Source of the DNA: Pseudobdellovibrio sp.
GTDB taxonomy: Bacteria > Bdellovibrionota > Bdellovibrionia > Bdellovibrionales > Bdellovibrionaceae
Direction: 5' to 3'
Length of the DNA: 62,860 nt
Assembly (NCBI GenBank): GCA_023701385.1
Contig: JAMPXC010000015.1
Coordinates: forward strand, 1-62,860
The first letter of the stretch is position 1. Each line of letters begins with the position of its first letter. A program made the position numbers and the translations under genes. A model generated the notes under the pieces. The model searched no databases and was not told the origin of the DNA. It saw only the letters and a program-made list of their open reading frames with translations. Of the stretch, positions 1 to 62,860 are shown one piece after another.

Positions 1-533
1 ATCGTGATCGCACCGTATTGGTCTTCGAAAAAACCTGTGAATACAGTTTGATTATTGTAGTTAAACCAGTAGTTATAGTTAGATTCTAAAGTACCGTTAT
101 CGTACATACCTTTAAATGATTGGTTTGTGCCCATTCCAGATTTGAATACACCATTATAAAGGTAACCATTGTCTTTATAAGAAATTGAAACTGATCCACC
201 GTAGCGACCAGAACCAACTGTTGCTAAGTTGATATTAATTTTAAAATCTGTTGGAGCATTTAATGGATGAGTCGCAACATACTTATTCATTTGTGCTAAG
301 CTTGTTGGCTTAAACGTTACAGTTGATCCACCGTAGAATGTAGTTGTTGAACTCGTTGTTGGAGTTGTTGGAGCTGAAGGATCGATAATGATCGGTCCTG
401 GAATCGCTCCATTAACTACTGGAAGAGTATTTGTGACTGTATCGCTCGAATTTGAATTCGAACATCCAACAGCAAATAATACAGTTGCTGTTAATAATAC
501 GAGTGCGTTTGTTTTTAATAATCCTGTTTTCAT
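1..533 (-). CDS. Partial secreted lipoprotein (C-terminus beyond window)
   Basis: This reading frame starts at ATG 533 and runs open to the left edge (177 codons visible), so the C-terminus is missing. The N-terminus is a clear lipoprotein signal: a Lys-containing start, a hydrophobic core, and the lipobox FAVGC with the acylated Cys at residue 24. A Ser/Thr/Pro/Asn-rich linker follows, then a stretch rich in Gly, Tyr and Asn (YNGVFKSGMG, then FKGMYDNGTLESNYNY) that suggests a short beta-strand repeat. A strong Shine-Dalgarno (AGGAAGG) lies about 5 nt upstream. It is probably anchored in the outer membrane or periplasm. The family is not recognised and no function is assigned. It stands alone behind its own promoter. 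Confidence 0.8.
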   Translation of the reverse strand, partial: MKTGLLKTNALVLLTATVLFAVGCSNSNSSDTVTNTLPVVNGAIPGPIIIDPSAPTTPTTSSTTTFYGGSTVTFKPTSLAQMNKYVATHPLNAPTDFKININLATVGSGRYGGSVSISYKDNGYLYNGVFKSGMGTNQSFKGMYDNGTLESNYNYWFNYNNQTVFTGFFEDQYGAIT

Positions 534-571
534 AAATACCTTCCTTAAAGAGCCATTTTAAATCAGGTGCG

Positions 572-593
572 TTGTATATTAAGGTATATACAA
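572..593. promoter_or_regulatory. Inverted repeat overlapping the -10 region, possible operator
   Basis: A perfect 8-bp inverted repeat (TTGTATAT, 6-nt spacer, ATATACAA) covers the candidate -10 box and the expected transcription start of the lipoprotein gene. A repressor dimer bound here would block transcription. It is AT-rich and not followed by a T-run, so a terminator is less likely. Confidence 0.4.
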
Positions 594-614
594 GCGGTGT
601 GCCGAAAACGCCAA
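585..614 (-). promoter_or_regulatory. Candidate sigma-70 promoter of the lipoprotein gene
   Basis: On the minus strand TTGGCG (plus 609-614) and TATATA (plus 585-590) are separated by 18 nt, which fits a housekeeping promoter for the lipoprotein gene starting at 533. The implied transcript would have a leader of about 45 nt containing the good ribosome site. The call rests on motif and spacing only. Confidence 0.4.
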
Positions 615-743
615 AATGGCATAACTTATTGAAAACAGGTGGTTTTTAGCTGTTTTTAGACTCAAGATGAGACGATGCTTAAAGTAAATAGGTTATAGAA
701 CTAACAAGAAGTGACGTTAAGTGCTGACACTTGCAAAGAGTTG

Positions 744-1694
744 TCAGTAATCGCACTTCGAAACTTTGGGCTTCGTCTCACAATGATAATTCTGGTTTTT
801 AGGTAATTGTTGGCGATCTTGCCACTGCCCTTGCCCATCACAACGATAGCGGATGCAGGATTTCTCCTCCCACCTCCACAAACATTCATTGAACTGCCCA
901 TTGGGATCATGGCAAACCGATTTATCGTACTCTTGTTTACGCTTTTTATCTTCGATTTTTTTAGTTTGAGCGGCCTTTTTACTTCTCGCGATTTCAGAAG
1001 CTTCAAGGTCGTTCATTTCTTTAAGAATTTGTTTAAAATCGCAGGTGAAGTTTTCTTTCCATTCTCCTTTTGGGATTTTGCGATTTTGCAGCAACTGATC
1101 AAACTCTAATTGACCGTCTTTAAGTACACCCTGAAAAGAGGCGCCCTCTTGGAATTTAAGGTTTTTCACTATTTCATGATCAAATAACGAAGCGGCAATA
1201 CCCGCTTCACCGGCACAGAAACGCACCTGCGCGATAGCTGGATTAAGTTCTACGAAGAATTCACGCTGATTGTTTTTTTCGCTGTTTTTCCAGATAAAAA
1301 AGTCAGATTGATAAATCACCGTTAAATCGTCTTCGATATTTGAACCATTTTTAACGTAAAATCTTCCCGAATTAAAATTCACTGATTTAACTTTGAAATC
1401 TTTTTTCGTAATGTAATAACCTTCAACTTTAGCACTCGATTCAGGAAATACGATCACGTAAAAATCTTTACCTAATTCGATTTTGATTTGCTCTTTGGCT
1501 GCTGTTTTTACAGTAAAAGTTTGTTCAATCTGTTTACCTTTAACCGGCTCAACTTTAACATTACCGTCAACTAAATGAATTAACGGATGACCAACATAAC
1601 TTTTAAGTACGGGAATAGCTGCTGTTGCGTTTTGTACTAATAGCAAAGCAAAAGCTAAAAAGAAGAAGTTATTTTTTTGTATCATGACGCCCAT
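744..1694 (-). CDS. Secreted protein of unknown function with cysteine-rich tail
   Basis: About 316 residues. An N-terminal signal peptide ends near NATAA (about residue 25). The next 100 residues are beta-rich and weakly resemble a FecR-type beta domain (for example GNVKVEPVKGKQ). A Lys/Glu-rich helical segment lies around residues 230-258. The last 55 residues carry six cysteines among Trp and Gln, which suggests a disulfide-bonded exported domain. The start is chosen at ATG 1694 because AAGGAG sits 7 nt upstream; ATG 1697 or 1685 are alternatives. The gene overlaps the end of the upstream glycosyltransferase gene by about 26 nt, so the two are translationally linked. I do not recognise the family. 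Confidence 0.75.
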   Translation of the reverse strand: MGVMIQKNNFFFLAFALLLVQNATAAIPVLKSYVGHPLIHLVDGNVKVEPVKGKQIEQTFTVKTAAKEQIKIELGKDFYVIVFPESSAKVEGYYITKKDFKVKSVNFNSGRFYVKNGSNIEDDLTVIYQSDFFIWKNSEKNNQREFFVELNPAIAQVRFCAGEAGIAASLFDHEIVKNLKFQEGASFQGVLKDGQLEFDQLLQNRKIPKGEWKENFTCDFKQILKEMNDLEASEIARSKKAAQTKKIEDKKRKQEYDKSVCHDPNGQFNECLWRWEEKSCIRYRCDGQGQWQDRQQLPKNQNYHCETKPKVSKCDY

Positions 1695-2442
1695 CATTTA
1701 GCTCCTTAAGCTTTAACCACTTTAACAGTGCGGAATAAGCTGCATTTCTAGCAATAGCGTATCCAGCCCAACCGTCTAAAAAGCCAAGTTTAAAAATGTA
1801 ACATTCAATAAACTTTACGTAAGGTTTTGTGAACAGGTGAAAATAGCTAAAAGATTTTCCGTTTTTAAACATAGCTTCAGCTTGCAGCGTAGAATAACGG
1901 TTATTCGTTTGCACCTGGTGTTCGATATTTTTAAAAACGTAATGATGAAAATAATTATCAAGTTCGGCGATATGTTCAGTATCACCTTTTAACGGTTCAA
2001 CTTTTTCATGAATGACGGCTTGATTCCATTGATGAGTTTTGCGGTTAAATAAACGAAGTTGAAAATCTGGGTACCAACCACCATGCTTAATCCAGCGGCC
2101 TAGGTAAAAAGATAAACGCGGAATTTTGTAGATGTAATCAGCATCAAGAGTTGCAAGTTTTGATTGAATTTCTTGCTTTAAATGAAGCGGAACTTCTTCG
2201 TCAGAATCGAGAGATAAAATCCAGTCATGAGTTGCACGCTTTGTAGCTTCGTGTTTTGTCGGACCGAAACCCAACCACGGCCCTTGATGCACTTTAGCGC
2301 CCAATTTCTGCGCAATGTTAATAGTGTTATCAGTAGAGCCCGAGTCATAAACAACAATTTCGTCGACCCAATCAAGCGACTTTAAGCAGCGCTCGATGTT
2401 TGATTCTTCATTTTTACAGATGATCACAGCTGAAATAGGCAC
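1669..2442 (-). CDS. Family 2 glycosyltransferase, WaaE/KdtX-like
   Basis: 257 residues of a GT-A fold transferase. The N-terminus reads ISAVIICKNEE, followed by EIVVYDSGSTDNT and, near residue 75, SLDSDEEVP, which holds the DxD metal- and nucleotide-binding motif. The spacing and the GFGPTKHEA segment match the WaaE/KdtX lipopolysaccharide-core glucosyltransferase family, which adds a hexose to inner-core heptose. A role in LPS core assembly at the inner membrane is inferred. The start is GTG 2442; no stronger in-frame start is seen and the Shine-Dalgarno is weak. It heads a two-gene unit with the secreted protein gene downstream and is divergent from the small envelope gene at 2550. Confidence 0.8.
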   Translation of the reverse strand: MPISAVIICKNEESNIERCLKSLDWVDEIVVYDSGSTDNTINIAQKLGAKVHQGPWLGFGPTKHEATKRATHDWILSLDSDEEVPLHLKQEIQSKLATLDADYIYKIPRLSFYLGRWIKHGGWYPDFQLRLFNRKTHQWNQAVIHEKVEPLKGDTEHIAELDNYFHHYVFKNIEHQVQTNNRYSTLQAEAMFKNGKSFSYFHLFTKPYVKFIECYIFKLGFLDGWAGYAIARNAAYSALLKWLKLKELNDGRHDTKK

Positions 2443-2549
2443 GAATTCATGTCATCGTTTTTTTACTGCAAAGTCAAAGCGAAGCTTTGCGCACCAAACA
2501 GCAGTGTAACGCTTGCCAACCTAAAGTCTGGGTGGTTACCATATCACCT

Positions 2550-3185
2550 ATGACAAAAAACAAACTTTTCAAATGGATCCAGATCATTTCTATTTTCGCT
2601 TCAGCTTTCATGCTTTCGCGCTATAGCCACGCTTTTTTAACAATCAACGAAACGGCAGAAATTTTACCAGAAAACTACTACCGTTTAGGTGTAGCTCCAC
2701 AATTGATTGTTTCTGAGGGTGGTGGTTTTAACGTTGGTGTTTACGCTGATACTCATATCATCGATGATCTTGATGGCCGCATCACAATGGGTGGCGGTGA
2801 AACTGATTTCTGGACACAGGCATCGGTTAAATGGGTTCCATTTCCAGATGTTGAAAAACAACCGGCTATGGGTGGCCGTGCTGCGATCATTTACGCACGC
2901 GATGAAGATCACAACTTAACGGGCGTTCAATTAACTCCGCTATTTTCTAAAAAAGCTGACACTCGTTACGGCAACATGATTCCGTACGCAGGTCTTCCGA
3001 TCACTTGGTTCAGCGGTAATGGCAGTTACGTGTCTTCACAATTTACGGTGGGTGCTGAATGGTTTCCGCAAGAAGACAAACATATCGGTGCTGAATTCAA
3101 TTTAAATTTAGATAACTCGCTTTCAAGTGTTTCTGTTTATTTCAGTTTCCCTTTTGAAGGTTCAACTGGCTACAAAAAATATTAA
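2550..3185 (+). CDS. Small exported, probably barrel-like envelope protein
   Basis: 211 residues from ATG 2550, which places a normal signal peptide (KNKLFKWIQI, hydrophobic core, cleavage near SHAF) at the N-terminus; a longer TTG-start reading from 2487 would bury it. The mature part consists of alternating polar/hydrophobic strands with Gly and aromatic turns (GVAPQLIVSEGGGFNVGVY) and ends in a Phe-rich strand plus GYKKY. This suits a small outer-membrane beta-barrel, but no named family is recognised. No good Shine-Dalgarno is visible. It lies 25 nt upstream of mreB on the same strand and may share its transcript. Confidence 0.65.
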   Translation: MTKNKLFKWIQIISIFASAFMLSRYSHAFLTINETAEILPENYYRLGVAPQLIVSEGGGFNVGVYADTHIIDDLDGRITMGGGETDFWTQASVKWVPFPDVEKQPAMGGRAAIIYARDEDHNLTGVQLTPLFSKKADTRYGNMIPYAGLPITWFSGNGSYVSSQFTVGAEWFPQEDKHIGAEFNLNLDNSLSSVSVYFSFPFEGSTGYKKY

Positions 3186-3197
3186 GCCGCAGGCTTA
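3183..3197 (+). other. Short hairpin between envelope gene and mreB
   Basis: TAAGCC, a GCA loop and GGCTTA form a perfect 6-bp stem that includes the stop codon of the upstream gene and ends 13 nt before the mreB start. No T-run follows, so it is more likely an mRNA processing or stability element than a terminator. Confidence 0.3.
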
Positions 3198-3210
3198 TAG
3201 GTATTAAAAT

Positions 3211-4251
3211 ATGTTAGAATGGTTATTTGGTTCCACTACAGCAGGCGCAGACATCTATGTTGACTTAGGAACAGCAAACACGCTGATTTCTATCCAGAAC
3301 AAAGGCATGGTTTTAAATGAACCAAGCCAAGTTATGGTTTCAAGCATTGATCCGAAAAAAAGAAAAATTTTAGGTATCGGTCTTGAGGGTTTAGAAATCC
3401 TTAAAAAAAATCCTGGCCATATCGTGGTGATTAAACCGGTTAAAGACGGTGTGATCGCTGATTTCGATGCCGCTCGCGTGATGCTTCGCCACTTCTTAAT
3501 GAAGGCGATTAAAGTTTCAAACAAACAACGTCCAAAAGTTGTGGTATCGCTTCCTTACGGTGTGACTGAGGTTGAAAAAAAAGCCATCGTTGAAGCTTGC
3601 CGTTCTGCAGGTGCTTCAAAAACTCTTCTTATCGATGAACCAATGGCTGCGGCTATCGGCGCAGGTATTAATGTTCGCGAAGCTAAAGGTCACATGGTGA
3701 TTGATATCGGTGGTGGATCAACTGAAATCGCCGTGATCGCTTTAGCTGATATCGTTTACTGTGAACCATTACGTTTAGGTGGTCACAAATTCGATGAAGA
3801 TGTGATTCGTTATTTAAAAGACACTAAGAAATTAGTTGTTTCAGACCAACAGGCCGAATACTTAAAAGTAAATCTTGGAACTGCGTTACCGAAAAAGAAC
3901 ATTCAAAAACTTGAAGTTCAAGGTCACGATTTAGATTCAGGTTTTTTACGTACTGAAGTAATCTCTTCAGAAGATATCGGAAACGCCTTATCAAACTCGA
4001 TCCAATTGATCATTCACGGAATTTTAAATGCTTTAGAAAAAACTCCGCCAGAGTTAGTTTCTGACGTGATCGAGACTGGCATTATGTTAGCCGGTGGTGG
4101 CGCTTTAATTAAAGAATTAGCCAATAAGATTGAAGCCGAAGTGCGTATTCAAGTGCGCGTGGCTGATAATCCATTAACAGCGATTGCTGTTGGTGGCGAG
4201 ATGGTTCTTTCAGATCCAGATTTATTAGAAAAGATTCAACTGCAGGTATAA
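3211..4251 (+). CDS. mreB: Rod-shape-determining actin homologue MreB
   Basis: 346 residues, normal for MreB, the membrane-associated bacterial actin that organises the cell-wall elongation machinery. The ATPase signatures are present: phosphate-1 loop DLGTANT (residues 18-24), phosphate-2 loop DIGGGSTEIAV (from residue 165) and the adenosine loop LAGGGALI (about 294). The amphipathic N-terminus (LEWLFG) fits membrane binding. mreC, mreD, mrdA and rodA are absent nearby; instead the gene is followed 1 nt later by metG, so the two appear co-transcribed. Bdellovibrio carries two MreB paralogues, and this isolated copy could be either one. Confidence 0.95.
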   Translation: MLEWLFGSTTAGADIYVDLGTANTLISIQNKGMVLNEPSQVMVSSIDPKKRKILGIGLEGLEILKKNPGHIVVIKPVKDGVIADFDAARVMLRHFLMKAIKVSNKQRPKVVVSLPYGVTEVEKKAIVEACRSAGASKTLLIDEPMAAAIGAGINVREAKGHMVIDIGGGSTEIAVIALADIVYCEPLRLGGHKFDEDVIRYLKDTKKLVVSDQQAEYLKVNLGTALPKKNIQKLEVQGHDLDSGFLRTEVISSEDIGNALSNSIQLIIHGILNALEKTPPELVSDVIETGIMLAGGGALIKELANKIEAEVRIQVRVADNPLTAIAVGGEMVLSDPDLLEKIQLQV

Positions 4252-4252
4252 T

Positions 4253-6295
4253 ATGTTACACACTGAAAATTCAAAACGAAAAATTATCATGACCTGTGCT
4301 CTTCCCTACGCCAACGGGCCGATTCACTTAGGGCACATGTTAGAGCATATTGAAGCCGATATTTACGCTCGTTTTCAAAAGATGTGTGGGCATGAATGTA
4401 TTTTCTTATGTGCCGATGATACTCATGGCACACCGATCATGATTAAAGCGCGCGAATTAGGTATTAAACCTGAAGATTACGTGGCGCAAAGTTTTAAAGA
4501 TCACACGCGTGATTTTGCAGACTTTGCCATTGGCTTTGATCATTACGGATCAACTCATTCAGAAGAAAATAAAAAGTTATCTGAAGTTTTCTATGAGCGT
4601 TTAAAAGCTAAAGGTCATATTCATAAAAAACCGATTGAACAGCTATACTGTAATCACGACAAAATGTTCTTACCGGATCGTTTTGTTAAAGGCACTTGTC
4701 CTAAGTGTAAATCACCTGGCCAATATGGTGATTCATGTGATGTGTGCGCTTCAACGTACTCACCAAGTGATTTAATTAACCCAGGCTGTTCTATTTGCGG
4801 AACTCCGCCGGTTAAAAAAGAATCTGATCATATTTTCTTTAAATTAAATGATTTCAAAGCTGAATTACAAAAATGGCTTCCGCATCATACTGCACCTGAA
4901 GTTTCTAAAAAGATGATGGAATGGTTTAATGAAGATTTACGTGACTGGGATATTTCACGTGATGAACCTTACTTTGGTTTTCAAATTCCTGGCGAGCCAG
5001 GAAAATACTTCTATGTGTGGGTTGATGCTCCAATGGGGTATGTCTCAGCAGCGCAGCAGTATTTATCTAAACAAGGCCGTGAGTTATCTGAATTCTGGGG
5101 TAAAGATTCAAAAACTGAATGTTACCACTTTATCGGAAAAGATATCGTGTACTTTCACACCCTATTCTGGCCAGCGCTTTTGCAAGGGGCTGATTTCAGA
5201 ACTCCGACAGCTGTGAACGTTCACGGTCATGTGATGGTGAATGGTGAAAAGATGTCTAAGTCTAAAGGCACATTCATCAACGCCAGAACTTATTTAAATT
5301 ACTTAGATCCACAGTTCTTACGTTATTACTACGCAACTAAAATTAACGGTTCTGTGGATGATATGGATCTTAATTTAGAAGACTTCCAATCACGCGTAAA
5401 CTCTGACTTGGTCGGAAAAATCGTAAACCTTGGTTCGCGTGGCGCGCAGATGTTAAATAAAAAATTTGGCTCTGCTTTATACGATTTAGATCCATCAACT
5501 GAGATTTTAAAAGAACTTCAATCTAAGCAAGCGCAAATTCACAAACACTACGATGAGCGCGATTTTGCTAAAGCTACGACATTAATTCGTGAGTTAGCTG
5601 ATTCTGTGAATAAATACTTCGACGAAAAAGCGCCGTGGAAATCAACTGACGAAGCTGAAGTTAAACGCGTATTAACGACGACACTTAATGCTTTTAGAAT
5701 TTTAGCGATTTACTTAAAACCAGTTCTTCCGATGCTGGCGACAAAAGTGTCTGAGCTATTAAAAGAAAAAGAATATCAGTGGACTGATGCGCAAAAGATT
5801 TTAACAAATCAACCGATCAATGCGTATGTGCACTTAGTTCAACGTGTAGATGCGGATAAAGTTAAAGCCATGATCGAAGAGCAAAAAGCTCAGTTCGCGG
5901 CTCAAGAAGCAGCGAAACCTAAAAAAGCCGCTGCGTCGGTGGCTCCGGTAGCTGACGCTCCAATGGGTGTGATCGGTATTGAAGACTTTAATAAAGTTGA
6001 TCTTCGGGTGGCTACAGTTTTAGAAGCTGAAGCTATTCCTGAAGCTGATAAATTATTAAAATTTAAAGTCGAAGTCGAGCCAGGTCAAACACGCCAAATT
6101 ATTTCTGGAATTAAGTTAGCTTATGATCCAGCTACCTTAATTGGCCGCCAAATTTTAATCGTTGCTAATCTAGCTCCGCGTAAGATGAAGTTTGGCATGT
6201 CTGAGGGTATGATTTTATGTGCTGGCGAAGGTGGATCTGATTTATTCGTTCTATCTCCTGACAAAGGTGCTAAAACTGGACAAAAAGTAAAATAA
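4253..6295 (+). CDS. metG: Methionyl-tRNA synthetase with C-terminal tRNA-binding domain
   Basis: 680 residues. It charges tRNA-Met with methionine in the cytoplasm. The class I signatures are GPIHLGH (residues 22-28) and KMSKS (333-337). Between them a knuckle domain with four Cys pairs (for example CPKC and CSIC) marks the two-zinc type. After the anticodon-binding helices an Ala/Lys-rich linker (about 540-570) leads to a Trbp111/EMAP-II-like OB domain (IGIEDFNKVDLRVA to the end), which aids dimerisation and tRNA binding. The start 1 nt after the mreB stop suggests translational coupling. A terminator-like repeat begins inside its stop codon. Confidence 0.97.
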   Translation: MLHTENSKRKIIMTCALPYANGPIHLGHMLEHIEADIYARFQKMCGHECIFLCADDTHGTPIMIKARELGIKPEDYVAQSFKDHTRDFADFAIGFDHYGSTHSEENKKLSEVFYERLKAKGHIHKKPIEQLYCNHDKMFLPDRFVKGTCPKCKSPGQYGDSCDVCASTYSPSDLINPGCSICGTPPVKKESDHIFFKLNDFKAELQKWLPHHTAPEVSKKMMEWFNEDLRDWDISRDEPYFGFQIPGEPGKYFYVWVDAPMGYVSAAQQYLSKQGRELSEFWGKDSKTECYHFIGKDIVYFHTLFWPALLQGADFRTPTAVNVHGHVMVNGEKMSKSKGTFINARTYLNYLDPQFLRYYYATKINGSVDDMDLNLEDFQSRVNSDLVGKIVNLGSRGAQMLNKKFGSALYDLDPSTEILKELQSKQAQIHKHYDERDFAKATTLIRELADSVNKYFDEKAPWKSTDEAEVKRVLTTTLNAFRILAIYLKPVLPMLATKVSELLKEKEYQWTDAQKILTNQPINAYVHLVQRVDADKVKAMIEEQKAQFAAQEAAKPKKAAASVAPVADAPMGVIGIEDFNKVDLRVATVLEAEAIPEADKLLKFKVEVEPGQTRQIISGIKLAYDPATLIGRQILIVANLAPRKMKFGMSEGMILCAGEGGSDLFVLSPDKGAKTGQKVK

Positions 6296-6330
6296 AAGGT
6301 GCCAGGCCTTTTTTGCTACGGTTTAAAATG
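6294..6330. repeat. Dispersed intergenic repeat, terminator-like (copy 1)
   Basis: AAAAGG, TGCCAGG and CCTTTTTT form a short stem followed by a T-run, then GCTACGGTTTAAAAT. About 30 of 36 bases match a second copy at 16,759-16,794. The position directly after metG and the stem plus T-run suit an intrinsic terminator, but the conserved flank beyond the hairpin shows it is a repeat family rather than chance. Confidence 0.55.
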
Positions 6331-6345
6331 TTTTAAGGAATTACA

Positions 6346-7143
6346 GTGAGTGATGAAGTAAAAAATAGCGATAAAAAAAAAGTAGAAGAGATTCACAGAT
6401 TATTTGTCGGCATCGAACAAGATTCATCTGACGGCAAATATGACCAGATGTTTTTACAAGAGCTGATTATGCAAATCGGTGAGCTTGCTAAATCAGCTGA
6501 CCCTATTTTACAAAAATTATCTAAATATAAAGATTCATTAACGCCGACAATGACACTTCGTCATTTATCGACAATTGCCGTGCCTTTTGAAAGATACCTT
6601 AAAAAAGGTATGGCTGATGATGAATTTTTAGTGACGAATACAGACCGTGATCACTTAGTCACTGAACGTGTGCCCTTACATTTTATCATCGATAATATGC
6701 GCTCAGCTTTTAACGTAGGTTCTATTTTTAGAACAGCTGATACCTTAGGGGCACAAAAAATCTGGTTAACAGGTTATACACCTACTCCGCACCAACCACA
6801 GGTTGAACGGGCCGCTTTAGGGGCTGCATTTGTTGTGGCGTGGGAGCAAAAAAGTTTTGTTGAGTGTGTAAACCAACTTATCAAAGAAGGTTATCAAATC
6901 ATCGCGTTAGAAACTTCGCCGAAAGCCGTAGATATCTCGGTTGATTTTAATTTTGAAAAACCAACAGCATTTCTCATCGGCAATGAACGTTTTGGTTTAG
7001 ATAAAGATCAATTAGAAATCGCCACTGAAGTTCGCCGTATTCCTACGTTTGGAATAAAAAATTCATTAAACGCAGGCGTTGCTGCAGCTATTGCCGGTTA
7101 CGAATGGCGTAAACAATTTAACGAACAACAAGTTAAAGTGTAA
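6346..7143 (+). CDS. SpoU/TrmH-family RNA 2'-O-methyltransferase
   Basis: 265 residues from GTG 6346, chosen because AAGGA lies 6 nt upstream. The first 100 residues are a charged helical extension. The catalytic SPOUT domain follows with the family motifs in order: NMRSAFNVGSIFRTAD (about 120-135, with the RNA-binding Asn and Arg), FLIGNERFGLD (about 205-215) and IKNSLNAGVAAAIAGYEW (about 237-254), which form the knotted SAM site. It should methylate the ribose 2'-OH of a tRNA or rRNA nucleotide; the exact target cannot be read from sequence. It is followed 6 nt later by trmO, so two RNA-modification genes form one unit. Confidence 0.88.
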   Translation: MSDEVKNSDKKKVEEIHRLFVGIEQDSSDGKYDQMFLQELIMQIGELAKSADPILQKLSKYKDSLTPTMTLRHLSTIAVPFERYLKKGMADDEFLVTNTDRDHLVTERVPLHFIIDNMRSAFNVGSIFRTADTLGAQKIWLTGYTPTPHQPQVERAALGAAFVVAWEQKSFVECVNQLIKEGYQIIALETSPKAVDISVDFNFEKPTAFLIGNERFGLDKDQLEIATEVRRIPTFGIKNSLNAGVAAAIAGYEWRKQFNEQQVKV

Positions 7144-7149
7144 TTTTAT

Positions 7150-7923
7150 ATGACTCCAATTACTTTTAACCCTATTGGAGTTTTAAAATCAGATCAGGTT
7201 GAACCCTACCAAGCTTCGCGCCAACCCGATGGTTTATCGCAAGAAGCCGTTATCACTTTAAATAACGGACAAAATTTCGAACAAGCACTCACTGATCTTG
7301 GCGGCTGCACGCATTTATGGATTATCTATGCTTTTCATAAAAACGAAAACTGGAAGCCTTTAGTTCAAACTCCCCGCTCTAATAGAAAGATCGGTGTATT
7401 TGCGACTCGCGCGCCATACAGACCAAATCCGATCGGCATGTCGTTAGTTAAGTTAGAAAAAGTTGATGGTTTAAATATTTATATCGGGCCGAATGATATT
7501 CTAGATGGCACACCGATTTTAGATATTAAACCTTTTCATCCAGAATCAGATGTGGCTGAAGATGCGCATATTGAATGGCTTGAATCAAGTGTGACGCCTA
7601 AAATGAGTATTACCTTTTCGCCGTTAGCTTCTGAGCAGTTAGAGTATTTAGAAAATCAGAATTCTGATTTAGAACAAATTAAATCATTTATTTATCGCCA
7701 ATTAGAATATGATCCAACAAATGATAAGAAAAAGCGTGTTGAATTCAACCAGTCGTACTGGGTTTTAGCGTACCGCACGTGGAGAATTGATTTTATCGTT
7801 CAAGATGACACAGTGGCTATTTTAGGAATTCGCACCGGTTATAGCGATGAAGATTTAGCTTCGGCGGAAGACCAATACCAAGATAAGCCTATCCACCGCC
7901 TATTTGTTAAATCTTTTCAATAG
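7150..7923 (+). CDS. trmO: tRNA (t6A37) N6-methyltransferase TrmO
   Basis: 257 residues; E. coli TrmO (YaeB) is about 235. The TsaA/VirR fold is evident from FNPIGVLKS at the start, CTHLWIIYAFH (about residues 53-63), then VFATRAPYRPNPIGMSLVKL (about 78-97), the conserved RaPyRPNpiG SAM-site signature, and DILDGTPILDIKPF (about 116-129). It adds a methyl group to threonylcarbamoyl-adenosine at position 37 of certain tRNAs. The C-terminal half carries the usual small TrmO extension ending in HRLFVKSF. It closes a two-gene unit with the SpoU methyltransferase gene. Confidence 0.9.
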   Translation: MTPITFNPIGVLKSDQVEPYQASRQPDGLSQEAVITLNNGQNFEQALTDLGGCTHLWIIYAFHKNENWKPLVQTPRSNRKIGVFATRAPYRPNPIGMSLVKLEKVDGLNIYIGPNDILDGTPILDIKPFHPESDVAEDAHIEWLESSVTPKMSITFSPLASEQLEYLENQNSDLEQIKSFIYRQLEYDPTNDKKKRVEFNQSYWVLAYRTWRIDFIVQDDTVAILGIRTGYSDEDLASAEDQYQDKPIHRLFVKSFQ

Positions 7924-7941
7924 CTTAACGGCTTGTTAAGC
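7923..7941 (+). terminator. Hairpin after trmO
   Basis: A 7-bp inverted repeat (GCTTAAC, 5-nt loop, GTTAAGC) begins at the last base of the trmO stop codon. The following bases are not a T-run, so it is a weak intrinsic terminator or an mRNA 3'-end stabiliser. Confidence 0.35.
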
Positions 7942-8002
7942 GGCCCTAAAGCTTTTACAATCCGAAGCCTCAAAAACCACGCTGACTGCGAAAAAACAGT
8001 GT

Positions 8003-8061
8003 CTCTGAAGGGGGATTATGCTAGTTATCTACCCGTTCTTAAGACCGTTCTTCAGAGGGGG
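8003..8061 (+). promoter_or_regulatory. Inverted repeat that could mask the ribosome site of the next gene
   Basis: CTCTGAAG (8003-8010) and CTTCAGAG (8050-8057) are perfectly complementary 8-mers in the leader of the hydrolase gene at 8070. The right arm runs into the purine-rich ribosome site (AGAGGGGG, 8054-8061). Each arm is also followed by GGGGATT, so the leader contains a partial direct repeat as well. Regulation by a masked ribosome site is inferred. Confidence 0.3.
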
Positions 8062-8069
8062 ATTCGTCC

Positions 8070-8999
8070 ATGCAAAAACGTACGCTTAATGTATTTATCA
8101 CGCTTTATTCACTGTTTGCTTTTTCAATGGCGTGGGCCTTTGATCTTACACAAAACTTTCAAGGCTTTGTTTCAATTAAAACTAAAGACCTTTACGTTGA
8201 TTACATAGCGCCTGAAAAAAACAAAGAAACTGTGGTTCTTTTAAATGGTCTAACCTATTCAACAGCGCAGTGGGATCAGTTAACAACTGAACTTAAGAAA
8301 AAAGGCTTAGGCGTTTTACGTTACGATATGGACGGCATGGGAAAAACTCTTTTACGTCACGGCGTTAAACCAGAGCCTTATGCTTATACGGATCAAGTTG
8401 AAGACCTTTATAGCCTACTTAAAACGATCGAACTAAAAGCCCCTTACAACATTGTGGGCTTATCTTACGGCGGTGGTATCACAGCGGCGTACTCTTATAA
8501 ATACGGAAAAACAGTTAAAAACGCAGTCTTAATGGCGCCGTACACAGAAGCCTTAGAACAACAAGATGCCTACATTAAATTTCAAGTAGCACTTACTCGT
8601 CTTTATTTTCCGTTTAATCCAGCGACGAACGATCAAATCTACGATTACTATTTACGCCAAATTTGTTATACAACTTATCCGCTTGTTGAACCCGTTGTTC
8701 TTGAGAATCCATTAAAGTTAGAAGCGGTTTTTAGAATGACCCAAGGCATTCGTAAATTTCGCGCAGCTGATGAAGCTGAACGTTTTCCAAAAAACACTGT
8801 GCATTTGATCATTGCTGAAAAAGACCAGTACATCCCTCGTGAGGTTTTAACTAAGTTCTGGGAGGCTGTTCCCGCTCAAGCCAAAGCAAGTCTAACGATT
8901 TTAGAGGGTTCTGAGCATAAAATTCCTGAAAGTAAACCAGCTGAAGCCGCAAATATCATCGAATCTATTGTTAACGGCTCATACCAAGGTACTAACTAG
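8070..8999 (+). CDS. Exported alpha/beta hydrolase
   Basis: 309 residues with a signal peptide ending near SMAWA (about residue 25). The alpha/beta hydrolase core shows VVLLNGLTY (oxyanion strand), RYDMDGMG, the nucleophile elbow GLSYGG (about residues 131-136, Ser nucleophile), then IIAEKDQYIP (acid region) and EGSEHKIPES (catalytic His). It is probably a periplasmic or secreted esterase/lipase; the substrate is unknown. The start at ATG 8070 has a strong purine-rich site upstream. The next hydrolase gene begins 13 nt after the stop, so the pair is likely co-transcribed. Confidence 0.8.
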   Translation: MQKRTLNVFITLYSLFAFSMAWAFDLTQNFQGFVSIKTKDLYVDYIAPEKNKETVVLLNGLTYSTAQWDQLTTELKKKGLGVLRYDMDGMGKTLLRHGVKPEPYAYTDQVEDLYSLLKTIELKAPYNIVGLSYGGGITAAYSYKYGKTVKNAVLMAPYTEALEQQDAYIKFQVALTRLYFPFNPATNDQIYDYYLRQICYTTYPLVEPVVLENPLKLEAVFRMTQGIRKFRAADEAERFPKNTVHLIIAEKDQYIPREVLTKFWEAVPAQAKASLTILEGSEHKIPESKPAEAANIIESIVNGSYQGTN

Positions 9000-9012
9000 G
9001 GAGAAAAATCTC

Positions 9013-9822
9013 ATGGCTTTATTTACGACATCGCAAAATTACAAAATTAGCTATGATGTTTTTCCGAACTTAGTTCCTCAGACCACATTCTTTATTCATG
9101 GAAATCTAGCTTCAAACCGTTGGTGGATACCGACGGTTGAGGCTCTTAAAACTCACCCTACGTCTTCAAATCACGGCCAAGTTATTTGCGCCGAATTCAG
9201 GGGTTGTGGCCATAGCGAAGCTCCCCGTGCAGCAACTGACGTAACGATGGATGCTTTTGCCACTGATTTTATCGACCTTATTCGTTCATTAAAACTCTTA
9301 AGACCGGTCAATCTTGTGGGCCATTCAACAGGTGGCTTGATTGCAGCTTTAATGTTGGCCAAGGCTCCAGAACTTTTTAACAAAGCTTTTTTATTAGATC
9401 CGGTCGGTGCCGAAGGTGTTAAATTTAACAGTGAAATGATTCAAGCTTTCGAGGCTATGAAAGTTGATAAAAATTTAACGGCAGTGGTGATCGGTTCAAC
9501 GATCTATAACAACAATGCTGAAAGCCCGTTCTTTAAAGATATTATCGTTGAAGATGCCTTTACCGGCGTTAAAGCTGTAGGTCATTTAGTGCTGCAAGCA
9601 CTTGATGGCTTAGATGTTCGCGAAATATTAAAACCGGTTCAACATCCGGTTAAAGTGGTTCACGGCGAATTTGATAACCTATTATCTAAAGATGAATCTG
9701 AAAAATTAGCAAAACTTTTACCGCAGGGTGAGTTTGCAACATTACCAGGTTGCGGCCACTGCGGAAACATTGAAAATCCGAACCTATTTGTAAAAACATT
9801 TTCGGATTTTCTTTTTTCTTAA
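9013..9822 (+). CDS. Cytoplasmic alpha/beta hydrolase
   Basis: 269 residues from ATG 9013, preferred over an in-frame upstream start at 8968 because GGGAGA sits about 9 nt upstream and the longer form would overlap the previous gene. Visible catalytic elements are FFIHGNLASNRWW (oxyanion HG), ECRGCG-type loop EFRGCGHSEAP, the nucleophile elbow GHSTGG (about residues 105-110), VVHGEFDNLLS (acid) and LPGCGHCGNIE (His). There is no signal peptide. Its makeup is typical of esterase, haloperoxidase-like or acyl-hydrolase members; the substrate is not predictable. It converges with the next gene, leaving 6 nt between stops. Confidence 0.8.
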   Translation: MALFTTSQNYKISYDVFPNLVPQTTFFIHGNLASNRWWIPTVEALKTHPTSSNHGQVICAEFRGCGHSEAPRAATDVTMDAFATDFIDLIRSLKLLRPVNLVGHSTGGLIAALMLAKAPELFNKAFLLDPVGAEGVKFNSEMIQAFEAMKVDKNLTAVVIGSTIYNNNAESPFFKDIIVEDAFTGVKAVGHLVLQALDGLDVREILKPVQHPVKVVHGEFDNLLSKDESEKLAKLLPQGEFATLPGCGHCGNIENPNLFVKTFSDFLFS

Positions 9823-9828
9823 TAACTT

Positions 9829-10779
9829 TTAGTAATTTTCAACAAAAGCTTTTAAAATTTGTAAGTAAGTCTCTGGCACATCTGATGGAATAATGTGCCC
9901 TGCATGCGGAACGATGACTGAGGCGTTCGTTCTTGCTGTTGCCTTCTGGTAAAGACCAACAGCTTCTTCTTGTAGTTTTAGACGAGCTTCTAACTCTTGT
10001 TCACCTAAAATAAAAAAGCGAACCGTGTTTTCGTTAAATTTTTGTTTGCGAAAATCAAAACCGTGGGCTGCGTAAGATAGCTCGGTGTAAGCTGAAACCA
10101 TTAACGACTTTACAGGTGCGGTTTCTGGATACGACTCTAAGATCGAAGGCAATTTTGAACTCCAATACTGGGTGTACGTATTTTTGATAAAATATGACGA
10201 GAAAAACGGACCTAAAAACGGATTTAAATTAAAAAAGGATGTCCAAAATTCTGTAACGGCTCCACCTTGAGGATCTGCCTCATCAAAACGAATCATCGGC
10301 GCTGTTTCTATGATGAGAGGGTATTTGCCTGTTTTAGCTAATTCAGTACTTACCGTAGAACTGTAAGAAAGACTTACGATAATAGGTTTATAAATATTTA
10401 AACCGGTAATTAAAGCGTCCACTTCATTGGCTAAAGTCGCTGATGAGTAAGATTGAATCTTAAAAGCTGGTGTTTCACCAGCAGGGATTTTTAGTAAAGA
10501 TTCAGGGTGCAAACTAAAATGAAGCGACACAAAGTTAAGTTTCATTTTACGCGCTAAACGAATAGCTTCGTCTCTTGAATCAAGACCGCGGTTAATGCCC
10601 GGAAGTAAAATTAAAGTCGCTCTTTCTTTGTCGACAATGTTGCTTTCATAAGCGATATACTGGCCGTTTTTAACTTTAAAAGACTTAAGCTTTACGGCTT
10701 CGTCTTCGGCGTGAGCAAAAATAGATAAAAAAGTGATAACTGATAGAATCAGACCCGAAATAAGTGATTTTTTTTTCAT
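9829..10779 (-). CDS. Exported alpha/beta-hydrolase-like protein with altered nucleophile elbow
   Basis: 316 residues with an N-terminal signal peptide ending near FAHAEDE (about residue 25). The alpha/beta fold is visible as TLILLPGINRG, NFVSLHFSLHPES, and a catalytic-His-like PHAGHIIPSDVP near the C-terminus. At the usual GxSxG elbow it reads SLSYSS, so both glycines are replaced by serine while the central Ser remains. This may reduce or change catalysis, or the protein may be a binding relative. It is the monocistronic convergent neighbour of the hydrolase pair 8070-9822. Function unknown. Confidence 0.7.
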   Translation of the reverse strand: MKKKSLISGLILSVITFLSIFAHAEDEAVKLKSFKVKNGQYIAYESNIVDKERATLILLPGINRGLDSRDEAIRLARKMKLNFVSLHFSLHPESLLKIPAGETPAFKIQSYSSATLANEVDALITGLNIYKPIIVSLSYSSTVSTELAKTGKYPLIIETAPMIRFDEADPQGGAVTEFWTSFFNLNPFLGPFFSSYFIKNTYTQYWSSKLPSILESYPETAPVKSLMVSAYTELSYAAHGFDFRKQKFNENTVRFFILGEQELEARLKLQEEAVGLYQKATARTNASVIVPHAGHIIPSDVPETYLQILKAFVENY

Positions 10780-10852
10780 GCCTGAAACCTACCACAGATT
10801 TTTTGAAAATAGCCTATTTAGGTCACTTACTTATAAAAAATACAGGGGCCAG

Positions 10853-12097
10853 CTATTTTTCGATAAAATTTAAATCTGCTGAAAAAGTCTCTTTGAGTTG
10901 CGTGACGCTAAAAAGCGCCAGTGCAAACCAGACCACACCCACGATAGTCACGGCAACGAATGACGAAATCTCAAGGCTTACTTTTAAATAGAAAAATAAA
11001 CTCGTCGCAATGACCGCAGATCCACGCACAAAGTTTGGAACCGTCGAAGCCACAGTTCCGCGTAAGTTTGTTCCAAACTGTTCAGCAGCGGTGGTCACTA
11101 ACACAGCCCAGTAGCCGGCACAGATTCCAAGTAAAAAACAAAGAATCAGAATACTTGTGTTACTTGTGTGCGGGTAATAAATAAATGCCGCCGTTAAAAT
11201 CATTGCTGTAGCCAGTAATAAACCGATGCTTTTTTTACGACTTTGCAACTTTTGGCTAAGTAAACCACTTAACAAATCGCCAATCGTTAAGCCGATTGTT
11301 CCATATAAAAGCGCATCGGCTGCAGAAAACGGATTTTGATAGCCCAGCCCCTGTAAAATTTCAGGCGAAAAGGTAAATAAAATCCCCGTCATAAAATAAA
11401 TCGGTGCCCCCACTAAAATACAATAAATGTATTTTAGTAAGCGTTCTTTTTGAAGTAACATCGATAAACGCCCACGTGCAATTGTCGGATCTGAGACTGC
11501 TTTGGAAAAGTGTGCTGAATCGGCCAATTTGTAACGCATGAAAAGTAAAGCCACACCCATTAATCCACCGGCAATGTACGCCATTTGCCAATTTAACATT
11601 TTACCGAAGAACGCCGCCGCCACACTTCCAAGTAAGCCCATCGTGGCAACAATAGTTGTTCCCAGACCACGAAGTCGAATCGGCAATGATTCAGCGACCA
11701 GAGTGATGGCTGCACCTAACTCACCAGCAAGCCCCACGCCGGTTAAAAAACGGCAGATAGCATACATTTCAAAGTTTGTAACAAAGGCATTCGCAAGATT
11801 TCCGATTGAATACAAAAAGATAGAGGCAAAAATCACTTTTGTACGCCCCTTTTTATCAGCTAAGACACCCCAGATAATTCCGCCGATCATCATGCCGATC
11901 ATTTGTAAATTATAAAGCTGAACGCCATATTTCAAAAGCGCAGCCGGATCGGCAATACCAATCGCTTTTAAAGAATCACTACGAACAACACCAAACAAAG
12001 TGATATCAAACATATCGACGAAATAACCTAGTGCTGCCACCACCACAGCTAAATTAATCGATTCTTTAAAATCTTTAAAAGTAACTTTGTTTTCCAT
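10853..12097 (-). CDS. MFS transporter in PHB locus
   Basis: 414 residues with about 12 hydrophobic segments. The loop 2-3 signature is visible as GVLADKKGRTKVI, and ICRFLTGVGLAGELGAAITLVAE fits the proton-coupled organic-acid or sugar-porter type, where RxxxGxGxGGE follows helix 4. It should act at the inner membrane. The substrate is inferred from context: it is the last gene of an operon with an exported PHB depolymerase and a cytoplasmic hydrolase, so a 3-hydroxybutyrate monomer or short oligomer is plausible. The start ATG 12,097 has TAGGGA 5 nt upstream and follows the hydrolase stop by 8 nt. Confidence 0.82.
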   Translation of the reverse strand: MENKVTFKDFKESINLAVVVAALGYFVDMFDITLFGVVRSDSLKAIGIADPAALLKYGVQLYNLQMIGMMIGGIIWGVLADKKGRTKVIFASIFLYSIGNLANAFVTNFEMYAICRFLTGVGLAGELGAAITLVAESLPIRLRGLGTTIVATMGLLGSVAAAFFGKMLNWQMAYIAGGLMGVALLFMRYKLADSAHFSKAVSDPTIARGRLSMLLQKERLLKYIYCILVGAPIYFMTGILFTFSPEILQGLGYQNPFSAADALLYGTIGLTIGDLLSGLLSQKLQSRKKSIGLLLATAMILTAAFIYYPHTSNTSILILCFLLGICAGYWAVLVTTAAEQFGTNLRGTVASTVPNFVRGSAVIATSLFFYLKVSLEISSFVAVTIVGVVWFALALFSVTQLKETFSADLNFIEK

Positions 12098-12105
12098 GTC
12101 ATTCC

Positions 12106-12792
12106 CTACTGATGTTTAAAAAATTCTAAAGCTTTATTTAAAACTTCTGTGCGGTCAGTTAAAAAACTATGGTCTTGCTCTGACTCTTCGTACTCAATTG
12201 CCGTATTTTTCACAAACTCAACGGCGATCGGTGTTGGCGTAATTGTATCAAGTCTCGCTTGGTATAATTTAACCCGTTTTGAACGAAGATACTTTTTAAG
12301 TTCGGCGGGGTCATAACCCACAATGAATTTCTGATAATCTTCAAAAAGTGTTTCTAACGAGTGACGCTCAAGATAACTTTGCTCCGTATACAACTTATCA
12401 ATCAGCTCCTTAAAAAACGCAGGGTCAATTTCGTGTAATAAAGGAGAAAGTAAAAAAATTTGTTCAATATTTTTAGTAAAATCTTTAGTTAAACGTAAAC
12501 TTAAATAGCCACCGAAGCTATGTCCATAAAGATGGATTTTAAGATCGGGATTTTTTACTAAAAACCCCTTAATCGTATTTGTAACCAAAGCGTAAGCTTC
12601 GGTATAGGTGAACTTACCCGGATTTACGGATAAGCCAGGATAAAAAATAATGACCGAAGGCCAACCCAACTGTTCATAAAACAGCGGTGCTAAATCCCGG
12701 TTTTGTTTGGTTGTGATGCCTGGAAAGCCATGAAGTAGCACAACAATATTTTTTGTATTTTGATCGATTTGTCCGTGAACTAAAATTTCCAT
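12106..12792 (-). CDS. Cytoplasmic alpha/beta hydrolase, candidate hydroxybutyrate-oligomer esterase
   Basis: 228 residues, no signal peptide. Motifs are VVLLHGFPGI (oxyanion HG), HLYGHSFGGYLSLR (GHSFGG elbow, about residues 95-100), DTITPTPIA (acid region) and EQDHSFL (catalytic His). It starts 2 nt after the stop of the PHB depolymerase gene and is followed 8 nt later by the MFS gene, so the three are one transcription unit. The family alone gives only ester hydrolase. Cleavage of imported 3-hydroxybutyrate oligomers is an inference from the neighbours; a general lipase or esterase remains possible. Confidence 0.75.
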   Translation of the reverse strand: MEILVHGQIDQNTKNIVVLLHGFPGITTKQNRDLAPLFYEQLGWPSVIIFYPGLSVNPGKFTYTEAYALVTNTIKGFLVKNPDLKIHLYGHSFGGYLSLRLTKDFTKNIEQIFLLSPLLHEIDPAFFKELIDKLYTEQSYLERHSLETLFEDYQKFIVGYDPAELKKYLRSKRVKLYQARLDTITPTPIAVEFVKNTAIEYEESEQDHSFLTDRTEVLNKALEFFKHQ

Positions 12793-12794
12793 TA

Positions 12795-13778
12795 TTATTT
12801 TTTAATGATCTCCTCGATCATTTTATGAACCACGCTCATTTGAACTGATTGTTTGTTGTTGAACTGCGCTCCTGTGTATCCCCACCAATCCCAGCAAGAA
12901 TTTGGATTACCTTGAACATAGTTTTTTACAGCCTGTGGATACAATACGATAATGTTGTTGGCTTCAGCCCAGGCATTAAAGCCTGTCTTACGAAAATAAG
13001 CATCACCGATATCGTCACGACTTTGCAGGCAACCATGAAAACTGACGTGAAGTGCGCACTCGGCCCCGTTTTGGCACGCCGTTGGTACGTAGATCACGGC
13101 TTCATTCCCCATTGAGTTCTCTTGTTTTTCAACAAAATATTTAGCCTGTGAAATAAATTGTAAATTTGCTTCAACTTCGATTCCTGTAAGGTTTAACGAA
13201 CCATATAGAAAATTTAAAATTTCAAAAGCGCCGTCGTAATTACATTTACTGATAAATGGGCCGGTTCTTGGCGTAGGACATGGATTGCCGAAATCCACAG
13301 TCGGAAAAGCATGGCCAACCTCTAGGTTATTTACAAACTTAATATTGGTGCTTGGAACTTGAAGTTTTGTGTACAGATCTTTAACCGCTTCAACAACGGG
13401 TCGAGCTACCACGTCATCTTTTGTACCGGAGATTAAAAAAACTTTCGTTTCTGAAATTCTTTCGCCGGAATCAACAAGACCTTTTTTTCGCAAGTCATTG
13501 ATCGTAGCTACGATTTTATCAACTGAGATTGCGCCAGGTGATGTTTTCATACAAGCGTTAAGTGCGCGGCTTACGTTACCTTCAGAACAGTTAAATGGTC
13601 CTCCCGCAATCAAGGCGGCACCACTAATTTGGTTCGCATAAACAATCTGCATCTGTTGCGCTATATAGGCTCCCGACGAAATCCCAGAAACTGTGATTTT
13701 TTGCGGATTGATATTATAGGCCTCTGCTGATAACGAGATTCCAAAAACAGTGAACAAAATAAGGACAGTGTTTTTCAT
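12795..13778 (-). CDS. Exported poly(3-hydroxybutyrate) depolymerase
   Basis: 327 residues from ATG 13,778, which gives a proper signal peptide (KNTVLILFTVFGISLSAEA); an in-frame ATG at 13,793 would add five residues. The lipase box GISSGAY lies close to the mature N-terminus, ahead of the oxyanion segment SFHGCLQ (about residue 250). This order marks the type 2 catalytic domain of extracellular short-chain PHA depolymerases. Other conserved pieces are SGTKDDVV (Asp), VGHAFPT (His) and NSCWDWWGY near the end. It should cut PHB outside the cytoplasm. No extra C-terminal substrate-binding domain is present. It heads the operon with the hydrolase and MFS genes. Confidence 0.9.
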   Translation of the reverse strand: MKNTVLILFTVFGISLSAEAYNINPQKITVSGISSGAYIAQQMQIVYANQISGAALIAGGPFNCSEGNVSRALNACMKTSPGAISVDKIVATINDLRKKGLVDSGERISETKVFLISGTKDDVVARPVVEAVKDLYTKLQVPSTNIKFVNNLEVGHAFPTVDFGNPCPTPRTGPFISKCNYDGAFEILNFLYGSLNLTGIEVEANLQFISQAKYFVEKQENSMGNEAVIYVPTACQNGAECALHVSFHGCLQSRDDIGDAYFRKTGFNAWAEANNIIVLYPQAVKNYVQGNPNSCWDWWGYTGAQFNNKQSVQMSVVHKMIEEIIKK

Positions 13779-13855
13779 AACATGACAAAACACTATGTCC
13801 TCTGGACTTTCAACAAAAAGTAGCTATAAACTCTCTGCAAAAAGAGGAAAATTCT

Positions 13856-14635
13856 ATGAACTCAAATCAGATCGCCAACCAAATTGCCAACCAGGTTGCC
13901 AACCAGGTTGCCATAGTGACCGGAGCTGCCAGTGGTATCGGATATGCCATAGCGCAGAAACTAATCGCTGCCAAAATTACAACCATTGGTTGGGATCTCA
14001 ATGTACCTGAAAAAGATCTAGGTTTTCCTATTATCAAATGTGATGTCAGCCAAGAAAGCTCGGTTGTTGAAGCTTACCACCAAGTTAAAGACAAGTGGGG
14101 TTCAGCTGACATTTTAGTGAACAACTGTGGCTTACAATTTATGAGCCCGATTGAAGAGTTTCCAATTGAAAAATGGAACCAATTAATCGGTGTTCTATTA
14201 ACTGGAACGTTCTTATGTTCTAAAGTTGTTTTTAAAGACATGAAAGAAAAAAAGTACGGACGCATTATCAACATTAGCTCTGTACATGGTAAATTAGCCA
14301 GCCCCTTTAAATCAGCTTATGTGGCTGCTAAGCACGGCGTTCATGGTTTAAGTAAAGTTATGGCGATTGAAGGTGGCGAATTCGGCATCACCGTCAATAA
14401 TATCTGCCCTGGATTTGTTGATACGCCGCTGATGCGTAACCAAGTGAAGTCACAAATGGAGTTAAATAACTTAAGCGAAGATGAAGTTTTAAAAAATGTA
14501 TTTTTGAAAGCTCAGCATATCAAAAAGTTAACTTCTCCGGAGCAAGTGGCTGACTTGACTTATTTCTTATGCACCCCAAGTGCAAGCACAATCACGAGTG
14601 AATCATTTAGCATTTCTGGTGGCTGGGGCGGCTAA
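13856..14635 (+). CDS. 3-hydroxybutyrate dehydrogenase (SDR family)
   Basis: 259 residues. It should oxidise (R)-3-hydroxybutyrate to acetoacetate with NAD+. SDR motifs are VTGAASGIGYAIA (cofactor loop, about 22-34), NISSVHG with catalytic Ser (about 140), and SAYVAAKHGVHG with the Tyr/Lys pair (about 155-159). The flanks EEFPIEKWNQL and NNICPGFVDTPL resemble known 3-hydroxybutyrate dehydrogenases. The usual NNAG is NNCG here. The first 20 residues are a repeat (NQIA/NQVA). The start ATG 13,856 has AGAGGAAA upstream. It is divergent from the PHB depolymerase operon, 77 nt apart, and should use its product. Confidence 0.87.
   Translation: MNSNQIANQIANQVANQVAIVTGAASGIGYAIAQKLIAAKITTIGWDLNVPEKDLGFPIIKCDVSQESSVVEAYHQVKDKWGSADILVNNCGLQFMSPIEEFPIEKWNQLIGVLLTGTFLCSKVVFKDMKEKKYGRIINISSVHGKLASPFKSAYVAAKHGVHGLSKVMAIEGGEFGITVNNICPGFVDTPLMRNQVKSQMELNNLSEDEVLKNVFLKAQHIKKLTSPEQVADLTYFLCTPSASTITSESFSISGGWGG
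13859..13918 (+). repeat. 12-bp tandem repeat in the dehydrogenase 5' end
   Basis: Units of the form [AG]TYGCCAACCAR occur in tandem from 13,871 to 13,906 (three full units), with degenerate units on each side (13,859-13,870 and 13,907-13,918). They encode four NQ[IV]A-like blocks between the start codon and the Rossmann fold. Copy number can change by slippage without shifting frame. Confidence 0.75.
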
Positions 14636-14637
14636 GG

Positions 14638-15834
14638 CTAACTCACAAGGCGCGGTTTTCTTAATCCTAAAACCGCGATAAAGCGAATAATCCCCGCGAC
14701 GACAAAAAGAATATCGAAATTTCTTCCTAACAAGTGGCTAAAAACCAAGGCTCCTAAGATCGTTCCAATCACTTGCGTGAAGACACCGATGTAGTTGTAA
14801 AGGCTCACCAGTTCGATCTTCTTCTCGCCCCGAATACGTGAGAAAAAATACAGTGATAATCCCATCTCCCAGCTTGCCCAACCCATACCCGATACAAGTT
14901 GTAAGATCATCATCGAAGGCACACTTTGGCAAACGGGCCATAACATCGGAAGAGGGCCTGCCACTAAGCCCCCAACCACTAACATTTGATGCGGATCAAA
15001 TTGTTTTTTCGCGTGTTTTAAATAATAAGTCGTCACCACTTTTCCTACAAAAAGTGATCCTGTGATCAACATAAAATTAAAATAGCCGACGTTTCGAACT
15101 GATAATAAATACGCTGCTACAAACGGAGCCGAGATAAATAACGCCGTATTAAATGTAGCGTAACGTTTAAAGAATTCAGTGTTCTGAGTAAATAAACTTT
15201 TGAAATGATTTTTATCTAAAAACAGCGGCCTGTTATGTGGTGGATGTTTTCTGAATAACTGCACGATTAAAATTTTCAGCGCAAAACAGCCGGCAAATAA
15301 CCAAAAGAATAAATAATTCTCTGGCACACCTAACATATCCATGTGAAGCATAGCTCCACCACCGAACAATCCTGCGATAATTCCGATTTGCGAAAGACGC
15401 GTGCGCAGTGAAAAATAATTCTGTCCTTCGTCTAAAGGAATAATATCTGAAATCCAACGATTCCAGGCTGGCTGAATACTGAAATGTCCCAGCCAGTAAA
15501 TCGAATAAAAAAACATGAGATAAAAAAACGACCACTCTGTTTTTATTAAAGACAGACAGCCTAAACCAAGAAGCGCCAACGACTGCATCATCAAAGCGCG
15601 GCTTACGAAATACGATAGCCCCACATTTTTAAGTTTTGTTTGCAGGGCAAATTGTATGAAAGCTGCGAAGATCAGTGGAAGACTGACTAACAATCCGGAT
15701 TGCAGCGGAGAATTCCCCTGCTGCAAAGAAAAGGCGGCGAAATAAGTTTCGGCAAATCCTACAACAAGACTGGTTAATAGGGCTTCCACATAGCTAAACC
15801 AAAGTTTTCCGGTAATCTGTTTTACGTCATCCAC
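14638..15834 (-). CDS. MFS-type transporter
   Basis: 398 residues with about 12 transmembrane helices and very short tails, typical of the major facilitator superfamily at the inner membrane. Segments such as FAETYFAAFSLQQGNSPLQSGLL and WNRWISDIIPLDEGQNYFSLRTR (the second resembles the central loop motif of a drug/metabolite-type MFS) are visible. No substrate-specific motif is recognised. It converges with the dehydrogenase gene with only 2 nt between stops. Its start region lacks a strong Shine-Dalgarno. Whether it belongs to the PHB locus functionally is not clear; it is on its own transcript. Confidence 0.75.
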   Translation of the reverse strand: MDDVKQITGKLWFSYVEALLTSLVVGFAETYFAAFSLQQGNSPLQSGLLVSLPLIFAAFIQFALQTKLKNVGLSYFVSRALMMQSLALLGLGCLSLIKTEWSFFYLMFFYSIYWLGHFSIQPAWNRWISDIIPLDEGQNYFSLRTRLSQIGIIAGLFGGGAMLHMDMLGVPENYLFFWLFAGCFALKILIVQLFRKHPPHNRPLFLDKNHFKSLFTQNTEFFKRYATFNTALFISAPFVAAYLLSVRNVGYFNFMLITGSLFVGKVVTTYYLKHAKKQFDPHQMLVVGGLVAGPLPMLWPVCQSVPSMMILQLVSGMGWASWEMGLSLYFFSRIRGEKKIELVSLYNYIGVFTQVIGTILGALVFSHLLGRNFDILFVVAGIIRFIAVLGLRKPRLVS

Positions 15835-15871
15835 TTAAAAAGCATCCTGCTTTGGGAGATAAGAGAAAGTG

Positions 15872-15899
15872 TTTTTGCAAAATTCCCCTTTTGCAAAAA
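15872..15899. terminator. Bidirectional hairpin between dps and MFS gene
   Basis: A perfect 11-bp inverted repeat (TTTTTGCAAAA, TTCCCC loop, TTTTGCAAAAA) lies 11 bases past the dps stop on the minus strand. Read on the minus strand it ends in a T-containing stretch, so it can act as the dps terminator and insulate the MFS gene. Confidence 0.55.
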
Positions 15900-15910
15900 A
15901 CGCTAAAAAA

Positions 15911-16390
15911 TTATTTAGCTAATAATGATCTTAGCATCCACGAAGTCTTTTCGTGAATCTCTAAACGATCAGTCAGGACCCCAGCTGTCACATCATCATG
16001 CGCGTCATCGCAGATTGGTAAAAGTTTACGGGCTGTTTGGATCACCGTTTCATGACCTTTGATAAGTTCTTGGATCATTTTTTCAGCTTTTGGCACTTTG
16101 TCAGACTCTTCAATTGAAGTTAAAGCCGCAAATTGTTTATACGAACCTGGAGCGTATTCCCCTAAAGCACGGATACGTTCAGCTAAAGTATCTAAAGCGT
16201 TCCAAAGTTCAGTGTATTGGTCCATAAACATCGTGTGAAGCGTGTTAAACATTGGACCTTCCACATTCCAGTGAAAGTTATGAGTTTTAATGTAAAGCAT
16301 ATAGCTGTCAGCTAATAGCGCTGAAAGACCGTCAGTGATTTGTTTACGCTCTTTATTTGAAATACCAATCTCAATTTGTTTTTTAGCCAT
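15911..16390 (-). CDS. dps: Dps ferritin-like DNA-protection/iron-storage protein
   Basis: 159 residues, normal for Dps. It forms a dodecamer that oxidises Fe2+ with peroxide and protects DNA. The ferroxidase signature [20 protein letters not shown] (about residues 34-53) contributes the His and, with MDQYTE just after, the Asp/Glu ligands. A Lys-rich N-terminus (AKKQIE, SNKERKQ) may bind DNA. The start ATG has GGGAG 7 nt upstream. It is monocistronic, divergent from the parvulin gene, and followed by a strong hairpin. Control by OxyR or Fur types is usual for the family but no operator was identified here. Confidence 0.93.
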
Positions 16391-16434
16391 GTTGTATCTC
16401 CCTTTAAATAAAATAACTTCTAGATAAATCTATT

Positions 16435-16746
16435 ATGCAATATCATAAACAAATGTCAGCTTCTGATAAACAATCCCTATCACTCAATGCACGTCATATA
16501 TTAGTACCCGACCGCATCGCAGCAGAAGATGTTTTACGCCATTTAAAAAGCGGAAAACCCTTTGAAGAGCTGGCCCGTAAATACAGCCAGTGTTCCAGCG
16601 CGCCCCAAGGCGGCGATCTGGGAAATTTATTTGGTAAAAAAAATGTAGATTCTGACTTTTTAGAAGCCCTTGAATTGCTCAAGGTGGGCCAGATCTCTGG
16701 AGTCGTGCGCACCCGTTTTGGATACCACATTATCCAGCGTTACTAA
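16435..16746 (+). CDS. Single-domain parvulin peptidyl-prolyl isomerase
   Basis: 103 residues, just one PpiC-type rotamase domain. The family pattern is clear: NARHILVPD at the start, SGKPFEELARKYSQCSSAPQGGDLG (split over residues 39-63) and RTRFGYHIIQRY at the C-terminus, which carry the conserved His and Phe of the active site. It should catalyse cis-trans isomerisation of prolyl bonds in the cytoplasm, since there is no signal peptide. The start is uncertain: ATG 16,435 or 16,453, neither with a good Shine-Dalgarno. The gene is divergent from dps, 44 nt apart. Confidence 0.85.
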   Translation: MQYHKQMSASDKQSLSLNARHILVPDRIAAEDVLRHLKSGKPFEELARKYSQCSSAPQGGDLGNLFGKKNVDSDFLEALELLKVGQISGVVRTRFGYHIIQRY

Positions 16747-16758
16747 CACGTTATTACT

Positions 16759-16794
16759 AAAAAGTGCCAGGCCTTTTTCACTACGTTTTAATTT
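16759..16794. repeat. Dispersed intergenic repeat, terminator-like (copy 2)
   Basis: AAAAAG, TGCCAGGC and CTTTTT form a 6-bp stem plus T-run after the parvulin gene, followed by CACTACGTTTTAA. It matches the element at 6,294-6,330 in about 30 of 36 bases, including the part beyond the hairpin. Confidence 0.55.
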
Positions 16795-16827
16795 GAGTTC
16801 AGGCGCAGTAATTCGCTCTGCATTTCA

Positions 16828-16842
16828 GTCCACACTGTGGAC
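16828..16842. repeat. Near-perfect palindrome in gene-free stretch
   Basis: GTCCACA, one central base, and TGTGGAC make a 15-bp palindrome in the 229-base interval between the parvulin gene and hppA. No coding frame was seen in that interval. It could be a protein-binding site or part of a small RNA ending at the terminator at 16,950. Confidence 0.3.
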
Positions 16843-16920
16843 CTAGAACAGGAGTTGATTTTTCGATTGCTTGATTTTGGTTACACCAGACAACATTGTT
16901 GCCTAAACTACCGAGCTAAA

Positions 16921-16950
16921 AAAAAGAGAAGCTAAAAAGCTTCTCTTTTT
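16921..16950. terminator. Strong intrinsic terminator, bidirectional
   Basis: A perfect 13-bp stem (AAAAAGAGAAGCT / AGCTTCTCTTTTT) with an AAAA loop. It has T-runs at either strand's 3' end, so it can stop both the hppA transcript (minus) and any plus-strand transcript from the parvulin side. Confidence 0.85.
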
Positions 16951-16975
16951 CATCATTTAGTTTGTTACTACAAAA

Positions 16976-19039
16976 TTATTTTAAAGCGATCAGCTGTGCG
17001 ATTAACAACGAAACAACCGACATAACTTTAATTAAGATGGCGATACCAGGACCAGATGTATCTTTGAACGGGTCACCAACAGTGTCACCGATTACGGCCG
17101 CTTTGTGAGCGTCAGAACCTTTTTTATGACCTGGTAATCCACCTTTTTCGATAAATTTCTTAGCGTTATCCCAAGCGCCACCTGCGTTCGCCATGAATAA
17201 TGACATCGCAGCACCTACAGCCATACCACCAGCTAATAAACCAGCTAAGGCTTGAGGGCCTAAGATGAAACCGCATAACACCGGAGCAACAACTGCGATC
17301 ATACCTGGTAAAATCATTTCGTATAGCGCAGCCGAAGTTGCGATATCTACGATTTTAGCCGGTTGTGGTTCAGCTTTACCTTCACGTAAACCTGGAATTT
17401 CTTTGAACTGACGAGCGATCTCAACAACGATTTTACCTGCTGCACGACCTACTGCTGTCATAGTTGTAGAACCAACTAGGAATGGAAGGATTGAACCTAA
17501 TAAAATACCGATTAATACGCCAGAAGACGTTAGGTCTAATTGCATTTTTGCTAAACCAGCAGCTTCACGAACGTGATTCACTTCCATATTGAAAGCAGAG
17601 AATAACGCCACAACTGTTAAGATAGCTGAACCGATAGCGAAACCTTTACCGATCGCTGCTGTTGTGTTCCCTACTGCATCTAATTCATCAGTGATTTCAC
17701 GAACGTTAGATGGAAGACCAGACATTTCAGAGATACCACCAGCGTTATCAGCGATAGGACCGTAAGCATCTACAGTCATTACAACTGCAGTACCAGCTAA
17801 CATACCAACGGCTGAAAGAGCGATACCGTATAAACCTAAACATTGATCAGCAACATAAGCTGCGATCACAACAACAAGTGTTGGAATTGCAACTGATTCC
17901 ATACCCACAGCTAAACCACGGATAACACCAGTACCAGCGCCTGTTTGAGCTGCTTCAGCAACTAAACGAATTGGTTTCATCGCTGTGTAGTACTCAGTGA
18001 CTAAACCGATAATGGCTCCACCGAACGCGCCTGCCGCTAAAGCCCAAGTTACGTTTTGTGTAACACCGATCGTTGGCATAAAGATAAATGAAACTACAGT
18101 TAAGATAACTGGAGGTAACATTAAAGAAGCACGTAATACAGTAGCTGGCTTAGAATTTTTCAAAGCACGAGCTAAGAAAATAACTAAGATAGAAATAACC
18201 ATACCGATAGCAGATAATACTAACGGAAGACCAACAGCCATAGCGCGAGCTGACTCTGGAGTCGCTGCTGTATCAACCATGATTTTTGGAAGATCGATAG
18301 CTGCAATTGTTAAAGCAATAGCCATTGCAGAAACGATAGCCGCAACCATTGATTCATAAATGTCTGCGCCCATACCCGCAACGTCACCCACGTTATCACC
18401 CACGTTATCAGCGATAACGCCTGGATTACGAGGATCATCTTCAGGAATATTTTCAACCACTTTACCAGCGATATCTGCACCTACGTCAGCCGCTTTAGTA
18501 TAGATACCACCACCAATACGCGCAAAAAGTGCAATTGATGAAGCACCTACTGCGAATGAGTGAAGAATTGTACCTAAGTGAGCGTCACCTTGATATTGCT
18601 TGTAAACAAGACCTAAACCGATCAAGCCAAGTGCTGCTACAGATAAACCCATAACCGCGCCGCCATCTAAAGCGACTAATAAGGCGTTACCTTTTGTAGA
18701 AGAAGCTGCAGCTTGAGTTGTACGAACGTTAGCGTAAGTAGCCGCTTTCATTCCTACGAAACCTGCTAATAAAGATAAGAAGGCACCAACGATAAACCAA
18801 ACGGCTGCGATAGTTCCTAAAGCGTACCATAAAAGTGCGCCAACAACTAAACAGTACACCGCTAAAACTTTGTACTCACGTACTAAGAAAGCCATCGCAC
18901 CTTCGCGAACGTAGCCTGCGATTCTGTTCATTGTTTCATTTCCTGATGGTTGCGCTTTCACTCTGAAATATAGAATGGCCGCAATCACTAGACCGACAAC
19001 GCCTGCAATAACTGGCGACATCAAGTAAGTTGAATTCAT
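16976..19039 (-). CDS. hppA: Membrane-bound ion-pumping pyrophosphatase, K+-dependent type
   Basis: 687 residues from ATG 19,039, chosen because AAGGAG sits about 8 nt upstream. It hydrolyses pyrophosphate and pumps H+ or Na+ across the inner membrane. About 16 transmembrane segments are present. The substrate-site signatures are visible: [19 protein letters not shown] (about 190-210), DNVGDNVGD, and near the C-terminus [14 protein letters not shown] and [14 protein letters not shown]. At the K+-dependence site the sequence is [10 protein letters not shown] (about residue 458), with Ala where K+-independent pumps have Lys. Pumping specificity (H+ versus Na+) cannot be settled by eye. Monocistronic, with a strong terminator. 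Confidence 0.96.
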
Positions 19040-19043
19040 GTAT

Positions 19044-19061
19044 GTATCTCCTTGTAGATAC
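19044..19061 (-). promoter_or_regulatory. Hairpin enclosing the hppA Shine-Dalgarno
   Basis: On the minus strand GTATCT, ACAAGG, AGATAC form a 6-bp stem whose loop and right arm contain the AAGGAG ribosome site of hppA, 4 nt from the start codon. Folding would limit translation initiation. Only the inverted repeat is observed; regulation is inferred. Confidence 0.35.
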
Positions 19062-19085
19062 ACAAAAAGTAGTGATTCCAAGGGT

Positions 19086-19472
19086 TTAAGTCAATAATTG
19101 AGCTAGAAATGCAAAGAAAAAGCCCACACTGATAGATATCCAGCCTAAAATTAGAACAATTTCCGAGTATTTGCGGCCACGCAGACACGCATCTCTTAAT
19201 TTAGGGTCAATCGGACAAGGGGCATTGCGATTTTTATAGGTAAAAATCGAGCTGATCGTTAGCATAACAACGGCAAAACTAAAAACGTAAACTTTGTTTT
19301 CTCCGACCCACGTAATTTGGGGAATCGCATGGGTCAAAGTAATCATCGATGCACCCATTCCAAGACTCACTAACAGAGCTGGCAGAGCACAACAAAGCAA
19401 AGTACTCATCGAGGTAAATAAACCTAAATATCTGATGATACCTTCTTTAAAGCTACGTTGATAGTTTTGCAT
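19086..19472 (-). CDS. MerT-like metal transport membrane protein
   Basis: 128 residues with three hydrophobic segments. The first carries a vicinal cysteine pair and proline ([11 protein letters not shown], about residues 24-34), as in MerT, and the following loop holds two more cysteines ([17 protein letters not shown], about 78-94). This is the layout of mercuric-ion type transporters that pass a soft metal through the inner membrane by Cys relay. No merA or merR is nearby, so the metal need not be mercury. It lies 17 nt after a MerP-like gene with AGGAA before its start, forming a unit with the two genes upstream. Confidence 0.72.
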
Positions 19473-19489
19473 ATAAATTCCTAATTAAA

Positions 19490-19768
19490 TTAGTTACCGA
19501 TAGTGCCTTCGTAACCAGCTTCTTTAATCGCGTCGATGATTTTTGTATCTTCTAAAGAGGCGTCTTTTTTAAGAACTAAGTGAACAAATTTTTCTTCTAA
19601 ACTTACATTTACCTTTTCAACTTCTGGCATTTTTTTAAATGTTTTCGTAAGGCCTTGGGCACAGAACGCACAAACCATACCTTTGACTTTCACATGCACT
19701 TCACCCGTAAGTGGTTTTGCAAATACTGTTGATGCTAATAACATTGTCGCGATAAATAGTTTTTTCAT
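19490..19768 (-). CDS. MerP-like periplasmic metal-binding protein (HMA domain)
   Basis: 92 residues: signal peptide (KKLFIATMLLASTVFA) followed by one heavy-metal-associated domain. The metal site reads GMVCAFCAQGL (about residues 31-41), the CxxC motif, in the expected ferredoxin-like fold (EVHVKVKGMV, then VEKVNVSLEEKFVHLVL). MerP proteins bind a soft metal ion in the periplasm and hand it to MerT. Here it lies directly upstream of the MerT-like gene. AGAGGA is 8 nt before the start. Metal identity is unknown. Confidence 0.8.
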   Translation of the reverse strand: MKKLFIATMLLASTVFAKPLTGEVHVKVKGMVCAFCAQGLTKTFKKMPEVEKVNVSLEEKFVHLVLKKDASLEDTKIIDAIKEAGYEGTIGN

Positions 19769-19782
19769 AATCTTTATCCTCT

Positions 19783-20421
19783 CTATAAATGAAACATGAA
19801 GTTAAATTGGTAATTTCCGTTTAAGCTTGCGCCTAATTCCCATAAAATATTTTTGTAGAACGTACGCATCAGGGGTGTTGTTTCCCAGTGTTCGCCATTT
19901 GTTTTTTCAAACTGCGCGATAAACCAGATATTGATATCGTTGTAATCTGCACGGAATGGCGAAAAACCTACGCGGGCGCGTGATAGCCACAAAGGGTCTT
20001 CGTCTTTAAGAGAAATATACTTTTGAAAACCAGAAACGTAGTAATCACGATCTTCCCAATCAGCGTGAAACTCACCGATCGAAGAACTTGTAAGAGTATC
20101 GTCTTTACGCTGTTGGCCGGCACCGGCACTTAAATAAATATTTCCCTGACTATCAATATTATTCCAGCGAAAAGGACGGTAATTAAGTTTTGCAAAATAA
20201 AATTCACGCGGACCTAACATACTCATCGGAGCAAATTTAAAATATTCAAAACCTGCCGAGGCTTGCGTGTGAAAAGTATAGCTCGTCATGATATTCGACA
20301 TCATTGGACTAGACTCTGTCTCTAAATCAAATCCATCTTTAAAAATAACTGGATGTGCGACAGCTTGCAGACTGGAAAAAATCATTGGTAGTAGAAGAAG
20401 TTTAATTTTATTTGTTAACAT
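19783..20421 (-). CDS. Exported, probably outer-membrane barrel-like protein of metal locus
   Basis: 212 residues with a signal peptide ending near SLQAVAHP (about residue 22). The mature part consists of alternating amphipathic strands rich in Phe, Tyr and Trp (YTFHTQASAGFEYFKF, DRDYYVSGFQKYISL) and ends in a final strand QFNFMFHL with C-terminal hydrophobic residues, which fits an outer-membrane beta-barrel. It is first in the unit before the MerP-like and MerT-like genes and divergent from an ECF sigma factor gene 49 nt away. A role as an outer-membrane metal channel or sensor is inferred. No named family recognised. Confidence 0.65.
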   Translation of the reverse strand: MLTNKIKLLLLPMIFSSLQAVAHPVIFKDGFDLETESSPMMSNIMTSYTFHTQASAGFEYFKFAPMSMLGPREFYFAKLNYRPFRWNNIDSQGNIYLSAGAGQQRKDDTLTSSSIGEFHADWEDRDYYVSGFQKYISLKDEDPLWLSRARVGFSPFRADYNDINIWFIAQFEKTNGEHWETTPLMRTFYKNILWELGASLNGNYQFNFMFHL

Positions 20422-20470
20422 TTGACGACCTACGCCCTTTCACTATCTACTAGGATCAGGATTAAAATTT

Positions 20471-20989
20471 GTGACAAATTATTTAATTGATCTTAAAAAC
20501 GCTTTAACTTCAAAAGAGCAATCCCGCTTTTTAGAGCTGTTCTATAATGAAACAGCTCACCTGGTATTTGCTTTCTGTCGCAAAAAAGGGATCACTCCGC
20601 AGGATGGCGAAGATATCGTTCAAATTGTTTATACTAAAGTATATAATAAGCGTGAGAAATATAACCCCGATTATTCGCCTTTAGCGTGGCTATTTGTCAT
20701 TACCAAATCCGAAGCCAAGGATTACTTAAAAAAATCAGCTATTTACGCTGACTATATGAAAGATTATGGATTATTCGCCGATTTGTCACAAAACCAGGCT
20801 TACGACCCTAGTAGTAAACAAGAGGGTCAAGAGCTAGATTTATCAGCCTTAAGCTCAAAAGAAAAATCAGCTTTAGAGCAACGTTATTTCGCCGAAAAAG
20901 ACTTTCGCGAAATCGCTGAAACTCTTGGTGTAACAGAAACTAACGTGCGCAAAATTATTTCGCGCGCGATTCATAAACTTAAAGGATGA
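20471..20989 (+). CDS. ECF-type RNA polymerase sigma factor
   Basis: 172 residues from GTG 20,471 with AGGA about 9 nt upstream. Region 2 covers about residues 20-90 (FYNETAHLVFAFCRKKG, then DGEDIVQIVYTKVYNK), and region 4 covers about 118-172 with the helix-turn-helix FREIAETLGVTETNVRKIISRA. This two-domain layout defines extracytoplasmic-function sigma factors, usually held by a membrane anti-sigma factor. The next gene starts 1 nt after the stop and encodes a small membrane protein, and the divergent genes encode metal-handling proteins, so control of those genes is the likely role. Confidence 0.88.
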   Translation: MTNYLIDLKNALTSKEQSRFLELFYNETAHLVFAFCRKKGITPQDGEDIVQIVYTKVYNKREKYNPDYSPLAWLFVITKSEAKDYLKKSAIYADYMKDYGLFADLSQNQAYDPSSKQEGQELDLSALSSKEKSALEQRYFAEKDFREIAETLGVTETNVRKIISRAIHKLKG

Positions 20990-20990
20990 T

Positions 20991-21467
20991 ATGGAAAATT
21001 TTGATTTAACAACCAAAAATAAAATTCTCCAAAATTTAAAGCAGGATATTTTTCCTGAGATAAATCCTTTTAAATTTTTACCCCGTTTATTTTTTATTCA
21101 TGCAGCGGCTACAGCTTTTGTGATGGCGTTTTGTCCGCAGTTTGGGCTGGGGTTATTTGCGCAAGGTCACTACGGCTTAACGAGTTTATTTATGCAGGTG
21201 TCGCATGAGTTTTGCCAAATGGCCTGTGGTGCTTTTTTAACATTAGTGAGTTTTTCGGCGATCTGGTTTCCGTTAAAAGTGACTGAAAAAGAATGGTTAA
21301 TGTCGCACAAATATATCTTTGCGGGAATTTTACTTTCGATCACATCAGGTTTTTTCTGGATGCAGGCGCCAGACATTCATTTAGCTGAATTTGCTTTATG
21401 GATTGTGGGATCTCTTGCTGCTCTGGCCTCAGCTGGTCAGCTACAGTTCCATCAAAAAAATATTTAA
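20991..21467 (+). CDS. Four-helix membrane protein, probable anti-sigma factor
   Basis: 158 residues with a cytoplasmic N-terminal segment of about 28 residues (NFDLTTKNKILQNLKQDIFP) followed by four transmembrane helices. There is a Cys in FCPQFG, and a HEFCQMACG segment in the second helix that might sense a metal or redox state. It is translationally linked to the ECF sigma gene (1 nt between stop and start), the normal place for its anti-sigma factor. The overall plan resembles NrsF/DUF1109-like anti-sigma proteins, but the sequence is too short to name a family. Function is inferred from position and topology. Confidence 0.6.
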   Translation: MENFDLTTKNKILQNLKQDIFPEINPFKFLPRLFFIHAAATAFVMAFCPQFGLGLFAQGHYGLTSLFMQVSHEFCQMACGAFLTLVSFSAIWFPLKVTEKEWLMSHKYIFAGILLSITSGFFWMQAPDIHLAEFALWIVGSLAALASAGQLQFHQKNI

Positions 21468-21483
21468 TTGCAAGTCTAACATT

Positions 21484-21828
21484 TTACTCAAGTGCAAAAT
21501 GCAGTTTTAAAGCAAGCTCAATCTCTTTTAGATTTTTTCGTGAAATTCGACCTAATTTATTTTGAATGCGCGATTTATCAATAGTTCGAACTTGTAAAAT
21601 AACAGCTTTTGATTTTTTTACCAGTCCCGAGCGATCATCTAATAACACCTCAAACGATCTAATCTGATTAACTTTTTGCGATGTTATGGGAACAACTGTA
21701 GTCAATTTAGTTAACTTATTAACCATATTGTTAGAAACAACTACAGTTGGACGAGTCTTTTGAATTTCACTTCCCTGTGTTGGATCAAGTTCAACCAGAA
21801 CAATATCTCCACGCTCGATATCATTCAT
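21484..21828 (-). CDS. mazF: MazF/PemK-type endoribonuclease toxin
   Basis: 114 residues. The start is ATG 21,828, with AGGTG 6 nt upstream, rather than a GTG at 21,837. The MazF barrel is evident: IERGDIVLVELDPTQGSE (GDIV and PxxGsE motif), then TRPTVVVSNN, TVVPITSQ and LQVRTIDKSRI, matching the conserved catalytic Arg, Thr and Ser/Thr positions. MazF cleaves mRNA at short specific sites. Its gene overlaps the antitoxin gene by 8 nt (ATGAATGA). It converges with the anti-sigma gene, 16 nt apart. Confidence 0.9.
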   Translation of the reverse strand: MNDIERGDIVLVELDPTQGSEIQKTRPTVVVSNNMVNKLTKLTTVVPITSQKVNQIRSFEVLLDDRSGLVKKSKAVILQVRTIDKSRIQNKLGRISRKNLKEIELALKLHFALE

Positions 21829-22054
21829 GCGATTCACCTAAATCAGCGTTTAACCATTCCTCATCTTCTGAGGAACTTTCATACGAAGAATATTCAGCTA
21901 TTAGTTTCTTAATAAGTTCTTCTTGAGATTCTTTTTTTGAATAGCTTCTAATAGCTTCGGCAATAAAAGAAGATTTCTCACCCGACTTAGTCTTTTTTTT
22001 AAGTATATTTACAACATCTTCTGGCAATGTGATGTTCATTCTTACTACTCCCAT
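21821..22054 (-). CDS. mazE: Ribbon-helix-helix antitoxin partner of MazF
   Basis: 77 residues. ATG 22,054 is chosen because GGAGG is 7 nt upstream and because a longer frame from 22,084 would start inside the promoter -10 box. The N-terminal half is a ribbon-helix-helix DNA-binding fold (RMNITLPEDVVNILKKKT, then SSFIAEAIRSY) and the acidic C-terminus (SYESSSEDEEWLNADLGES) should wrap and neutralise the MazF toxin. It lies directly before mazF with overlap. It should repress its own promoter. Confidence 0.85.
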   Translation of the reverse strand: MGVVRMNITLPEDVVNILKKKTKSGEKSSFIAEAIRSYSKKESQEELIKKLIAEYSSYESSSEDEEWLNADLGESHE

Positions 22055-22075
22055 AGCTGGCCTCCAATACACACC

Positions 22076-22104
22076 ATTATACACACTTTTTCATTTTATG
22101 TAAA
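22076..22104 (-). promoter_or_regulatory. Sigma-70 promoter of mazEF
   Basis: On the minus strand TTTACA (plus 22,099-22,104) and TATAAT (plus 22,076-22,081) are separated by exactly 17 nt, close to the consensus. The predicted transcript starts about 15 nt before the mazE ATG, just including its ribosome site. Confidence 0.75.
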
Positions 22105-22134
22105 TGTCGGCCTAAAGCTTAAAACAACACTTAA

Positions 22135-22155
22135 TTACATATAATTTACATATTT
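22135..22155. repeat. 21-bp direct repeat, left copy
   Basis: The 21 bases TTACATATAATT-TACATATTT (one continuous word) recur identically at 25,183-25,203. Just after it comes TCAAGGGCAGTATC, which also resembles GCAAGGGCTGTATC found after the right copy. The two copies bracket a 3.05-kb segment with a membrane protein gene and two toxin-antitoxin pairs. Confidence 0.7.
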
Positions 22156-22168
22156 GTCAAGGGCAGTA

Positions 22169-23446
22169 TCAATGGCCTGAAGTCACATTATAGTGCTTCA
22201 TAAAATCACGATGGTAGTCGTTTAAATACGAATGTGAACGACTGCCAAGACTTGCAAAAATATTCCAGATAATAAACACCACAGCTGTTGCCGCTATGAT
22301 TGTGTTTTTCTTTTTATCCCAAATATGAAAAAAGTAACCCTGCGGCTTTAACGTGATGAACAGCAAAATAGCTGGCAAACATAAAATAAAATGCCAGTGG
22401 TTAAATTCAACAGGTGATAAAGAAGCTGCACCAACCACGCCCAAAAACAACGAAAACACATAGTGATCGATAAACGGACGTTCGTTAAATTCTTTTTTAG
22501 CTGAATTAATTTTGTAATTACGGTACTGGCTATAGAAAAAACGAAACGATAGAAGTAGTGTCACTAATGCCAACACCCACTTTAAACCGTGAAACACGTA
22601 ATAAATGACAGTTTTAAGCCAAGCGATTGTGACCCAATCAAAAGTGATTTCCGAAAAAATATGGCGACCGAAATAAACTGATCCCATACGAAAGAAATAA
22701 ATAACCGCTTTAATCACTGGATAAACCAGCACCAAGTTTTTACCTAAGAAAGTATCTGAGGCTGGCTGAAGAACTGTTTCTTTATGTGCCAGCGTTTGCA
22801 ATAACCACGGAATTAACGAGAGTCCGATGACGAACACACCTGCAGCTAAGCCTAGGTAATTCACTTTGATTTTTTTTGTGAAGAATAAATACAAAAAACT
22901 AATCCCTAAGATTAAAACTGAAAAATGCACCTGAAAGCAAAAGCCCATGCCGACCGCTAGCCAAAAACTTCCCCAGAATGATTTTGGGTTTACGTGTAAC
23001 AGGTACAAGCTCCACAGATGAACTGCAGAGAATAAAAATAGATAACCTGGGTTATATAATTCAGACTGCTCAACTCGCCATGGGTTAAGCCAGAAGAAAA
23101 TCACCAATAATAACGGATTAAAATTTGTATCTAATTTGTAACCCACATGGCGAAGAAAAAAATACGCCAGTAAGTGACAAAGTAAAATAACAACACAAGC
23201 GGCATAAGGTGAAAACCAGATCATCATAGGCACAGCTGTCACAGCTGTTAGAAAACTTCCAGGCAATGCACCCATTTTGGTCGCGGCATTCCCGTGATGA
23301 ATCCACTCGCCTGTGGTTTTGATTTGCATCACTTTATCCATCAGCTGGGTGTTATCGGTGTGAATCATCAACGTCTTAAACATTAAACAGCTTAAGACGA
23401 TCCCGACGATTAATAGAGCCGTTTCCAGCCAGTGTTTTTTAGACAA
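22169..23446 (-). CDS. Polytopic membrane protein, possible GT-C-type glycosyltransferase
   Basis: 425 residues with about 10-11 transmembrane helices. The first external loop is short and polar (HTDNTQLMDKVMQI) and later loops carry WLNPWRVEQSELYNPGYLF, which recalls lipid-linked GT-C mannosyl/arabinosyl transferases, though no diagnostic motif is certain. It starts at TTG 23,446, 2 nt after the MntA-like gene stop, with AGGA upstream, so it is coupled to the HepT/MntA-like pair. Such coupling to a toxin-antitoxin pair is odd. It may be cargo, or part of surface glycosylation. Confidence in the function is low. Confidence 0.55.
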   Translation of the reverse strand: MSKKHWLETALLIVGIVLSCLMFKTLMIHTDNTQLMDKVMQIKTTGEWIHHGNAATKMGALPGSFLTAVTAVPMMIWFSPYAACVVILLCHLLAYFFLRHVGYKLDTNFNPLLLVIFFWLNPWRVEQSELYNPGYLFLFSAVHLWSLYLLHVNPKSFWGSFWLAVGMGFCFQVHFSVLILGISFLYLFFTKKIKVNYLGLAAGVFVIGLSLIPWLLQTLAHKETVLQPASDTFLGKNLVLVYPVIKAVIYFFRMGSVYFGRHIFSEITFDWVTIAWLKTVIYYVFHGLKWVLALVTLLLSFRFFYSQYRNYKINSAKKEFNERPFIDHYVFSLFLGVVGAASLSPVEFNHWHFILCLPAILLFITLKPQGYFFHIWDKKKNTIIAATAVVFIIWNIFASLGSRSHSYLNDYHRDFMKHYNVTSGH

Positions 23447-23448
23447 AT

Positions 23449-23766
23449 TTAAATCCTGCTATAGAATACTTGTCCTACTCGCTGAATATGTTCAAGCAAA
23501 GCAGGATTATCAATTTGATGAAACAAAGATAAATCCATTTTATAAACCAAAAAAAGATCATCAATTTCATTTTCAACTTTAAGCATATCGCTCAAGCTCA
23601 TATCAGGTGCAAAAAGTGTTAAGTCAATGTCTGACCCAGGCTTATAATTGCCCTTAGCGCGAGAGCCATAAAGAACGGCTTTTTCAATATCTTTATGCTT
23701 CATTAAAACATGAATAATTTTATTTTGTGTGTTTTCATCAAGACCACACGTCTGTTGTGAAATCAT
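23449..23766 (-). CDS. MntA-like nucleotidyltransferase antitoxin
   Basis: 105 residues of the minimal nucleotidyltransferase fold. The active-site motif GSRAKGNYKPGSDIDL fits exactly the GSx10DxD pattern of MntA antitoxins, with a third acidic residue near KMDLSLF (about residue 78). In the characterised Shewanella pair MntA adds AMP groups to a tyrosine of its HepT toxin, which blocks the toxin. The gene overlaps the HepT-like gene by 4 nt (ATGA). Confidence 0.85.
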   Translation of the reverse strand: MISQQTCGLDENTQNKIIHVLMKHKDIEKAVLYGSRAKGNYKPGSDIDLTLFAPDMSLSDMLKVENEIDDLFLVYKMDLSLFHQIDNPALLEHIQRVGQVFYSRI

Positions 23767-24167
23767 TTAATCAAACTTTTCATCTTTTGCGAAAACTCAA
23801 CAAAACATGACACATATAATTCAAGAATATTTCGAACAATCGCGGATGCTGTGTCTTGATTATAAGTGTGCGATGTTAAATTTCGGCTTTTGATCATTTC
23901 CATCCACGTATCGCCGTGCGAAATCAAATTTTTTTGAAATGCTTCACGAGTCGTGTCTTTTGAGCCAATCAAAGACTGACCACCGCTGTATTCAATGTAA
24001 TCTTTTAAAACATTCCAAGCCAGTTCATGGGTAAACTCAAAAGCTTGTATTAATCCTTGTTTTTCAAGGTCATTCAACATGCGCTGCTGTGATAAATTAT
24101 GCGCGGCCTGCAACTGCGTTAAGGCTTTTTCAAAGTTGTTAAATCTTTGTATCCAACGAATATCCAT
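23763..24167 (-). CDS. HepT-like HEPN-domain toxin (HI0074 type)
   Basis: 134 residues, all helical, of the HEPN nucleotidyltransferase-substrate-binding family. The ribonuclease motif RNLTSHTY (about residues 95-102) is an intact Rx4HxY, whose Arg and His form the active site of HepT and whose Tyr is the AMP-accepting residue. The opening is typical of this family (QRFNNFEKALTQLQ). It is first in the pair, overlapping the antitoxin gene. An RNase toxin acting on tRNA or mRNA is predicted from the family. A gap of about 70 nt with a hairpin separates it from the DUF4258/HTH pair. Confidence 0.85.
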   Translation of the reverse strand: MDIRWIQRFNNFEKALTQLQAAHNLSQQRMLNDLEKQGLIQAFEFTHELAWNVLKDYIEYSGGQSLIGSKDTTREAFQKNLISHGDTWMEMIKSRNLTSHTYNQDTASAIVRNILELYVSCFVEFSQKMKSLIK

Positions 24168-24211
24168 ACAGAAAGCCTCAACGTAAGTAAGTTAAATGTC
24201 AAATAGTGATA

Positions 24212-24233
24212 GAAGTTGAAGCGGCACAACTTC
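24212..24233 (-). terminator. Hairpin after the HTH antitoxin gene
   Basis: GAAGTTG, an 8-nt loop, and CAACTTC form a 7-bp stem just past the HTH gene stop on the minus strand. No T-run follows, so termination may be partial and allow read-through to the HepT gene. Confidence 0.35.
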
Positions 24234-24236
24234 ACC

Positions 24237-24734
24237 CTAAAAACTTGCTTCCACAGCAAATTTTGGTGAAAGCTGTCTTACTGGAAAAGGCTTTGTCGGG
24301 CCATCTTTTTTCTTCAGCACATCAAGCTTAATGCTTTCAACCGCAGCTTCAATCGTATTATCAGCTTCAATTGGCAGATTGTCATCATGACATTTCTTAA
24401 TTGCATAAAGACGCAATACAAATTCAGTATGTGATTCAATTTTAGCGGGTTTGGCGCCATGTTTTTCCCACTCTACGACGATAGGATGAGAAACACCAAT
24501 CCATTTTGCAAAATCACGAATTGTCATTTCAAAATGTTTACGAATAAATTGAATTTGATGGCCTGTAAGGGCTGTTTCTTGTTGAGCACACATGGCCGCC
24601 AACACGAAAGTTCTTACTAATTTCCAATTCACATTGGGCACTAATTTTCCATTAATTTTTATGGCTGGAATCTCTGAGAAAATAACTGGAAAACCAAAGC
24701 CATCCCATTTTAAATTTTTGATTACTTTTTCCAT
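24237..24734 (-). CDS. HTH-type antitoxin partner of the DUF4258 protein
   Basis: 165 residues. The helix-turn-helix spans about residues 65-95 (IRKHFEMTIRDFAKWIGVSHPIVVEWEKHG), in the style of MqsA/HigA antitoxin C-terminal domains, which bind the operator palindrome of their operon. The N-terminal part has no CxxC zinc motifs that typical MqsA antitoxins carry. It follows the DUF4258 gene by 11 nt with GGAGG before its ATG, so toxin and antitoxin are co-transcribed in toxin-first order. The palindrome at 25,104-25,122 is the likely operator. Confidence 0.75.
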   Translation of the reverse strand: MEKVIKNLKWDGFGFPVIFSEIPAIKINGKLVPNVNWKLVRTFVLAAMCAQQETALTGHQIQFIRKHFEMTIRDFAKWIGVSHPIVVEWEKHGAKPAKIESHTEFVLRLYAIKKCHDDNLPIEADNTIEAAVESIKLDVLKKKDGPTKPFPVRQLSPKFAVEASF

Positions 24735-24745
24735 TAGATCCTCCT

Positions 24746-25111
24746 TTACTGAACTCTGTAGGCAGTTACGACCAAAATATTGTTGTGCACTTCAACACCT
24801 ATGCAAATTTCTTGTCCATCAACATTTCGTCCAATTAAACTGTACTGCCACACTTTCTTTTTCTTATGAAAACGATCGCTGTTCCAATCGCGACGACATC
24901 TTTTCAACGCTGTTTCGATATCCATATCCGTAATGCCACTACGACTTTTTTGGCGTTTATGAACATGTGGATCAAACAACAACGTTCCGGCTCTAGCCGC
25001 GGCCGCGGCCTTCACGTCGACTGCTTCCACTTTTGAAGGCAGACTTACTGGCACCGTAGCAGTCGTTTTCTTCTTTTTGCCGCTCTTTTTCTTATCGGCA
25101 GTTTTGGTCAA
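24746..25111 (-). CDS. DUF4258-family toxin with Lys/Ala-rich N-terminal extension
   Basis: 121 residues if started at TTG 25,111. The C-terminal 75 residues show the DUF4258 pattern: FDPHVHKRQKSRSGITDMDI (helix with conserved His/Arg), then WQYSLIGRNVDGQEICIGVE and NILVVTAYR at the end, matching the RelE/BrnT-like fold of small RNase toxins. The first 45 residues are unusual: Lys- and Ala-rich (KKKSGKKKK, KAAAAARAG), GC-rich and unlike the family. No clear Shine-Dalgarno precedes TTG 25,111, so the true start may lie further in. It is first in the pair. Confidence 0.7.
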   Translation of the reverse strand: MTKTADKKKSGKKKKTTATVPVSLPSKVEAVDVKAAAAARAGTLLFDPHVHKRQKSRSGITDMDIETALKRCRRDWNSDRFHKKKKVWQYSLIGRNVDGQEICIGVEVHNNILVVTAYRVQ

Positions 25112-25122
25112 TGATTGACCAA
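25104..25122. promoter_or_regulatory. 19-bp perfect palindrome, likely operator of the DUF4258/HTH pair
   Basis: TTGGTCAAT, one base, and ATTGACCAA form a perfect 9-bp inverted repeat. It overlaps the annotated TTG start of the toxin gene. HTH antitoxins of this kind repress their own operon through such palindromes. If so, the real start codon is probably downstream of it. Confidence 0.55.
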
Positions 25123-25182
25123 TCTAGCTTCTACACCATTTTTTCACTCTAAAGCGTTATATAAGACTTAGATCCTATTTAT

Positions 25183-25203
25183 TTACATATAATTTACATA
25201 TTT
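25183..25203. repeat. 21-bp direct repeat, right copy
   Basis: Identical to 22,135-22,155. Within it TATAAT (25,188-25,193) could serve as a -10 box for the S1-domain gene at 25,262. After 35 further bases comes GCAAGGGCTGTATC, which resembles the tail that follows the left copy directly. Confidence 0.7.
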
Positions 25204-25261
25204 TAAGACAAAAAACAACGAGTCTTTTACTTTCATCGGCAAGGGCTGTATCACCTCTTCC

Positions 25262-25894
25262 ATGACTCACAAGCCAGGCACTTTTCTTAATCTGTTCGTT
25301 GTTCAAATGAATTCCCATGAAATTATCTTAGAAGACGCGGATAAAAACGAATATTTTATGCCCTCTTCTGAGCAGTCTCACAAATTATCAGTGGGCGCTG
25401 AAGTTATGGCTATTTTGTATACCGATGGCAGTGACCTGTGGGCTTCAATGCGCCTTGAAAAACACGCCAATCACGATATGTCTGGCTATAAGCAAAATGA
25501 CGAAGTGGATCTTTACGTGATCAAAGAAACCCCGCTTGGTTACAAATGCATCATCGACGGCGCTAAAATTGGAATGCTTTATAAAAATGAAATTTTTCAA
25601 AAGTTACAAACTGGTGCTCAGGTTACGGGTTACATCGCTAAAATTCGCGAAGATCATAAGATCGATCTTTTATTACGCGCTCCGGGGCATCATAACACAG
25701 GTGATATCGGCGAAAAGATTATGGCTGAGCTGAAAAAGGCTGGCGGCTTTTTAGCAATTAACGACAAAACAAGCCCTGAGAAGATTTATGAATTATTTGG
25801 TGCGAGTAAGAAGAAATATAAAATGGCTTTAGGTGGGCTTTATAAGAAGCGCCTCATCAGTGTTTCTGATGAGGGCATCTCTTTGGTTAAATAG
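25262..25894 (+). CDS. S1-domain RNA-binding protein, CvfB/YitL-like
   Basis: 210 residues. The sequence shows tandem S1-like OB domains ([20 protein letters not shown] and [21 protein letters not shown], then [18 protein letters not shown]) and a C-terminal winged-helix ([31 protein letters not shown]) typical of the CvfB/YitL family. Known members are about 280 residues; this one lacks roughly one S1 domain. CvfB proteins bind RNA and affect virulence gene expression in Firmicutes; here the role is unknown. Weak Shine-Dalgarno. A decayed copy lies at 30,590-31,158. Confidence 0.8.
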
Positions 25895-28800
25895 CAAAAT
25901 ATTTCGCGTAACTACTCATAAAGTAATAGCCGCAAACACTTGAACCTGGATTCATCGCAAATGTCTCAGTCAGCTGGATGCCTGCACACCTTTCTACATC
26001 TAGCAACTTCCAAAACTTTTCTTTCTGTGAGTGGTTCGGGCACGATGGATACCCTGGGGCTGGACGAATACTGCGGTATTTTTCTTTGATGATATCTTCT
26101 TTACTTAGATTTTCATCTACACCAAAGCCGAAATTATCACGCATTTGTTTATGAGCCCACTCTGCGCTAGCCTCTGCAATACGGTCACCCAGTGCTTTAG
26201 ATAAAATCGAATGATAATCGTCGTGTGCTTTAGCGTATTCGCTAGCAATCACCTCGACTTGATCTGTTGCAGTGACTGCGAAAAAACCTAAGTAATCTTT
26301 TTTAAAAACTTGATTTGTTTCAGCAAAGTTTTTATCTAAAACAAAATCTGCCAATGAATAATGAATGTCGCTATTAATCGTTTTTACCTTTTGCTGACGT
26401 TCAAAATAAAATTTCTCAAGTACAGGCTTAGATAGTGTCGCACTTTGGTCAGCATGAAAAATAAATACTTCTTCATCAGTTGCTAAGGCTTCGTAAAGAC
26501 CTGTCACAACCTTAGGTTCAATTTTTTTATTCTTAATCCAGTCATTTAACATCGCTTGGCCGTCGTTAAACAGCTTCGTCGCCTCGATTCCGTATTTTTC
26601 ATTGCTAAGGATATTTGGATAAGTTCCTTTTAATCCCCACGTCCAGAAGAACGGAGACCAATCAATATATTCAGTTAATTCCGACAATGAAACTGGATGT
26701 TCATTCACGCCTGTTTTTTTAGGTGCCGGCAAATCAGCTTTAGTCCAATCTACTTTAAACTTCTTAGCGCGCGCTTCGCTTAAAGAAATCGTATCTTTTT
26801 CATTTAACGAATCTAAAAAGCTCTTGCGAAGAACTTCTGAATCAGCTTTATAGGTTTCAATATTTTTTTGAGCATGACTTTCAGAAAGCAATTTATTTAA
26901 TACTTCTGTCGTACGTGATGCATCAGCTACGTGAACAACCGGGCCTTGGTAAGCCGGGTCCATCTTAACTGCTGTATGAACACGTGAAGTCGTTGCCCCA
27001 CCGATTAAAACAGGAACATGAATTCCCTGTTTTTTCATTTCAGTTAAATTGAAAATCATTTCATCTAAAGAAGGCGTGATTAACCCAGAAAAACCGACAA
27101 CGTCAGGTTTATGCGTCTGAATTGCTTCAATAATTTTATGAAATGGCGTCATGATACCTAAGTCGATCACTTCATAACCGTTGCAGGCTAAGACAACACC
27201 TACGATATTTTTACCAATATCGTGAACGTCACCTTTTACCGTCGCCATTAAAACTGTTTTTTTATTTCCGGCATTAACGTCAGCGTTTTTCTTTTTTTCT
27301 TCAAGTAAGAAAGGTTCTAAATAGGCCACAGCTTTTTTCATCACGCGGGCTGACTTAACTACTTGAGGTAAGAACATCTTTCCTTCACCGAATAAGTCGC
27401 CAACAACCTTCATACCGGCCATCAATGGACCTTCGATCACATTGATTGGACGACCTAATACCGTTAAGGCTTCAGCGGTATCTTCGTTAATAAACTGGTC
27501 AAGACCATGAACAAGTGAGTGCTTTACACGCTCTTCTAAAGGCAAATTACGCCAATCGTTTTTAGTCGTATTAGCATCAGCTTTAGAACTTTGTGTTTTA
27601 ATTGTTTTTGAATACTCTAAAAGCTTCTCTGTTCCGTCGTCTGTGCGGTTTAAAACTACGTCTTCTAATAACTTTTTAAGCTCAGGCTGAATATCATCGT
27701 AAACCGAAATCATTCCGGCGTTTACAATACCCATATCAAGACCATTGCGGATTGCATGATATAAGAATACCGAATGCATCGATTCACGAATAAAATCCTG
27801 GCCACGGAATGAGAAACTTAAATTCGAAACGCCACCCGATGTCCAGCTGCCCGGGCATTCAGTTTTAACTTCGCGAATTGCTGAAATAAATTCAACACCG
27901 TAGTTATTATGTTCTTCTAAGCCAGTCGCTACCGTTAAAATATTTGTATCAAAAATAATATCTTGCGGGCTAAATCCTGCTTTTTCAGTCAGTAATTTAT
28001 AAGCACGTTTACAAATACGCACTTTATCTTCACAAGTTACCGCTTGGCCGTTTTCATCAAAAGCCATGACAATAACTGCAGCACCCAGCTTTTGTACTTC
28101 GCGGGCTTGTTTTAAGAAAACCTCTTCGCCTTCTTTAAGTGAAATTGAGTTTACAACAGACTTACCTTGTAAACACTTAAGCCCTGCATGCAATACTTCC
28201 CATTTCGATGAGTCCACCATAATAGGAACTTTGGCAATATCAGGCTCAGCCGCTAAAAGATTTAAGAAATAGGCCATCACATTTTTCGAATCTAACAAAC
28301 CTTCATCAAAGTTAATGTCGATAACATTGGCCCCGTTTTCAACTTGCTGTTTAGCAACTTCCAACGCTTGATCAAATTTTTTATCTTTAATTAAATTAGC
28401 AAACTTTTTTGACCCCGTAACGTTTGTACGTTCACCAATCATGGTAAAATTGCTCGTGTGCCTAAACGGCTCTAAGCCTGAAAGGTTAAGACAATTTTTA
28501 TTAATCTTAGCCCATTCATCTTCTGTACGGCCTTTACGCGTTTTATGTGTTTTAACTAAAGCTTCGATATGCTTTGGTGTCGTACCACAACAGCCACCGA
28601 TAATGTTTACCGCCCCCTCATCAATCATCATTCCTAATTCAAAAGCTAATGATTCAGGAGTTTCATCATATCCTGTCGGCGATAATGGATTTGGAAGGCC
28701 AGCATTCGGGTAACAAGAAATATAACAATCAGCAATGCGCGATAATTCCTTGATATACGGACGCATTTCTTTAGCACCCAACGCACAGTTAATACCTACG

Positions 28801-29519
28801 CTGATTGGCTTTGAGTGAGAAACTGAATTCCAGAAGGCTTCTACAGTTTGACCCGATAAAGTACGGCCTGAAAGATCCGTAATCGTAACGGAAATCATTA
28901 ATGGAATTTCGTTGTTATGTTTTTCATTTACTTCAGCGAAGGCGTATAAAGCCGCCTTGGCATTTAAAGTATCAAAAATAGTTTCAACTAAGATGATATC
29001 AGAACCACCGGCCAACAAACCCTCGATCTGTTCTTTATAAGTTACAACTAACTCATCAAAACTAACCGCGCGAAATGCAGGGTTGTTGACGTCTGGACTT
29101 AGTGAGGCTGTTTTATTTGTAGGCCCCAAAGCGCCTGCTACGTAACCCTTACGACCTGTTTCTTTAAATAAATCATCACAAGCTTTTTTTGCCACTTCAG
29201 CGGCTTTTTTATTTAATTCAAAAGCTAAGTGACTTAAACCGTAATCTTCTTGAGCTACTCCTGTTGAGTTGAAGGTACAGGTTTCGATAATATCTGCGCC
29301 GGCATCAAGATAGGCTTTGTGAATTTTGTAGACCACATCAGGCTTTGTTAAAACTAAAAGATCATTATTACCTTTTAAGTCTTTGGGATGATTTTCAAAA
29401 AGGTCACCGCGATAATCGGCCTCTTGAAGTTTTTCAAGCTGAATCATGGTTCCCATGGCACCATCGATAAAAGCCACACGTGAAGAAAATAGTTCTTTTA
29501 ATTCGTTTAAAGTTTTCAA
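25887..29519 (-). CDS. metH: Cobalamin-dependent methionine synthase
   Basis: 1,210 residues, full length. It transfers a methyl group from 5-methyltetrahydrofolate via cobalamin to homocysteine. The four modules are in order: homocysteine barrel with the zinc cysteines ([14 protein letters not shown], about 305-318), pterin barrel ([13 protein letters not shown]), cobalamin-binding part with DVHDIGKN (about 762-769, the His that ligates cobalt), and the SAM reactivation domain ([12 protein letters not shown], then SVCGYYF). The start is TTG 29,519 with AAGGA 7 nt upstream. It follows metF by 21 nt, and its 3' end overlaps the end of the S1-domain gene by 8 nt. Confidence 0.97.
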
Positions 29520-29540
29520 AGTTTATTCCTTAAATTTAAA

Positions 29541-30491
29541 TTATCGAAAGCTTTGAACAACTTCAGTAACAGCGTCGACGTTATTTAAAATGTAGTAGTG
29601 AACACCAGGAACACCTGCTTCAAGTAATTCCAGCGTTTGTTTACGCATCCACTCTTTACCTGTCTGTGCAGCTAAATGCGGGTGAGATGTCACTCTATCA
29701 ACTAACTCGTCTGGAATATCGATGTAGAAGTTTTTGGGAATAGAGCGAAGCTGACCTTCACTCTTTAACATTTTAAGACCCGGAATGATCGGAACCGTGA
29801 TTCCTTCTGCACGACAGGCTTCAACGAACTTAAAATATTTTTTGTTGTCAAAAAACATTTGCGTCACTACGTAGTCAGCACCAGCATCGACTTTTTTCTT
29901 AAGATTAACGATATCAAGCTTTAGACTTGCCGCTTCAAAATGTTTTTCTGGGTAACCAGCAACGCCGACACAGAAATTTAACGCTGATGAGTTGTCTAAA
30001 TCATCTAAGAATTGGCCTTCACGTAATTCACGGACCTGTTTAACTAAATCCGTAGCTAAGACATTTTGCGTACGGTCAGGTCGCGATGGTTTAGAGAAAT
30101 TCGGAGCATCTCCGCGAAGAGCTAAGATATTTTCAATACCTAGAAAATTAAGCTCGATTAAAGCATCTTCAGTTTCTTCTTTTGTGAAGCCCAAACATAG
30201 CATGTGCGCGACTGTGTCAATTTTAAAACGGTTCTGGATAATCCCACAGATCCCCAGCATTCCAGGACGTTTTCGCAACGTGCGTTTTTGAATTGTTCCG
30301 TCTTTTTTCTCTGAGTAATAAGCTGTTGATGTATGAGAGGTCACATCAATCCATGGAGGATTTAGCACAGCTAATTTTTCTACGACATCAACGATGTCCT
30401 TAGCGGAGCTTCCTCTCGGCGGAGGAACGATTTCATAACTAAAAAGTGGAGCTTTGCCTGCAGCACGATCGATATGTTCAATAACTTTCAT
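29541..30491 (-). CDS. metF: 5,10-methylenetetrahydrofolate reductase
   Basis: 316 residues. It reduces methylene-tetrahydrofolate to the methyl form consumed by MetH, using FAD. The TIM-barrel signatures are FSYEIVPPPRG (about residues 17-27), NILALRGDAP (about 126-135), ADYVVTQMFFDNKKY (about 208-222) and the C-terminal GVPGVHYYILN. It lies 21 nt ahead of metH, forming a logical two-gene methionine operon. No SAM or cobalamin riboswitch is seen in the about 100 bases upstream, which are shared with the remnant gene going the other way. Confidence 0.95.
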   Translation of the reverse strand: MKVIEHIDRAAGKAPLFSYEIVPPPRGSSAKDIVDVVEKLAVLNPPWIDVTSHTSTAYYSEKKDGTIQKRTLRKRPGMLGICGIIQNRFKIDTVAHMLCLGFTKEETEDALIELNFLGIENILALRGDAPNFSKPSRPDRTQNVLATDLVKQVRELREGQFLDDLDNSSALNFCVGVAGYPEKHFEAASLKLDIVNLKKKVDAGADYVVTQMFFDNKKYFKFVEACRAEGITVPIIPGLKMLKSEGQLRSIPKNFYIDIPDELVDRVTSHPHLAAQTGKEWMRKQTLELLEAGVPGVHYYILNNVDAVTEVVQSFR

Positions 30492-30532
30492 AGGCCGTAC
30501 GATTCCTTGAAGTCTAAAAGGTTGAAAGGTTT

Positions 30533-30547
30533 ATTATAACTTATAAT
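30533..30547. promoter_or_regulatory. Overlapping -10 boxes of divergent promoters
   Basis: The sequence holds TATAAT on the minus strand (plus 30,533-30,538) about 40 nt from metF and TATAAT on the plus strand (30,542-30,547) facing the gene remnant. The -35 sites are poor, so both assignments are tentative. Confidence 0.3.
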
Positions 30548-30589
30548 GGCTTTTACTTTACGCTGCAAGGCCTGTATTTAAAATCGCAG

Positions 30590-31158
30590 CTGACGACTTT
30601 TTTAATCTATTTGTCATTGAAATGAATTCCCACAAGGACATCCTTGAGTCCGTGAATAAGGAAAAGTTTATCATGCCGACGTCAACAATCTCATAGCTTT
30701 AAGTTGAAGCTGAGGTCTTGGCAATCCTTTGCAGCAATGCAGTGAACAGCCTTAGGGCATTTCGAAGGAGATTCTGTCGATTTATTCGTGATTAATAAGA
30801 TCCAACTTGGCTATAAATGCATTACCGAAGGCAAAAATAGGTATGCTCTACAAAAACGAGGCTTTTACCAAACTTCGGACAGGCCAACAAATTAGCGATT
30901 AAATTGCAAAAACCAGGAACAAAATTGACCTCTTATTACGCACCCTAGGCCACCGCCCAATATGAAATCTCAGCAAAAAAATCATCGCAGAGCTTAAATT
31001 CGGTGGAATTTTAGCCATAACAGACAAAACTAGCTGTGAAAAAATTTATGCATTGTTTTGGCGTGAGCAAGAAAAAGTACTGAATAGCCTTAGGTGGTCC
31101 TCTCTAAAGAAATACCTTCATCAACGCCACTGATGAGAGTATTTCTTTAATCAAATAC
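30590..31158 (+). pseudogene. Decayed duplicate of the S1-domain (CvfB-like) gene
   Basis: This 570-base stretch has no long open frame but aligns by eye along nearly its whole length with the intact gene at 25,262-25,894. Clear matching blocks are AATGAATTCCCA (30,621-30,632), the segment with TCGTGATTAATAAG ... GGCTATAAATGCAT (30,786-30,822), ATGCTCTACAAAAACGA, and the end ATTTCTTTAATCAAATAC. Several in-frame stops and indels break it. Upstream, CTTTTACTTT and GCAAGG-CTGTAT (30,550-30,578) are shared with the leader of the intact copy, so the promoter region was duplicated too. It converges with the ligase gene at 31,167. Confidence 0.85.
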
Positions 31159-31166
31159 TCGAAAAA

Positions 31167-33293
31167 TTATTTTAACATTTGCTCAAAAGCTTGTGCTGTT
31201 TGCGAATCATTATTATCGCGAGCGACTTTAATAATACCCGGCATTTGTGGCGCAAATTCAGATGTTTTGATATTTAAGGCACGGATCGAATTCACAAGAT
31301 CCTGAACATCTTTATAACGCTTATCTTGATAGTAAATACTTAATAGCTCTGTCCAAGCCGGAATAATATCGCGCCGAACACGAATCGCTTCTTTTAGCTC
31401 AGCAATCGCTAAATCGTTACGGCCTTTACGGCGATAAACAGCGGCAACTGACATATGATTGTACGGATTGTTCGGGTACACTTCGACAGCTTTTTTAAAT
31501 GCTGCCAAAGAGCCTTCCATCATCTGTGGAACCATTTGTGATAACGACATAAATAACGTTCCACGCGCGCGCCATAAATCAGATTTGCGGCCATCCATCT
31601 GCACACATGTGTCAGACGAACGAACAACTTCATCAAATAACTTACGTTTTTTAGTTTCGGCCTGCATTCCTGTTTCGCGTACTGATCGCACTAAAAAATT
31701 ATAATAAATGTCAGCTCTAAAACACCAATACTCAGCATTACCCGGGTTTTGCGCAATCGCTGTTTCTAACAACTCACTGGCTTTATCAAAGTTTCCATAG
31801 CTCACTAACTGACGGCGGGAATCATTGTAGTTAATATCGGCTTGCCAAACGTTGTTCACTTTATAAAGAACAAAACCCGCGAGCATTGCCACAACAGCAG
31901 TCGCAGCCCAACGCCCCGCTTTGGGTAGGTTATTTTCGACTGTTTTAGTTTTTTCGATATCGGCGAAACTGAAATTCATCGCCGGAAATAAGTAGAAAAA
32001 CATCAAGGTCGGGATAAAGCTGAACGCTGTTAAATGCGTAACTAATAAAAAACCAAAACCACCTAAGAGAGCCACGGCAAAAATATAATCGGTGTTCCAT
32101 TCTTTTCTGAATAAAATACTGAACACCGGAACAAACATCAGAATGATCAACCAGAAATAAGCACTGATCCCGATTAAACCTGTCGTCGCTAAATAGTGAA
32201 TAAATTCATTATGCGCTTTATGCCAGATCAGATTCCAGCTCTCGCCGTAGTTCTGTTCGATGCTTTGCACATGGTTAAACTCTTCGCCGAAGTTTTCAGG
32301 ACCGACACCTAACCATGGATTCTTTTTCCACATCTCAATGGCTGTTCCCCAAACAATAAAACGAGTGGCATAACCAGATTTGATTTCTTGTGGTTCTAGT
32401 TTTTGTTTTAACGAGTTATAGCCCGGTTCTGCAAAATAGGCCACGTTCGCTAAAATAATAATAACGTAAGCCACACCGATACGCTTCCAGCTGATTTGCG
32501 GAAGTTTGTGTTTAAAGATCGCTAAAAATCCCAAGAAAATAATCATCGTCGCGAAAAAACCTAAGATCGGTAAGCGCGAACCAGAATATAAAATTCCTAA
32601 GTTCATCACGGCAAATGCAAACATCCACCAGATCGTTGATTTTCTTTTTTGAGACGTAATGAAAAAAGCAAAACACAGAGGTAAAACACAACCCACGACT
32701 GTGCCGTAACCCACCGACTGACCCATCGTAGAAAGCGCACGCCATTCCATCGCTGAGTAAACCCACCATTTAATCGGGTCACCGCCGAAGTGCTGCAAGA
32801 TTCCGTACAACGACATGATAAATGTACAGATCACAAAGCACGCAGCGAGTTTTCTTAAACTGTGTTCATGCGAAAAAATCTGAACCGCAATAAACGACAT
32901 CACAACAAACGTTGACACCGTCATCACTGATCCCGCCGGTAAATTAAGAACCCCCCACAGCGAACTGTAGTAGTGGCCAGCAAAAGCAAAAGATAAAAGG
33001 TAAGCACAGATATAAATCAGTAAACCCCAAACCCACTTGTTGTATCTGATCACCACCTGGTTTTTGAAAATATTAGTGATGAGATAAATCGCAGCTACCG
33101 TAGTTATTGCTGCCGTTGAGAAATAGGCCTTGATCATTTCAAACGGCGACTGATCATTCCACTTACAGAAAAGTAGCGGCATGATAATCACGAACAAACA
33201 AACTATCCACTGCAGCGGCGATAATGGTTCGTCATTGATGATTGATTGTTTTGGAGTGCGGTCGGCGGCTTTGATGTAGGGTTTTTTGCTCAT
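31167..33293 (-). CDS. O-antigen ligase/polymerase-like protein fused to TPR repeats
   Basis: 708 residues. The first 470 contain about 12 transmembrane helices with the Wzy_C/O-antigen ligase signature: GSRLPILGFFATMI (Arg-containing), then NPWLGVGPENFGEEF and the large external loop with HKAHNEFIHYLATTGLIG (about 350-370). The last 220 residues are soluble TPR-like helices (PGNAEYWCFRADIYYNFL, PNNPYNHMSVAAVYRRKGR), probably periplasmic. Members join a polysaccharide to lipid A or to proteins, or polymerise repeats. It is last in the minus-strand fnl/wecA block, and its neighbours favour a role with the FucNAc-containing glycan. Confidence 0.82.
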   Translation of the reverse strand: MSKKPYIKAADRTPKQSIINDEPLSPLQWIVCLFVIIMPLLFCKWNDQSPFEMIKAYFSTAAITTVAAIYLITNIFKNQVVIRYNKWVWGLLIYICAYLLSFAFAGHYYSSLWGVLNLPAGSVMTVSTFVVMSFIAVQIFSHEHSLRKLAACFVICTFIMSLYGILQHFGGDPIKWWVYSAMEWRALSTMGQSVGYGTVVGCVLPLCFAFFITSQKRKSTIWWMFAFAVMNLGILYSGSRLPILGFFATMIIFLGFLAIFKHKLPQISWKRIGVAYVIIILANVAYFAEPGYNSLKQKLEPQEIKSGYATRFIVWGTAIEMWKKNPWLGVGPENFGEEFNHVQSIEQNYGESWNLIWHKAHNEFIHYLATTGLIGISAYFWLIILMFVPVFSILFRKEWNTDYIFAVALLGGFGFLLVTHLTAFSFIPTLMFFYLFPAMNFSFADIEKTKTVENNLPKAGRWAATAVVAMLAGFVLYKVNNVWQADINYNDSRRQLVSYGNFDKASELLETAIAQNPGNAEYWCFRADIYYNFLVRSVRETGMQAETKKRKLFDEVVRSSDTCVQMDGRKSDLWRARGTLFMSLSQMVPQMMEGSLAAFKKAVEVYPNNPYNHMSVAAVYRRKGRNDLAIAELKEAIRVRRDIIPAWTELLSIYYQDKRYKDVQDLVNSIRALNIKTSEFAPQMPGIIKVARDNNDSQTAQAFEQMLK

Positions 33294-33349
33294 ACTTACG
33301 TAAGTGTAAAACCCTAGCCCTCGATAAGCAAAACTAACATTAGTATGGT

Positions 33350-34405
33350 CTAGGTTTTGAGGCGCGAGTTTCTGTATCGTAGTAGCGCCATCGAAGGCAT
33401 AAATACCATTCCGATAAGCACTAAGAGCATATACGAAGACTTGATGTCTTTAAGCTGAAAACACGCGGCAATCACAACAGCACTCCAAATTAACAGAGTG
33501 ACCGACACCTGACGGTGGCTAAAACCTAAATCGATGAGCAAATGATGAATATGTGTACGATCTGGGTGAAAAGGTGATTTCTTCTTTAGCACCCTTAAGC
33601 CAAACACCCGCAACATATCAAATAACGGGATCGCCATAACCCCGATAGCTACACTTGTCGAAGCATGTACCCAGTATTCAGGCTTGATTGTTAAGGCTTT
33701 ATTTAATTCGATAAAATGAATTGCAAGAACCGAAAGAATAAAACCAACAAGCATGGCTCCAGTATCACCCATAAAAATTTTTGCTGGCGACCAGTTGTAA
33801 AATAAAAACCCAAAAAGTGCACCCGCTAGAGCAAATGATAAAAGTGCCAGCGACCAGTGCTCAGTCACAACAAACCAAAAGCCAAAGGTTAAAGCTGCAA
33901 GCATACCTTGGCTTCCCGCCAAACCATCAACTCCATCAATCAGATTGTAACAATTAATAATTGCTACAATCACCAATATCGTAAAAATCACCGCGGCAAA
34001 GGCTGGCATCTCCTGTAAACTAAACATACCATAGAAGCTGTTAATTTTAATGTTACCCAAAAATACGATTAAAAAAGCACTGATAAACTGAGCTAAGAAT
34101 TTTTTGAGTGGCGTTAATACCAAAATATCATCTTTAATTCCAGCAAAGAAAATAATGATTAAAGCTGGAATTAAATATTTCACATCCGTTAAGCTTAAAT
34201 AATCTTTAAAAGCTGAAAACGCAATGATCAAGCCTGCAAAAATAGCTACACCACCTAAAGTTGGAGTTTTATGGATATGCTTCTTTCTGTCCTGATCAGG
34301 CTCATCGAATAAATGTTTTAACTCAGCAACACGAATAATTACCGGGATCACAACCACAGCAATAACAAACGCAACAACAAATGTAGAAAGCACTAGATAC
34401 AACAT
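33350..34405 (-). CDS. Undecaprenyl-phosphate GlcNAc-1-phosphate transferase (WecA-like)
   Basis: 351 residues, about 11 transmembrane helices, of the MraY/WecA family. It moves a sugar-1-phosphate from UDP-sugar to undecaprenyl phosphate to start a glycan chain on the inner membrane. Signature residues are [14 protein letters not shown] near residue 40, [10 protein letters not shown] (Asp pair, about 87-96), [17 protein letters not shown] (about 150-166), [10 protein letters not shown] and [11 protein letters not shown] (about 275-285), the sugar-specificity histidines. It lies 2 nt after the WbuB-like gene and its unit includes fnlABC. It could accept UDP-GlcNAc or UDP-FucNAc. Confidence 0.9.
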
Positions 34406-34407
34406 AT

Positions 34408-35640
34408 TTATTTTCTTTCAGACCGGTACTCTTTTAAAATCTTCACCAGACTTTGAGCTTGAGACTCCATTTCAAAATGTTTTTCAAAATACTGCAATCC
34501 GTTTCTTCCTAAATCATTCAACTGCTCTATAGGCATAGCCATCATCGCCTTAACATTATCAGCCAAAGCTTGTGCATTTTCAGCAGCGCCAACAAGGCCA
34601 CATTTCGCATCCTCAATCACGCGTGCCCCCTCGCCATCAATCGCACCAATTACTGGTTTTCCTGCAGCCATGTATGATTGAATTTTCCACGGTAAAGTGT
34701 ACTGCAGAATTTCATCGGCATTTAAAGTTAACAGCATAACTTTTGACTTAGAATAAATTGCGGGCATAAAACTAATATCAAAACGCCCAATACACTCGAC
34801 ATTTTCTAAATTTAGTCTTTTCTTTTCCTGCTCAATCCATGAAAGCCTTAAACCCGAACCCACAAAGACAAATTTCAGCTTTGGAGTGTTTTTTAAAATT
34901 TCTGCTGCTTTTACGATCGTCTCAACCGATTGGGCTGTTCCAATATTTCCGGCAAAGACAACGCAGAAGTTTTCAGACAAAATCTTTTCAGCCTGATCCG
35001 GCAAAGTTTTTATTAAAAGTGCGGCCTCAGTTTTACGAAAAGAGTTTGGATAATAACAAAGTTGTGCTTTACGGTCGATTTTCTTAATCGGTTCAACAAA
35101 TGCTTTTGACGGAACCAGAATCAAGTCCGTAAAACGGTAAATTCCCCAGACAAAAAACTTAACAATCGAAAGTAAAAATTTATTTTTAATAAAGCCTGTA
35201 ACCATCAGGCTCTCGGGCCATAAATCCAAAACCCAGACTGATAAATGCGTACGTTTAAATAACTTGATCACAATCGCCGGAACCGCCGCCGTGATCGGTG
35301 ATGTAGCAAAAACTAAAATGTTGTCAAATTTTTTACCGCGCAATAACCAGGGAGCTAACAAAGACCCGAAAATCATATACGACAAATAATTAAGTAGTAA
35401 ATTAATAGTCCGCCCTTGACGGCGCGGGATCAACGGCACGCGAATCACTTCGATGTTTTGGCCATAGATTTCTCTTTGAATTCCCCATTGTCTGAAACCA
35501 GGGTAAATATCTCCGTCCGGATAATTAGGTTTGCCCGTAAACACAGTGATTTTGTGCCCGAGCTTTTCCATCTCCAACACCAGATCATTGATGATAAAAG
35601 TCTCAGGCTTAAAAAACTGCGTTACCAAAAGTAAATTCAT
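34408..35640 (-). CDS. wbuB: WbuB-like L-fucosamine glycosyltransferase (GT4)
   Basis: 410 residues of a GT-B transferase. The N-terminus reads [11 protein letters not shown], with [15 protein letters not shown] and [15 protein letters not shown] characteristic of WbuB-type enzymes. The C-terminal nucleotide-sugar part contains [12 protein letters not shown], and [20 protein letters not shown] with the EX7E-like region. WbuB of E. coli O26 adds FucNAc to a lipid-linked acceptor and sits next to fnlABC; here it directly follows fnlC (10 nt apart), so the same donor UDP-L-FucNAc is expected. It should work on the cytoplasmic face of the membrane. Confidence 0.82.
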
Positions 35641-35650
35641 ATCTTAGATC

Positions 35651-36781
35651 TTACTGTTTCTGCCAAACTACGCGGTTAACGTAATCAGTATAGCTTAAAA
35701 TAATGCGGACAACTTTTTCAGAAACATTTGGCATTGAGTAATCTTCAACCGGACGAAGCATACGAGTTTCACCACGCGGTTGCGCTTCTAAAATATCCAA
35801 AGCCTGCATCACACGGTCATGACTAAGACCAACCAACATCACCGAAGCTTCTTCAAACCCTTCAGGACGCTCATGAGCTTCGCGGATATTTAACGCCGGA
35901 AAGTTCATAATCGAAGACTCTTCGGTGATAGTTCCGCTATCTGACAGAACCGCTTTTGCATTAATTTGCAAATTGTTGTAATCACAAAAGCCCATCGGCT
36001 TTAACAACTGCACATTGGTATGAAGTTTTGCACCAGTTTTGTTGAATTTATTTTGCGTACGCGGGTGTGTAGATACGATGACCGGCATATTATAACGCTG
36101 AGCTAGCCCGTTTAACATCTCAATCAACTTGCTAAATTGCATTTCTGATTCAATATTTTCTTCTCTGTGGGCGCTCACAACAAAATATTGGCTGGCTTTC
36201 AGCTTTTGGCGGGCTAATATATCAGAAGCTTTAACTTTATCCATGTAGTGGTTTAAAACCTCAAACATCGGACTTCCCGTTTTAATCACACGGTCTGAAG
36301 GAATACCTTCACGCAATAAATACTCACGTGCTATTGAGCTGTACGTTAAGTTGATATCAGAGATATGATCGACAATTTTACGGTTAATTTCTTCAGGCAC
36401 ACGTTGATCAAAACAGCGATTGCCGGCTTCCATGTGAAATACAGGAATCTTTTTACGTTTTGCCGACAAAGCGCTGATGCAACTGTTAGTATCTCCTAAA
36501 ATTAAAACGGCCTCGGGTTTTACCTGGTCCATAATCTTATCAGACTCTTTAATCACGTTAGCGATTGTTTCTGCGGCATTACCGCCCGCAGCCGATAAAA
36601 AATGATCAGGCTTTCTGATGCCAAGATCAGTGAAGAAAATTTCATTTAATTCATAATCATAATTTTGGCCGGTGTGAACTAACGCATGATCACAGTACTG
36701 ATCAAGTTTAGCTAACACGCGCGACAAACGGATAATCTCGGGACGAGTCCCTAAAATAGTCATGACTTTTAATTTTTTCAT
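35651..36781 (-). CDS. fnlC: UDP-L-FucNAc 2-epimerase FnlC/WbjD
   Basis: 376 residues from ATG 36,781, which overlaps the fnlB stop in an ATGA and has GGAAAG upstream; an earlier in-frame start at 36,793 is less likely. This is the length of known FnlC enzymes. The non-hydrolysing UDP-GlcNAc 2-epimerase fold shows [33 protein letters not shown] (His/Asp site), and [19 protein letters not shown] (about 94-112). It converts the C-2 epimer to UDP-N-acetyl-L-fucosamine, completing the three-step pathway from UDP-GlcNAc. Confidence 0.9.
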
Positions 36782-37893
36782 AAAACTTTCCAAGCCACTG
36801 TGTCTGGCTTTTGACGGTCAAAAATTTCATTAGCCCAAAGCATAACGATAAGCTCTTGGTTACCCACATTTTTTATATCGTGTGACCAACCGGGAATTGT
36901 TTCGACAACTTTTGACTCTTCTGCCTTCACTGTCATCGAAAACGTTTCATTCGTAAGTAAGTGTCTGAAAGAATAAAGCGCCTCACCCTGCAGAACTAAA
37001 AACTTTTCGGTTTTAGTATGGTGGTAGTGGCCACCCCGAGTAATTCCGATGCCCGCCGTGAAAAACGAGAACTGGCCTGAGTCTTTGGTTTTTAAAAACT
37101 CCACAAATACACCGCGCGGATCTGTATGACGGGTTAACGAATAGCTAAAGTCCTCAGGTTTCAAAAAACTTAAAAAAGTAGAGTTAAGGGCGCGGTATAA
37201 ACCGGTGCCTACAGGACCTGTTATCATTGATTGGCGGCTCTCTTTAATTTCTTTAAGCGTAGCTGCTAACTCGCCCACGGTAATAAAGTATTCGGTTTCA
37301 ACTTTCGTGCGCGGGTGAATATAATTCGGGTTATTGGCATAACCCTCTAAAAGAGAAACAAATTCAGCGCACACATCATCGACGTACACCAAATTAACCT
37401 TGGCGCCTGGATCATGAATTTCAATAGGCTTATTATTAATTAAATTATAACAAAACGTAGCTACAGCTGAATTGTAATTTGGCTTAGACCATTTGCCGAA
37501 AATATTAGGCAAACGATAAACATACACCGGATGCGCTGGCGCTAAAGAATTTAACGTTTCTTCGGCCTGAACTTTGCTTTTTCCGTAATCATTATCGCGC
37601 TCAGCTTGAATCGAAGAGCTAAAAACTACCGGCGTTGCCTTTTTCTTTTCTTTTAAAATCTGCGCGATTTTATCAGAAAAACCAAAGTTTCCCGTTTTAA
37701 ACTCACCCGGTTCCTGTGGCCGGTTGATCCCAGCAAAGTGAAAAATAATATCAGCTGCTAAAACTAATTCTGTTAACGAGCCTTCTGATGATTCGCGGCT
37801 AAATTCAAGCACCTCGTGTTTTTTAAGCTCGTTCACATGAACGATAAAGTTCTTGCCTAAAAACCCCTGTGATCCGGTCACTAAAACTTTCAT
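36778..37893 (-). CDS. fnlB: Bifunctional SDR-cupin FnlB/WbjC/CapF
   Basis: 371 residues. It is the epimerase/reductase of UDP-L-FucNAc synthesis. The N-terminal SDR part has [11 protein letters not shown] (Rossmann loop) and an active-site [15 protein letters not shown] (YxxxK, about 103-107). From about residue 250 it becomes a cupin with [13 protein letters not shown] and [18 protein letters not shown], the His/Glu metal ligands typical of CapF. That two-domain layout is diagnostic. AGGAG lies 7 nt before ATG 37,893. It stands between fnlA and fnlC with 4-nt spacing and overlap, respectively. Confidence 0.9.
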
Positions 37894-37897
37894 CTGA

Positions 37898-38950
37898 CTA
37901 CTCCTGAGGCGGAATATATTTACCTTCCGTCAAGGCTTTGATGAAATCTAATTTTAATAACAATTTTTTCATACCCTCGACGTCTAAACGTTTGGTGTTA
38001 TGAGAATTGTAATCTTCAGAAATCGTAATCTTAGTTTCACCAACATCAATAAATTTAGAATAATTTAAATCGCGTAAATCAGGCGGAATTCTGAAATAAT
38101 CACCAAGATCTGACGCCATCGCCATTTCTTCACGGCTTAATAAAGTTTCAAATAACTTTTCACCGTGACGGGTTCCGATCACTTTAATCTCGTGTTTTGG
38201 AACTTTTAACAGATCACGCACCGCTTGCGCCACAACTTCAACAGTTGCCGCGGGAGCTTTTTGCACAAAAATATCGCCGTTTTTCGAATACTCGAAAGCG
38301 TAAAGAACTAAATCAACCGCATCTTCTAAAGACATCATAAAACGCGTCATCGAAGGGTCTGTGATTGTGATCGGATGATTTGCGCGAATTTGGTCTACGA
38401 ATAAAGGAATCACCGAACCGCGCGAAGCCATTACGTTTCCGTAACGAGTGCAAGCGATCACCGTATTTGCTCCTGTTAACTCACGAGACTTCGCCACGGC
38501 AACTTTTTCCATTAGAGCTTTTGAAATCCCCATCGCATTGATTGGATACACGGCTTTATCTGTACTTAAACAAATTACTTTTTTTACTCCGCAATCGATA
38601 GCTGCTTCTAAAACATTTTCTGTTCCCAAAACATTTGTCTTAACGGCTTCCATCGGATGAAATTCGCACGAAGGTACTTGCTTTAACGCTGCTGCATGAA
38701 AAATATAATCCACACCACGGCAAGCTTTTGTCACACTTGCGATATCGCGAACATCGCCGATATAAAATTTAATTTTTTCCATTTTATATTTCTTGCGAAG
38801 ATCATCCTGTTTTTTTTCATCGCGAGAAAAAATGCGAATTTCTTTGATATCGGTTTGAGCAAATCGAGACAACACCGCATTACCGAACGAACCCGTTCCA
38901 CCTGTGATTAACAACGTTTTTCCTTTTAGCTCTTTTTCTACAAACGACAC
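37898..38950 (-). CDS. fnlA: UDP-GlcNAc 4,6-dehydratase FnlA/WbjB/CapE
   Basis: 350 residues from GTG 38,950, with AGGAG 7 nt upstream; a longer frame from 39,013 lacks a ribosome site. The enzyme removes water and inverts C-5 of UDP-GlcNAc as the first step of UDP-L-FucNAc synthesis. It has the Rossmann loop TGGTGSFGNAVL (about 17-28) and STDKAVYPINAMGISK (about 130-145), where Met replaces the usual SDR tyrosine, as in CapE. RYGNVMASRGSV and RFMMSLEDAVDL support this. It is the first gene of the minus-strand block, divergent from a glycosyltransferase gene. Confidence 0.92.
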   Translation of the reverse strand: MSFVEKELKGKTLLITGGTGSFGNAVLSRFAQTDIKEIRIFSRDEKKQDDLRKKYKMEKIKFYIGDVRDIASVTKACRGVDYIFHAAALKQVPSCEFHPMEAVKTNVLGTENVLEAAIDCGVKKVICLSTDKAVYPINAMGISKALMEKVAVAKSRELTGANTVIACTRYGNVMASRGSVIPLFVDQIRANHPITITDPSMTRFMMSLEDAVDLVLYAFEYSKNGDIFVQKAPAATVEVVAQAVRDLLKVPKHEIKVIGTRHGEKLFETLLSREEMAMASDLGDYFRIPPDLRDLNYSKFIDVGETKITISEDYNSHNTKRLDVEGMKKLLLKLDFIKALTEGKYIPPQE

Positions 38951-38984
38951 TGTAAAACTCCTGCTCTCAAATATGAACACCCTA

Positions 38985-39013
38985 ATTCTATACACAATAT
39001 ATCGCCCTTGCAA
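38985..39013 (-). promoter_or_regulatory. Candidate promoter of the fnlABC operon
   Basis: On the minus strand TTGCAA (39,008-39,013) and TAGAAT (38,985-38,990) are separated by 17 nt in the 97-base divergent gap. Spacing and motif match a sigma-70 promoter moderately. It would give fnlA a leader of about 30 nt. Confidence 0.4.
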
Positions 39014-39047
39014 AGTTCATTCGACGCATGTAAGCTTCAAGGCTGCG

Positions 39048-39977
39048 ATGAAGTTCAGCATAGTTATTCCATCATACAACGAAGAAAATGACATCAGATC
39101 CACAATGGAAAGTGTCACAACCATGGATTGGCCCGATTACGAAGTGATCGTGGTTGACGACTCGAACGATAAAACTCCTGAAATCGTAAAAGAATATGCC
39201 TCTAAGGGCGTGCGATTAATCAAGCCTGCCATCAGAAAGGGCCGCTGCGAAGCCCGCAATATCGGCATCAAAGATGCCCAAGGCGAAGTCGTCGTCATTC
39301 TTAACGCCGACACACGCTTACCGAAAGATTTTTTAAAAAAATTAGACCCCATTTACAAATCCGGCGCTGATTATGTGCTGGTTAAATCTGAAATCGAAAA
39401 CTGGGACGATCTGTTTGCTCGATACGTCGAATGCTTAAGCTTAGCCGACTACTATGTCACCGACCCGGATCGCATGGAATGGACCGAGGGCTACTCTTGC
39501 CGTCGCGATATCGCAGTTCGTGCGGGATTATTCCCGTCTGGTTTTGCAGTGCCGATTGTCGCGGGCGAAGATGCTTTTTTCGGCAATAACGTTAAAGCAC
39601 TTAAAGCCAAAAAGGTTCTAGCTGACGACATCGTTGTAAGACACATTGCGCCTCACACTTTTGAAGAGTACTGGCAAATCCGCAAAGGCCGCGGTGCCGG
39701 GTCTCCACAAATTCGTCGCTTTTTAGAAAAATGGAGTTTTCCGCGCATTTATACGCGCGCCATTCTTCGCATCGGTAAAAATGTATTAACGGTTTTAACA
39801 ATCATTCCGATCACCGTCCGCATCCTGAAACTGACAAAGTTTTCACCTAAAGGTATCGTCGATTTTTTTCCGTTTATGTACGCGTGGATTATAGAGCAAG
39901 CAGCCTTCACCGTTGGTGAATTTCAGAGCGCCAAAAAAATCATCAAAGCCGAAAAGAAATTGAAACTGAATCAATAA
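39048..39977 (+). CDS. Family 2 glycosyltransferase
   Basis: 310 residues from ATG 39,048, where AAGG is 5 nt upstream; a longer in-frame version from 38,904 would overlap fnlA and its promoter. The GT-A fold is shown by FSIVIPSYNEENDI, YEVIVVDDSND, VVVILNADTRLP (DxD-type site, about 85) and a later VAGEDAFFG (the catalytic ED, about 165). The C-terminal 90 residues have a Lys/Arg-rich hydrophobic stretch that likely binds the membrane. Substrate unknown. It is followed by a GT4 gene with 1-nt overlap (TAATG). Confidence 0.82.
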   Translation: MKFSIVIPSYNEENDIRSTMESVTTMDWPDYEVIVVDDSNDKTPEIVKEYASKGVRLIKPAIRKGRCEARNIGIKDAQGEVVVILNADTRLPKDFLKKLDPIYKSGADYVLVKSEIENWDDLFARYVECLSLADYYVTDPDRMEWTEGYSCRRDIAVRAGLFPSGFAVPIVAGEDAFFGNNVKALKAKKVLADDIVVRHIAPHTFEEYWQIRKGRGAGSPQIRRFLEKWSFPRIYTRAILRIGKNVLTVLTIIPITVRILKLTKFSPKGIVDFFPFMYAWIIEQAAFTVGEFQSAKKIIKAEKKLKLNQ

Positions 39978-41098
39978 TGGATCAGAAAAAAAGCCTCTTA
40001 TTTTTAAACTTAGCTACTTTTCGCCAAACCGGCGGAATTGAAAAAGTTAATCGTTCAGTTTTAAAAGCGTTTAACGATTTTGCTTCGCAAGATTCCGACT
40101 TCAAATTTAATGCTATTTCAGTCTACGATTCAGATAACCAAGTTGATCCCCGGTTTATCTCACCCGATAGAAATCAAAATTGTGGCGGCAGTAAATTCTC
40201 ATTTTTATTAAAGACAGCCCAGAAATTTTTCGCCGCCGACCGCGTACTACTTGGGCATATTAATTTGCTCCCCTTAATTTTTCCTTTTAAAGTTTTATGC
40301 CCGTTTAAAAAGATTTATTTGTACGCCTACGGGATTGATGTCTGGAATTTATCAACCCTGCAGAAAAAAATTATCCAGTGGATAAACCCGACAATTATTT
40401 CGATTAGCCACTTTACTAGCCAAAAAATTACAGAACAATTTCAGGGTTTTACGCCAAACATTAAACGTATTACTCCATGTCTTGATCCTTTCTTAGTGGT
40501 TCCGCAAAAATTGCAAAAACAAACTGGCAAATTTAATCAAGACAAAGACCGCTTTGTACTTTTAGCCCTGTCGCGTTTATCGGCCGCCGAAATGTATAAA
40601 GGCTACGACCGCACCATTGAGGCCTTAGGTAAAATCAAGCAGTCGCTTCCAAATTTTTTATACATCATTGCCGGAAAAGCTGATCCCGAAGAAAAACTTC
40701 GCATTGAAAAACTGATCGACCAAGCCGGGCTCAAAGACCACGTTTTACTCACTGGCTTTGTGGCTGATAGCGATATTTCAGAACTATTTTTAACAGCCGA
40801 TGTTTTTGTTATGCCCTCGCAGAATGAAGGTTTTGGCATTACCTTTATCGAAGCTGGGTTATATGGCTTAACAAATATTGCCGGCAATATCGACGGATCA
40901 CGTGACGCTTTGTTAGACGGAAAACTGGGTGAATTAATTAACCCGAACAGTCTTGATGATATTGGCCGGGCGATTCAAAAAGTAGCGACAAACCCAGAAA
41001 ATTTATCACTTCAAAACCGCCAACAAAGACAACAAACAACACTCGAACATTTTTCGTTTGAGTCTTTTTCTAGGTTAATTCAAAAAGAAATTTTATAA
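39977..41098 (+). CDS. Family 4 glycosyltransferase
   Basis: 373 residues. The GT-B fold's donor-binding half is plain: LLALSRLSAAEMYKGYDRTIEAL (about 190-212), YIIAGKADPEEKLRIEKL, LLTGFVADSDISELFLTADVF and SQNEGFGITFIEAGLYG, which carries the EX7E motif (about 277-287). The N-terminal half opens with LLFLNLATFRQTGGIEKVN (glycine-rich acceptor loop). It should add a hexose-type sugar to the growing lipid-linked glycan; donor and acceptor are unknown. It is co-translated with the preceding GT2 gene and converges with the methyltransferase gene (stops adjacent). Confidence 0.85.
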   Translation: MDQKKSLLFLNLATFRQTGGIEKVNRSVLKAFNDFASQDSDFKFNAISVYDSDNQVDPRFISPDRNQNCGGSKFSFLLKTAQKFFAADRVLLGHINLLPLIFPFKVLCPFKKIYLYAYGIDVWNLSTLQKKIIQWINPTIISISHFTSQKITEQFQGFTPNIKRITPCLDPFLVVPQKLQKQTGKFNQDKDRFVLLALSRLSAAEMYKGYDRTIEALGKIKQSLPNFLYIIAGKADPEEKLRIEKLIDQAGLKDHVLLTGFVADSDISELFLTADVFVMPSQNEGFGITFIEAGLYGLTNIAGNIDGSRDALLDGKLGELINPNSLDDIGRAIQKVATNPENLSLQNRQQRQQTTLEHFSFESFSRLIQKEIL

Positions 41099-41830
41099 TT
41101 ACTTATTGGCTAAACAGTAAATATTGCGCGAAAGAATCGGTTTCGCAAAAAGCTCACCCGTCTCAACAAAGTGATAAACACATAAAATACTTCTGATGAC
41201 TTTCCATAACAGAAAACGCACCAGACCTTTGATGCTATAAACAAGTGGGCGACTTTCGGCAAAGCGTAAGTTTTTAAATTTACACACTGATAAAATCTGA
41301 TTGAGCGAATAACTTGTAAAAGCCTGCTCGTGAGTGTAGTCACCGTAGTAAACAGATCCAAAATAAGGTGACATACCGTTAGGCACATGAATTAGCCAAC
41401 GGCCATCTGGCTTAAGGGCTTTATGCACGATCTCTGCAAAATCTAAAAACTCATCACGATTTAAGTGTTCCATCACATCAATCGTCGTGACCATATCTAA
41501 AGAACCCGCAGGGCAGTCTTTTAAAAACTGAAAGATATCCTGCTGTTTCAAATTTTTGATTCCGAACTTTTGCCCTAATTCAACTTGCTGCGCCGAAGTA
41601 TCGACACCAGAAATATTCTGATAACCCGCCTGTTGCGCAAAATAAATCAAAGTGCCATGACCACACCCAAGATCAACAATCTTAGCTGCTTTATCTTTCG
41701 GAAAGAATTCTTTAATGATCATTTCCATTGTGGGTTTACGTTTATTTAAATCCCCGACAGAAATTGGGCGCACGTTTGAAGTCCAAGCTTCAACATAATA
41801 TGAATAAACTTTTTCGCGGTAACGAGACAT
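41099..41830 (-). CDS. Class I SAM-dependent methyltransferase
   Basis: 243 residues. The SAM site is visible as AKIVDLGCGHGTLIYFA (motif I, about 48-64), with YQNISGVDTSAQQVELG (motif II), LDMVTTIDVMEHLNRDE (post-motif, about 118-134) and DGRWLIHVPNG. The C-terminal 60 residues include a hydrophobic stretch (LLWKVIRSILCVYHFV) that may attach it to the membrane. This family in polysaccharide loci methylates sugars or caps chains. The target is unknown. It is alone on the minus strand, divergent from the amidotransferase gene at 41,954. Confidence 0.8.
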   Translation of the reverse strand: MSRYREKVYSYYVEAWTSNVRPISVGDLNKRKPTMEMIIKEFFPKDKAAKIVDLGCGHGTLIYFAQQAGYQNISGVDTSAQQVELGQKFGIKNLKQQDIFQFLKDCPAGSLDMVTTIDVMEHLNRDEFLDFAEIVHKALKPDGRWLIHVPNGMSPYFGSVYYGDYTHEQAFTSYSLNQILSVCKFKNLRFAESRPLVYSIKGLVRFLLWKVIRSILCVYHFVETGELFAKPILSRNIYCLANK

Positions 41831-41953
41831 GCTTGTAGCCTGACACCGTTAAACAAATTAGGCCATATTATTAGCTCAACTAACGCATCGAATAAACAAA
41901 TTCTTTTCTCAATGAAAATAGACATTTAGGCGTAAATTAAGCATCGTAATACT

Positions 41954-43774
41954 ATGTGCGGAATTTCAGGTTACTTCTCTAAAAATACAAACTCACAAGC
42001 CACGCTCGAACAAGCCCATCAGTTTGTGGATTCAATGGCTGACGCGATCAAAAATCGCGGACCTGATTCTTATGGTAAATGGACTAACGGTAAAAATATC
42101 GTTTACGGCCATCGCCGTCTTTCGATTTTAGATTTACTTGAGCGCTCAAACCAACCGATGACTTCTGAAGATGGCAGTTACACAATTATCTTTAACGGCG
42201 AAATTTATAATTTTCAGGAGCTTCGTACAGAACTGGAAAAGCAAGGTAAAGTTTTCAAAACAACCGGCGACACTGAAGTTATCTTACAGCTTTTTATTTC
42301 TGAGAAAGAAAACTTACTTCAAAAACTTCGCGGTATGTTTACGATTGCCATTTGGAATGAAGCCAAACAGGAATTATTCTTAGCCCGCGATCCTTACGGG
42401 ATTAAACCGCTGTATTACTTTAACGACAATGATCGTCTGTTTTTCGCCTCACAGGTCAAGGCTTTATTGGCGACAAAAAATTTTCCAACGGCGATCGATC
42501 CTGTAGGCCAGATGAGTTACTGGATGTTTGGTTCAGTGCAAGAACCCCATACATGGTTTAACGCCGCAAAACCGGTACCTGCCGGGCACTACGCTTATAT
42601 TAATACTCATACAAAAGAGATCACTTGGAATAAGTTCTGGCAAGTCGAAGAGGCCTGGAATGCCCCCCAGATTACCAATATCACCGAGACAGAACTTCAA
42701 GAAGTCGTGCGTGCTCATGTTAAAGATTCAATTCGCAAACATTTGGTTTCTGATGTGCCGATCGGCATTTTCTTATCAGGCGGCGTTGATTCAAGTGTTG
42801 TTGCAGCACTTATCCGCGAAGTCACAAACCAACCGCTTCACGGCATCACCATCAGCTTTGAAGAATTTCAGGGCCAGCATGAGGATGAAGTTCCTCTGGC
42901 AAAGATTGTGGCTGAAAAATATAATTTTCAACATTACATCAGAAAAGTCACAGCTGAAGAGTTTAAAGCTGACTTGCCGGCCATTTTAGCCTCGATGGAT
43001 CAACCATCGATTGACGGCATTAATACATGGTACGCTTCAAAAGCGGCGAAAGAATTAAAATTAAAAGTAGTTCTTTCCGGCATCGGTGGTGATGAGTTAT
43101 TCATGGGCTACCCTAGCTTCAACCAGATTCCAAAACTTGCCAAAATGAGCCGCTTGATTCGTTTATGGCCGCTCAATTGGTTAGCCACATTAGCTTTTAA
43201 AGTCGTGTCGTTAAAAACCGGAAACAAACGTTGGCCGCTTATTCCCAAATTGTCGGGAAATATTTTTGGCACTTACTGGTTAAAACGTGGCCTTTTCAGT
43301 TTTGCTGAGACAATTCAAGAAACGGGACTGCAAACCGCACAGTCTGAAAGTGATTTCTTAAATTCGATCAGCCCTAAAATTCAGATTAACCAAAAAGATC
43401 TTTCGTTAGCCGTAGGCCAATTAGAATCTACAGTGTATATGCGCAATCAATTACTGCGCGACAGCGATTGGGCCAGCATGCACCATAGTGTCGAGTTACG
43501 TACGCCGTTAGTCGATGCGTGGCTTGCACGCCAATTAGGCCCCTATATGACTATGATCAAAAATCATGGCGGAAAAGCATTACTGGCGCACTCACCAAGC
43601 CAGCCGATTCCATCTGAAATTTTACATCGTCGTAAAACGGGATTTACAATTCCACTAGCCTACTGGATTAAAGATGCATTTAAATTAGATTTTGAAGTGA
43701 ATAGCTCAGCACCAAAAACGGGGTTTAGCCGTGCGTGGGCCAACATTCTTGTTAAAAAAATTTACGGCACATGA
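41954..43774 (+). CDS. Asparagine synthase (glutamine-hydrolysing)-like amidotransferase
   Basis: 606 residues. The N-terminal class II amidotransferase domain starts MCGISGYF with the catalytic Cys2, followed by KNRGPDSYG and FNGEIYN. The synthetase domain begins near residue 240 with GIFLSGGVDSSVVAAL (ATP pyrophosphatase P-loop, SGGxDS) and VVLSGIGGDELFMGYP. Housekeeping AsnB makes asparagine, but copies in O-antigen clusters often amidate uronic acid sugars (as WbpS-type enzymes are thought to do). It heads a plus-strand run of nine genes with overlaps. Which role applies cannot be decided by sequence. Confidence 0.88.
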   Translation: MCGISGYFSKNTNSQATLEQAHQFVDSMADAIKNRGPDSYGKWTNGKNIVYGHRRLSILDLLERSNQPMTSEDGSYTIIFNGEIYNFQELRTELEKQGKVFKTTGDTEVILQLFISEKENLLQKLRGMFTIAIWNEAKQELFLARDPYGIKPLYYFNDNDRLFFASQVKALLATKNFPTAIDPVGQMSYWMFGSVQEPHTWFNAAKPVPAGHYAYINTHTKEITWNKFWQVEEAWNAPQITNITETELQEVVRAHVKDSIRKHLVSDVPIGIFLSGGVDSSVVAALIREVTNQPLHGITISFEEFQGQHEDEVPLAKIVAEKYNFQHYIRKVTAEEFKADLPAILASMDQPSIDGINTWYASKAAKELKLKVVLSGIGGDELFMGYPSFNQIPKLAKMSRLIRLWPLNWLATLAFKVVSLKTGNKRWPLIPKLSGNIFGTYWLKRGLFSFAETIQETGLQTAQSESDFLNSISPKIQINQKDLSLAVGQLESTVYMRNQLLRDSDWASMHHSVELRTPLVDAWLARQLGPYMTMIKNHGGKALLAHSPSQPIPSEILHRRKTGFTIPLAYWIKDAFKLDFEVNSSAPKTGFSRAWANILVKKIYGT

Positions 43775-44907
43775 GTAAAACAAAGATTTTAGTTTCAACA
43801 AGATATTTTATGCCAGGCTACAAGGCCGGTGGTCCGATTAAGTCGTTAAAAAACTTAACGTTGGCCATGGCGTCTGAATTTCAGTTCAGTGTTTACACAT
43901 CAGCCTTTGATATGGGCGAATCAAACCCTTACCCCGTAAAGCTAGACTCTTGGAACCACACTGACCAAGGACTCGACGTGTACTATTCAGGTAAAGGTTT
44001 AAAAAATCTTTTCCGGTCAATCAGCGCATTAACAAAAGAAAATTTTGATATCGTTTACCTTAATAGCTTTTTTGACTCTCGCTATTCAACTCTAACATTT
44101 TTACTTTTTCAGCTGGGAATAATTAAAGCCCGCAAAGTTCTCATTGCACCGCGCGGAGAATTTTCGCCGGGAGCTTTAAAAATTAAAAGCAAAAAAAAAT
44201 CTTTCTTTTTAAAAGTAATGCACTCTCTTTATCGAGACAAACGCATATTCTGGCATGCAACGGCTGAGCTTGAGGCCACGGATATTAAAAACGTATTTCC
44301 AGAAGCGCAAATTCAAGTTGCTGAAAATATATCTTTTCTTAAGAGCGAGCGTGCCGAACTCGGCGCCAAAAATCCGAACTCGCTTGTCTTTTTTTCACGC
44401 ATCAGCCCAAAGAAAAATTTAGCATTCGCCTTAGAGTGCTTAAAACTGGTTAAAACACCACTAGAGTTTCACATCTTCGGAACACAGGAAGACAAAGCCT
44501 ACTGGCAACTCTGTGAAAAGCTGATTTCAGAGCTTCCAAAGCACATAAAAGTCACTTTTCACGGCGAATTATTACCACACAACGTCGTAGATACGCTAAA
44601 AAGATACGAAATGTTTTTCTTTCCGACACAAGGTGAAAATTTCGGCCATGTGATTGTCGAAGCTTTAAGCTCAGGCCTTTACACTGTGCTGAGCGATCAA
44701 ACACCTTGGACAGATTTAGCTGCTCACGGTGTTGGCTGCTCTCTTAGTCTTAACAACCAACAAGCCTTTGCAGAGGCGATTGAAAATTACTTCTCGCAAG
44801 CCCCTGACTTGAGAGCTAAAACAGGCAAAAAAGCCATTGATTACATTCAGAATAAATTAAATACTGAAGCCAGTTTAAACCAATATAGATTGATGTTTGC
44901 TAACTAG
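43771..44907 (+). CDS. Family 4 glycosyltransferase
   Basis: 378 residues. GT-B type: the acceptor half starts KILVSTRYFMPGYKAGGPIKSL (glycine-rich loop), with LIAPRGEFSPGAL in the middle, and the donor half contains SLVFFSRISPKKNL (about 205), LEFHIFGTQEDKAYW and FPTQGENFGHVIVEALSSGLYTV, which holds the EX7E-like motif (about 287-299). The start overlaps the previous stop by 4 nt (ATGA). This subgroup (PGYKAGGP) is common in O-antigen clusters; its sugar is unknown. Confidence 0.85.
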   Translation: MSKTKILVSTRYFMPGYKAGGPIKSLKNLTLAMASEFQFSVYTSAFDMGESNPYPVKLDSWNHTDQGLDVYYSGKGLKNLFRSISALTKENFDIVYLNSFFDSRYSTLTFLLFQLGIIKARKVLIAPRGEFSPGALKIKSKKKSFFLKVMHSLYRDKRIFWHATAELEATDIKNVFPEAQIQVAENISFLKSERAELGAKNPNSLVFFSRISPKKNLAFALECLKLVKTPLEFHIFGTQEDKAYWQLCEKLISELPKHIKVTFHGELLPHNVVDTLKRYEMFFFPTQGENFGHVIVEALSSGLYTVLSDQTPWTDLAAHGVGCSLSLNNQQAFAEAIENYFSQAPDLRAKTGKKAIDYIQNKLNTEASLNQYRLMFAN

Positions 44908-44917
44908 CGGAGAATCT

Positions 44918-46762
44918 GTGTCCTCAGCAATTTCAAAAATTTTGAACACGCCTCGTATCGTGCGGATTGGCCTATTAATGGCCATGGATTTGTTTTTCAC
45001 TTTTGCAGCGATTGCGATCCCGCATTTTTTAATTTCACCCGAAGTAACTCCAAGCTTCGAAACAACCTTGCCATTATTAATCTTTTCAGCGGTAATTATT
45101 TTATTCTTAGCCGTATTTAAAATTTATAAAATTGTATTTCGTTACATCAATGATCAGACTATCTTTACGGTGGCGTCTGTTTTAGGTCTGGCAACTATCG
45201 TTGCGTATTTTCCTTTACGCTTGCTGGCGCGCATTGAGCTCCCTGTTTTAGCTTTGTCCTATTTCTTAGCTTCGTATTTCGTTTTATTCTACCGTTTTGC
45301 GATTAAAAAATATTTTCACTCTTTAGATGCTAACCGCAACGAAAAAACAAAAATTGCCATTTATGGTGCTGGTGAGGCCGGTCGCCAGATCGCCCAAGGT
45401 TTATTGATTGGCAACAGATACCAGCCAATCGCGTTCTTTGACGATAACAGCAATCTGCATGGCAGAACCATCGCAGGCCTACCGGTATTTAATCCGGGTG
45501 ACATTCAAGATGTTTTAAAAAAAATTGAATGCAAAAATATTCTCATTTCAATCCCTTCAGCCGATGGAGTTACAAAAAAAAATATCATCAAACGTTTAAG
45601 CGCACTGAATTTACGCCTGCAAACCCTGCCTGGCTTAAGTGACTTAGCCGAAGGCAAGGTCAAACCTGAAGACATTCGTGAAGTTGAAATTACAGACCTT
45701 TTACACCGCGATATCGTGTTACCGGATGAACATTCCATCACCTCGTTTTTAACAAACAAAGTGATCGCGATTTCTGGAGCCGGTGGATCGATTGGCTCTG
45801 AGTTATGCCGCCAAATCATCAAAAATAATCCTAAAGAGTTAGTGCTGATCGAGTCTTCTGAATTTGCACTTTACCAAATTGATTCTGAGCTTCGAAAGCA
45901 CTCCCCTCACACAAAAATCACAGCCAGACTGTGCAATGTTACCGAAGCTACTTTCTTAGAGGATATATTTAAAGAGAAACAAATTGAAACCGTCTTCCAC
46001 GCAGCTGCCTACAAACACGTGCCGCTGATCGAAGAAAATGTGGGTGCCGGGGCCCATAACAACATTCATGGCACTAAAAACATGGCTGAGCTTGCCGTTA
46101 AATACGGTGTTAAAAAATTTGTTTTAATTTCAACTGACAAAGCCGTACGTCCGACAAATATTATGGGCGCTACAAAACGTGTCGCTGAACTTATTCTTCA
46201 GGCACTAGCTGCTGAAAACCCTAAGACGTGTTTTTCAATGGTTCGTTTCGGTAACGTGTTAGGATCATCAGGCTCAGTTATTCCGCTTTTTAAACAACAA
46301 ATTAAAAATGGCGGGCCGGTTACAGTGACTCATCCTGAAATCACTCGTTATTTTATGACTATTCCAGAAGCTGCCCAGTTAGTTATTCAGGCTGGCGCTT
46401 ACGCCACCGGCGGTGAAGTTTTTATTTTAGACATGGGTAAACCGGTTAAAATTGTCGAACTGGCTAAGAAGATGATTAACCTTAGCGGTTATACAGTTAA
46501 AGATGACTCCAACCCACAAGGCGAGATCGAGATTAATTTTTCTGGTCTTCGCCCGGGTGAAAAACTTTATGAAGAGTTGTTAATTGACGCCAATGCGATT
46601 AAAACAAATCATGCGCAAATTTTTAAAGCTCAGGAACCGTTTTTACCAAAAAATGAACTTTATTCAGCATTAGACAAAATCGAAACTGCTTGCCAGCAAG
46701 CAGATACCAATAAAATCGGAAATTTAATCAAAGAGATCGTGAAAGAATATGAAAAAAATTAG
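44918..46762 (+). CDS. Membrane-bound UDP-sugar 4,6-dehydratase (WbpM/PglF/CapD-like)
   Basis: 614 residues from GTG 44,918, with GGAGA 4 nt upstream. The first 140 residues are four transmembrane helices. Next comes a CoA-binding-like Rossmann part (KIAIYGAGEAGRQIAQG, about 145-161), then the catalytic SDR domain (ISGAGGSIGSELCRQI, about 285-300; STDKAVRPTNIMGATKR with Met replacing Tyr, about 405-421). WbpM/PglF enzymes convert UDP-GlcNAc to the 4-keto-6-deoxy sugar used for QuiNAc or bacillosamine-type sugars. No aminotransferase follows, so QuiNAc-type products or a second FucNAc route are more likely. Confidence 0.9.
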   Translation: MSSAISKILNTPRIVRIGLLMAMDLFFTFAAIAIPHFLISPEVTPSFETTLPLLIFSAVIILFLAVFKIYKIVFRYINDQTIFTVASVLGLATIVAYFPLRLLARIELPVLALSYFLASYFVLFYRFAIKKYFHSLDANRNEKTKIAIYGAGEAGRQIAQGLLIGNRYQPIAFFDDNSNLHGRTIAGLPVFNPGDIQDVLKKIECKNILISIPSADGVTKKNIIKRLSALNLRLQTLPGLSDLAEGKVKPEDIREVEITDLLHRDIVLPDEHSITSFLTNKVIAISGAGGSIGSELCRQIIKNNPKELVLIESSEFALYQIDSELRKHSPHTKITARLCNVTEATFLEDIFKEKQIETVFHAAAYKHVPLIEENVGAGAHNNIHGTKNMAELAVKYGVKKFVLISTDKAVRPTNIMGATKRVAELILQALAAENPKTCFSMVRFGNVLGSSGSVIPLFKQQIKNGGPVTVTHPEITRYFMTIPEAAQLVIQAGAYATGGEVFILDMGKPVKIVELAKKMINLSGYTVKDDSNPQGEIEINFSGLRPGEKLYEELLIDANAIKTNHAQIFKAQEPFLPKNELYSALDKIETACQQADTNKIGNLIKEIVKEYEKN

Positions 46763-47921
46763 ACTTGCGTGGCTTTCAACTCATCCCATCCAGTACCAAG
46801 CCCCCCTTTTAAAACTTATCGCGGAAAATCCAGAGATTGATCTAAAAGCCTTGTTCTTTAGTGATTTCTCTTCTCGCGAGTTTATTGATCCTGAGTTCGG
46901 AAAAAAGATTCAGTGGGATACGCCACTATTAAATGGTTATAAGTATGAATTTTTAAAAGGTAACGGCGATAAAACAACTGCTGTTTCATTTTTGAATCCC
47001 CGCGTAACAAACCTTTCTGAAAAGCTGAACAAAGATAATTTCGATGCTGTATTAATCCAGGGATGGCAAAATCTTTACATGGTAAAAGCGGCCATTATCG
47101 CAAAAATGAAGGGGCTTAAAGTTCTACTTCGTTGCGAAGCTACCGACTATGTCGATGCCTCAACTGGCTTAAAGCGTATGATCCGCGAGTTAGTGATCAA
47201 GATTCTATTTTCTGTCACAGATCACTTTATGGCTATCGGTTCAAACAATCGTGAATTCTACTTAAAGCGCGGCGTTCCGGCTGAAAAAATCGGAAGCATG
47301 CCTTACTGTGTAGATAATTATTTTTTCCAGAACAACTCAGCCAATGTTGACATCAACGAAACCAAAAAAAAGTACAACTTAGACACAACAACTCCTGTTT
47401 TAATCTACTCCGGCAAATTGATTAAACGTAAATACGCCGATCTTTTAGTAAATGCTTACGCTAATATTAAGGGTGAGAAACCTTACCTACTCATCGTAGG
47501 TGACGGTGAATTAATGCCTGAGCTTAAAAAAACTGTAGCTGAAAAGAATTTAGATAGAGTTAAACTTCTTGGCTTCAGAAACCAAAAAGAATTAACCCAA
47601 CTATATAAAATCAGCGACATTTTCGTACTTCCCGCGATTAACGAAACATGGGGCTTAGTTGTCAATGAAGCCATGAATTTAGGTTGTGCGATTATCACTA
47701 CTGACCGTGTGGGCAGTGGTCGTGACTTAGTTAAAAACGATGTCAACGGTTTAGTAATTCCGGCACAGAATGAGCAAGCTCTCACTGAAGCGATGGAAAA
47801 ATGTTTAAAAAACCATAATTATGAAGCTATGGGAAAACAAAGCTTAGAAATCATTAATCACTGGGGCTTTAAAGAAAACATTGACGGTTTAATGACCGTA
47901 CTTAAAAAGGCGTTTACGTAA
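46749..47921 (+). CDS. Family 4 glycosyltransferase
   Basis: 390 residues. GT-B fold: the N-terminal part reads RLAWLSTHPIQYQAPLLKLI, VLIQGWQNLYMVKAA and LLRCEATD, and the C-terminal part PVLIYSGKLIKRKYADLLVNAY (about 222-243), YLLIVGDGELMPELKK, KLLGFRNQKELTQLYKISDIFVLP and ETWGLVVNEAMNLGCAIITT with an EX7E motif (about 299-307). It overlaps the end of the dehydratase gene by 14 nt and shares its last base with the next gene start. Donor sugar unknown. Confidence 0.85.
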   Translation: MKKIRLAWLSTHPIQYQAPLLKLIAENPEIDLKALFFSDFSSREFIDPEFGKKIQWDTPLLNGYKYEFLKGNGDKTTAVSFLNPRVTNLSEKLNKDNFDAVLIQGWQNLYMVKAAIIAKMKGLKVLLRCEATDYVDASTGLKRMIRELVIKILFSVTDHFMAIGSNNREFYLKRGVPAEKIGSMPYCVDNYFFQNNSANVDINETKKKYNLDTTTPVLIYSGKLIKRKYADLLVNAYANIKGEKPYLLIVGDGELMPELKKTVAEKNLDRVKLLGFRNQKELTQLYKISDIFVLPAINETWGLVVNEAMNLGCAIITTDRVGSGRDLVKNDVNGLVIPAQNEQALTEAMEKCLKNHNYEAMGKQSLEIINHWGFKENIDGLMTVLKKAFT

Positions 47922-48856
47922 TGAGTAATTTACCTCAAGGTGATCATACATCACCGAACTATGCTTTACCTGCCAAAGAAAATTTCTACCTGGCTAAAAA
48001 ATTAATTCGCAGTTATTTCTATCCAGTCTACAACTACGCAATGTCGTCACTTTATTTAAAACACAAATACGACTTCGGTTATAAAAATGACTTAATTTTA
48101 TGGGGCCAACGAGGCAACGACTACGACCGCCAACGCCGCCGCCTAAATTGTTTTAAAAAAGTAAAAGGTTCGGTCGTCCTCGTTGCTGGTTGCGGCTCTG
48201 GCCGTGACGTCGCTTCATGGCTTCCCTATGAACCAAAAAAAGTGGTCGGTGTCGACTTATTCAGATACGACCGCGCCTGGAATATCCTGAAAGACACTTT
48301 TTCAAAAGAATATCCAAATGTGCAGGTTGAATTTATCCAGTCGTTCTTAGAAAAAATTGCTGAAATTCCAGATGCATCAATTGACATTATCAGTTCTGAC
48401 GCCGTTTTAGAGCATATTAAAAATATGCCTGAGGTATTAAAAGAATTTCACCGTATCTTGAAAACCGGCGGGGTTTTATATTCTACTTACGGACCTTTAT
48501 GGTACAGCTGGGGTGGAGATCACGTCTCTGGGTATGACAATGTCTACTCAGGTTACAATCACTTAATTATGAATAAGGCTGAATACGAAGCCTACCTTGA
48601 GCAGTATGGCTCGTACCATCACAATGAGGATGATGGCCGCACCTGGATTACCCACGATTTATTCAGCCACTTGAAACCTCGTGAGTATTTAGAAAAAATC
48701 GAACAACAACCTTTCAAACGTTATTTTGTAGCCTCTATCATAGATCCACGCGCCGTAGAGTGTCTTAATCACCAACCGTTAACTGAAAAGTTAAAGTCCT
48801 ATAACAAAATCGATTTAATTACCTCTGGAATGACGATCATCTATGCTAAAAAATAA
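47921..48856 (+). CDS. SAM-dependent methyltransferase
   Basis: 311 residues. Class I methyltransferase with motif I VVLVAGCGSGRDVASWL (about 86-102), KKVVGVDLFRYDRAW (acidic ribose loop), and IDIISSDAVLEHIKNM (about 150-165), followed by GGVLYSTYGPLWYSWGGDH. A long N-terminal helix region (60 residues) precedes the core. Sugar or lipid-linked glycan methylation is the expected role; the target is unknown. Start codon overlaps the previous gene stop by 1 nt. Confidence 0.8.
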   Translation: MSNLPQGDHTSPNYALPAKENFYLAKKLIRSYFYPVYNYAMSSLYLKHKYDFGYKNDLILWGQRGNDYDRQRRRLNCFKKVKGSVVLVAGCGSGRDVASWLPYEPKKVVGVDLFRYDRAWNILKDTFSKEYPNVQVEFIQSFLEKIAEIPDASIDIISSDAVLEHIKNMPEVLKEFHRILKTGGVLYSTYGPLWYSWGGDHVSGYDNVYSGYNHLIMNKAEYEAYLEQYGSYHHNEDDGRTWITHDLFSHLKPREYLEKIEQQPFKRYFVASIIDPRAVECLNHQPLTEKLKSYNKIDLITSGMTIIYAKK

Positions 48857-50033
48857 GATCACTAAAGTTGTTACGTCTTGCCGTAGCCGCTTTTATATTT
48901 TTGACCAAGCGCGCGAGTTGAATAAGCACGGCCTTTTACATAAGCTGATCACTGATTACCCGAGAAGTTATCCTGAACGTTTTAATGTTCCCGGTGAAAA
49001 AGTCGAACCATTATTATTCACCGGAATTTTTAATCACGGATTTACCCGCCTCCGTAAATACTGTAGCCAAACTATAATTTTTTACGTTGATCGATTTATC
49101 CACAATTCATTTTCAAAAAGGTTGCATTGCTACATTCCTAAAGACACTGAGTTTTTTATCGGGATGTCTTCATTTTCATTAGAAGCATTAGAGTACTGCA
49201 AAAAACGCGGCATTAAATGCGCTGTTGACCATGCGAGCATCCATCAATCACAAGAACGTATCGTGTTACGTGAAGAAGCTGAACTGTGGGGCTTACCGCA
49301 TCCGAAAACCACAACTCCTGACTGGGTTATCGAAAAAGAAGATAAAGAATTTGCAACGGCAGATTATATTTTTCTTCCGTCTAGTTCAGCCAAAGCCAGT
49401 TTGGTAAAACAAGGTATTCCTGAAAGTAAAATCTTTATTAACCCATACGGCGTTGACGTATCGGCCTTTAAACCAGCCCCTAAAACTGACAATGTGTTTC
49501 GTGTAGTGCAGGTTGGTAACGTGACTCTGGGAAAAGGTGTATTAACCTTAATCGAAGCTTTTAAGATAGCAAATATTCCTAATTCAGAATTAGTGTTTAT
49601 CGGCCCGGGCCTTGAGTCGTTTGGCTTAAAAGAGAAGATCGACCAGATGAGAACAAATAACATCAAATTTCATCCAGCCGTTCCGCAAAATGAACTTTAC
49701 AAACACTTTGCACAAGCCAGTGTGTCTTGTTTAGCTTCAATTGCCGATGGATTTGCTCTTGTAGTCATTCAATCGATGGCCTGTGGAATTCCAGCAATCG
49801 TAACCGAACATGTCGGATCAAAAGATTTAATCCAGCACGGCGAAAATGGTTTCATCGTACCGATTCGTTCGCCTGAAAGCATTGCCAAACAGCTTCAATT
49901 TTTAGCGGCAAATCCTGAAAAACTAAAAGACATGTCAGCTAAAGCTCTTAAGACGATTTCTGAATCATGTTCTTGGGAATTATACGGTAACCGTCTAAGT
50001 AATTTTATCAACTCTTTGGAGAAGAATGGCTAA
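48843..50033 (+). CDS. Family 4 glycosyltransferase
   Basis: 396 residues. GT-B transferase: N-terminal part KVVTSCRSRFYIFDQARELN; donor half VFRVVQVGNVTLGKGVLTLIEAF (about 219-241), ELVFIGPGLESFG, and SVSCLASIADGFALVVIQSMACGIPAIVTEH with the EX7E-like region near residue 305, where D replaces the first Glu in ADGFALVVIQ. Overlaps the methyltransferase gene by 14 nt. Sugar and linkage unknown. Upstream of the flippase gene. Confidence 0.83.
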   Translation: MLKNKITKVVTSCRSRFYIFDQARELNKHGLLHKLITDYPRSYPERFNVPGEKVEPLLFTGIFNHGFTRLRKYCSQTIIFYVDRFIHNSFSKRLHCYIPKDTEFFIGMSSFSLEALEYCKKRGIKCAVDHASIHQSQERIVLREEAELWGLPHPKTTTPDWVIEKEDKEFATADYIFLPSSSAKASLVKQGIPESKIFINPYGVDVSAFKPAPKTDNVFRVVQVGNVTLGKGVLTLIEAFKIANIPNSELVFIGPGLESFGLKEKIDQMRTNNIKFHPAVPQNELYKHFAQASVSCLASIADGFALVVIQSMACGIPAIVTEHVGSKDLIQHGENGFIVPIRSPESIAKQLQFLAANPEKLKDMSAKALKTISESCSWELYGNRLSNFINSLEKNG

Positions 50034-51513
50034 TCTAACCTGGCAAAGAATTTGGCGCGCCGTCGGTGCGGAAACTCTGGGGCAAATATTAAATTTTGCC
50101 ATTCGCCTTTTATTGGTTCCGCTATTTATTTCTACGTGGGGTTTAGAAAATTACGGCTACTGGCTAACCTTAACCTCGTTAAGTTCATGGATCTCACTCA
50201 CTGACCTTGGCGGCCAACTTTATTATCAAAACAGCATGAATATTGCCTGGACACAAAAAAGGTTCGATGACTTTCAGTCTACTTTAACCTCTGGTCTGGT
50301 TTTCTTCTTCAGTATCGCCGTTTCATTTACCTTTCTTTTCGGAATTCTTCTATTCGCACTTCCTTTCGGTGATTGGTTCCACTACCAGGCTATCGGCGAT
50401 AATATCGGCAATTTAATTATCCTGATTGTTGCCGTAAAAATCGTCCTCTCATTACCCTACGGAATTATTTTAGGAATCTTCAGAATCGTAGAAAAACAAG
50501 CAACTAGCGTAATGTACGTCAATTTAACATTACTCATCCAGCTTGTGTTAAGTGTTACGGCTTTAATGATGAAGGGCTCAATGTTTGTGTTGGCTGCCAT
50601 TGAAATCATTCCGCTGATTATCGTTATGTTTATTTCGGCGTTTCACATTAAACGCCTCATGCCCGAGAGTTTTAAATTTTTATCGGCAAAACATTTTTCT
50701 TTCGACATTATCAGAATTTCGATCAAACCAAGCCTGCACTTTTTTATTATTCAGGTTTCGACATCGTTAATTATTCAGGGTTGCACATTAATCACAGCTC
50801 GTGTACTCGGGCCAGCCGAAGTTGTGGTATTTAACTCACTGAGAACCGTTGCGAATATGTTTTCTCAGTTTATCGGGGTCTTATCACATTCAGCATGGCC
50901 TGAGCTCACCCGCTTACATGCGCAAAAAGAAAGCCGTAAACTTTTTGATATCTACGCTCATATTGCAAATTTACTGTTTATCGCTGGGCTTACGTATTTT
51001 TGCTTTTTAAATCACTGGGGTGAATATTTATTTAGCATTTGGATGCGCGGTAAAGTTGAATACTTTCCGATGACGATGTTTTTAATCAGTTTACTTGTTG
51101 TTCTTAACTCTGTTTGGACTTTCGGCAGCTATATGCTTATGGCGACAAACCAACACACCGACTTTTCAAAAAAACAGCTGGTTGTTAATTTTGTAGCACT
51201 TATCTTATTCGGGATCGGCGTTAAATTTTACGGGTTAAACGCCGGTATAGCAGGTTTAATTATCGGCCAATCCCTTCCGATGACTTTAGTTATTTATAAT
51301 AATTTAAAAAAGCACAAATGGTTTCATATGGCCCACTACCTTTTGATTCTTCAAGCTGCAGGCTTAACTCTTTACTTAACAACGTTAATTCCATTTGTAG
51401 CTTTTATTATTCTGGCTATTGAAATTTTATCCTTTTTCTATCTCGTTAAAATCAGAAAATACCCACGTGCTTACGAAAATTTATTAAACCGCATCTATGA
51501 CAAAACAAGCTAA
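50026..51513 (+). CDS. O-antigen flippase (Wzx-type)
   Basis: 495 residues with about 12-14 transmembrane helices, of the polysaccharide biosynthesis/MOP superfamily. N-terminal signatures QILNFAIRLLLVPLFISTWG and LSSWISLTDLGGQLYYQNSMN match Wzx. It should move lipid-linked repeat units to the periplasmic face for polymerisation. Overlaps the preceding glycosyltransferase gene by 8 nt and is followed by an acyltransferase gene overlapping 17 nt. Its presence means a Wzx/Wzy route, consistent with the polymerase candidates on both sides. Confidence 0.88.
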   Translation: MANLTWQRIWRAVGAETLGQILNFAIRLLLVPLFISTWGLENYGYWLTLTSLSSWISLTDLGGQLYYQNSMNIAWTQKRFDDFQSTLTSGLVFFFSIAVSFTFLFGILLFALPFGDWFHYQAIGDNIGNLIILIVAVKIVLSLPYGIILGIFRIVEKQATSVMYVNLTLLIQLVLSVTALMMKGSMFVLAAIEIIPLIIVMFISAFHIKRLMPESFKFLSAKHFSFDIIRISIKPSLHFFIIQVSTSLIIQGCTLITARVLGPAEVVVFNSLRTVANMFSQFIGVLSHSAWPELTRLHAQKESRKLFDIYAHIANLLFIAGLTYFCFLNHWGEYLFSIWMRGKVEYFPMTMFLISLLVVLNSVWTFGSYMLMATNQHTDFSKKQLVVNFVALILFGIGVKFYGLNAGIAGLIIGQSLPMTLVIYNNLKKHKWFHMAHYLLILQAAGLTLYLTTLIPFVAFIILAIEILSFFYLVKIRKYPRAYENLLNRIYDKTS

Positions 51514-52639
51514 CAATAACCACTACTTTGTATTCGATATTTTACGTGGCATCAGCGCCCTGCTTGTCTGCGCTAACCATTTAAGGTCGGCGTTATTTAC
51601 CAGCTATGGCAGTTTAACTAGCTCTAATATATTCGATCGCTTGTTTTACTTCGCAACAAGTCTTGGCCATCAGTCCGTAATCATTTTCTTTGTCATTTCG
51701 GGATTTTTAATCGGCGGGGCGATTATTAAAAATAAAGACAATTTTAAAACCGGATCTTACAGCATCAATCGCCTGACCCGGCTTTACACAGTATTAGTTC
51801 CGGCTTTACTTCTTACGGCCATTGTTGATTACTTCTTAAGTTCAAATCACCCTGAAGCCTTAGGCCGATACTACGTGCAGTGGAGTTCAGGACCTACTGT
51901 AGAAAATTATTCAAGCTCTCTGTTAACGTTTATCGGCAACTTTTTTTTCTTACAAAATATTTTTGTCAGCACTTTTGGAACAAATAGTCCACTTTGGAGC
52001 CTTAGTTACGAGTTCTGGTATTACGTAGCGTTTCCCTTACTTTTGATTCCTCTACTAGCTTTACTTAAAAAAATTAAAACCGAGACACACTCTGCAGCCC
52101 ATGTAGCATTACTTGCAATCGCCGGCCTAATACTGGTTTTAATGCCTTTTGAAACAAAAGTTGGCTTTCTAATCTGGATTGTGGGGGCGATTATCGTTTT
52201 ATTTCGAAAACGCCAATTTCCAACATTTCTGAAGCTTGTAAGCTTTGTGATCTTTATAGCATCATTACTATCTCTAAAAGTAGCCCCCGTGAAAGACTTA
52301 AATCCACACCTTCAGGATTTATATTTAACATCAACTTTTGCATTTTTTCTTATTACAAACCTAAACAGTACATATACACTGATTCATAAAATCCAGCTGA
52401 TTACGAAGATCATCAATTTTTTATCGAACATTTCATTTACTCTTTATCTATTTCACTTTCCGCTGATAGTTCTTCTGGCGACAAAATTCGTCGGCAAAAC
52501 GCCGTTGCAACCGAATTTACAGGGTTATTTAACATACTCAGCTTTTTTAACTGTGATCTTGATTGTGTGTTACGGTATGTGGTGGATTTTCGAACGTAAT
52601 ACGGCTTACGTAAAAAACATGGTCAGCAGAAAGCAATAA
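51497..52639 (+). CDS. Membrane O-acyltransferase (acyltransferase-3 family)
   Basis: 380 residues with about 10 transmembrane helices. Family signatures are FDILRGISALLVCANHLRS (residues about 12-30, including the catalytic His), FFVISGFLIGGAIIKN (about 60-75) and NRLTRLYTVLVPALL (R-x-x-R, about 88-102). The terminal YGMWWIFERNTAYVK is usual too. These enzymes add acetyl or other acyl groups to sugars in O-antigens or capsules. It converges with the epimerase gene at 52,645, leaving 5 nt. Confidence 0.88.
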   Translation: MTKQANNNHYFVFDILRGISALLVCANHLRSALFTSYGSLTSSNIFDRLFYFATSLGHQSVIIFFVISGFLIGGAIIKNKDNFKTGSYSINRLTRLYTVLVPALLLTAIVDYFLSSNHPEALGRYYVQWSSGPTVENYSSSLLTFIGNFFFLQNIFVSTFGTNSPLWSLSYEFWYYVAFPLLLIPLLALLKKIKTETHSAAHVALLAIAGLILVLMPFETKVGFLIWIVGAIIVLFRKRQFPTFLKLVSFVIFIASLLSLKVAPVKDLNPHLQDLYLTSTFAFFLITNLNSTYTLIHKIQLITKIINFLSNISFTLYLFHFPLIVLLATKFVGKTPLQPNLQGYLTYSAFLTVILIVCYGMWWIFERNTAYVKNMVSRKQ

Positions 52640-52644
52640 CTCTA

Positions 52645-53517
52645 CTAATTTAGTTGGGCACTTAAAAAGGCTTCAACAAATGATTCGACAGACTGCCCGT
52701 CTTTCATCACAGACAGAGTTGAAGAGAATTTCGATGTGCCATAATGACTTTTAGCTTCGCCGTCACGAACGCGGGCCGGATCAATATTGATCACAGCTTC
52801 TTTATTCAATTTCTGAGCCATGGCCATAACGATATGACGAAGGGTTTTAGGTACACCTGAACTCACATTAATAATCTCATTTTTCTCAGGTGAAATATTT
52901 TTTAAACAATAATTAAAAACGCGAATAATATCCTGAATTGACGAAAAGTCTCTTTCAAGATCGATATTGCCTACGTTGATAATCACCTTTTTATCTTTTG
53001 AACTCTGAATCTGCTCATACACCGAAGATAAAAAGAAAGCCGGGCGTTGCGATTTATGAGCGATATTAAAAAATCTTAAAATTGTCGAAGAAGCATTGTA
53101 AACCGACGCTAACTCCTGAACGACACTCTCAGCGGCAAGCTTGGTTCGTGCGTAAGTGCTGGTTGGGTTTGTTGCAGATCTTTCAGTTAACGGAAGACTT
53201 GCCTTACTGTCGTAAACCTGGCCAGTGCTTGCAAAAATTACTCTCCCTTTGGAATTATTCTTATAGAATACATCGACAAGATAACCTGTCAGAGCCACAT
53301 TTACACGGTAAGCATTGTAGATATCTTTTTCGCACTCAGCGATCGAACTTAATCCTGCTAAATGAATCAAAACATCAGCGTTTTGCATTGCCGACTCGAC
53401 CACACCTGGTTTTGAAAAATCGTCAATCTCGAGACTCACAAAATCATAGTCGCTGTTTAAAGCGCACAGCAAATTGTTTCCTACAAATCCTTTTGCACCA
53501 GAGACGACGACCTTCAT
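52645..53517 (-). CDS. NAD-dependent epimerase/dehydratase, probable GDP-6-deoxy-4-keto-mannose reductase
   Basis: 290 residues of the extended SDR family: KVVVSGAKGFVGNNLL (Rossmann loop, GxxGxxG), DVLIHLAGLSSIAECEKD, and STGQVY with YARTK (YxxxK, about 142). It lies 9 nt downstream of gmd in the same unit, so the natural partner reaction is reduction of GDP-4-keto-6-deoxymannose to GDP-D-rhamnose (Rmd). A role as a GDP-fucose synthase is unlikely because no fucose-epimerising type features are seen, but a different sugar epimerase remains possible. Confidence 0.72.
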   Translation of the reverse strand: MKVVVSGAKGFVGNNLLCALNSDYDFVSLEIDDFSKPGVVESAMQNADVLIHLAGLSSIAECEKDIYNAYRVNVALTGYLVDVFYKNNSKGRVIFASTGQVYDSKASLPLTERSATNPTSTYARTKLAAESVVQELASVYNASSTILRFFNIAHKSQRPAFFLSSVYEQIQSSKDKKVIINVGNIDLERDFSSIQDIIRVFNYCLKNISPEKNEIINVSSGVPKTLRHIVMAMAQKLNKEAVINIDPARVRDGEAKSHYGTSKFSSTLSVMKDGQSVESFVEAFLSAQLN

Positions 53518-53526
53518 AACTAAAAC

Positions 53527-54552
<1,026 letters not shown>

Positions 54553-54675
54553 TCAAGCCCCCTCTTTAAGCTCGACAGCTTGCGCCAAAATCACTCTGTA
54601 AAATTCGTGTCTAGACACTCTGATTTCTAATGCATATTATTCTTAGCACTAATCATTTCTTTAGAGGAGTTCTCT

Positions 54676-55992
54676 TTGAAAATCGCTGTATTTGGAACTG
54701 GATATGTAGGCTTAGTGACCGGTGTATGTTTTGCTGAAATGGGCAATTCCGTGACGTGCATTGACGTAGATGCAAATAAAATTTCTGATCTGCAAAAAGG
54801 CATTTCACCGATCTATGAACCGGGCCTGGATAATCTATTAGCGAACAACATTAAGGCACAGCGTTTGTTTTTTACAACACAACCTGATCAAAGCTTAGAA
54901 TCAGCGGATATCGTCTTCATCGCCGTAGGCACTCCACCAAAAGCCGATGGTTCTGCCGATTTACAATACGTAGAAAAAGTAGCCCAAACAATTGGCGAAA
55001 AAATCAACAACTATAAAGTTATCGTTAACAAATCTACAGTTCCTGTCGGTACTTTCCGCAAAGTTAAAACAATCATTACGAATTGCTTACAAAAAAGAAA
55101 TTCAGCCGTAACTTTCGACGTCGCCTCTAATCCCGAATTTTTACGCGAAGGCTGCGCGATTGATGATTGTTTAAAACCAAACCGCGTTGTTATTGGAACT
55201 GAGTCACAACAAGCTCAAAGCTTATTACAGAAGCTTTACACACCGTTTTTAGAAAATGGCAGCCAACTTATCACTATGGATCCAGCATCTTCAGAAATGA
55301 CTAAATACGCAGCTAACGCAATGCTAGCAGCAAAAATCTCTATCATGAATGAGTACTCTCGTCTGTGTGAAAAGTTAGGTGCCGATATCGAAGCTATTAA
55401 AAAAGGAATTGGCTCAGACCACCGCATTGGACCTCATTTCATCAATGCCGGCGTAGGTTACGGCGGAAGCTGTTTTCCTAAAGACGTCAGCGCCTTAATT
55501 CAAATCGGAAAAGAAAACGACGAACAACTTGAGATTTTAAAGGCCGTTGAGGCGGCAAACCAAGTTCAACGTGAACGTTTTATTAAAAAAATCGCAACAC
55601 GTTTAAGTTCAAACTTAAATAAAACGATAGCGGTCTGGGGCGTTGCTTTCAAACCCGGAACTGATGATATCCGCGAAGCTCCGGCTTTAGATATTATCCA
55701 GCACTTTTTAGATTTAAATTACACAGTTCAGGTTTTTGATCCGGTAGCCTCTAAAAATGCGCAGGCTCACTTCAACAATCATTCACGTCTCGTGTTTATG
55801 GACGACCAATACAAAGTTTTAAATCAAGCTTCGGCTTTAGTGATCCCGACAGAATGGATGTCATTCCGTGAACCTGATTTCCAACTAATGAAAAAATTAA
55901 TGCAAACGCCATTAATCTTTGATGGACGCAATATCTACAACCCTCAACACATCGCCAACGATGGGTTTGAATACATCTCTATCGGAAGATAA
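54676..55992 (+). CDS. ugd: UDP-glucose 6-dehydrogenase
   Basis: 438 residues from TTG 54,676, with AGAGGAG 5-7 nt upstream. It oxidises UDP-glucose to UDP-glucuronate using two NAD+. The Rossmann start is KIAVFGTGYVGLVTGVCFAE, and the catalytic cysteine (Cys266) sits in GVGYGGSCFPKD. KSTVPVGT and EFLREGCAIDD complete the family pattern. UDP-glucuronate is the substrate of the next gene 2 nt downstream, a decarboxylase. Substrate UDP-glucose would come from galU at 60,931. Confidence 0.96.
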   Translation: MKIAVFGTGYVGLVTGVCFAEMGNSVTCIDVDANKISDLQKGISPIYEPGLDNLLANNIKAQRLFFTTQPDQSLESADIVFIAVGTPPKADGSADLQYVEKVAQTIGEKINNYKVIVNKSTVPVGTFRKVKTIITNCLQKRNSAVTFDVASNPEFLREGCAIDDCLKPNRVVIGTESQQAQSLLQKLYTPFLENGSQLITMDPASSEMTKYAANAMLAAKISIMNEYSRLCEKLGADIEAIKKGIGSDHRIGPHFINAGVGYGGSCFPKDVSALIQIGKENDEQLEILKAVEAANQVQRERFIKKIATRLSSNLNKTIAVWGVAFKPGTDDIREAPALDIIQHFLDLNYTVQVFDPVASKNAQAHFNNHSRLVFMDDQYKVLNQASALVIPTEWMSFREPDFQLMKKLMQTPLIFDGRNIYNPQHIANDGFEYISIGR

Positions 55993-55994
55993 TT

Positions 55995-56942
55995 ATGAAT
56001 TCAGTTATTGTAACAGGCGCAGCTGGCTTTTTAGGATCACATCTTTGCGAATACTATCTAAATGCAGGATACAAAGTCTTCGGTTTAGATAATTTCTCAA
56101 CGGGTCTTAAAAGCAACATCACACACTTAAACTCGTTAAAAAAAGATTTTGAATTTCATGAGTTTGACGCCTGCCAAGACTGGACCTTCTTAAAAAACAA
56201 AGTACAAAACCTCAAATACATTTTTCACTTTGCGTCTCCGGCCTCACCACCTTTGTATCAACGCTTAGCTATTGAAACGCTTTGGGTAAACTCAATAGGT
56301 CTGGAACAGGCCTTGAAATTTGCTGATCTTTACAAAGCCCGAACGATCTTTGCTTCAACAAGCGAAGTGTACGGCGATCCTTCGATTTCCCCGCAGCCAG
56401 AATCATACTGGGGCAACGTGAATAGTTTTGGCGAGCGCAGCTGCTACGACGAAGCAAAGCGCTTTGGTGAAGCTCTTATCTTCTCTCACAACAAACGCCA
56501 CAACACCCAACACGGCTTAATTCGCTTTTTCAATTCATACGGTCCGCGCATGAATCCCGATGACGGCCGCGTTGTAATTAATTTTATCAAGCAAGCATTA
56601 GCTAAAGACTCTTTAACCATCTACGGCGATGGCACACAAACTAGAAGTTTCTGTTTTGTCGACGACACAATTGCAGGCATTGCAAAATATGCTGAAAGCT
56701 ACATCAGTGTACCCATTAACGTCGGCAATGATAAAGAATTTACAATCAAAGAGTTGGCCGAAATTGTGCAAAAAATCACAAAGACATCCAGCCTAATCAA
56801 GTTTGAGCCCTTGCCTAGTGACGATCCAAAACGTCGCCGCCCAGACTTAACGAAAGCTAAAACCCTTTTAGCCCCTTGGGAACCAAAAATTCCTTTAGAA
56901 ATAGGTGTTCGTAAAATGGTGGATTGGTTAAGCAACTATTGA
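55995..56942 (+). CDS. UDP-glucuronate decarboxylase (UDP-xylose synthase)
   Basis: 315 residues. Extended SDR: VTGAAGFLGSHLCEYYL (about 5-21), NIFHFASPASPP-type loop FHFASPASPPLYQ (about 77-89), SCYDEAKRFGE (Tyr151/Lys155) and NSYGPRMNPDDGRVV. SCYDE(G/A)KR and FASPASP are diagnostic for UXS. It removes CO2 from UDP-glucuronate and reduces to UDP-xylose in two steps with bound NAD+. Paired with ugd 2 nt upstream, it implies a xylose-type residue in the surface glycan. An ArnA-type 4-keto pentose route is less likely since no aminotransferase is present. Confidence 0.92.
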   Translation: MNSVIVTGAAGFLGSHLCEYYLNAGYKVFGLDNFSTGLKSNITHLNSLKKDFEFHEFDACQDWTFLKNKVQNLKYIFHFASPASPPLYQRLAIETLWVNSIGLEQALKFADLYKARTIFASTSEVYGDPSISPQPESYWGNVNSFGERSCYDEAKRFGEALIFSHNKRHNTQHGLIRFFNSYGPRMNPDDGRVVINFIKQALAKDSLTIYGDGTQTRSFCFVDDTIAGIAKYAESYISVPINVGNDKEFTIKELAEIVQKITKTSSLIKFEPLPSDDPKRRRPDLTKAKTLLAPWEPKIPLEIGVRKMVDWLSNY

Positions 56943-57080
56943 AAGCTTATTTTTTAGGCACCGCAATCCTTTTTGGGGCAGAAATTCTAGGAAAAACTTA
57001 ATAGCGTTTAGAAATCTTGCCAAACCTAATTTAAAAGGAAATTATATATCTCTTTCGAGCATCGTTTGGGAACCAACGGT

Positions 57081-58679
57081 ATGACTGAGTATTTAAAAAA
57101 GTATAATTTAGAGAACATTATAGGTTCAGCTTGGAACAAAGCTCTTATATTTACCTGTGCCAACGCCGTAATTTATCTTTTTTTTTCACTATTTGTTTAC
57201 CTAATCGACTCTGGTTCTGTGACTGTCATTACTTCAGTTTCAACCGTGTTTTTACTGGGTAGTATCGCCAGCTTTCTATTTCTTGTTCGCGCCGGAGGTG
57301 TTTTAGCTCCAATTACTTGGTTCACATTAGGCTCTGGAATTTTCTTCGGGTTCGGAAACTTTGTCGGCAACCTACACGTTGATCCGTACGCACACACTTT
57401 ATTCGGCAACTCGTTTGGCTATATGTTAAAAAACAACATCATTAATTCTTCGACAGTTTTTATTGTAGTAATTATTGCAAGTTTGTTTTCATTTACAAAA
57501 GTCGATCTTAAGAACGCTAATATTTGGATCGACAATAAAGCTGTTTTAGAAAAAATATTAAACCTTTTACTTCCAATGATGTTGTTTGGTCTTTTGTTTA
57601 GATTCTACAACATGGGTGTCGACAACAGCCTTGTGATTGCTGGCGTAATTCAAAAATCGTCAAAACTACTTATTTCGACGGCATTTCTAGCAGGTCTATT
57701 ATGGATCGACCTCAAAAAGTTCAACCGTCTATTAGTTTTATCGTTCCTATTGGCATACTTTACACTCGGAGTTTTACTACTCTCTAAATACGAAATTCTA
57801 GTCGGTCCGTTATGTTTCACGGCGGGCCTATGGTGCAGATACAGCTCATTCAAATTAAAAGTTATTTCATCAACTGTTATTTTTGCACTCCTTTATTTTT
57901 TTAACCCCATTGTTACCCTTTCACGCCGAAGCATGAATTACAATTTTAAAACTAATACAAGCATTGAACGCTTGGTTATCGTTAAAAAAACAATTCAATG
58001 TCATTCATTTAAAAAAAATTGCGACCACTATCCAAAAAGCGTTGTTCACCGCTTAAGAGGAACCAACGGAATGGATAGTGGAAGCTCGGGCGAATTAACA
58101 ACAGCCTCGGTAATCAAATTCGGTTTGATCGAAAGACTAAAAGGCTTAGCGTTAAGATTTGATACTGCTACGGTTCAGGGGTTTCTAACTAAAGAATATG
58201 AGTCCGGTGTAGCCGGAAAATCTCTATCAACTTTTTGGGAAGTTTTTATTCCTAGATTCTTATGGAGTAAAAAGCCAAACGTTTCCCGCTACGGACAGGC
58301 TCTTTACGCTTTAATGTACAACGTGACCGATACAAATATCGACGACATTAGAAGTAGCGTCGCTCCAACATTTAATGCCGAATCGTACTGGAATTATGGA
58401 TTTACCGGACTATTAAGTGCTTCAATTATATTCGGTCTAATTATTGGCTTAATGAATTTACTTTGGATTAAGGCGATGTCAGGCAAATTTGTTTGTTATT
58501 TTGTATTTGCGATGCAAATCGCATTATGGGCCATGTACATCGAATCATGGTTTGCCGCGACGATTTTAGGTGAAATTGTTATTATCTCTTCAATGCTCAC
58601 ACTATTTCATTTCAGCGTAAAAGCCATTGATTTGATTATCATTAAAATTAAATCAATGGACCTGGCAATCAATTCTTAA
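57081..58679 (+). CDS. Oligosaccharide repeat-unit polymerase-like (Wzy) protein
   Basis: 532 residues from ATG 57,081 (a TTG 15 nt earlier is in frame). About 11-12 transmembrane helices with a long external loop at about 285-395 (KNCDHYPKSVVHRLRGTNG, then TFWEVFIPRFLWSKKP and NAESYWNYGFTG). The segment IPRFLWSKKP, often with Pro-Arg/Lys and Asn, occurs in O-antigen polymerase proteins of the Wzy_C/EpsG kind. No closer name is possible. It is a lone plus-strand gene, separated from uxs by 138 nt. Confidence 0.68.
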   Translation: MTEYLKKYNLENIIGSAWNKALIFTCANAVIYLFFSLFVYLIDSGSVTVITSVSTVFLLGSIASFLFLVRAGGVLAPITWFTLGSGIFFGFGNFVGNLHVDPYAHTLFGNSFGYMLKNNIINSSTVFIVVIIASLFSFTKVDLKNANIWIDNKAVLEKILNLLLPMMLFGLLFRFYNMGVDNSLVIAGVIQKSSKLLISTAFLAGLLWIDLKKFNRLLVLSFLLAYFTLGVLLLSKYEILVGPLCFTAGLWCRYSSFKLKVISSTVIFALLYFFNPIVTLSRRSMNYNFKTNTSIERLVIVKKTIQCHSFKKNCDHYPKSVVHRLRGTNGMDSGSSGELTTASVIKFGLIERLKGLALRFDTATVQGFLTKEYESGVAGKSLSTFWEVFIPRFLWSKKPNVSRYGQALYALMYNVTDTNIDDIRSSVAPTFNAESYWNYGFTGLLSASIIFGLIIGLMNLLWIKAMSGKFVCYFVFAMQIALWAMYIESWFAATILGEIVIISSMLTLFHFSVKAIDLIIIKIKSMDLAINS

Positions 58680-58908
58680 CACCTATTTTGGCCTTTACAT
58701 CCATGCAAATACTACTATTTCCACCGCATTTAAATAATGCTAAATTTATTTGTCAATTTAACGAACAAGAGTTGTTTCATCATCGCATAGCAGGTTTGCC
58801 AGCTTAGTAAATGAGCCATTCATCGTTTTTACGAGTTACAATCTCATACCAAAAGACAATAATCCATTCGGCGATGGCTGCACCATTGAGAGGCTTGAAA
58901 TTCTACTT

Positions 58909-58938
58909 TTGTGATTGCCTAACAAACAAAGCTACAAT
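58909..58938 (+). promoter_or_regulatory. Candidate promoter of the pgi gene
   Basis: TTGTGA (58,909-58,914) and TACAAT (58,933-58,938) are 18 nt apart, and the ATG of the pgi-like gene is only 11 bases after the -10 box. The predicted message would have almost no leader. The rest of the 270-base interval from 58,680 shows no coding frame or clear repeat. Confidence 0.4.
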
Positions 58939-58949
58939 AGCTTATTTGA

Positions 58950-60176
58950 ATGATTTTACACCCGGCCAGATCATTAGCAGAGTCTGATATCTCTTTATTT
59001 CAAAAGCCCTTAGAAGCTGTCCTCTCGGAAAACTCTCCGTCGACCTTTCATAAAGTAACAGAAGAAGATCGATTTTTTACACAATCTGAAGAGCTCAGCC
59101 AGTTCTTAAAAAAGAACTACACACACTTTGTTGTTATAGGCGTTGGCGGCAGCTCTATGGGTGCCCGTGCGATCGCAGAAATGGCCGTGACCGATAATCT
59201 TTATTTTATGGACAACGTAGATTCTTTCGAATTTTCAGTCATCTGGAGTAAAGTTTCTAAACATATCAACTCCACAGCTTTTATTATTATTTCAAAAAGC
59301 GGATCTACTATTGAAATCTTATGGAACTACTCTCAGCTTGAAGATTTAGCACAAGCACAATTTGAAAAAAGTTTGATCCAGCAAAGTTTCTTTATCAGCG
59401 AAACTACAAGCAACCCGTTATCTGATTTTGCAAGAAAACATCAACGTCCTCTTTTAGAAATTCCATTAAAAATTGGCGGACGTTTTTCTGTATTAACTCC
59501 GGTAGGTCTCGTGATTGCTGGTCTTTGCGGTGTTAACCTTTCACAGCTTCGCAAAGGCGCTTCTCTTGCTTTGAGCGATAAATCATTAATCGCACAGTTT
59601 TGTGGTTTATTTCAAAAATCATTCGCCAGAGAGGAAAATATTTCTTTATTCTGGTTTTATAACTCGAACTACCGCTGGTTTGGTTGCTGGATTCAACAAC
59701 TATGGGCCGAATCACTCGGTAAGAAAAACGATCGCGATGGGAAGGCTGCTGCTAAATTTAGTACGCCGGTAATTGCGATTGGCTCAAGCGACCAACACTC
59801 AATTTTACAGCAGGTTGCACACGGTCCGAAAGATAAGTTCGTGTGTATATTTGATTTTAAATCAGTTCAGACATCAGCTTATTCGGTAAAAAATATTCTA
59901 TTTAAAGAGATCGACTTCATGCAGGGCAGACCTTACGGTGATCTTATAACTTCGCAATCAAAAGCTACTTATGAAGCATTAAAACAAAACAATGTTTCCT
60001 GTGAGTTATTCAATGTTGATGATACAGATAAAGACTACTCACTAGGGTATTTATTTATGTTCTTTCAACTAGTTGTAGCTACCCTTGGCGAATACAACAA
60101 TATCAATGCCTTTGATCAGCCAGGTGTTGCTCTTGGTAAGGAAATCAGCCTAAAAATTTTAAAAGGTCAATTATAG
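58950..60176 (+). CDS. pgi: Compact glucose-6-phosphate isomerase
   Basis: 408 residues, shorter than the about 445-550 of most Pgi. It interconverts glucose-6-phosphate and fructose-6-phosphate. Pgi signatures: THFVVIGVGGSSMGARA (about 60-76), IISKSGSTIEILWNY (about 114-128), ESLGKKNDRDG, SSDQHSILQQVAHGP (about 277-291, catalytic His), and NAFDQPGVALGKE near the C-terminus. It has no recognisable Shine-Dalgarno (see promoter). Location in a sugar-nucleotide cluster suggests supply of hexose phosphate for nucleotide sugars; it could also be the sole housekeeping copy. Confidence 0.9.
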   Translation: MILHPARSLAESDISLFQKPLEAVLSENSPSTFHKVTEEDRFFTQSEELSQFLKKNYTHFVVIGVGGSSMGARAIAEMAVTDNLYFMDNVDSFEFSVIWSKVSKHINSTAFIIISKSGSTIEILWNYSQLEDLAQAQFEKSLIQQSFFISETTSNPLSDFARKHQRPLLEIPLKIGGRFSVLTPVGLVIAGLCGVNLSQLRKGASLALSDKSLIAQFCGLFQKSFAREENISLFWFYNSNYRWFGCWIQQLWAESLGKKNDRDGKAAAKFSTPVIAIGSSDQHSILQQVAHGPKDKFVCIFDFKSVQTSAYSVKNILFKEIDFMQGRPYGDLITSQSKATYEALKQNNVSCELFNVDDTDKDYSLGYLFMFFQLVVATLGEYNNINAFDQPGVALGKEISLKILKGQL

Positions 60177-60206
60177 CTGTTTTTCTAATTTTAAACTGCG
60201 ACCGTA

Positions 60207-60230
60207 TAGGCAGATATAATTATCTGCCTA
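60207..60230. terminator. Strong hairpin between pgi and gmhA
   Basis: TAGGCAGATA, TAAT, TATCTGCCTA form a perfect 10-bp stem with a 4-base loop in the 143-base interval between the converging stops. It lacks a long T-run, so termination may rely on AT-rich flanks; it could also be a bidirectional mRNA end element. Confidence 0.5.
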
Positions 60231-60319
60231 AGAATATTAAATTATTATTCTAAACTAATTCTCTTAGTGAAGATCTACCCTATGCTCAAAACAGCATGAA
60301 GAAAAAGCTTTGCGTGGTA

Positions 60320-60931
60320 TCAGCGGTACCTTATCGTCCCATCTTCAACTAACATCACTTCGAGGGCGTAACAAAGAGTGTGATATAAAATCGCGTGCCC
60401 TTCTTGAATACGGGCTGTATTCGGGCCATTCATCACAATATTTAAATCAGCCATTTCTTCTTTAACAGCACGACCACCATCTTTACCAGTTAGGCAAATT
60501 GATTTTGCACCAATTTTTTTACAGATCGAAAAGCAATTGAGAATATTTTTTGAATTACCCGATGTTGTGATTCCTAAAAACACATCATTCGGTCTCACTA
60601 AAGCCTCAACTTGGCGAGAGAAAATATCATCGTAACTAAAATCATTACCTGCCGCTGTAATAATTGAAGTATCAACTGTTAAAGCCACTGCACGCAAAGG
60701 ATCACGGTTTTTATTCAGCTTAACAACCAATTCAGCCACTAAGTGCTGAGCATCTGCTGCAGATCCACCGTTACCGGCTACATATAATGTGCCACCCGCT
60801 TTTAAACTTTGAGCGATCATTTTCGCTGCGTCTTCGAAGTTCTGAAACAATTTTTGATTATCTAAAATCGCCTGAATATTTTGCAAAGCTTCGTTCGCTT
60901 CTTTTTTTAATAAATCTTTAAGTGAGATCAT
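60320..60931 (-). CDS. gmhA: Sedoheptulose-7-phosphate isomerase (phosphoheptose isomerase)
   Basis: 203 residues, the SIS-domain fold of GmhA. It makes D-glycero-D-manno-heptose-7-phosphate, the first step to LPS core heptose. GTLYVAGNGGSAADAQHLVAE (about 47-67) gives the phosphate site, and FLGITTSGNSKNI (about 112-124) and the final HAILYHTLCYALE match the family. Its start overlaps the galU stop (TAATG), so the two are one unit. No hldE or gmhB lies in the window. Confidence 0.9.
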   Translation of the reverse strand: MISLKDLLKKEANEALQNIQAILDNQKLFQNFEDAAKMIAQSLKAGGTLYVAGNGGSAADAQHLVAELVVKLNKNRDPLRAVALTVDTSIITAAGNDFSYDDIFSRQVEALVRPNDVFLGITTSGNSKNILNCFSICKKIGAKSICLTGKDGGRAVKEEMADLNIVMNGPNTARIQEGHAILYHTLCYALEVMLVEDGTIRYR

Positions 60932-61836
60932 TATAGTTTTCCTTTAATAAATTTTAGCAATCCGTCTCTAAGTTCAGGGCGCTCTAATGCAAGTTCAATA
61001 TTTGCCTGCAAGAATCCTAATTTATCGCCTGTATCAAAACGGCGTGACTCAAGGCTGTAAGCCATTAAATCAGATTTTTTGGCCATTAAATTCATTGCAT
61101 CCGAAAGCTGCCATTCGCCGTTATAACCGGGTTGAATTTCATTTAAGTACCGCATAATTTCTGCCTGAAATACATAGCGGCCTGGCAATGCCCAATGTGA
61201 AGGCGCTACATCAGATTTAGGCTTTTCAACAACACCGTGGACCCTTAAACCTGACAATAAATCTTTATGAGACGAATCTTTGTGTTTTGATGACAGGTCG
61301 ACGATGCCGTATTTGTGAGTTTCGGAAGGCTCTACGGGCAATACCCAAACACCACTGTTTTGTTTTTCTTCGCAATTCTTAATTAAATTATAAGTAACAT
61401 TATGTTTTTGATCAGTCGAAATCGTAATCTCATCACCTAATAAAACAGCAAAAGCTTCATCGCCGATGATGCTTTCAGCACATTTCACCGCATGACCTAA
61501 ACCAAGCGCAGCTTTCTGGCGAATAGAAATAATATTGGTGCTATTTCGGATAAATTGAATCTGTTTCAAGATATCTTCTTTGCCATCTTTGATTAATTTA
61601 TCTTCAAGCTCGTAGCTCACATCAAAAAAATCTTCGATAGCTGTTTTACCGCGGCCTTGAATTAATACGATATCAGTCACTCCGGCCTGCACAGCTTCTT
61701 CGATAACATATAAAATCGCCGGCCTATCAACGATAGGAAGCATCTCTTTAGGAACTGTCTTTGTTGCAGGAAAAAAACGTGTGCCCAATCCTGCTGCAGG
61801 GATAATCGCTTTACGGATTTTTGAATTGTGAGCCAT
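60931..61836 (-). CDS. galU: UTP-glucose-1-phosphate uridylyltransferase
   Basis: 301 residues from ATG 61,836; a longer frame to 61,941 is rejected since 300 residues is the family length. It makes UDP-glucose from glucose-1-phosphate and UTP. Signatures: KAIIPAAGLGTRFFPATKT (about 8-26), PKEMLPIVDRPAI (about 28-40), IVLIQGRGKTAIEDFFD and VEKPKSDVAPS (about 210-220). UDP-glucose feeds Ugd and hence Uxs (54,676-56,942). It overlaps gmhA. The region between it and the divergent ligase gene is only 50 nt. Confidence 0.95.
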   Translation of the reverse strand: MAHNSKIRKAIIPAAGLGTRFFPATKTVPKEMLPIVDRPAILYVIEEAVQAGVTDIVLIQGRGKTAIEDFFDVSYELEDKLIKDGKEDILKQIQFIRNSTNIISIRQKAALGLGHAVKCAESIIGDEAFAVLLGDEITISTDQKHNVTYNLIKNCEEKQNSGVWVLPVEPSETHKYGIVDLSSKHKDSSHKDLLSGLRVHGVVEKPKSDVAPSHWALPGRYVFQAEIMRYLNEIQPGYNGEWQLSDAMNLMAKKSDLMAYSLESRRFDTGDKLGFLQANIELALERPELRDGLLKFIKGKL

Positions 61837-61886
61837 ATACTTAAATTGCCTTGAGTTTTCATATTGATCAAGAAATACTAATCTAC

Positions 61887-62860
61887 ATGCTAAGTTATCT
61901 CTTGGCAGGCGCCGTAATTGGACCTGTTGTGTCACAGTCACTCTTAGATTTTATGATCTTTCTGATCTTTGTGTGCTTTGCTAGAGACTACACAACCCAT
62001 AAAGACCAATATAATTTCACATTACGAAAGCCATTTCTATTCGAGTACGGATTTATTTTTTACATCTTAGCTATTGTGGCTGGGTTTATTGTTTTAAATG
62101 TTACTGATTTAGAGGCTTGGCTTCGTCTTTATAAATTTCACTGGATAATTAATTTCTATTTGTTTGTTTGGGCTTTTGGCAGATACGAGCTAAACCCCAT
62201 AAAACTGGCAAAATTTTTCGGGTTTGCCTACCTTGCACCCAACATCTATGGCCTATACGTCACAATGTCGAATTACGACTGGTCAAGCAGCCGAACAATA
62301 GCCAGCACTCGCTTACTGGGTCTTCTTGAAAGTGCTACCTATCACGCACACGCCAACGGCGTGATCTTGATGTTTTTCTTAATCATTTTATTCTTTCAGT
62401 TTAAGAAGCTTTCTAAAAGCTACAAGATTTTATCAGTTATTGGCTTAAGCCTGATGGCCCTTGGAATCTTTTTAACTTTTACTCGCGGCATTTGGTTAAG
62501 CTTAACTCTAACAACAATGATCTTTTTGTTGTTCCACAACCGCCGCTTTTTGGTGGTAAGCTCTTTTGCGGGTTTATTGCTAATTTCAAGTCTATATTCT
62601 TTTTCAGATAGCTTTCGAGATCGTGTTCACCACTCGATGCAAACTAAGACGGCAGACTACGAACGCTGGGACTTATTCAGTGTTCATTTAAAAATGATTC
62701 AAGATAGCCCGATCTTTGGGATTGGCTATTCAAACAGCCTTTCACACACAACTCGAGAAGTCTGGACAAAGTATGGCTATACAACCGAAAAAATTAACTC
62801 ACACGCTCACAATCAGTTATTAAATGTGCTAGCGACCACTGGTATCACGGGCTTCATCCC
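61887..62860 (+). CDS. O-antigen ligase-like membrane protein (partial, right end cut)
   Basis: 324 codons are visible from ATG 61,887 to the window edge. About nine transmembrane helices are present. The O-antigen ligase (WaaL/Wzy_C) signatures are clear: FTRGIWLSL (about 215-223), then a large external loop with DSPIFGIGYSN and SHAHNQLLNVLATTGITG (about 302-320), the family's His-containing motif. It either ligates O-antigen to the lipid A core or polymerises glycan. No strong Shine-Dalgarno is seen. The C-terminus lies outside the window. It is divergent from galU. Confidence 0.85.
   Translation, partial: MLSYLLAGAVIGPVVSQSLLDFMIFLIFVCFARDYTTHKDQYNFTLRKPFLFEYGFIFYILAIVAGFIVLNVTDLEAWLRLYKFHWIINFYLFVWAFGRYELNPIKLAKFFGFAYLAPNIYGLYVTMSNYDWSSSRTIASTRLLGLLESATYHAHANGVILMFFLIILFFQFKKLSKSYKILSVIGLSLMALGIFLTFTRGIWLSLTLTTMIFLLFHNRRFLVVSSFAGLLLISSLYSFSDSFRDRVHHSMQTKTADYERWDLFSVHLKMIQDSPIFGIGYSNSLSHTTREVWTKYGYTTEKINSHAHNQLLNVLATTGITGFI

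Follow-up and report, generated by a model that had tools for sequence, protein, structure and literature searches.

The window, the whole 62,860-nucleotide stretch of Pseudobdellovibrio sp. DNA that was analysed, contains a divergent locus of five genes, which we call T, P, B, S and A (Table 1). T, P and B lie on the minus strand and S and A on the plus strand; the starts of B and S are 49 nt apart, and 1 nt separates S from A. An open reading frame check recovered all five genes and the 49-nt gap as a sequence-only reading of this DNA had proposed. The GTG start of S (20471-20476) sits in the −35 box of the candidate B-P-T promoter on the opposite strand, so that each signal constrains the other.

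Table 1. Genes and candidate promoters of the locus (positions in the window).
Feature	Position	Strand	Description
T	19086..19472	-	MerT-like inner-membrane protein, 128 aa; C27C28 in TM1, C86 and C96 in the second loop, all invariant
P	19490..19768	-	Periplasmic HMA (MerP-like) protein, 92 aa, motif VKGMVCAFCAQG
B	19783..20421	-	Predicted 12-stranded outer-membrane barrel, 212 aa, without known family
Candidate B-P-T promoter	20448..20476	-	TGTCACAA-N15-CTAGTA
S	20471..20989	+	ECF sigma factor, 172 aa, GTG start
Candidate intragenic promoter inside S	20784..20813	+	TGTCACAA-N15-CCTAGTA, aimed at A, 178 nt before the A start
A	20991..21467	+	Four-TM putative anti-sigma factor, 158 aa; C48, C75 and C79 invariant

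Directly downstream of T, the minus strand encodes at 16976-19081 a protein of 701 aa that looks like a membrane H+-pyrophosphatase. An open reading frame of 683-690 aa adjoins B-P-T in many Bdellovibrio relatives as well, suggesting that the site may be inherited in place. Two further gene pairs on the minus strand were named by eye: a MazF/PemK-like toxin (117 aa) with a small antitoxin-like protein (87 aa) at 21484-22084, convergent with A, and a nucleotidyltransferase-like protein (105 aa) with a HEPN-like partner (134 aa) at 23449-24167. A palindrome at 19480, between T and P, looked like a chance occurrence and was dropped.

P, previously described as MerP-like, passes the Pfam threshold for HMA proteins (PF00403, 39.5 bits, cut-off 24.8), with the HMA fold and a CxxC motif whose C33 and C36 are invariant. 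The only model matched by T was MerTP, and that weakly (19.4 bits, cut-off 180); the cut-off of the MerT family PF02411 (32.9 bits) was not reached by T, for which 1 of 31 members gave E 0.058, and PF02411 had no match in the same genome. Profile comparison with true MerT by hhalign nevertheless gave E 3.9e-5, and T has the CC in TM1 and the second Cys pair of MerT, with C27, C28, C86 and C96 invariant in 31 sequences. The earlier description of T as MerT-like therefore stands as distant homology but not as membership of the MerT family.

Neither B nor A matched a Pfam or NCBIfam family, and both were modelled with AlphaFold2 from alignments made in this analysis. B was predicted to be a 12-stranded barrel (pLDDT 91.3). 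Its best VIA-align match was the BrkA autotransporter barrel, with Z 18.3 and an rmsd of 2.3 over 176 residues, and PcoB, a copper porin, scored Z 12.8; the likeness of the model to BrkA and PcoB is one of shared fold and says nothing on function. An AHPV sequence after the signal peptide of B is invariant within the order. A copper site at an N-terminal His was dropped as a general feature of B, the residue being mostly R, K or A outside the Bdellovibrionota.

The gene set is conserved. A is present in 51 and B in 46 of 100 relatives, with one copy of A in the genome of the window. Within the Bdellovibrionota, P and T follow B at 31 of 34 B loci, and S-A lies at most 2.5 kb from B at 28 of the 34, divergently in 25 cases and co-directionally as S-A-B-P-T in 3. 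Because this arrangement recurs across the order, the association of T-P-B with S-A is not chance, which upholds both the expected conservation of the five genes and the earlier proposal that a sigma factor/membrane protein pair is tied to a metal unit of the cell envelope that includes a barrel in the outer membrane. When the T alignment was used to scan named genomes, B-P-T turned up in Alpha-, Beta- and Gammaproteobacteria and in one Verrucomicrobia MAG, mostly without S-A, suggesting that B-P-T is the core and that S-A is mainly the way in which the Bdellovibrionota switch it on. A search with one Burkholderiaceae B found no plasmid copy. B-P-T, almost certainly linked to copper, is a three-gene module of wide distribution whose barrel family is uncharacterised. 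We found no description of this module, and in the Bdellovibrionota it comes with a complete circuit to probe, comprising a candidate sensor, a sigma factor, a promoter and targets.

S scored above the cut-offs of TIGR02937 (81.6 bits, cut-off 42.9), PF04542 and PF04545 and contains sigma2 and sigma4 domains only, as expected of the ECF (group IV) sigma factor it had been taken for. The HD100 sigma genes bd0743 and bd0881 are probably not counterparts of S, as neither has an anti-sigma gene downstream (PMC3464611). Judged by sequence, S also has a promoter class of its own, as ECF sigma factors do: across the order, the regions between B and S have in common TGTCACAA, followed after 15 nt by C[C/G]TA-T. 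The spacing in the B-P-T promoter of the window is one base less than that in the N15-CCTAGTA of relatives. The motif occurred at 26 sites in 8 genomes, compared with 0 for the reversed pattern, and a looser pattern gave 45 sites, compared with 7 reversed, in 15 further genomes. The sites are near the next gene and aimed at it, and the spacing from TGTCACAA to the −10 element is constant while other distances vary, including those in Bacteriovoracaceae, where copies face each other and overlap.

The −10 element also differs with the type of sigma factor present. Where a genome has class II sigma factors alone, 33 of 38 sites carry CC; where it has class I alone, CG is present at 16 of 16 (Fisher p about 1e-9, a significance overstated by the shared descent of the sites). 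One relative with both subclasses (G013) has CC sites at one cluster and CG sites at the other cluster and its further targets. Fixed spacing, placement close to and facing the next gene, the reversed-pattern counts and a −10 element that tracks the sigma subclass together argue that the motif is an ECF promoter, and the last of these leads us to infer that S itself reads TGTCACAA-N15-C[C/G]TA-T. The two subclasses lie side by side in G013 (L081, L084) and in a second relative, G024 (L097, L013), and the −10 dinucleotide at the targets is specific to each subclass.

A is probably the anti-sigma factor that holds S, since it is a conserved membrane protein encoded directly downstream of the sigma gene. 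Its AlphaFold2 model consists of an N-terminal helix and four long helices (pLDDT 90.7). Cysteines had been pointed out in this protein, and among 36 A sequences three of them, C48, C75 and C79, are invariant and H37 is nearly so; if the N-terminus is cytosolic, C48 is predicted at the end of TM1 and C75 and C79 at the start of TM2, on the periplasmic side. No homology to a known anti-sigma factor was detectable. As a possible NrsF homologue, A was rejected by both Pfam and hhalign: PF06532 matched 0 of the 36 A members, the hhalign probability was 3.9%, and the genome of the window had no PF06532 match. Fold searches gave nothing significant with Foldseek and only unrelated proteins with VIA-align (best Z 5.7).

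Class II sigma factors, to which the clade of the window belongs, have no motif site upstream of S. The site lies instead inside S, in the sigma2-sigma4 linker and 178-217 nt before A, where it encodes [L/M/V]-S-Q...P. Within S the base before TGTCACAA varies (TTG, ATG, GTG, CTG) while TGTCACAA is invariant. Across 12 representatives none of the eight −35 bases varies, whatever its codon position, and the −10 CCTA hardly does, whereas third codon positions nearby show about 50% identity. Shuffling synonymous codons produced a site in 0.7-5% of trials per gene, compared with its presence in 15 of 15 genes. Class I sigma factors mostly lack LSQ and have the site upstream of S instead. In the sigma tree, 14 class II members form one clade (100/99), and two long-branched members lie elsewhere. 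A promoter at this position would explain the otherwise odd LSQ motif.

It is quite improbable that a separate transcription factor uses TGTCACAA as its operator, instead of S reading it as a −35 element, and that the site in S is purely coding. Paired copies do face each other, palindrome-like, in several intergenic regions, and LSQ could be a protein motif. Yet the distance between copies varies while the 15-nt gap to the −10-like element is constant, that element changes with the sigma subclass, and inside S the third codon positions are fixed while the first base of the Leu codon is free. The simplest reading of the two arrangements as ECF promoters is that class I has positive autoregulation of S-A, whereas class II would make only the inhibitor on activation. 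On balance, we think it rather likely that a sigma-dependent promoter within the reading frame of a sigma gene, in its linker, drives the putative anti-sigma gene alone; that a Bdellovibrionota clade has long kept it; that it dictates LSQ and has replaced sigma autoactivation; and that the copper module it serves has a three-Cys anti-sigma factor and a barrel, each of a new family. Feedback wiring would then be coded inside the regulator's own linker, and no paper describing an anti-sigma gene driven by an intragenic promoter turned up in the searchable literature.

In the genome of the window, exact motif sites lie before the gene for a heavy-metal RND pump, which scored 806 bits against TIGR00914 (cut-off 701), and before that for a cupredoxin, which has a secreted partner of 254 aa. 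Further exact sites precede genes for secreted proteins, one of 145 aa starting AHGEDKAGPHGG and one of 63 aa. Like genes lie behind the motif in relatives, in addition to a P-type ATPase (Cu/CopA-type) with GMSCVNC and CPC motifs; in one relative (G045) the sites precede an RND pump and a Cys-rich secreted protein, and His-rich secreted proteins also have the motif upstream. One secreted family (AHGED..GPNGGxI.MPGxFHTE with a His-rich tail; L202:10220-10657 and relatives) stands behind the promoter in at least 7 genomes, belongs to no Pfam family and is likely a new periplasmic metal-binding protein. No metal gene adjoins a one-mismatch site at G000:C71:37213, which is probably a chance match. 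The RND pump gene was found at the ends of two contigs of this genome (L201:6279-6878 and L202:15247-15846, 96.5% match over 600 bases), representing either a difference between strains where the contigs break or a gene present twice.

Comparison with the neighbours of B-P-T in other bacteria bears on the metal. The 47 proteins encoded upstream of B-P-T at loci without S-A, nearly all outside the Bdellovibrionota, included CopL (11), CusF (6), CsoR/RicR-type repressors (5), cupredoxins (3) and CopA/CopB (1), and none belonged to a mercury family. The single CopB-family neighbour adjoins a multicopper oxidase, and the CusF gene overlaps the start of B by four bases in five of the six CusF cases. 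These copper families make copper, rather than mercury, the most likely ion of B-P-T. The set in the window also lacks the MerR and MerA that accompany MerT and MerP in a mer operon, neither gene adjoining it, as had been remarked from the sequence; these absences and the copper neighbours led us to reject a mercury system. The ion itself had previously been left open, and both neighbours and regulon now point to copper, not Hg.

A different soft metal (Hg, Ag, Cd or Zn), several of them, or a general thiol or envelope stress could instead be what the module answers, with the copper neighbours elsewhere reflecting a different use of B-P-T. We consider this unlikely in view of those neighbours and of the cupredoxin and Cu-type ATPase behind the same promoter, although T is a MerT homologue, the analogous SigF-NrsF system answers chromate and cadmium besides copper, and the RND pump departs from CusA. 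It falls within the CusA/CzcA family TIGR00914, but where CusA has its Met triad (M573/M623/M672 in E. coli numbering), the pump has S, S and H rather than the CusA-type Cu(I)/Ag residues, so that its metal may not be Cu(I).

Conservation of the gene set, the promoter and its regulon, the fixed intragenic site, the invariant cysteines and the copper neighbours suggest that S, A, B-P-T, the regulon and an A-only intragenic promoter probably form a copper-stress regulatory and envelope module. In the mechanism that we infer, A would inhibit S, copper would be both signal and ligand of A, and B-P-T would act in transport. A would hold S inactive at the inner membrane until periplasmic Cu(I), or a similar soft metal, bound its three-Cys site (C48, C75, C79) near the outer membrane face of the helices. 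Metal-bound A would then release S, and S-RNA polymerase would transcribe from TGTCACAA-N15-C[C/G]TA-T promoters B-P-T, the heavy-metal RND pump, the cupredoxin and the His-rich periplasmic proteins, B-P-T providing a copper carrier of the HMA type (P), the MerT-like protein of the inner membrane (T) and the barrel in the outer membrane (B). In the clade of the window, S would fire the promoter in its own gene to yield A alone, so that activation would refill the inhibitor and not S. If true, the system would tell how predatory bacteria meet metal stress.

For the role of B-P-T, we lean towards detoxification. MerP and MerT of mer systems carry Hg into the cell, and T keeps both Cys pairs, so that MerT homology suggests inward transport, whereas co-regulation with efflux suggests clearance. 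Copper uptake, with entry through the barrel and inward passage by P and T to feed cuproenzymes or a cytoplasmic sensor, is conceivable but doubtful, as the promoter is common to efflux and detoxification genes and B-P-T elsewhere adjoins regulators of copper excess.

CorE of Myxococcus xanthus senses copper via its own Cys-rich tail, whereas the conserved cysteines of the present system belong to A, a membrane protein distinct from the sigma factor. CorE is a copper-dependent ECF sigma factor (PMC3107203), and ECF/anti-sigma control of metal genes is already known from CorE, SigAb (PMC12153292) and SigF-NrsF. In Caulobacter crescentus, SigF is paired with NrsF, a multi-TM membrane anti-sigma factor with two conserved, probably periplasmic cysteines (PMC3511200), and its small regulon of envelope genes is induced by copper and also by chromate and cadmium (PMC8224329, PMC3511200). 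S-A likewise combines an ECF sigma factor, a multi-TM, Cys-containing membrane partner and an envelope regulon, and A resembles NrsF in logic. However, NrsF has six TM and two Cys, compared with four and three in A, and is not detectably homologous; the SigF promoter is GTAACC-N16-CGAA; and SigF targets DUF692/DoxX-type genes, not B-P-T. SigAb of Acinetobacter baumannii is copper-stimulated, needed for copper resistance and, similar to S, followed by anti-sigma genes (aabA, aabB), but its promoter autoregulates the operon, SigAb has few direct targets, and the available part of that report gives no link to B-P-T (PMC12153292).

New here, on sequence grounds, are the unrelated four-TM, three-Cys partner, the barrel family, the distinct promoter class and the intragenic promoter. 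A literature search that left subscription papers mostly outside its reach found these four nowhere together and nothing on copper regulation in Bdellovibrio or on transport of copper by MerT-like proteins, in agreement with the earlier statement that no exact system with this gene set has been described. Like MerT-MerP, the set pairs a periplasmic HMA protein with a small TM protein having CC in TM1 and a second Cys pair, but it differs in its copper neighbours, its outer-membrane barrel, the missing MerR and MerA and a T that falls under the MerT cut-off. True MerT genes do occur in some relatives, at separate MerR-MerT-MerP loci. Operons of this kind (L264, L265, L266, L267) have no MerA within about 1.5 kb; after them comes a protein of 123-145 aa that contains CxxC as well as a C-terminal CC and looks AhpD-like by eye. 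They may represent a mer variant without the reductase.
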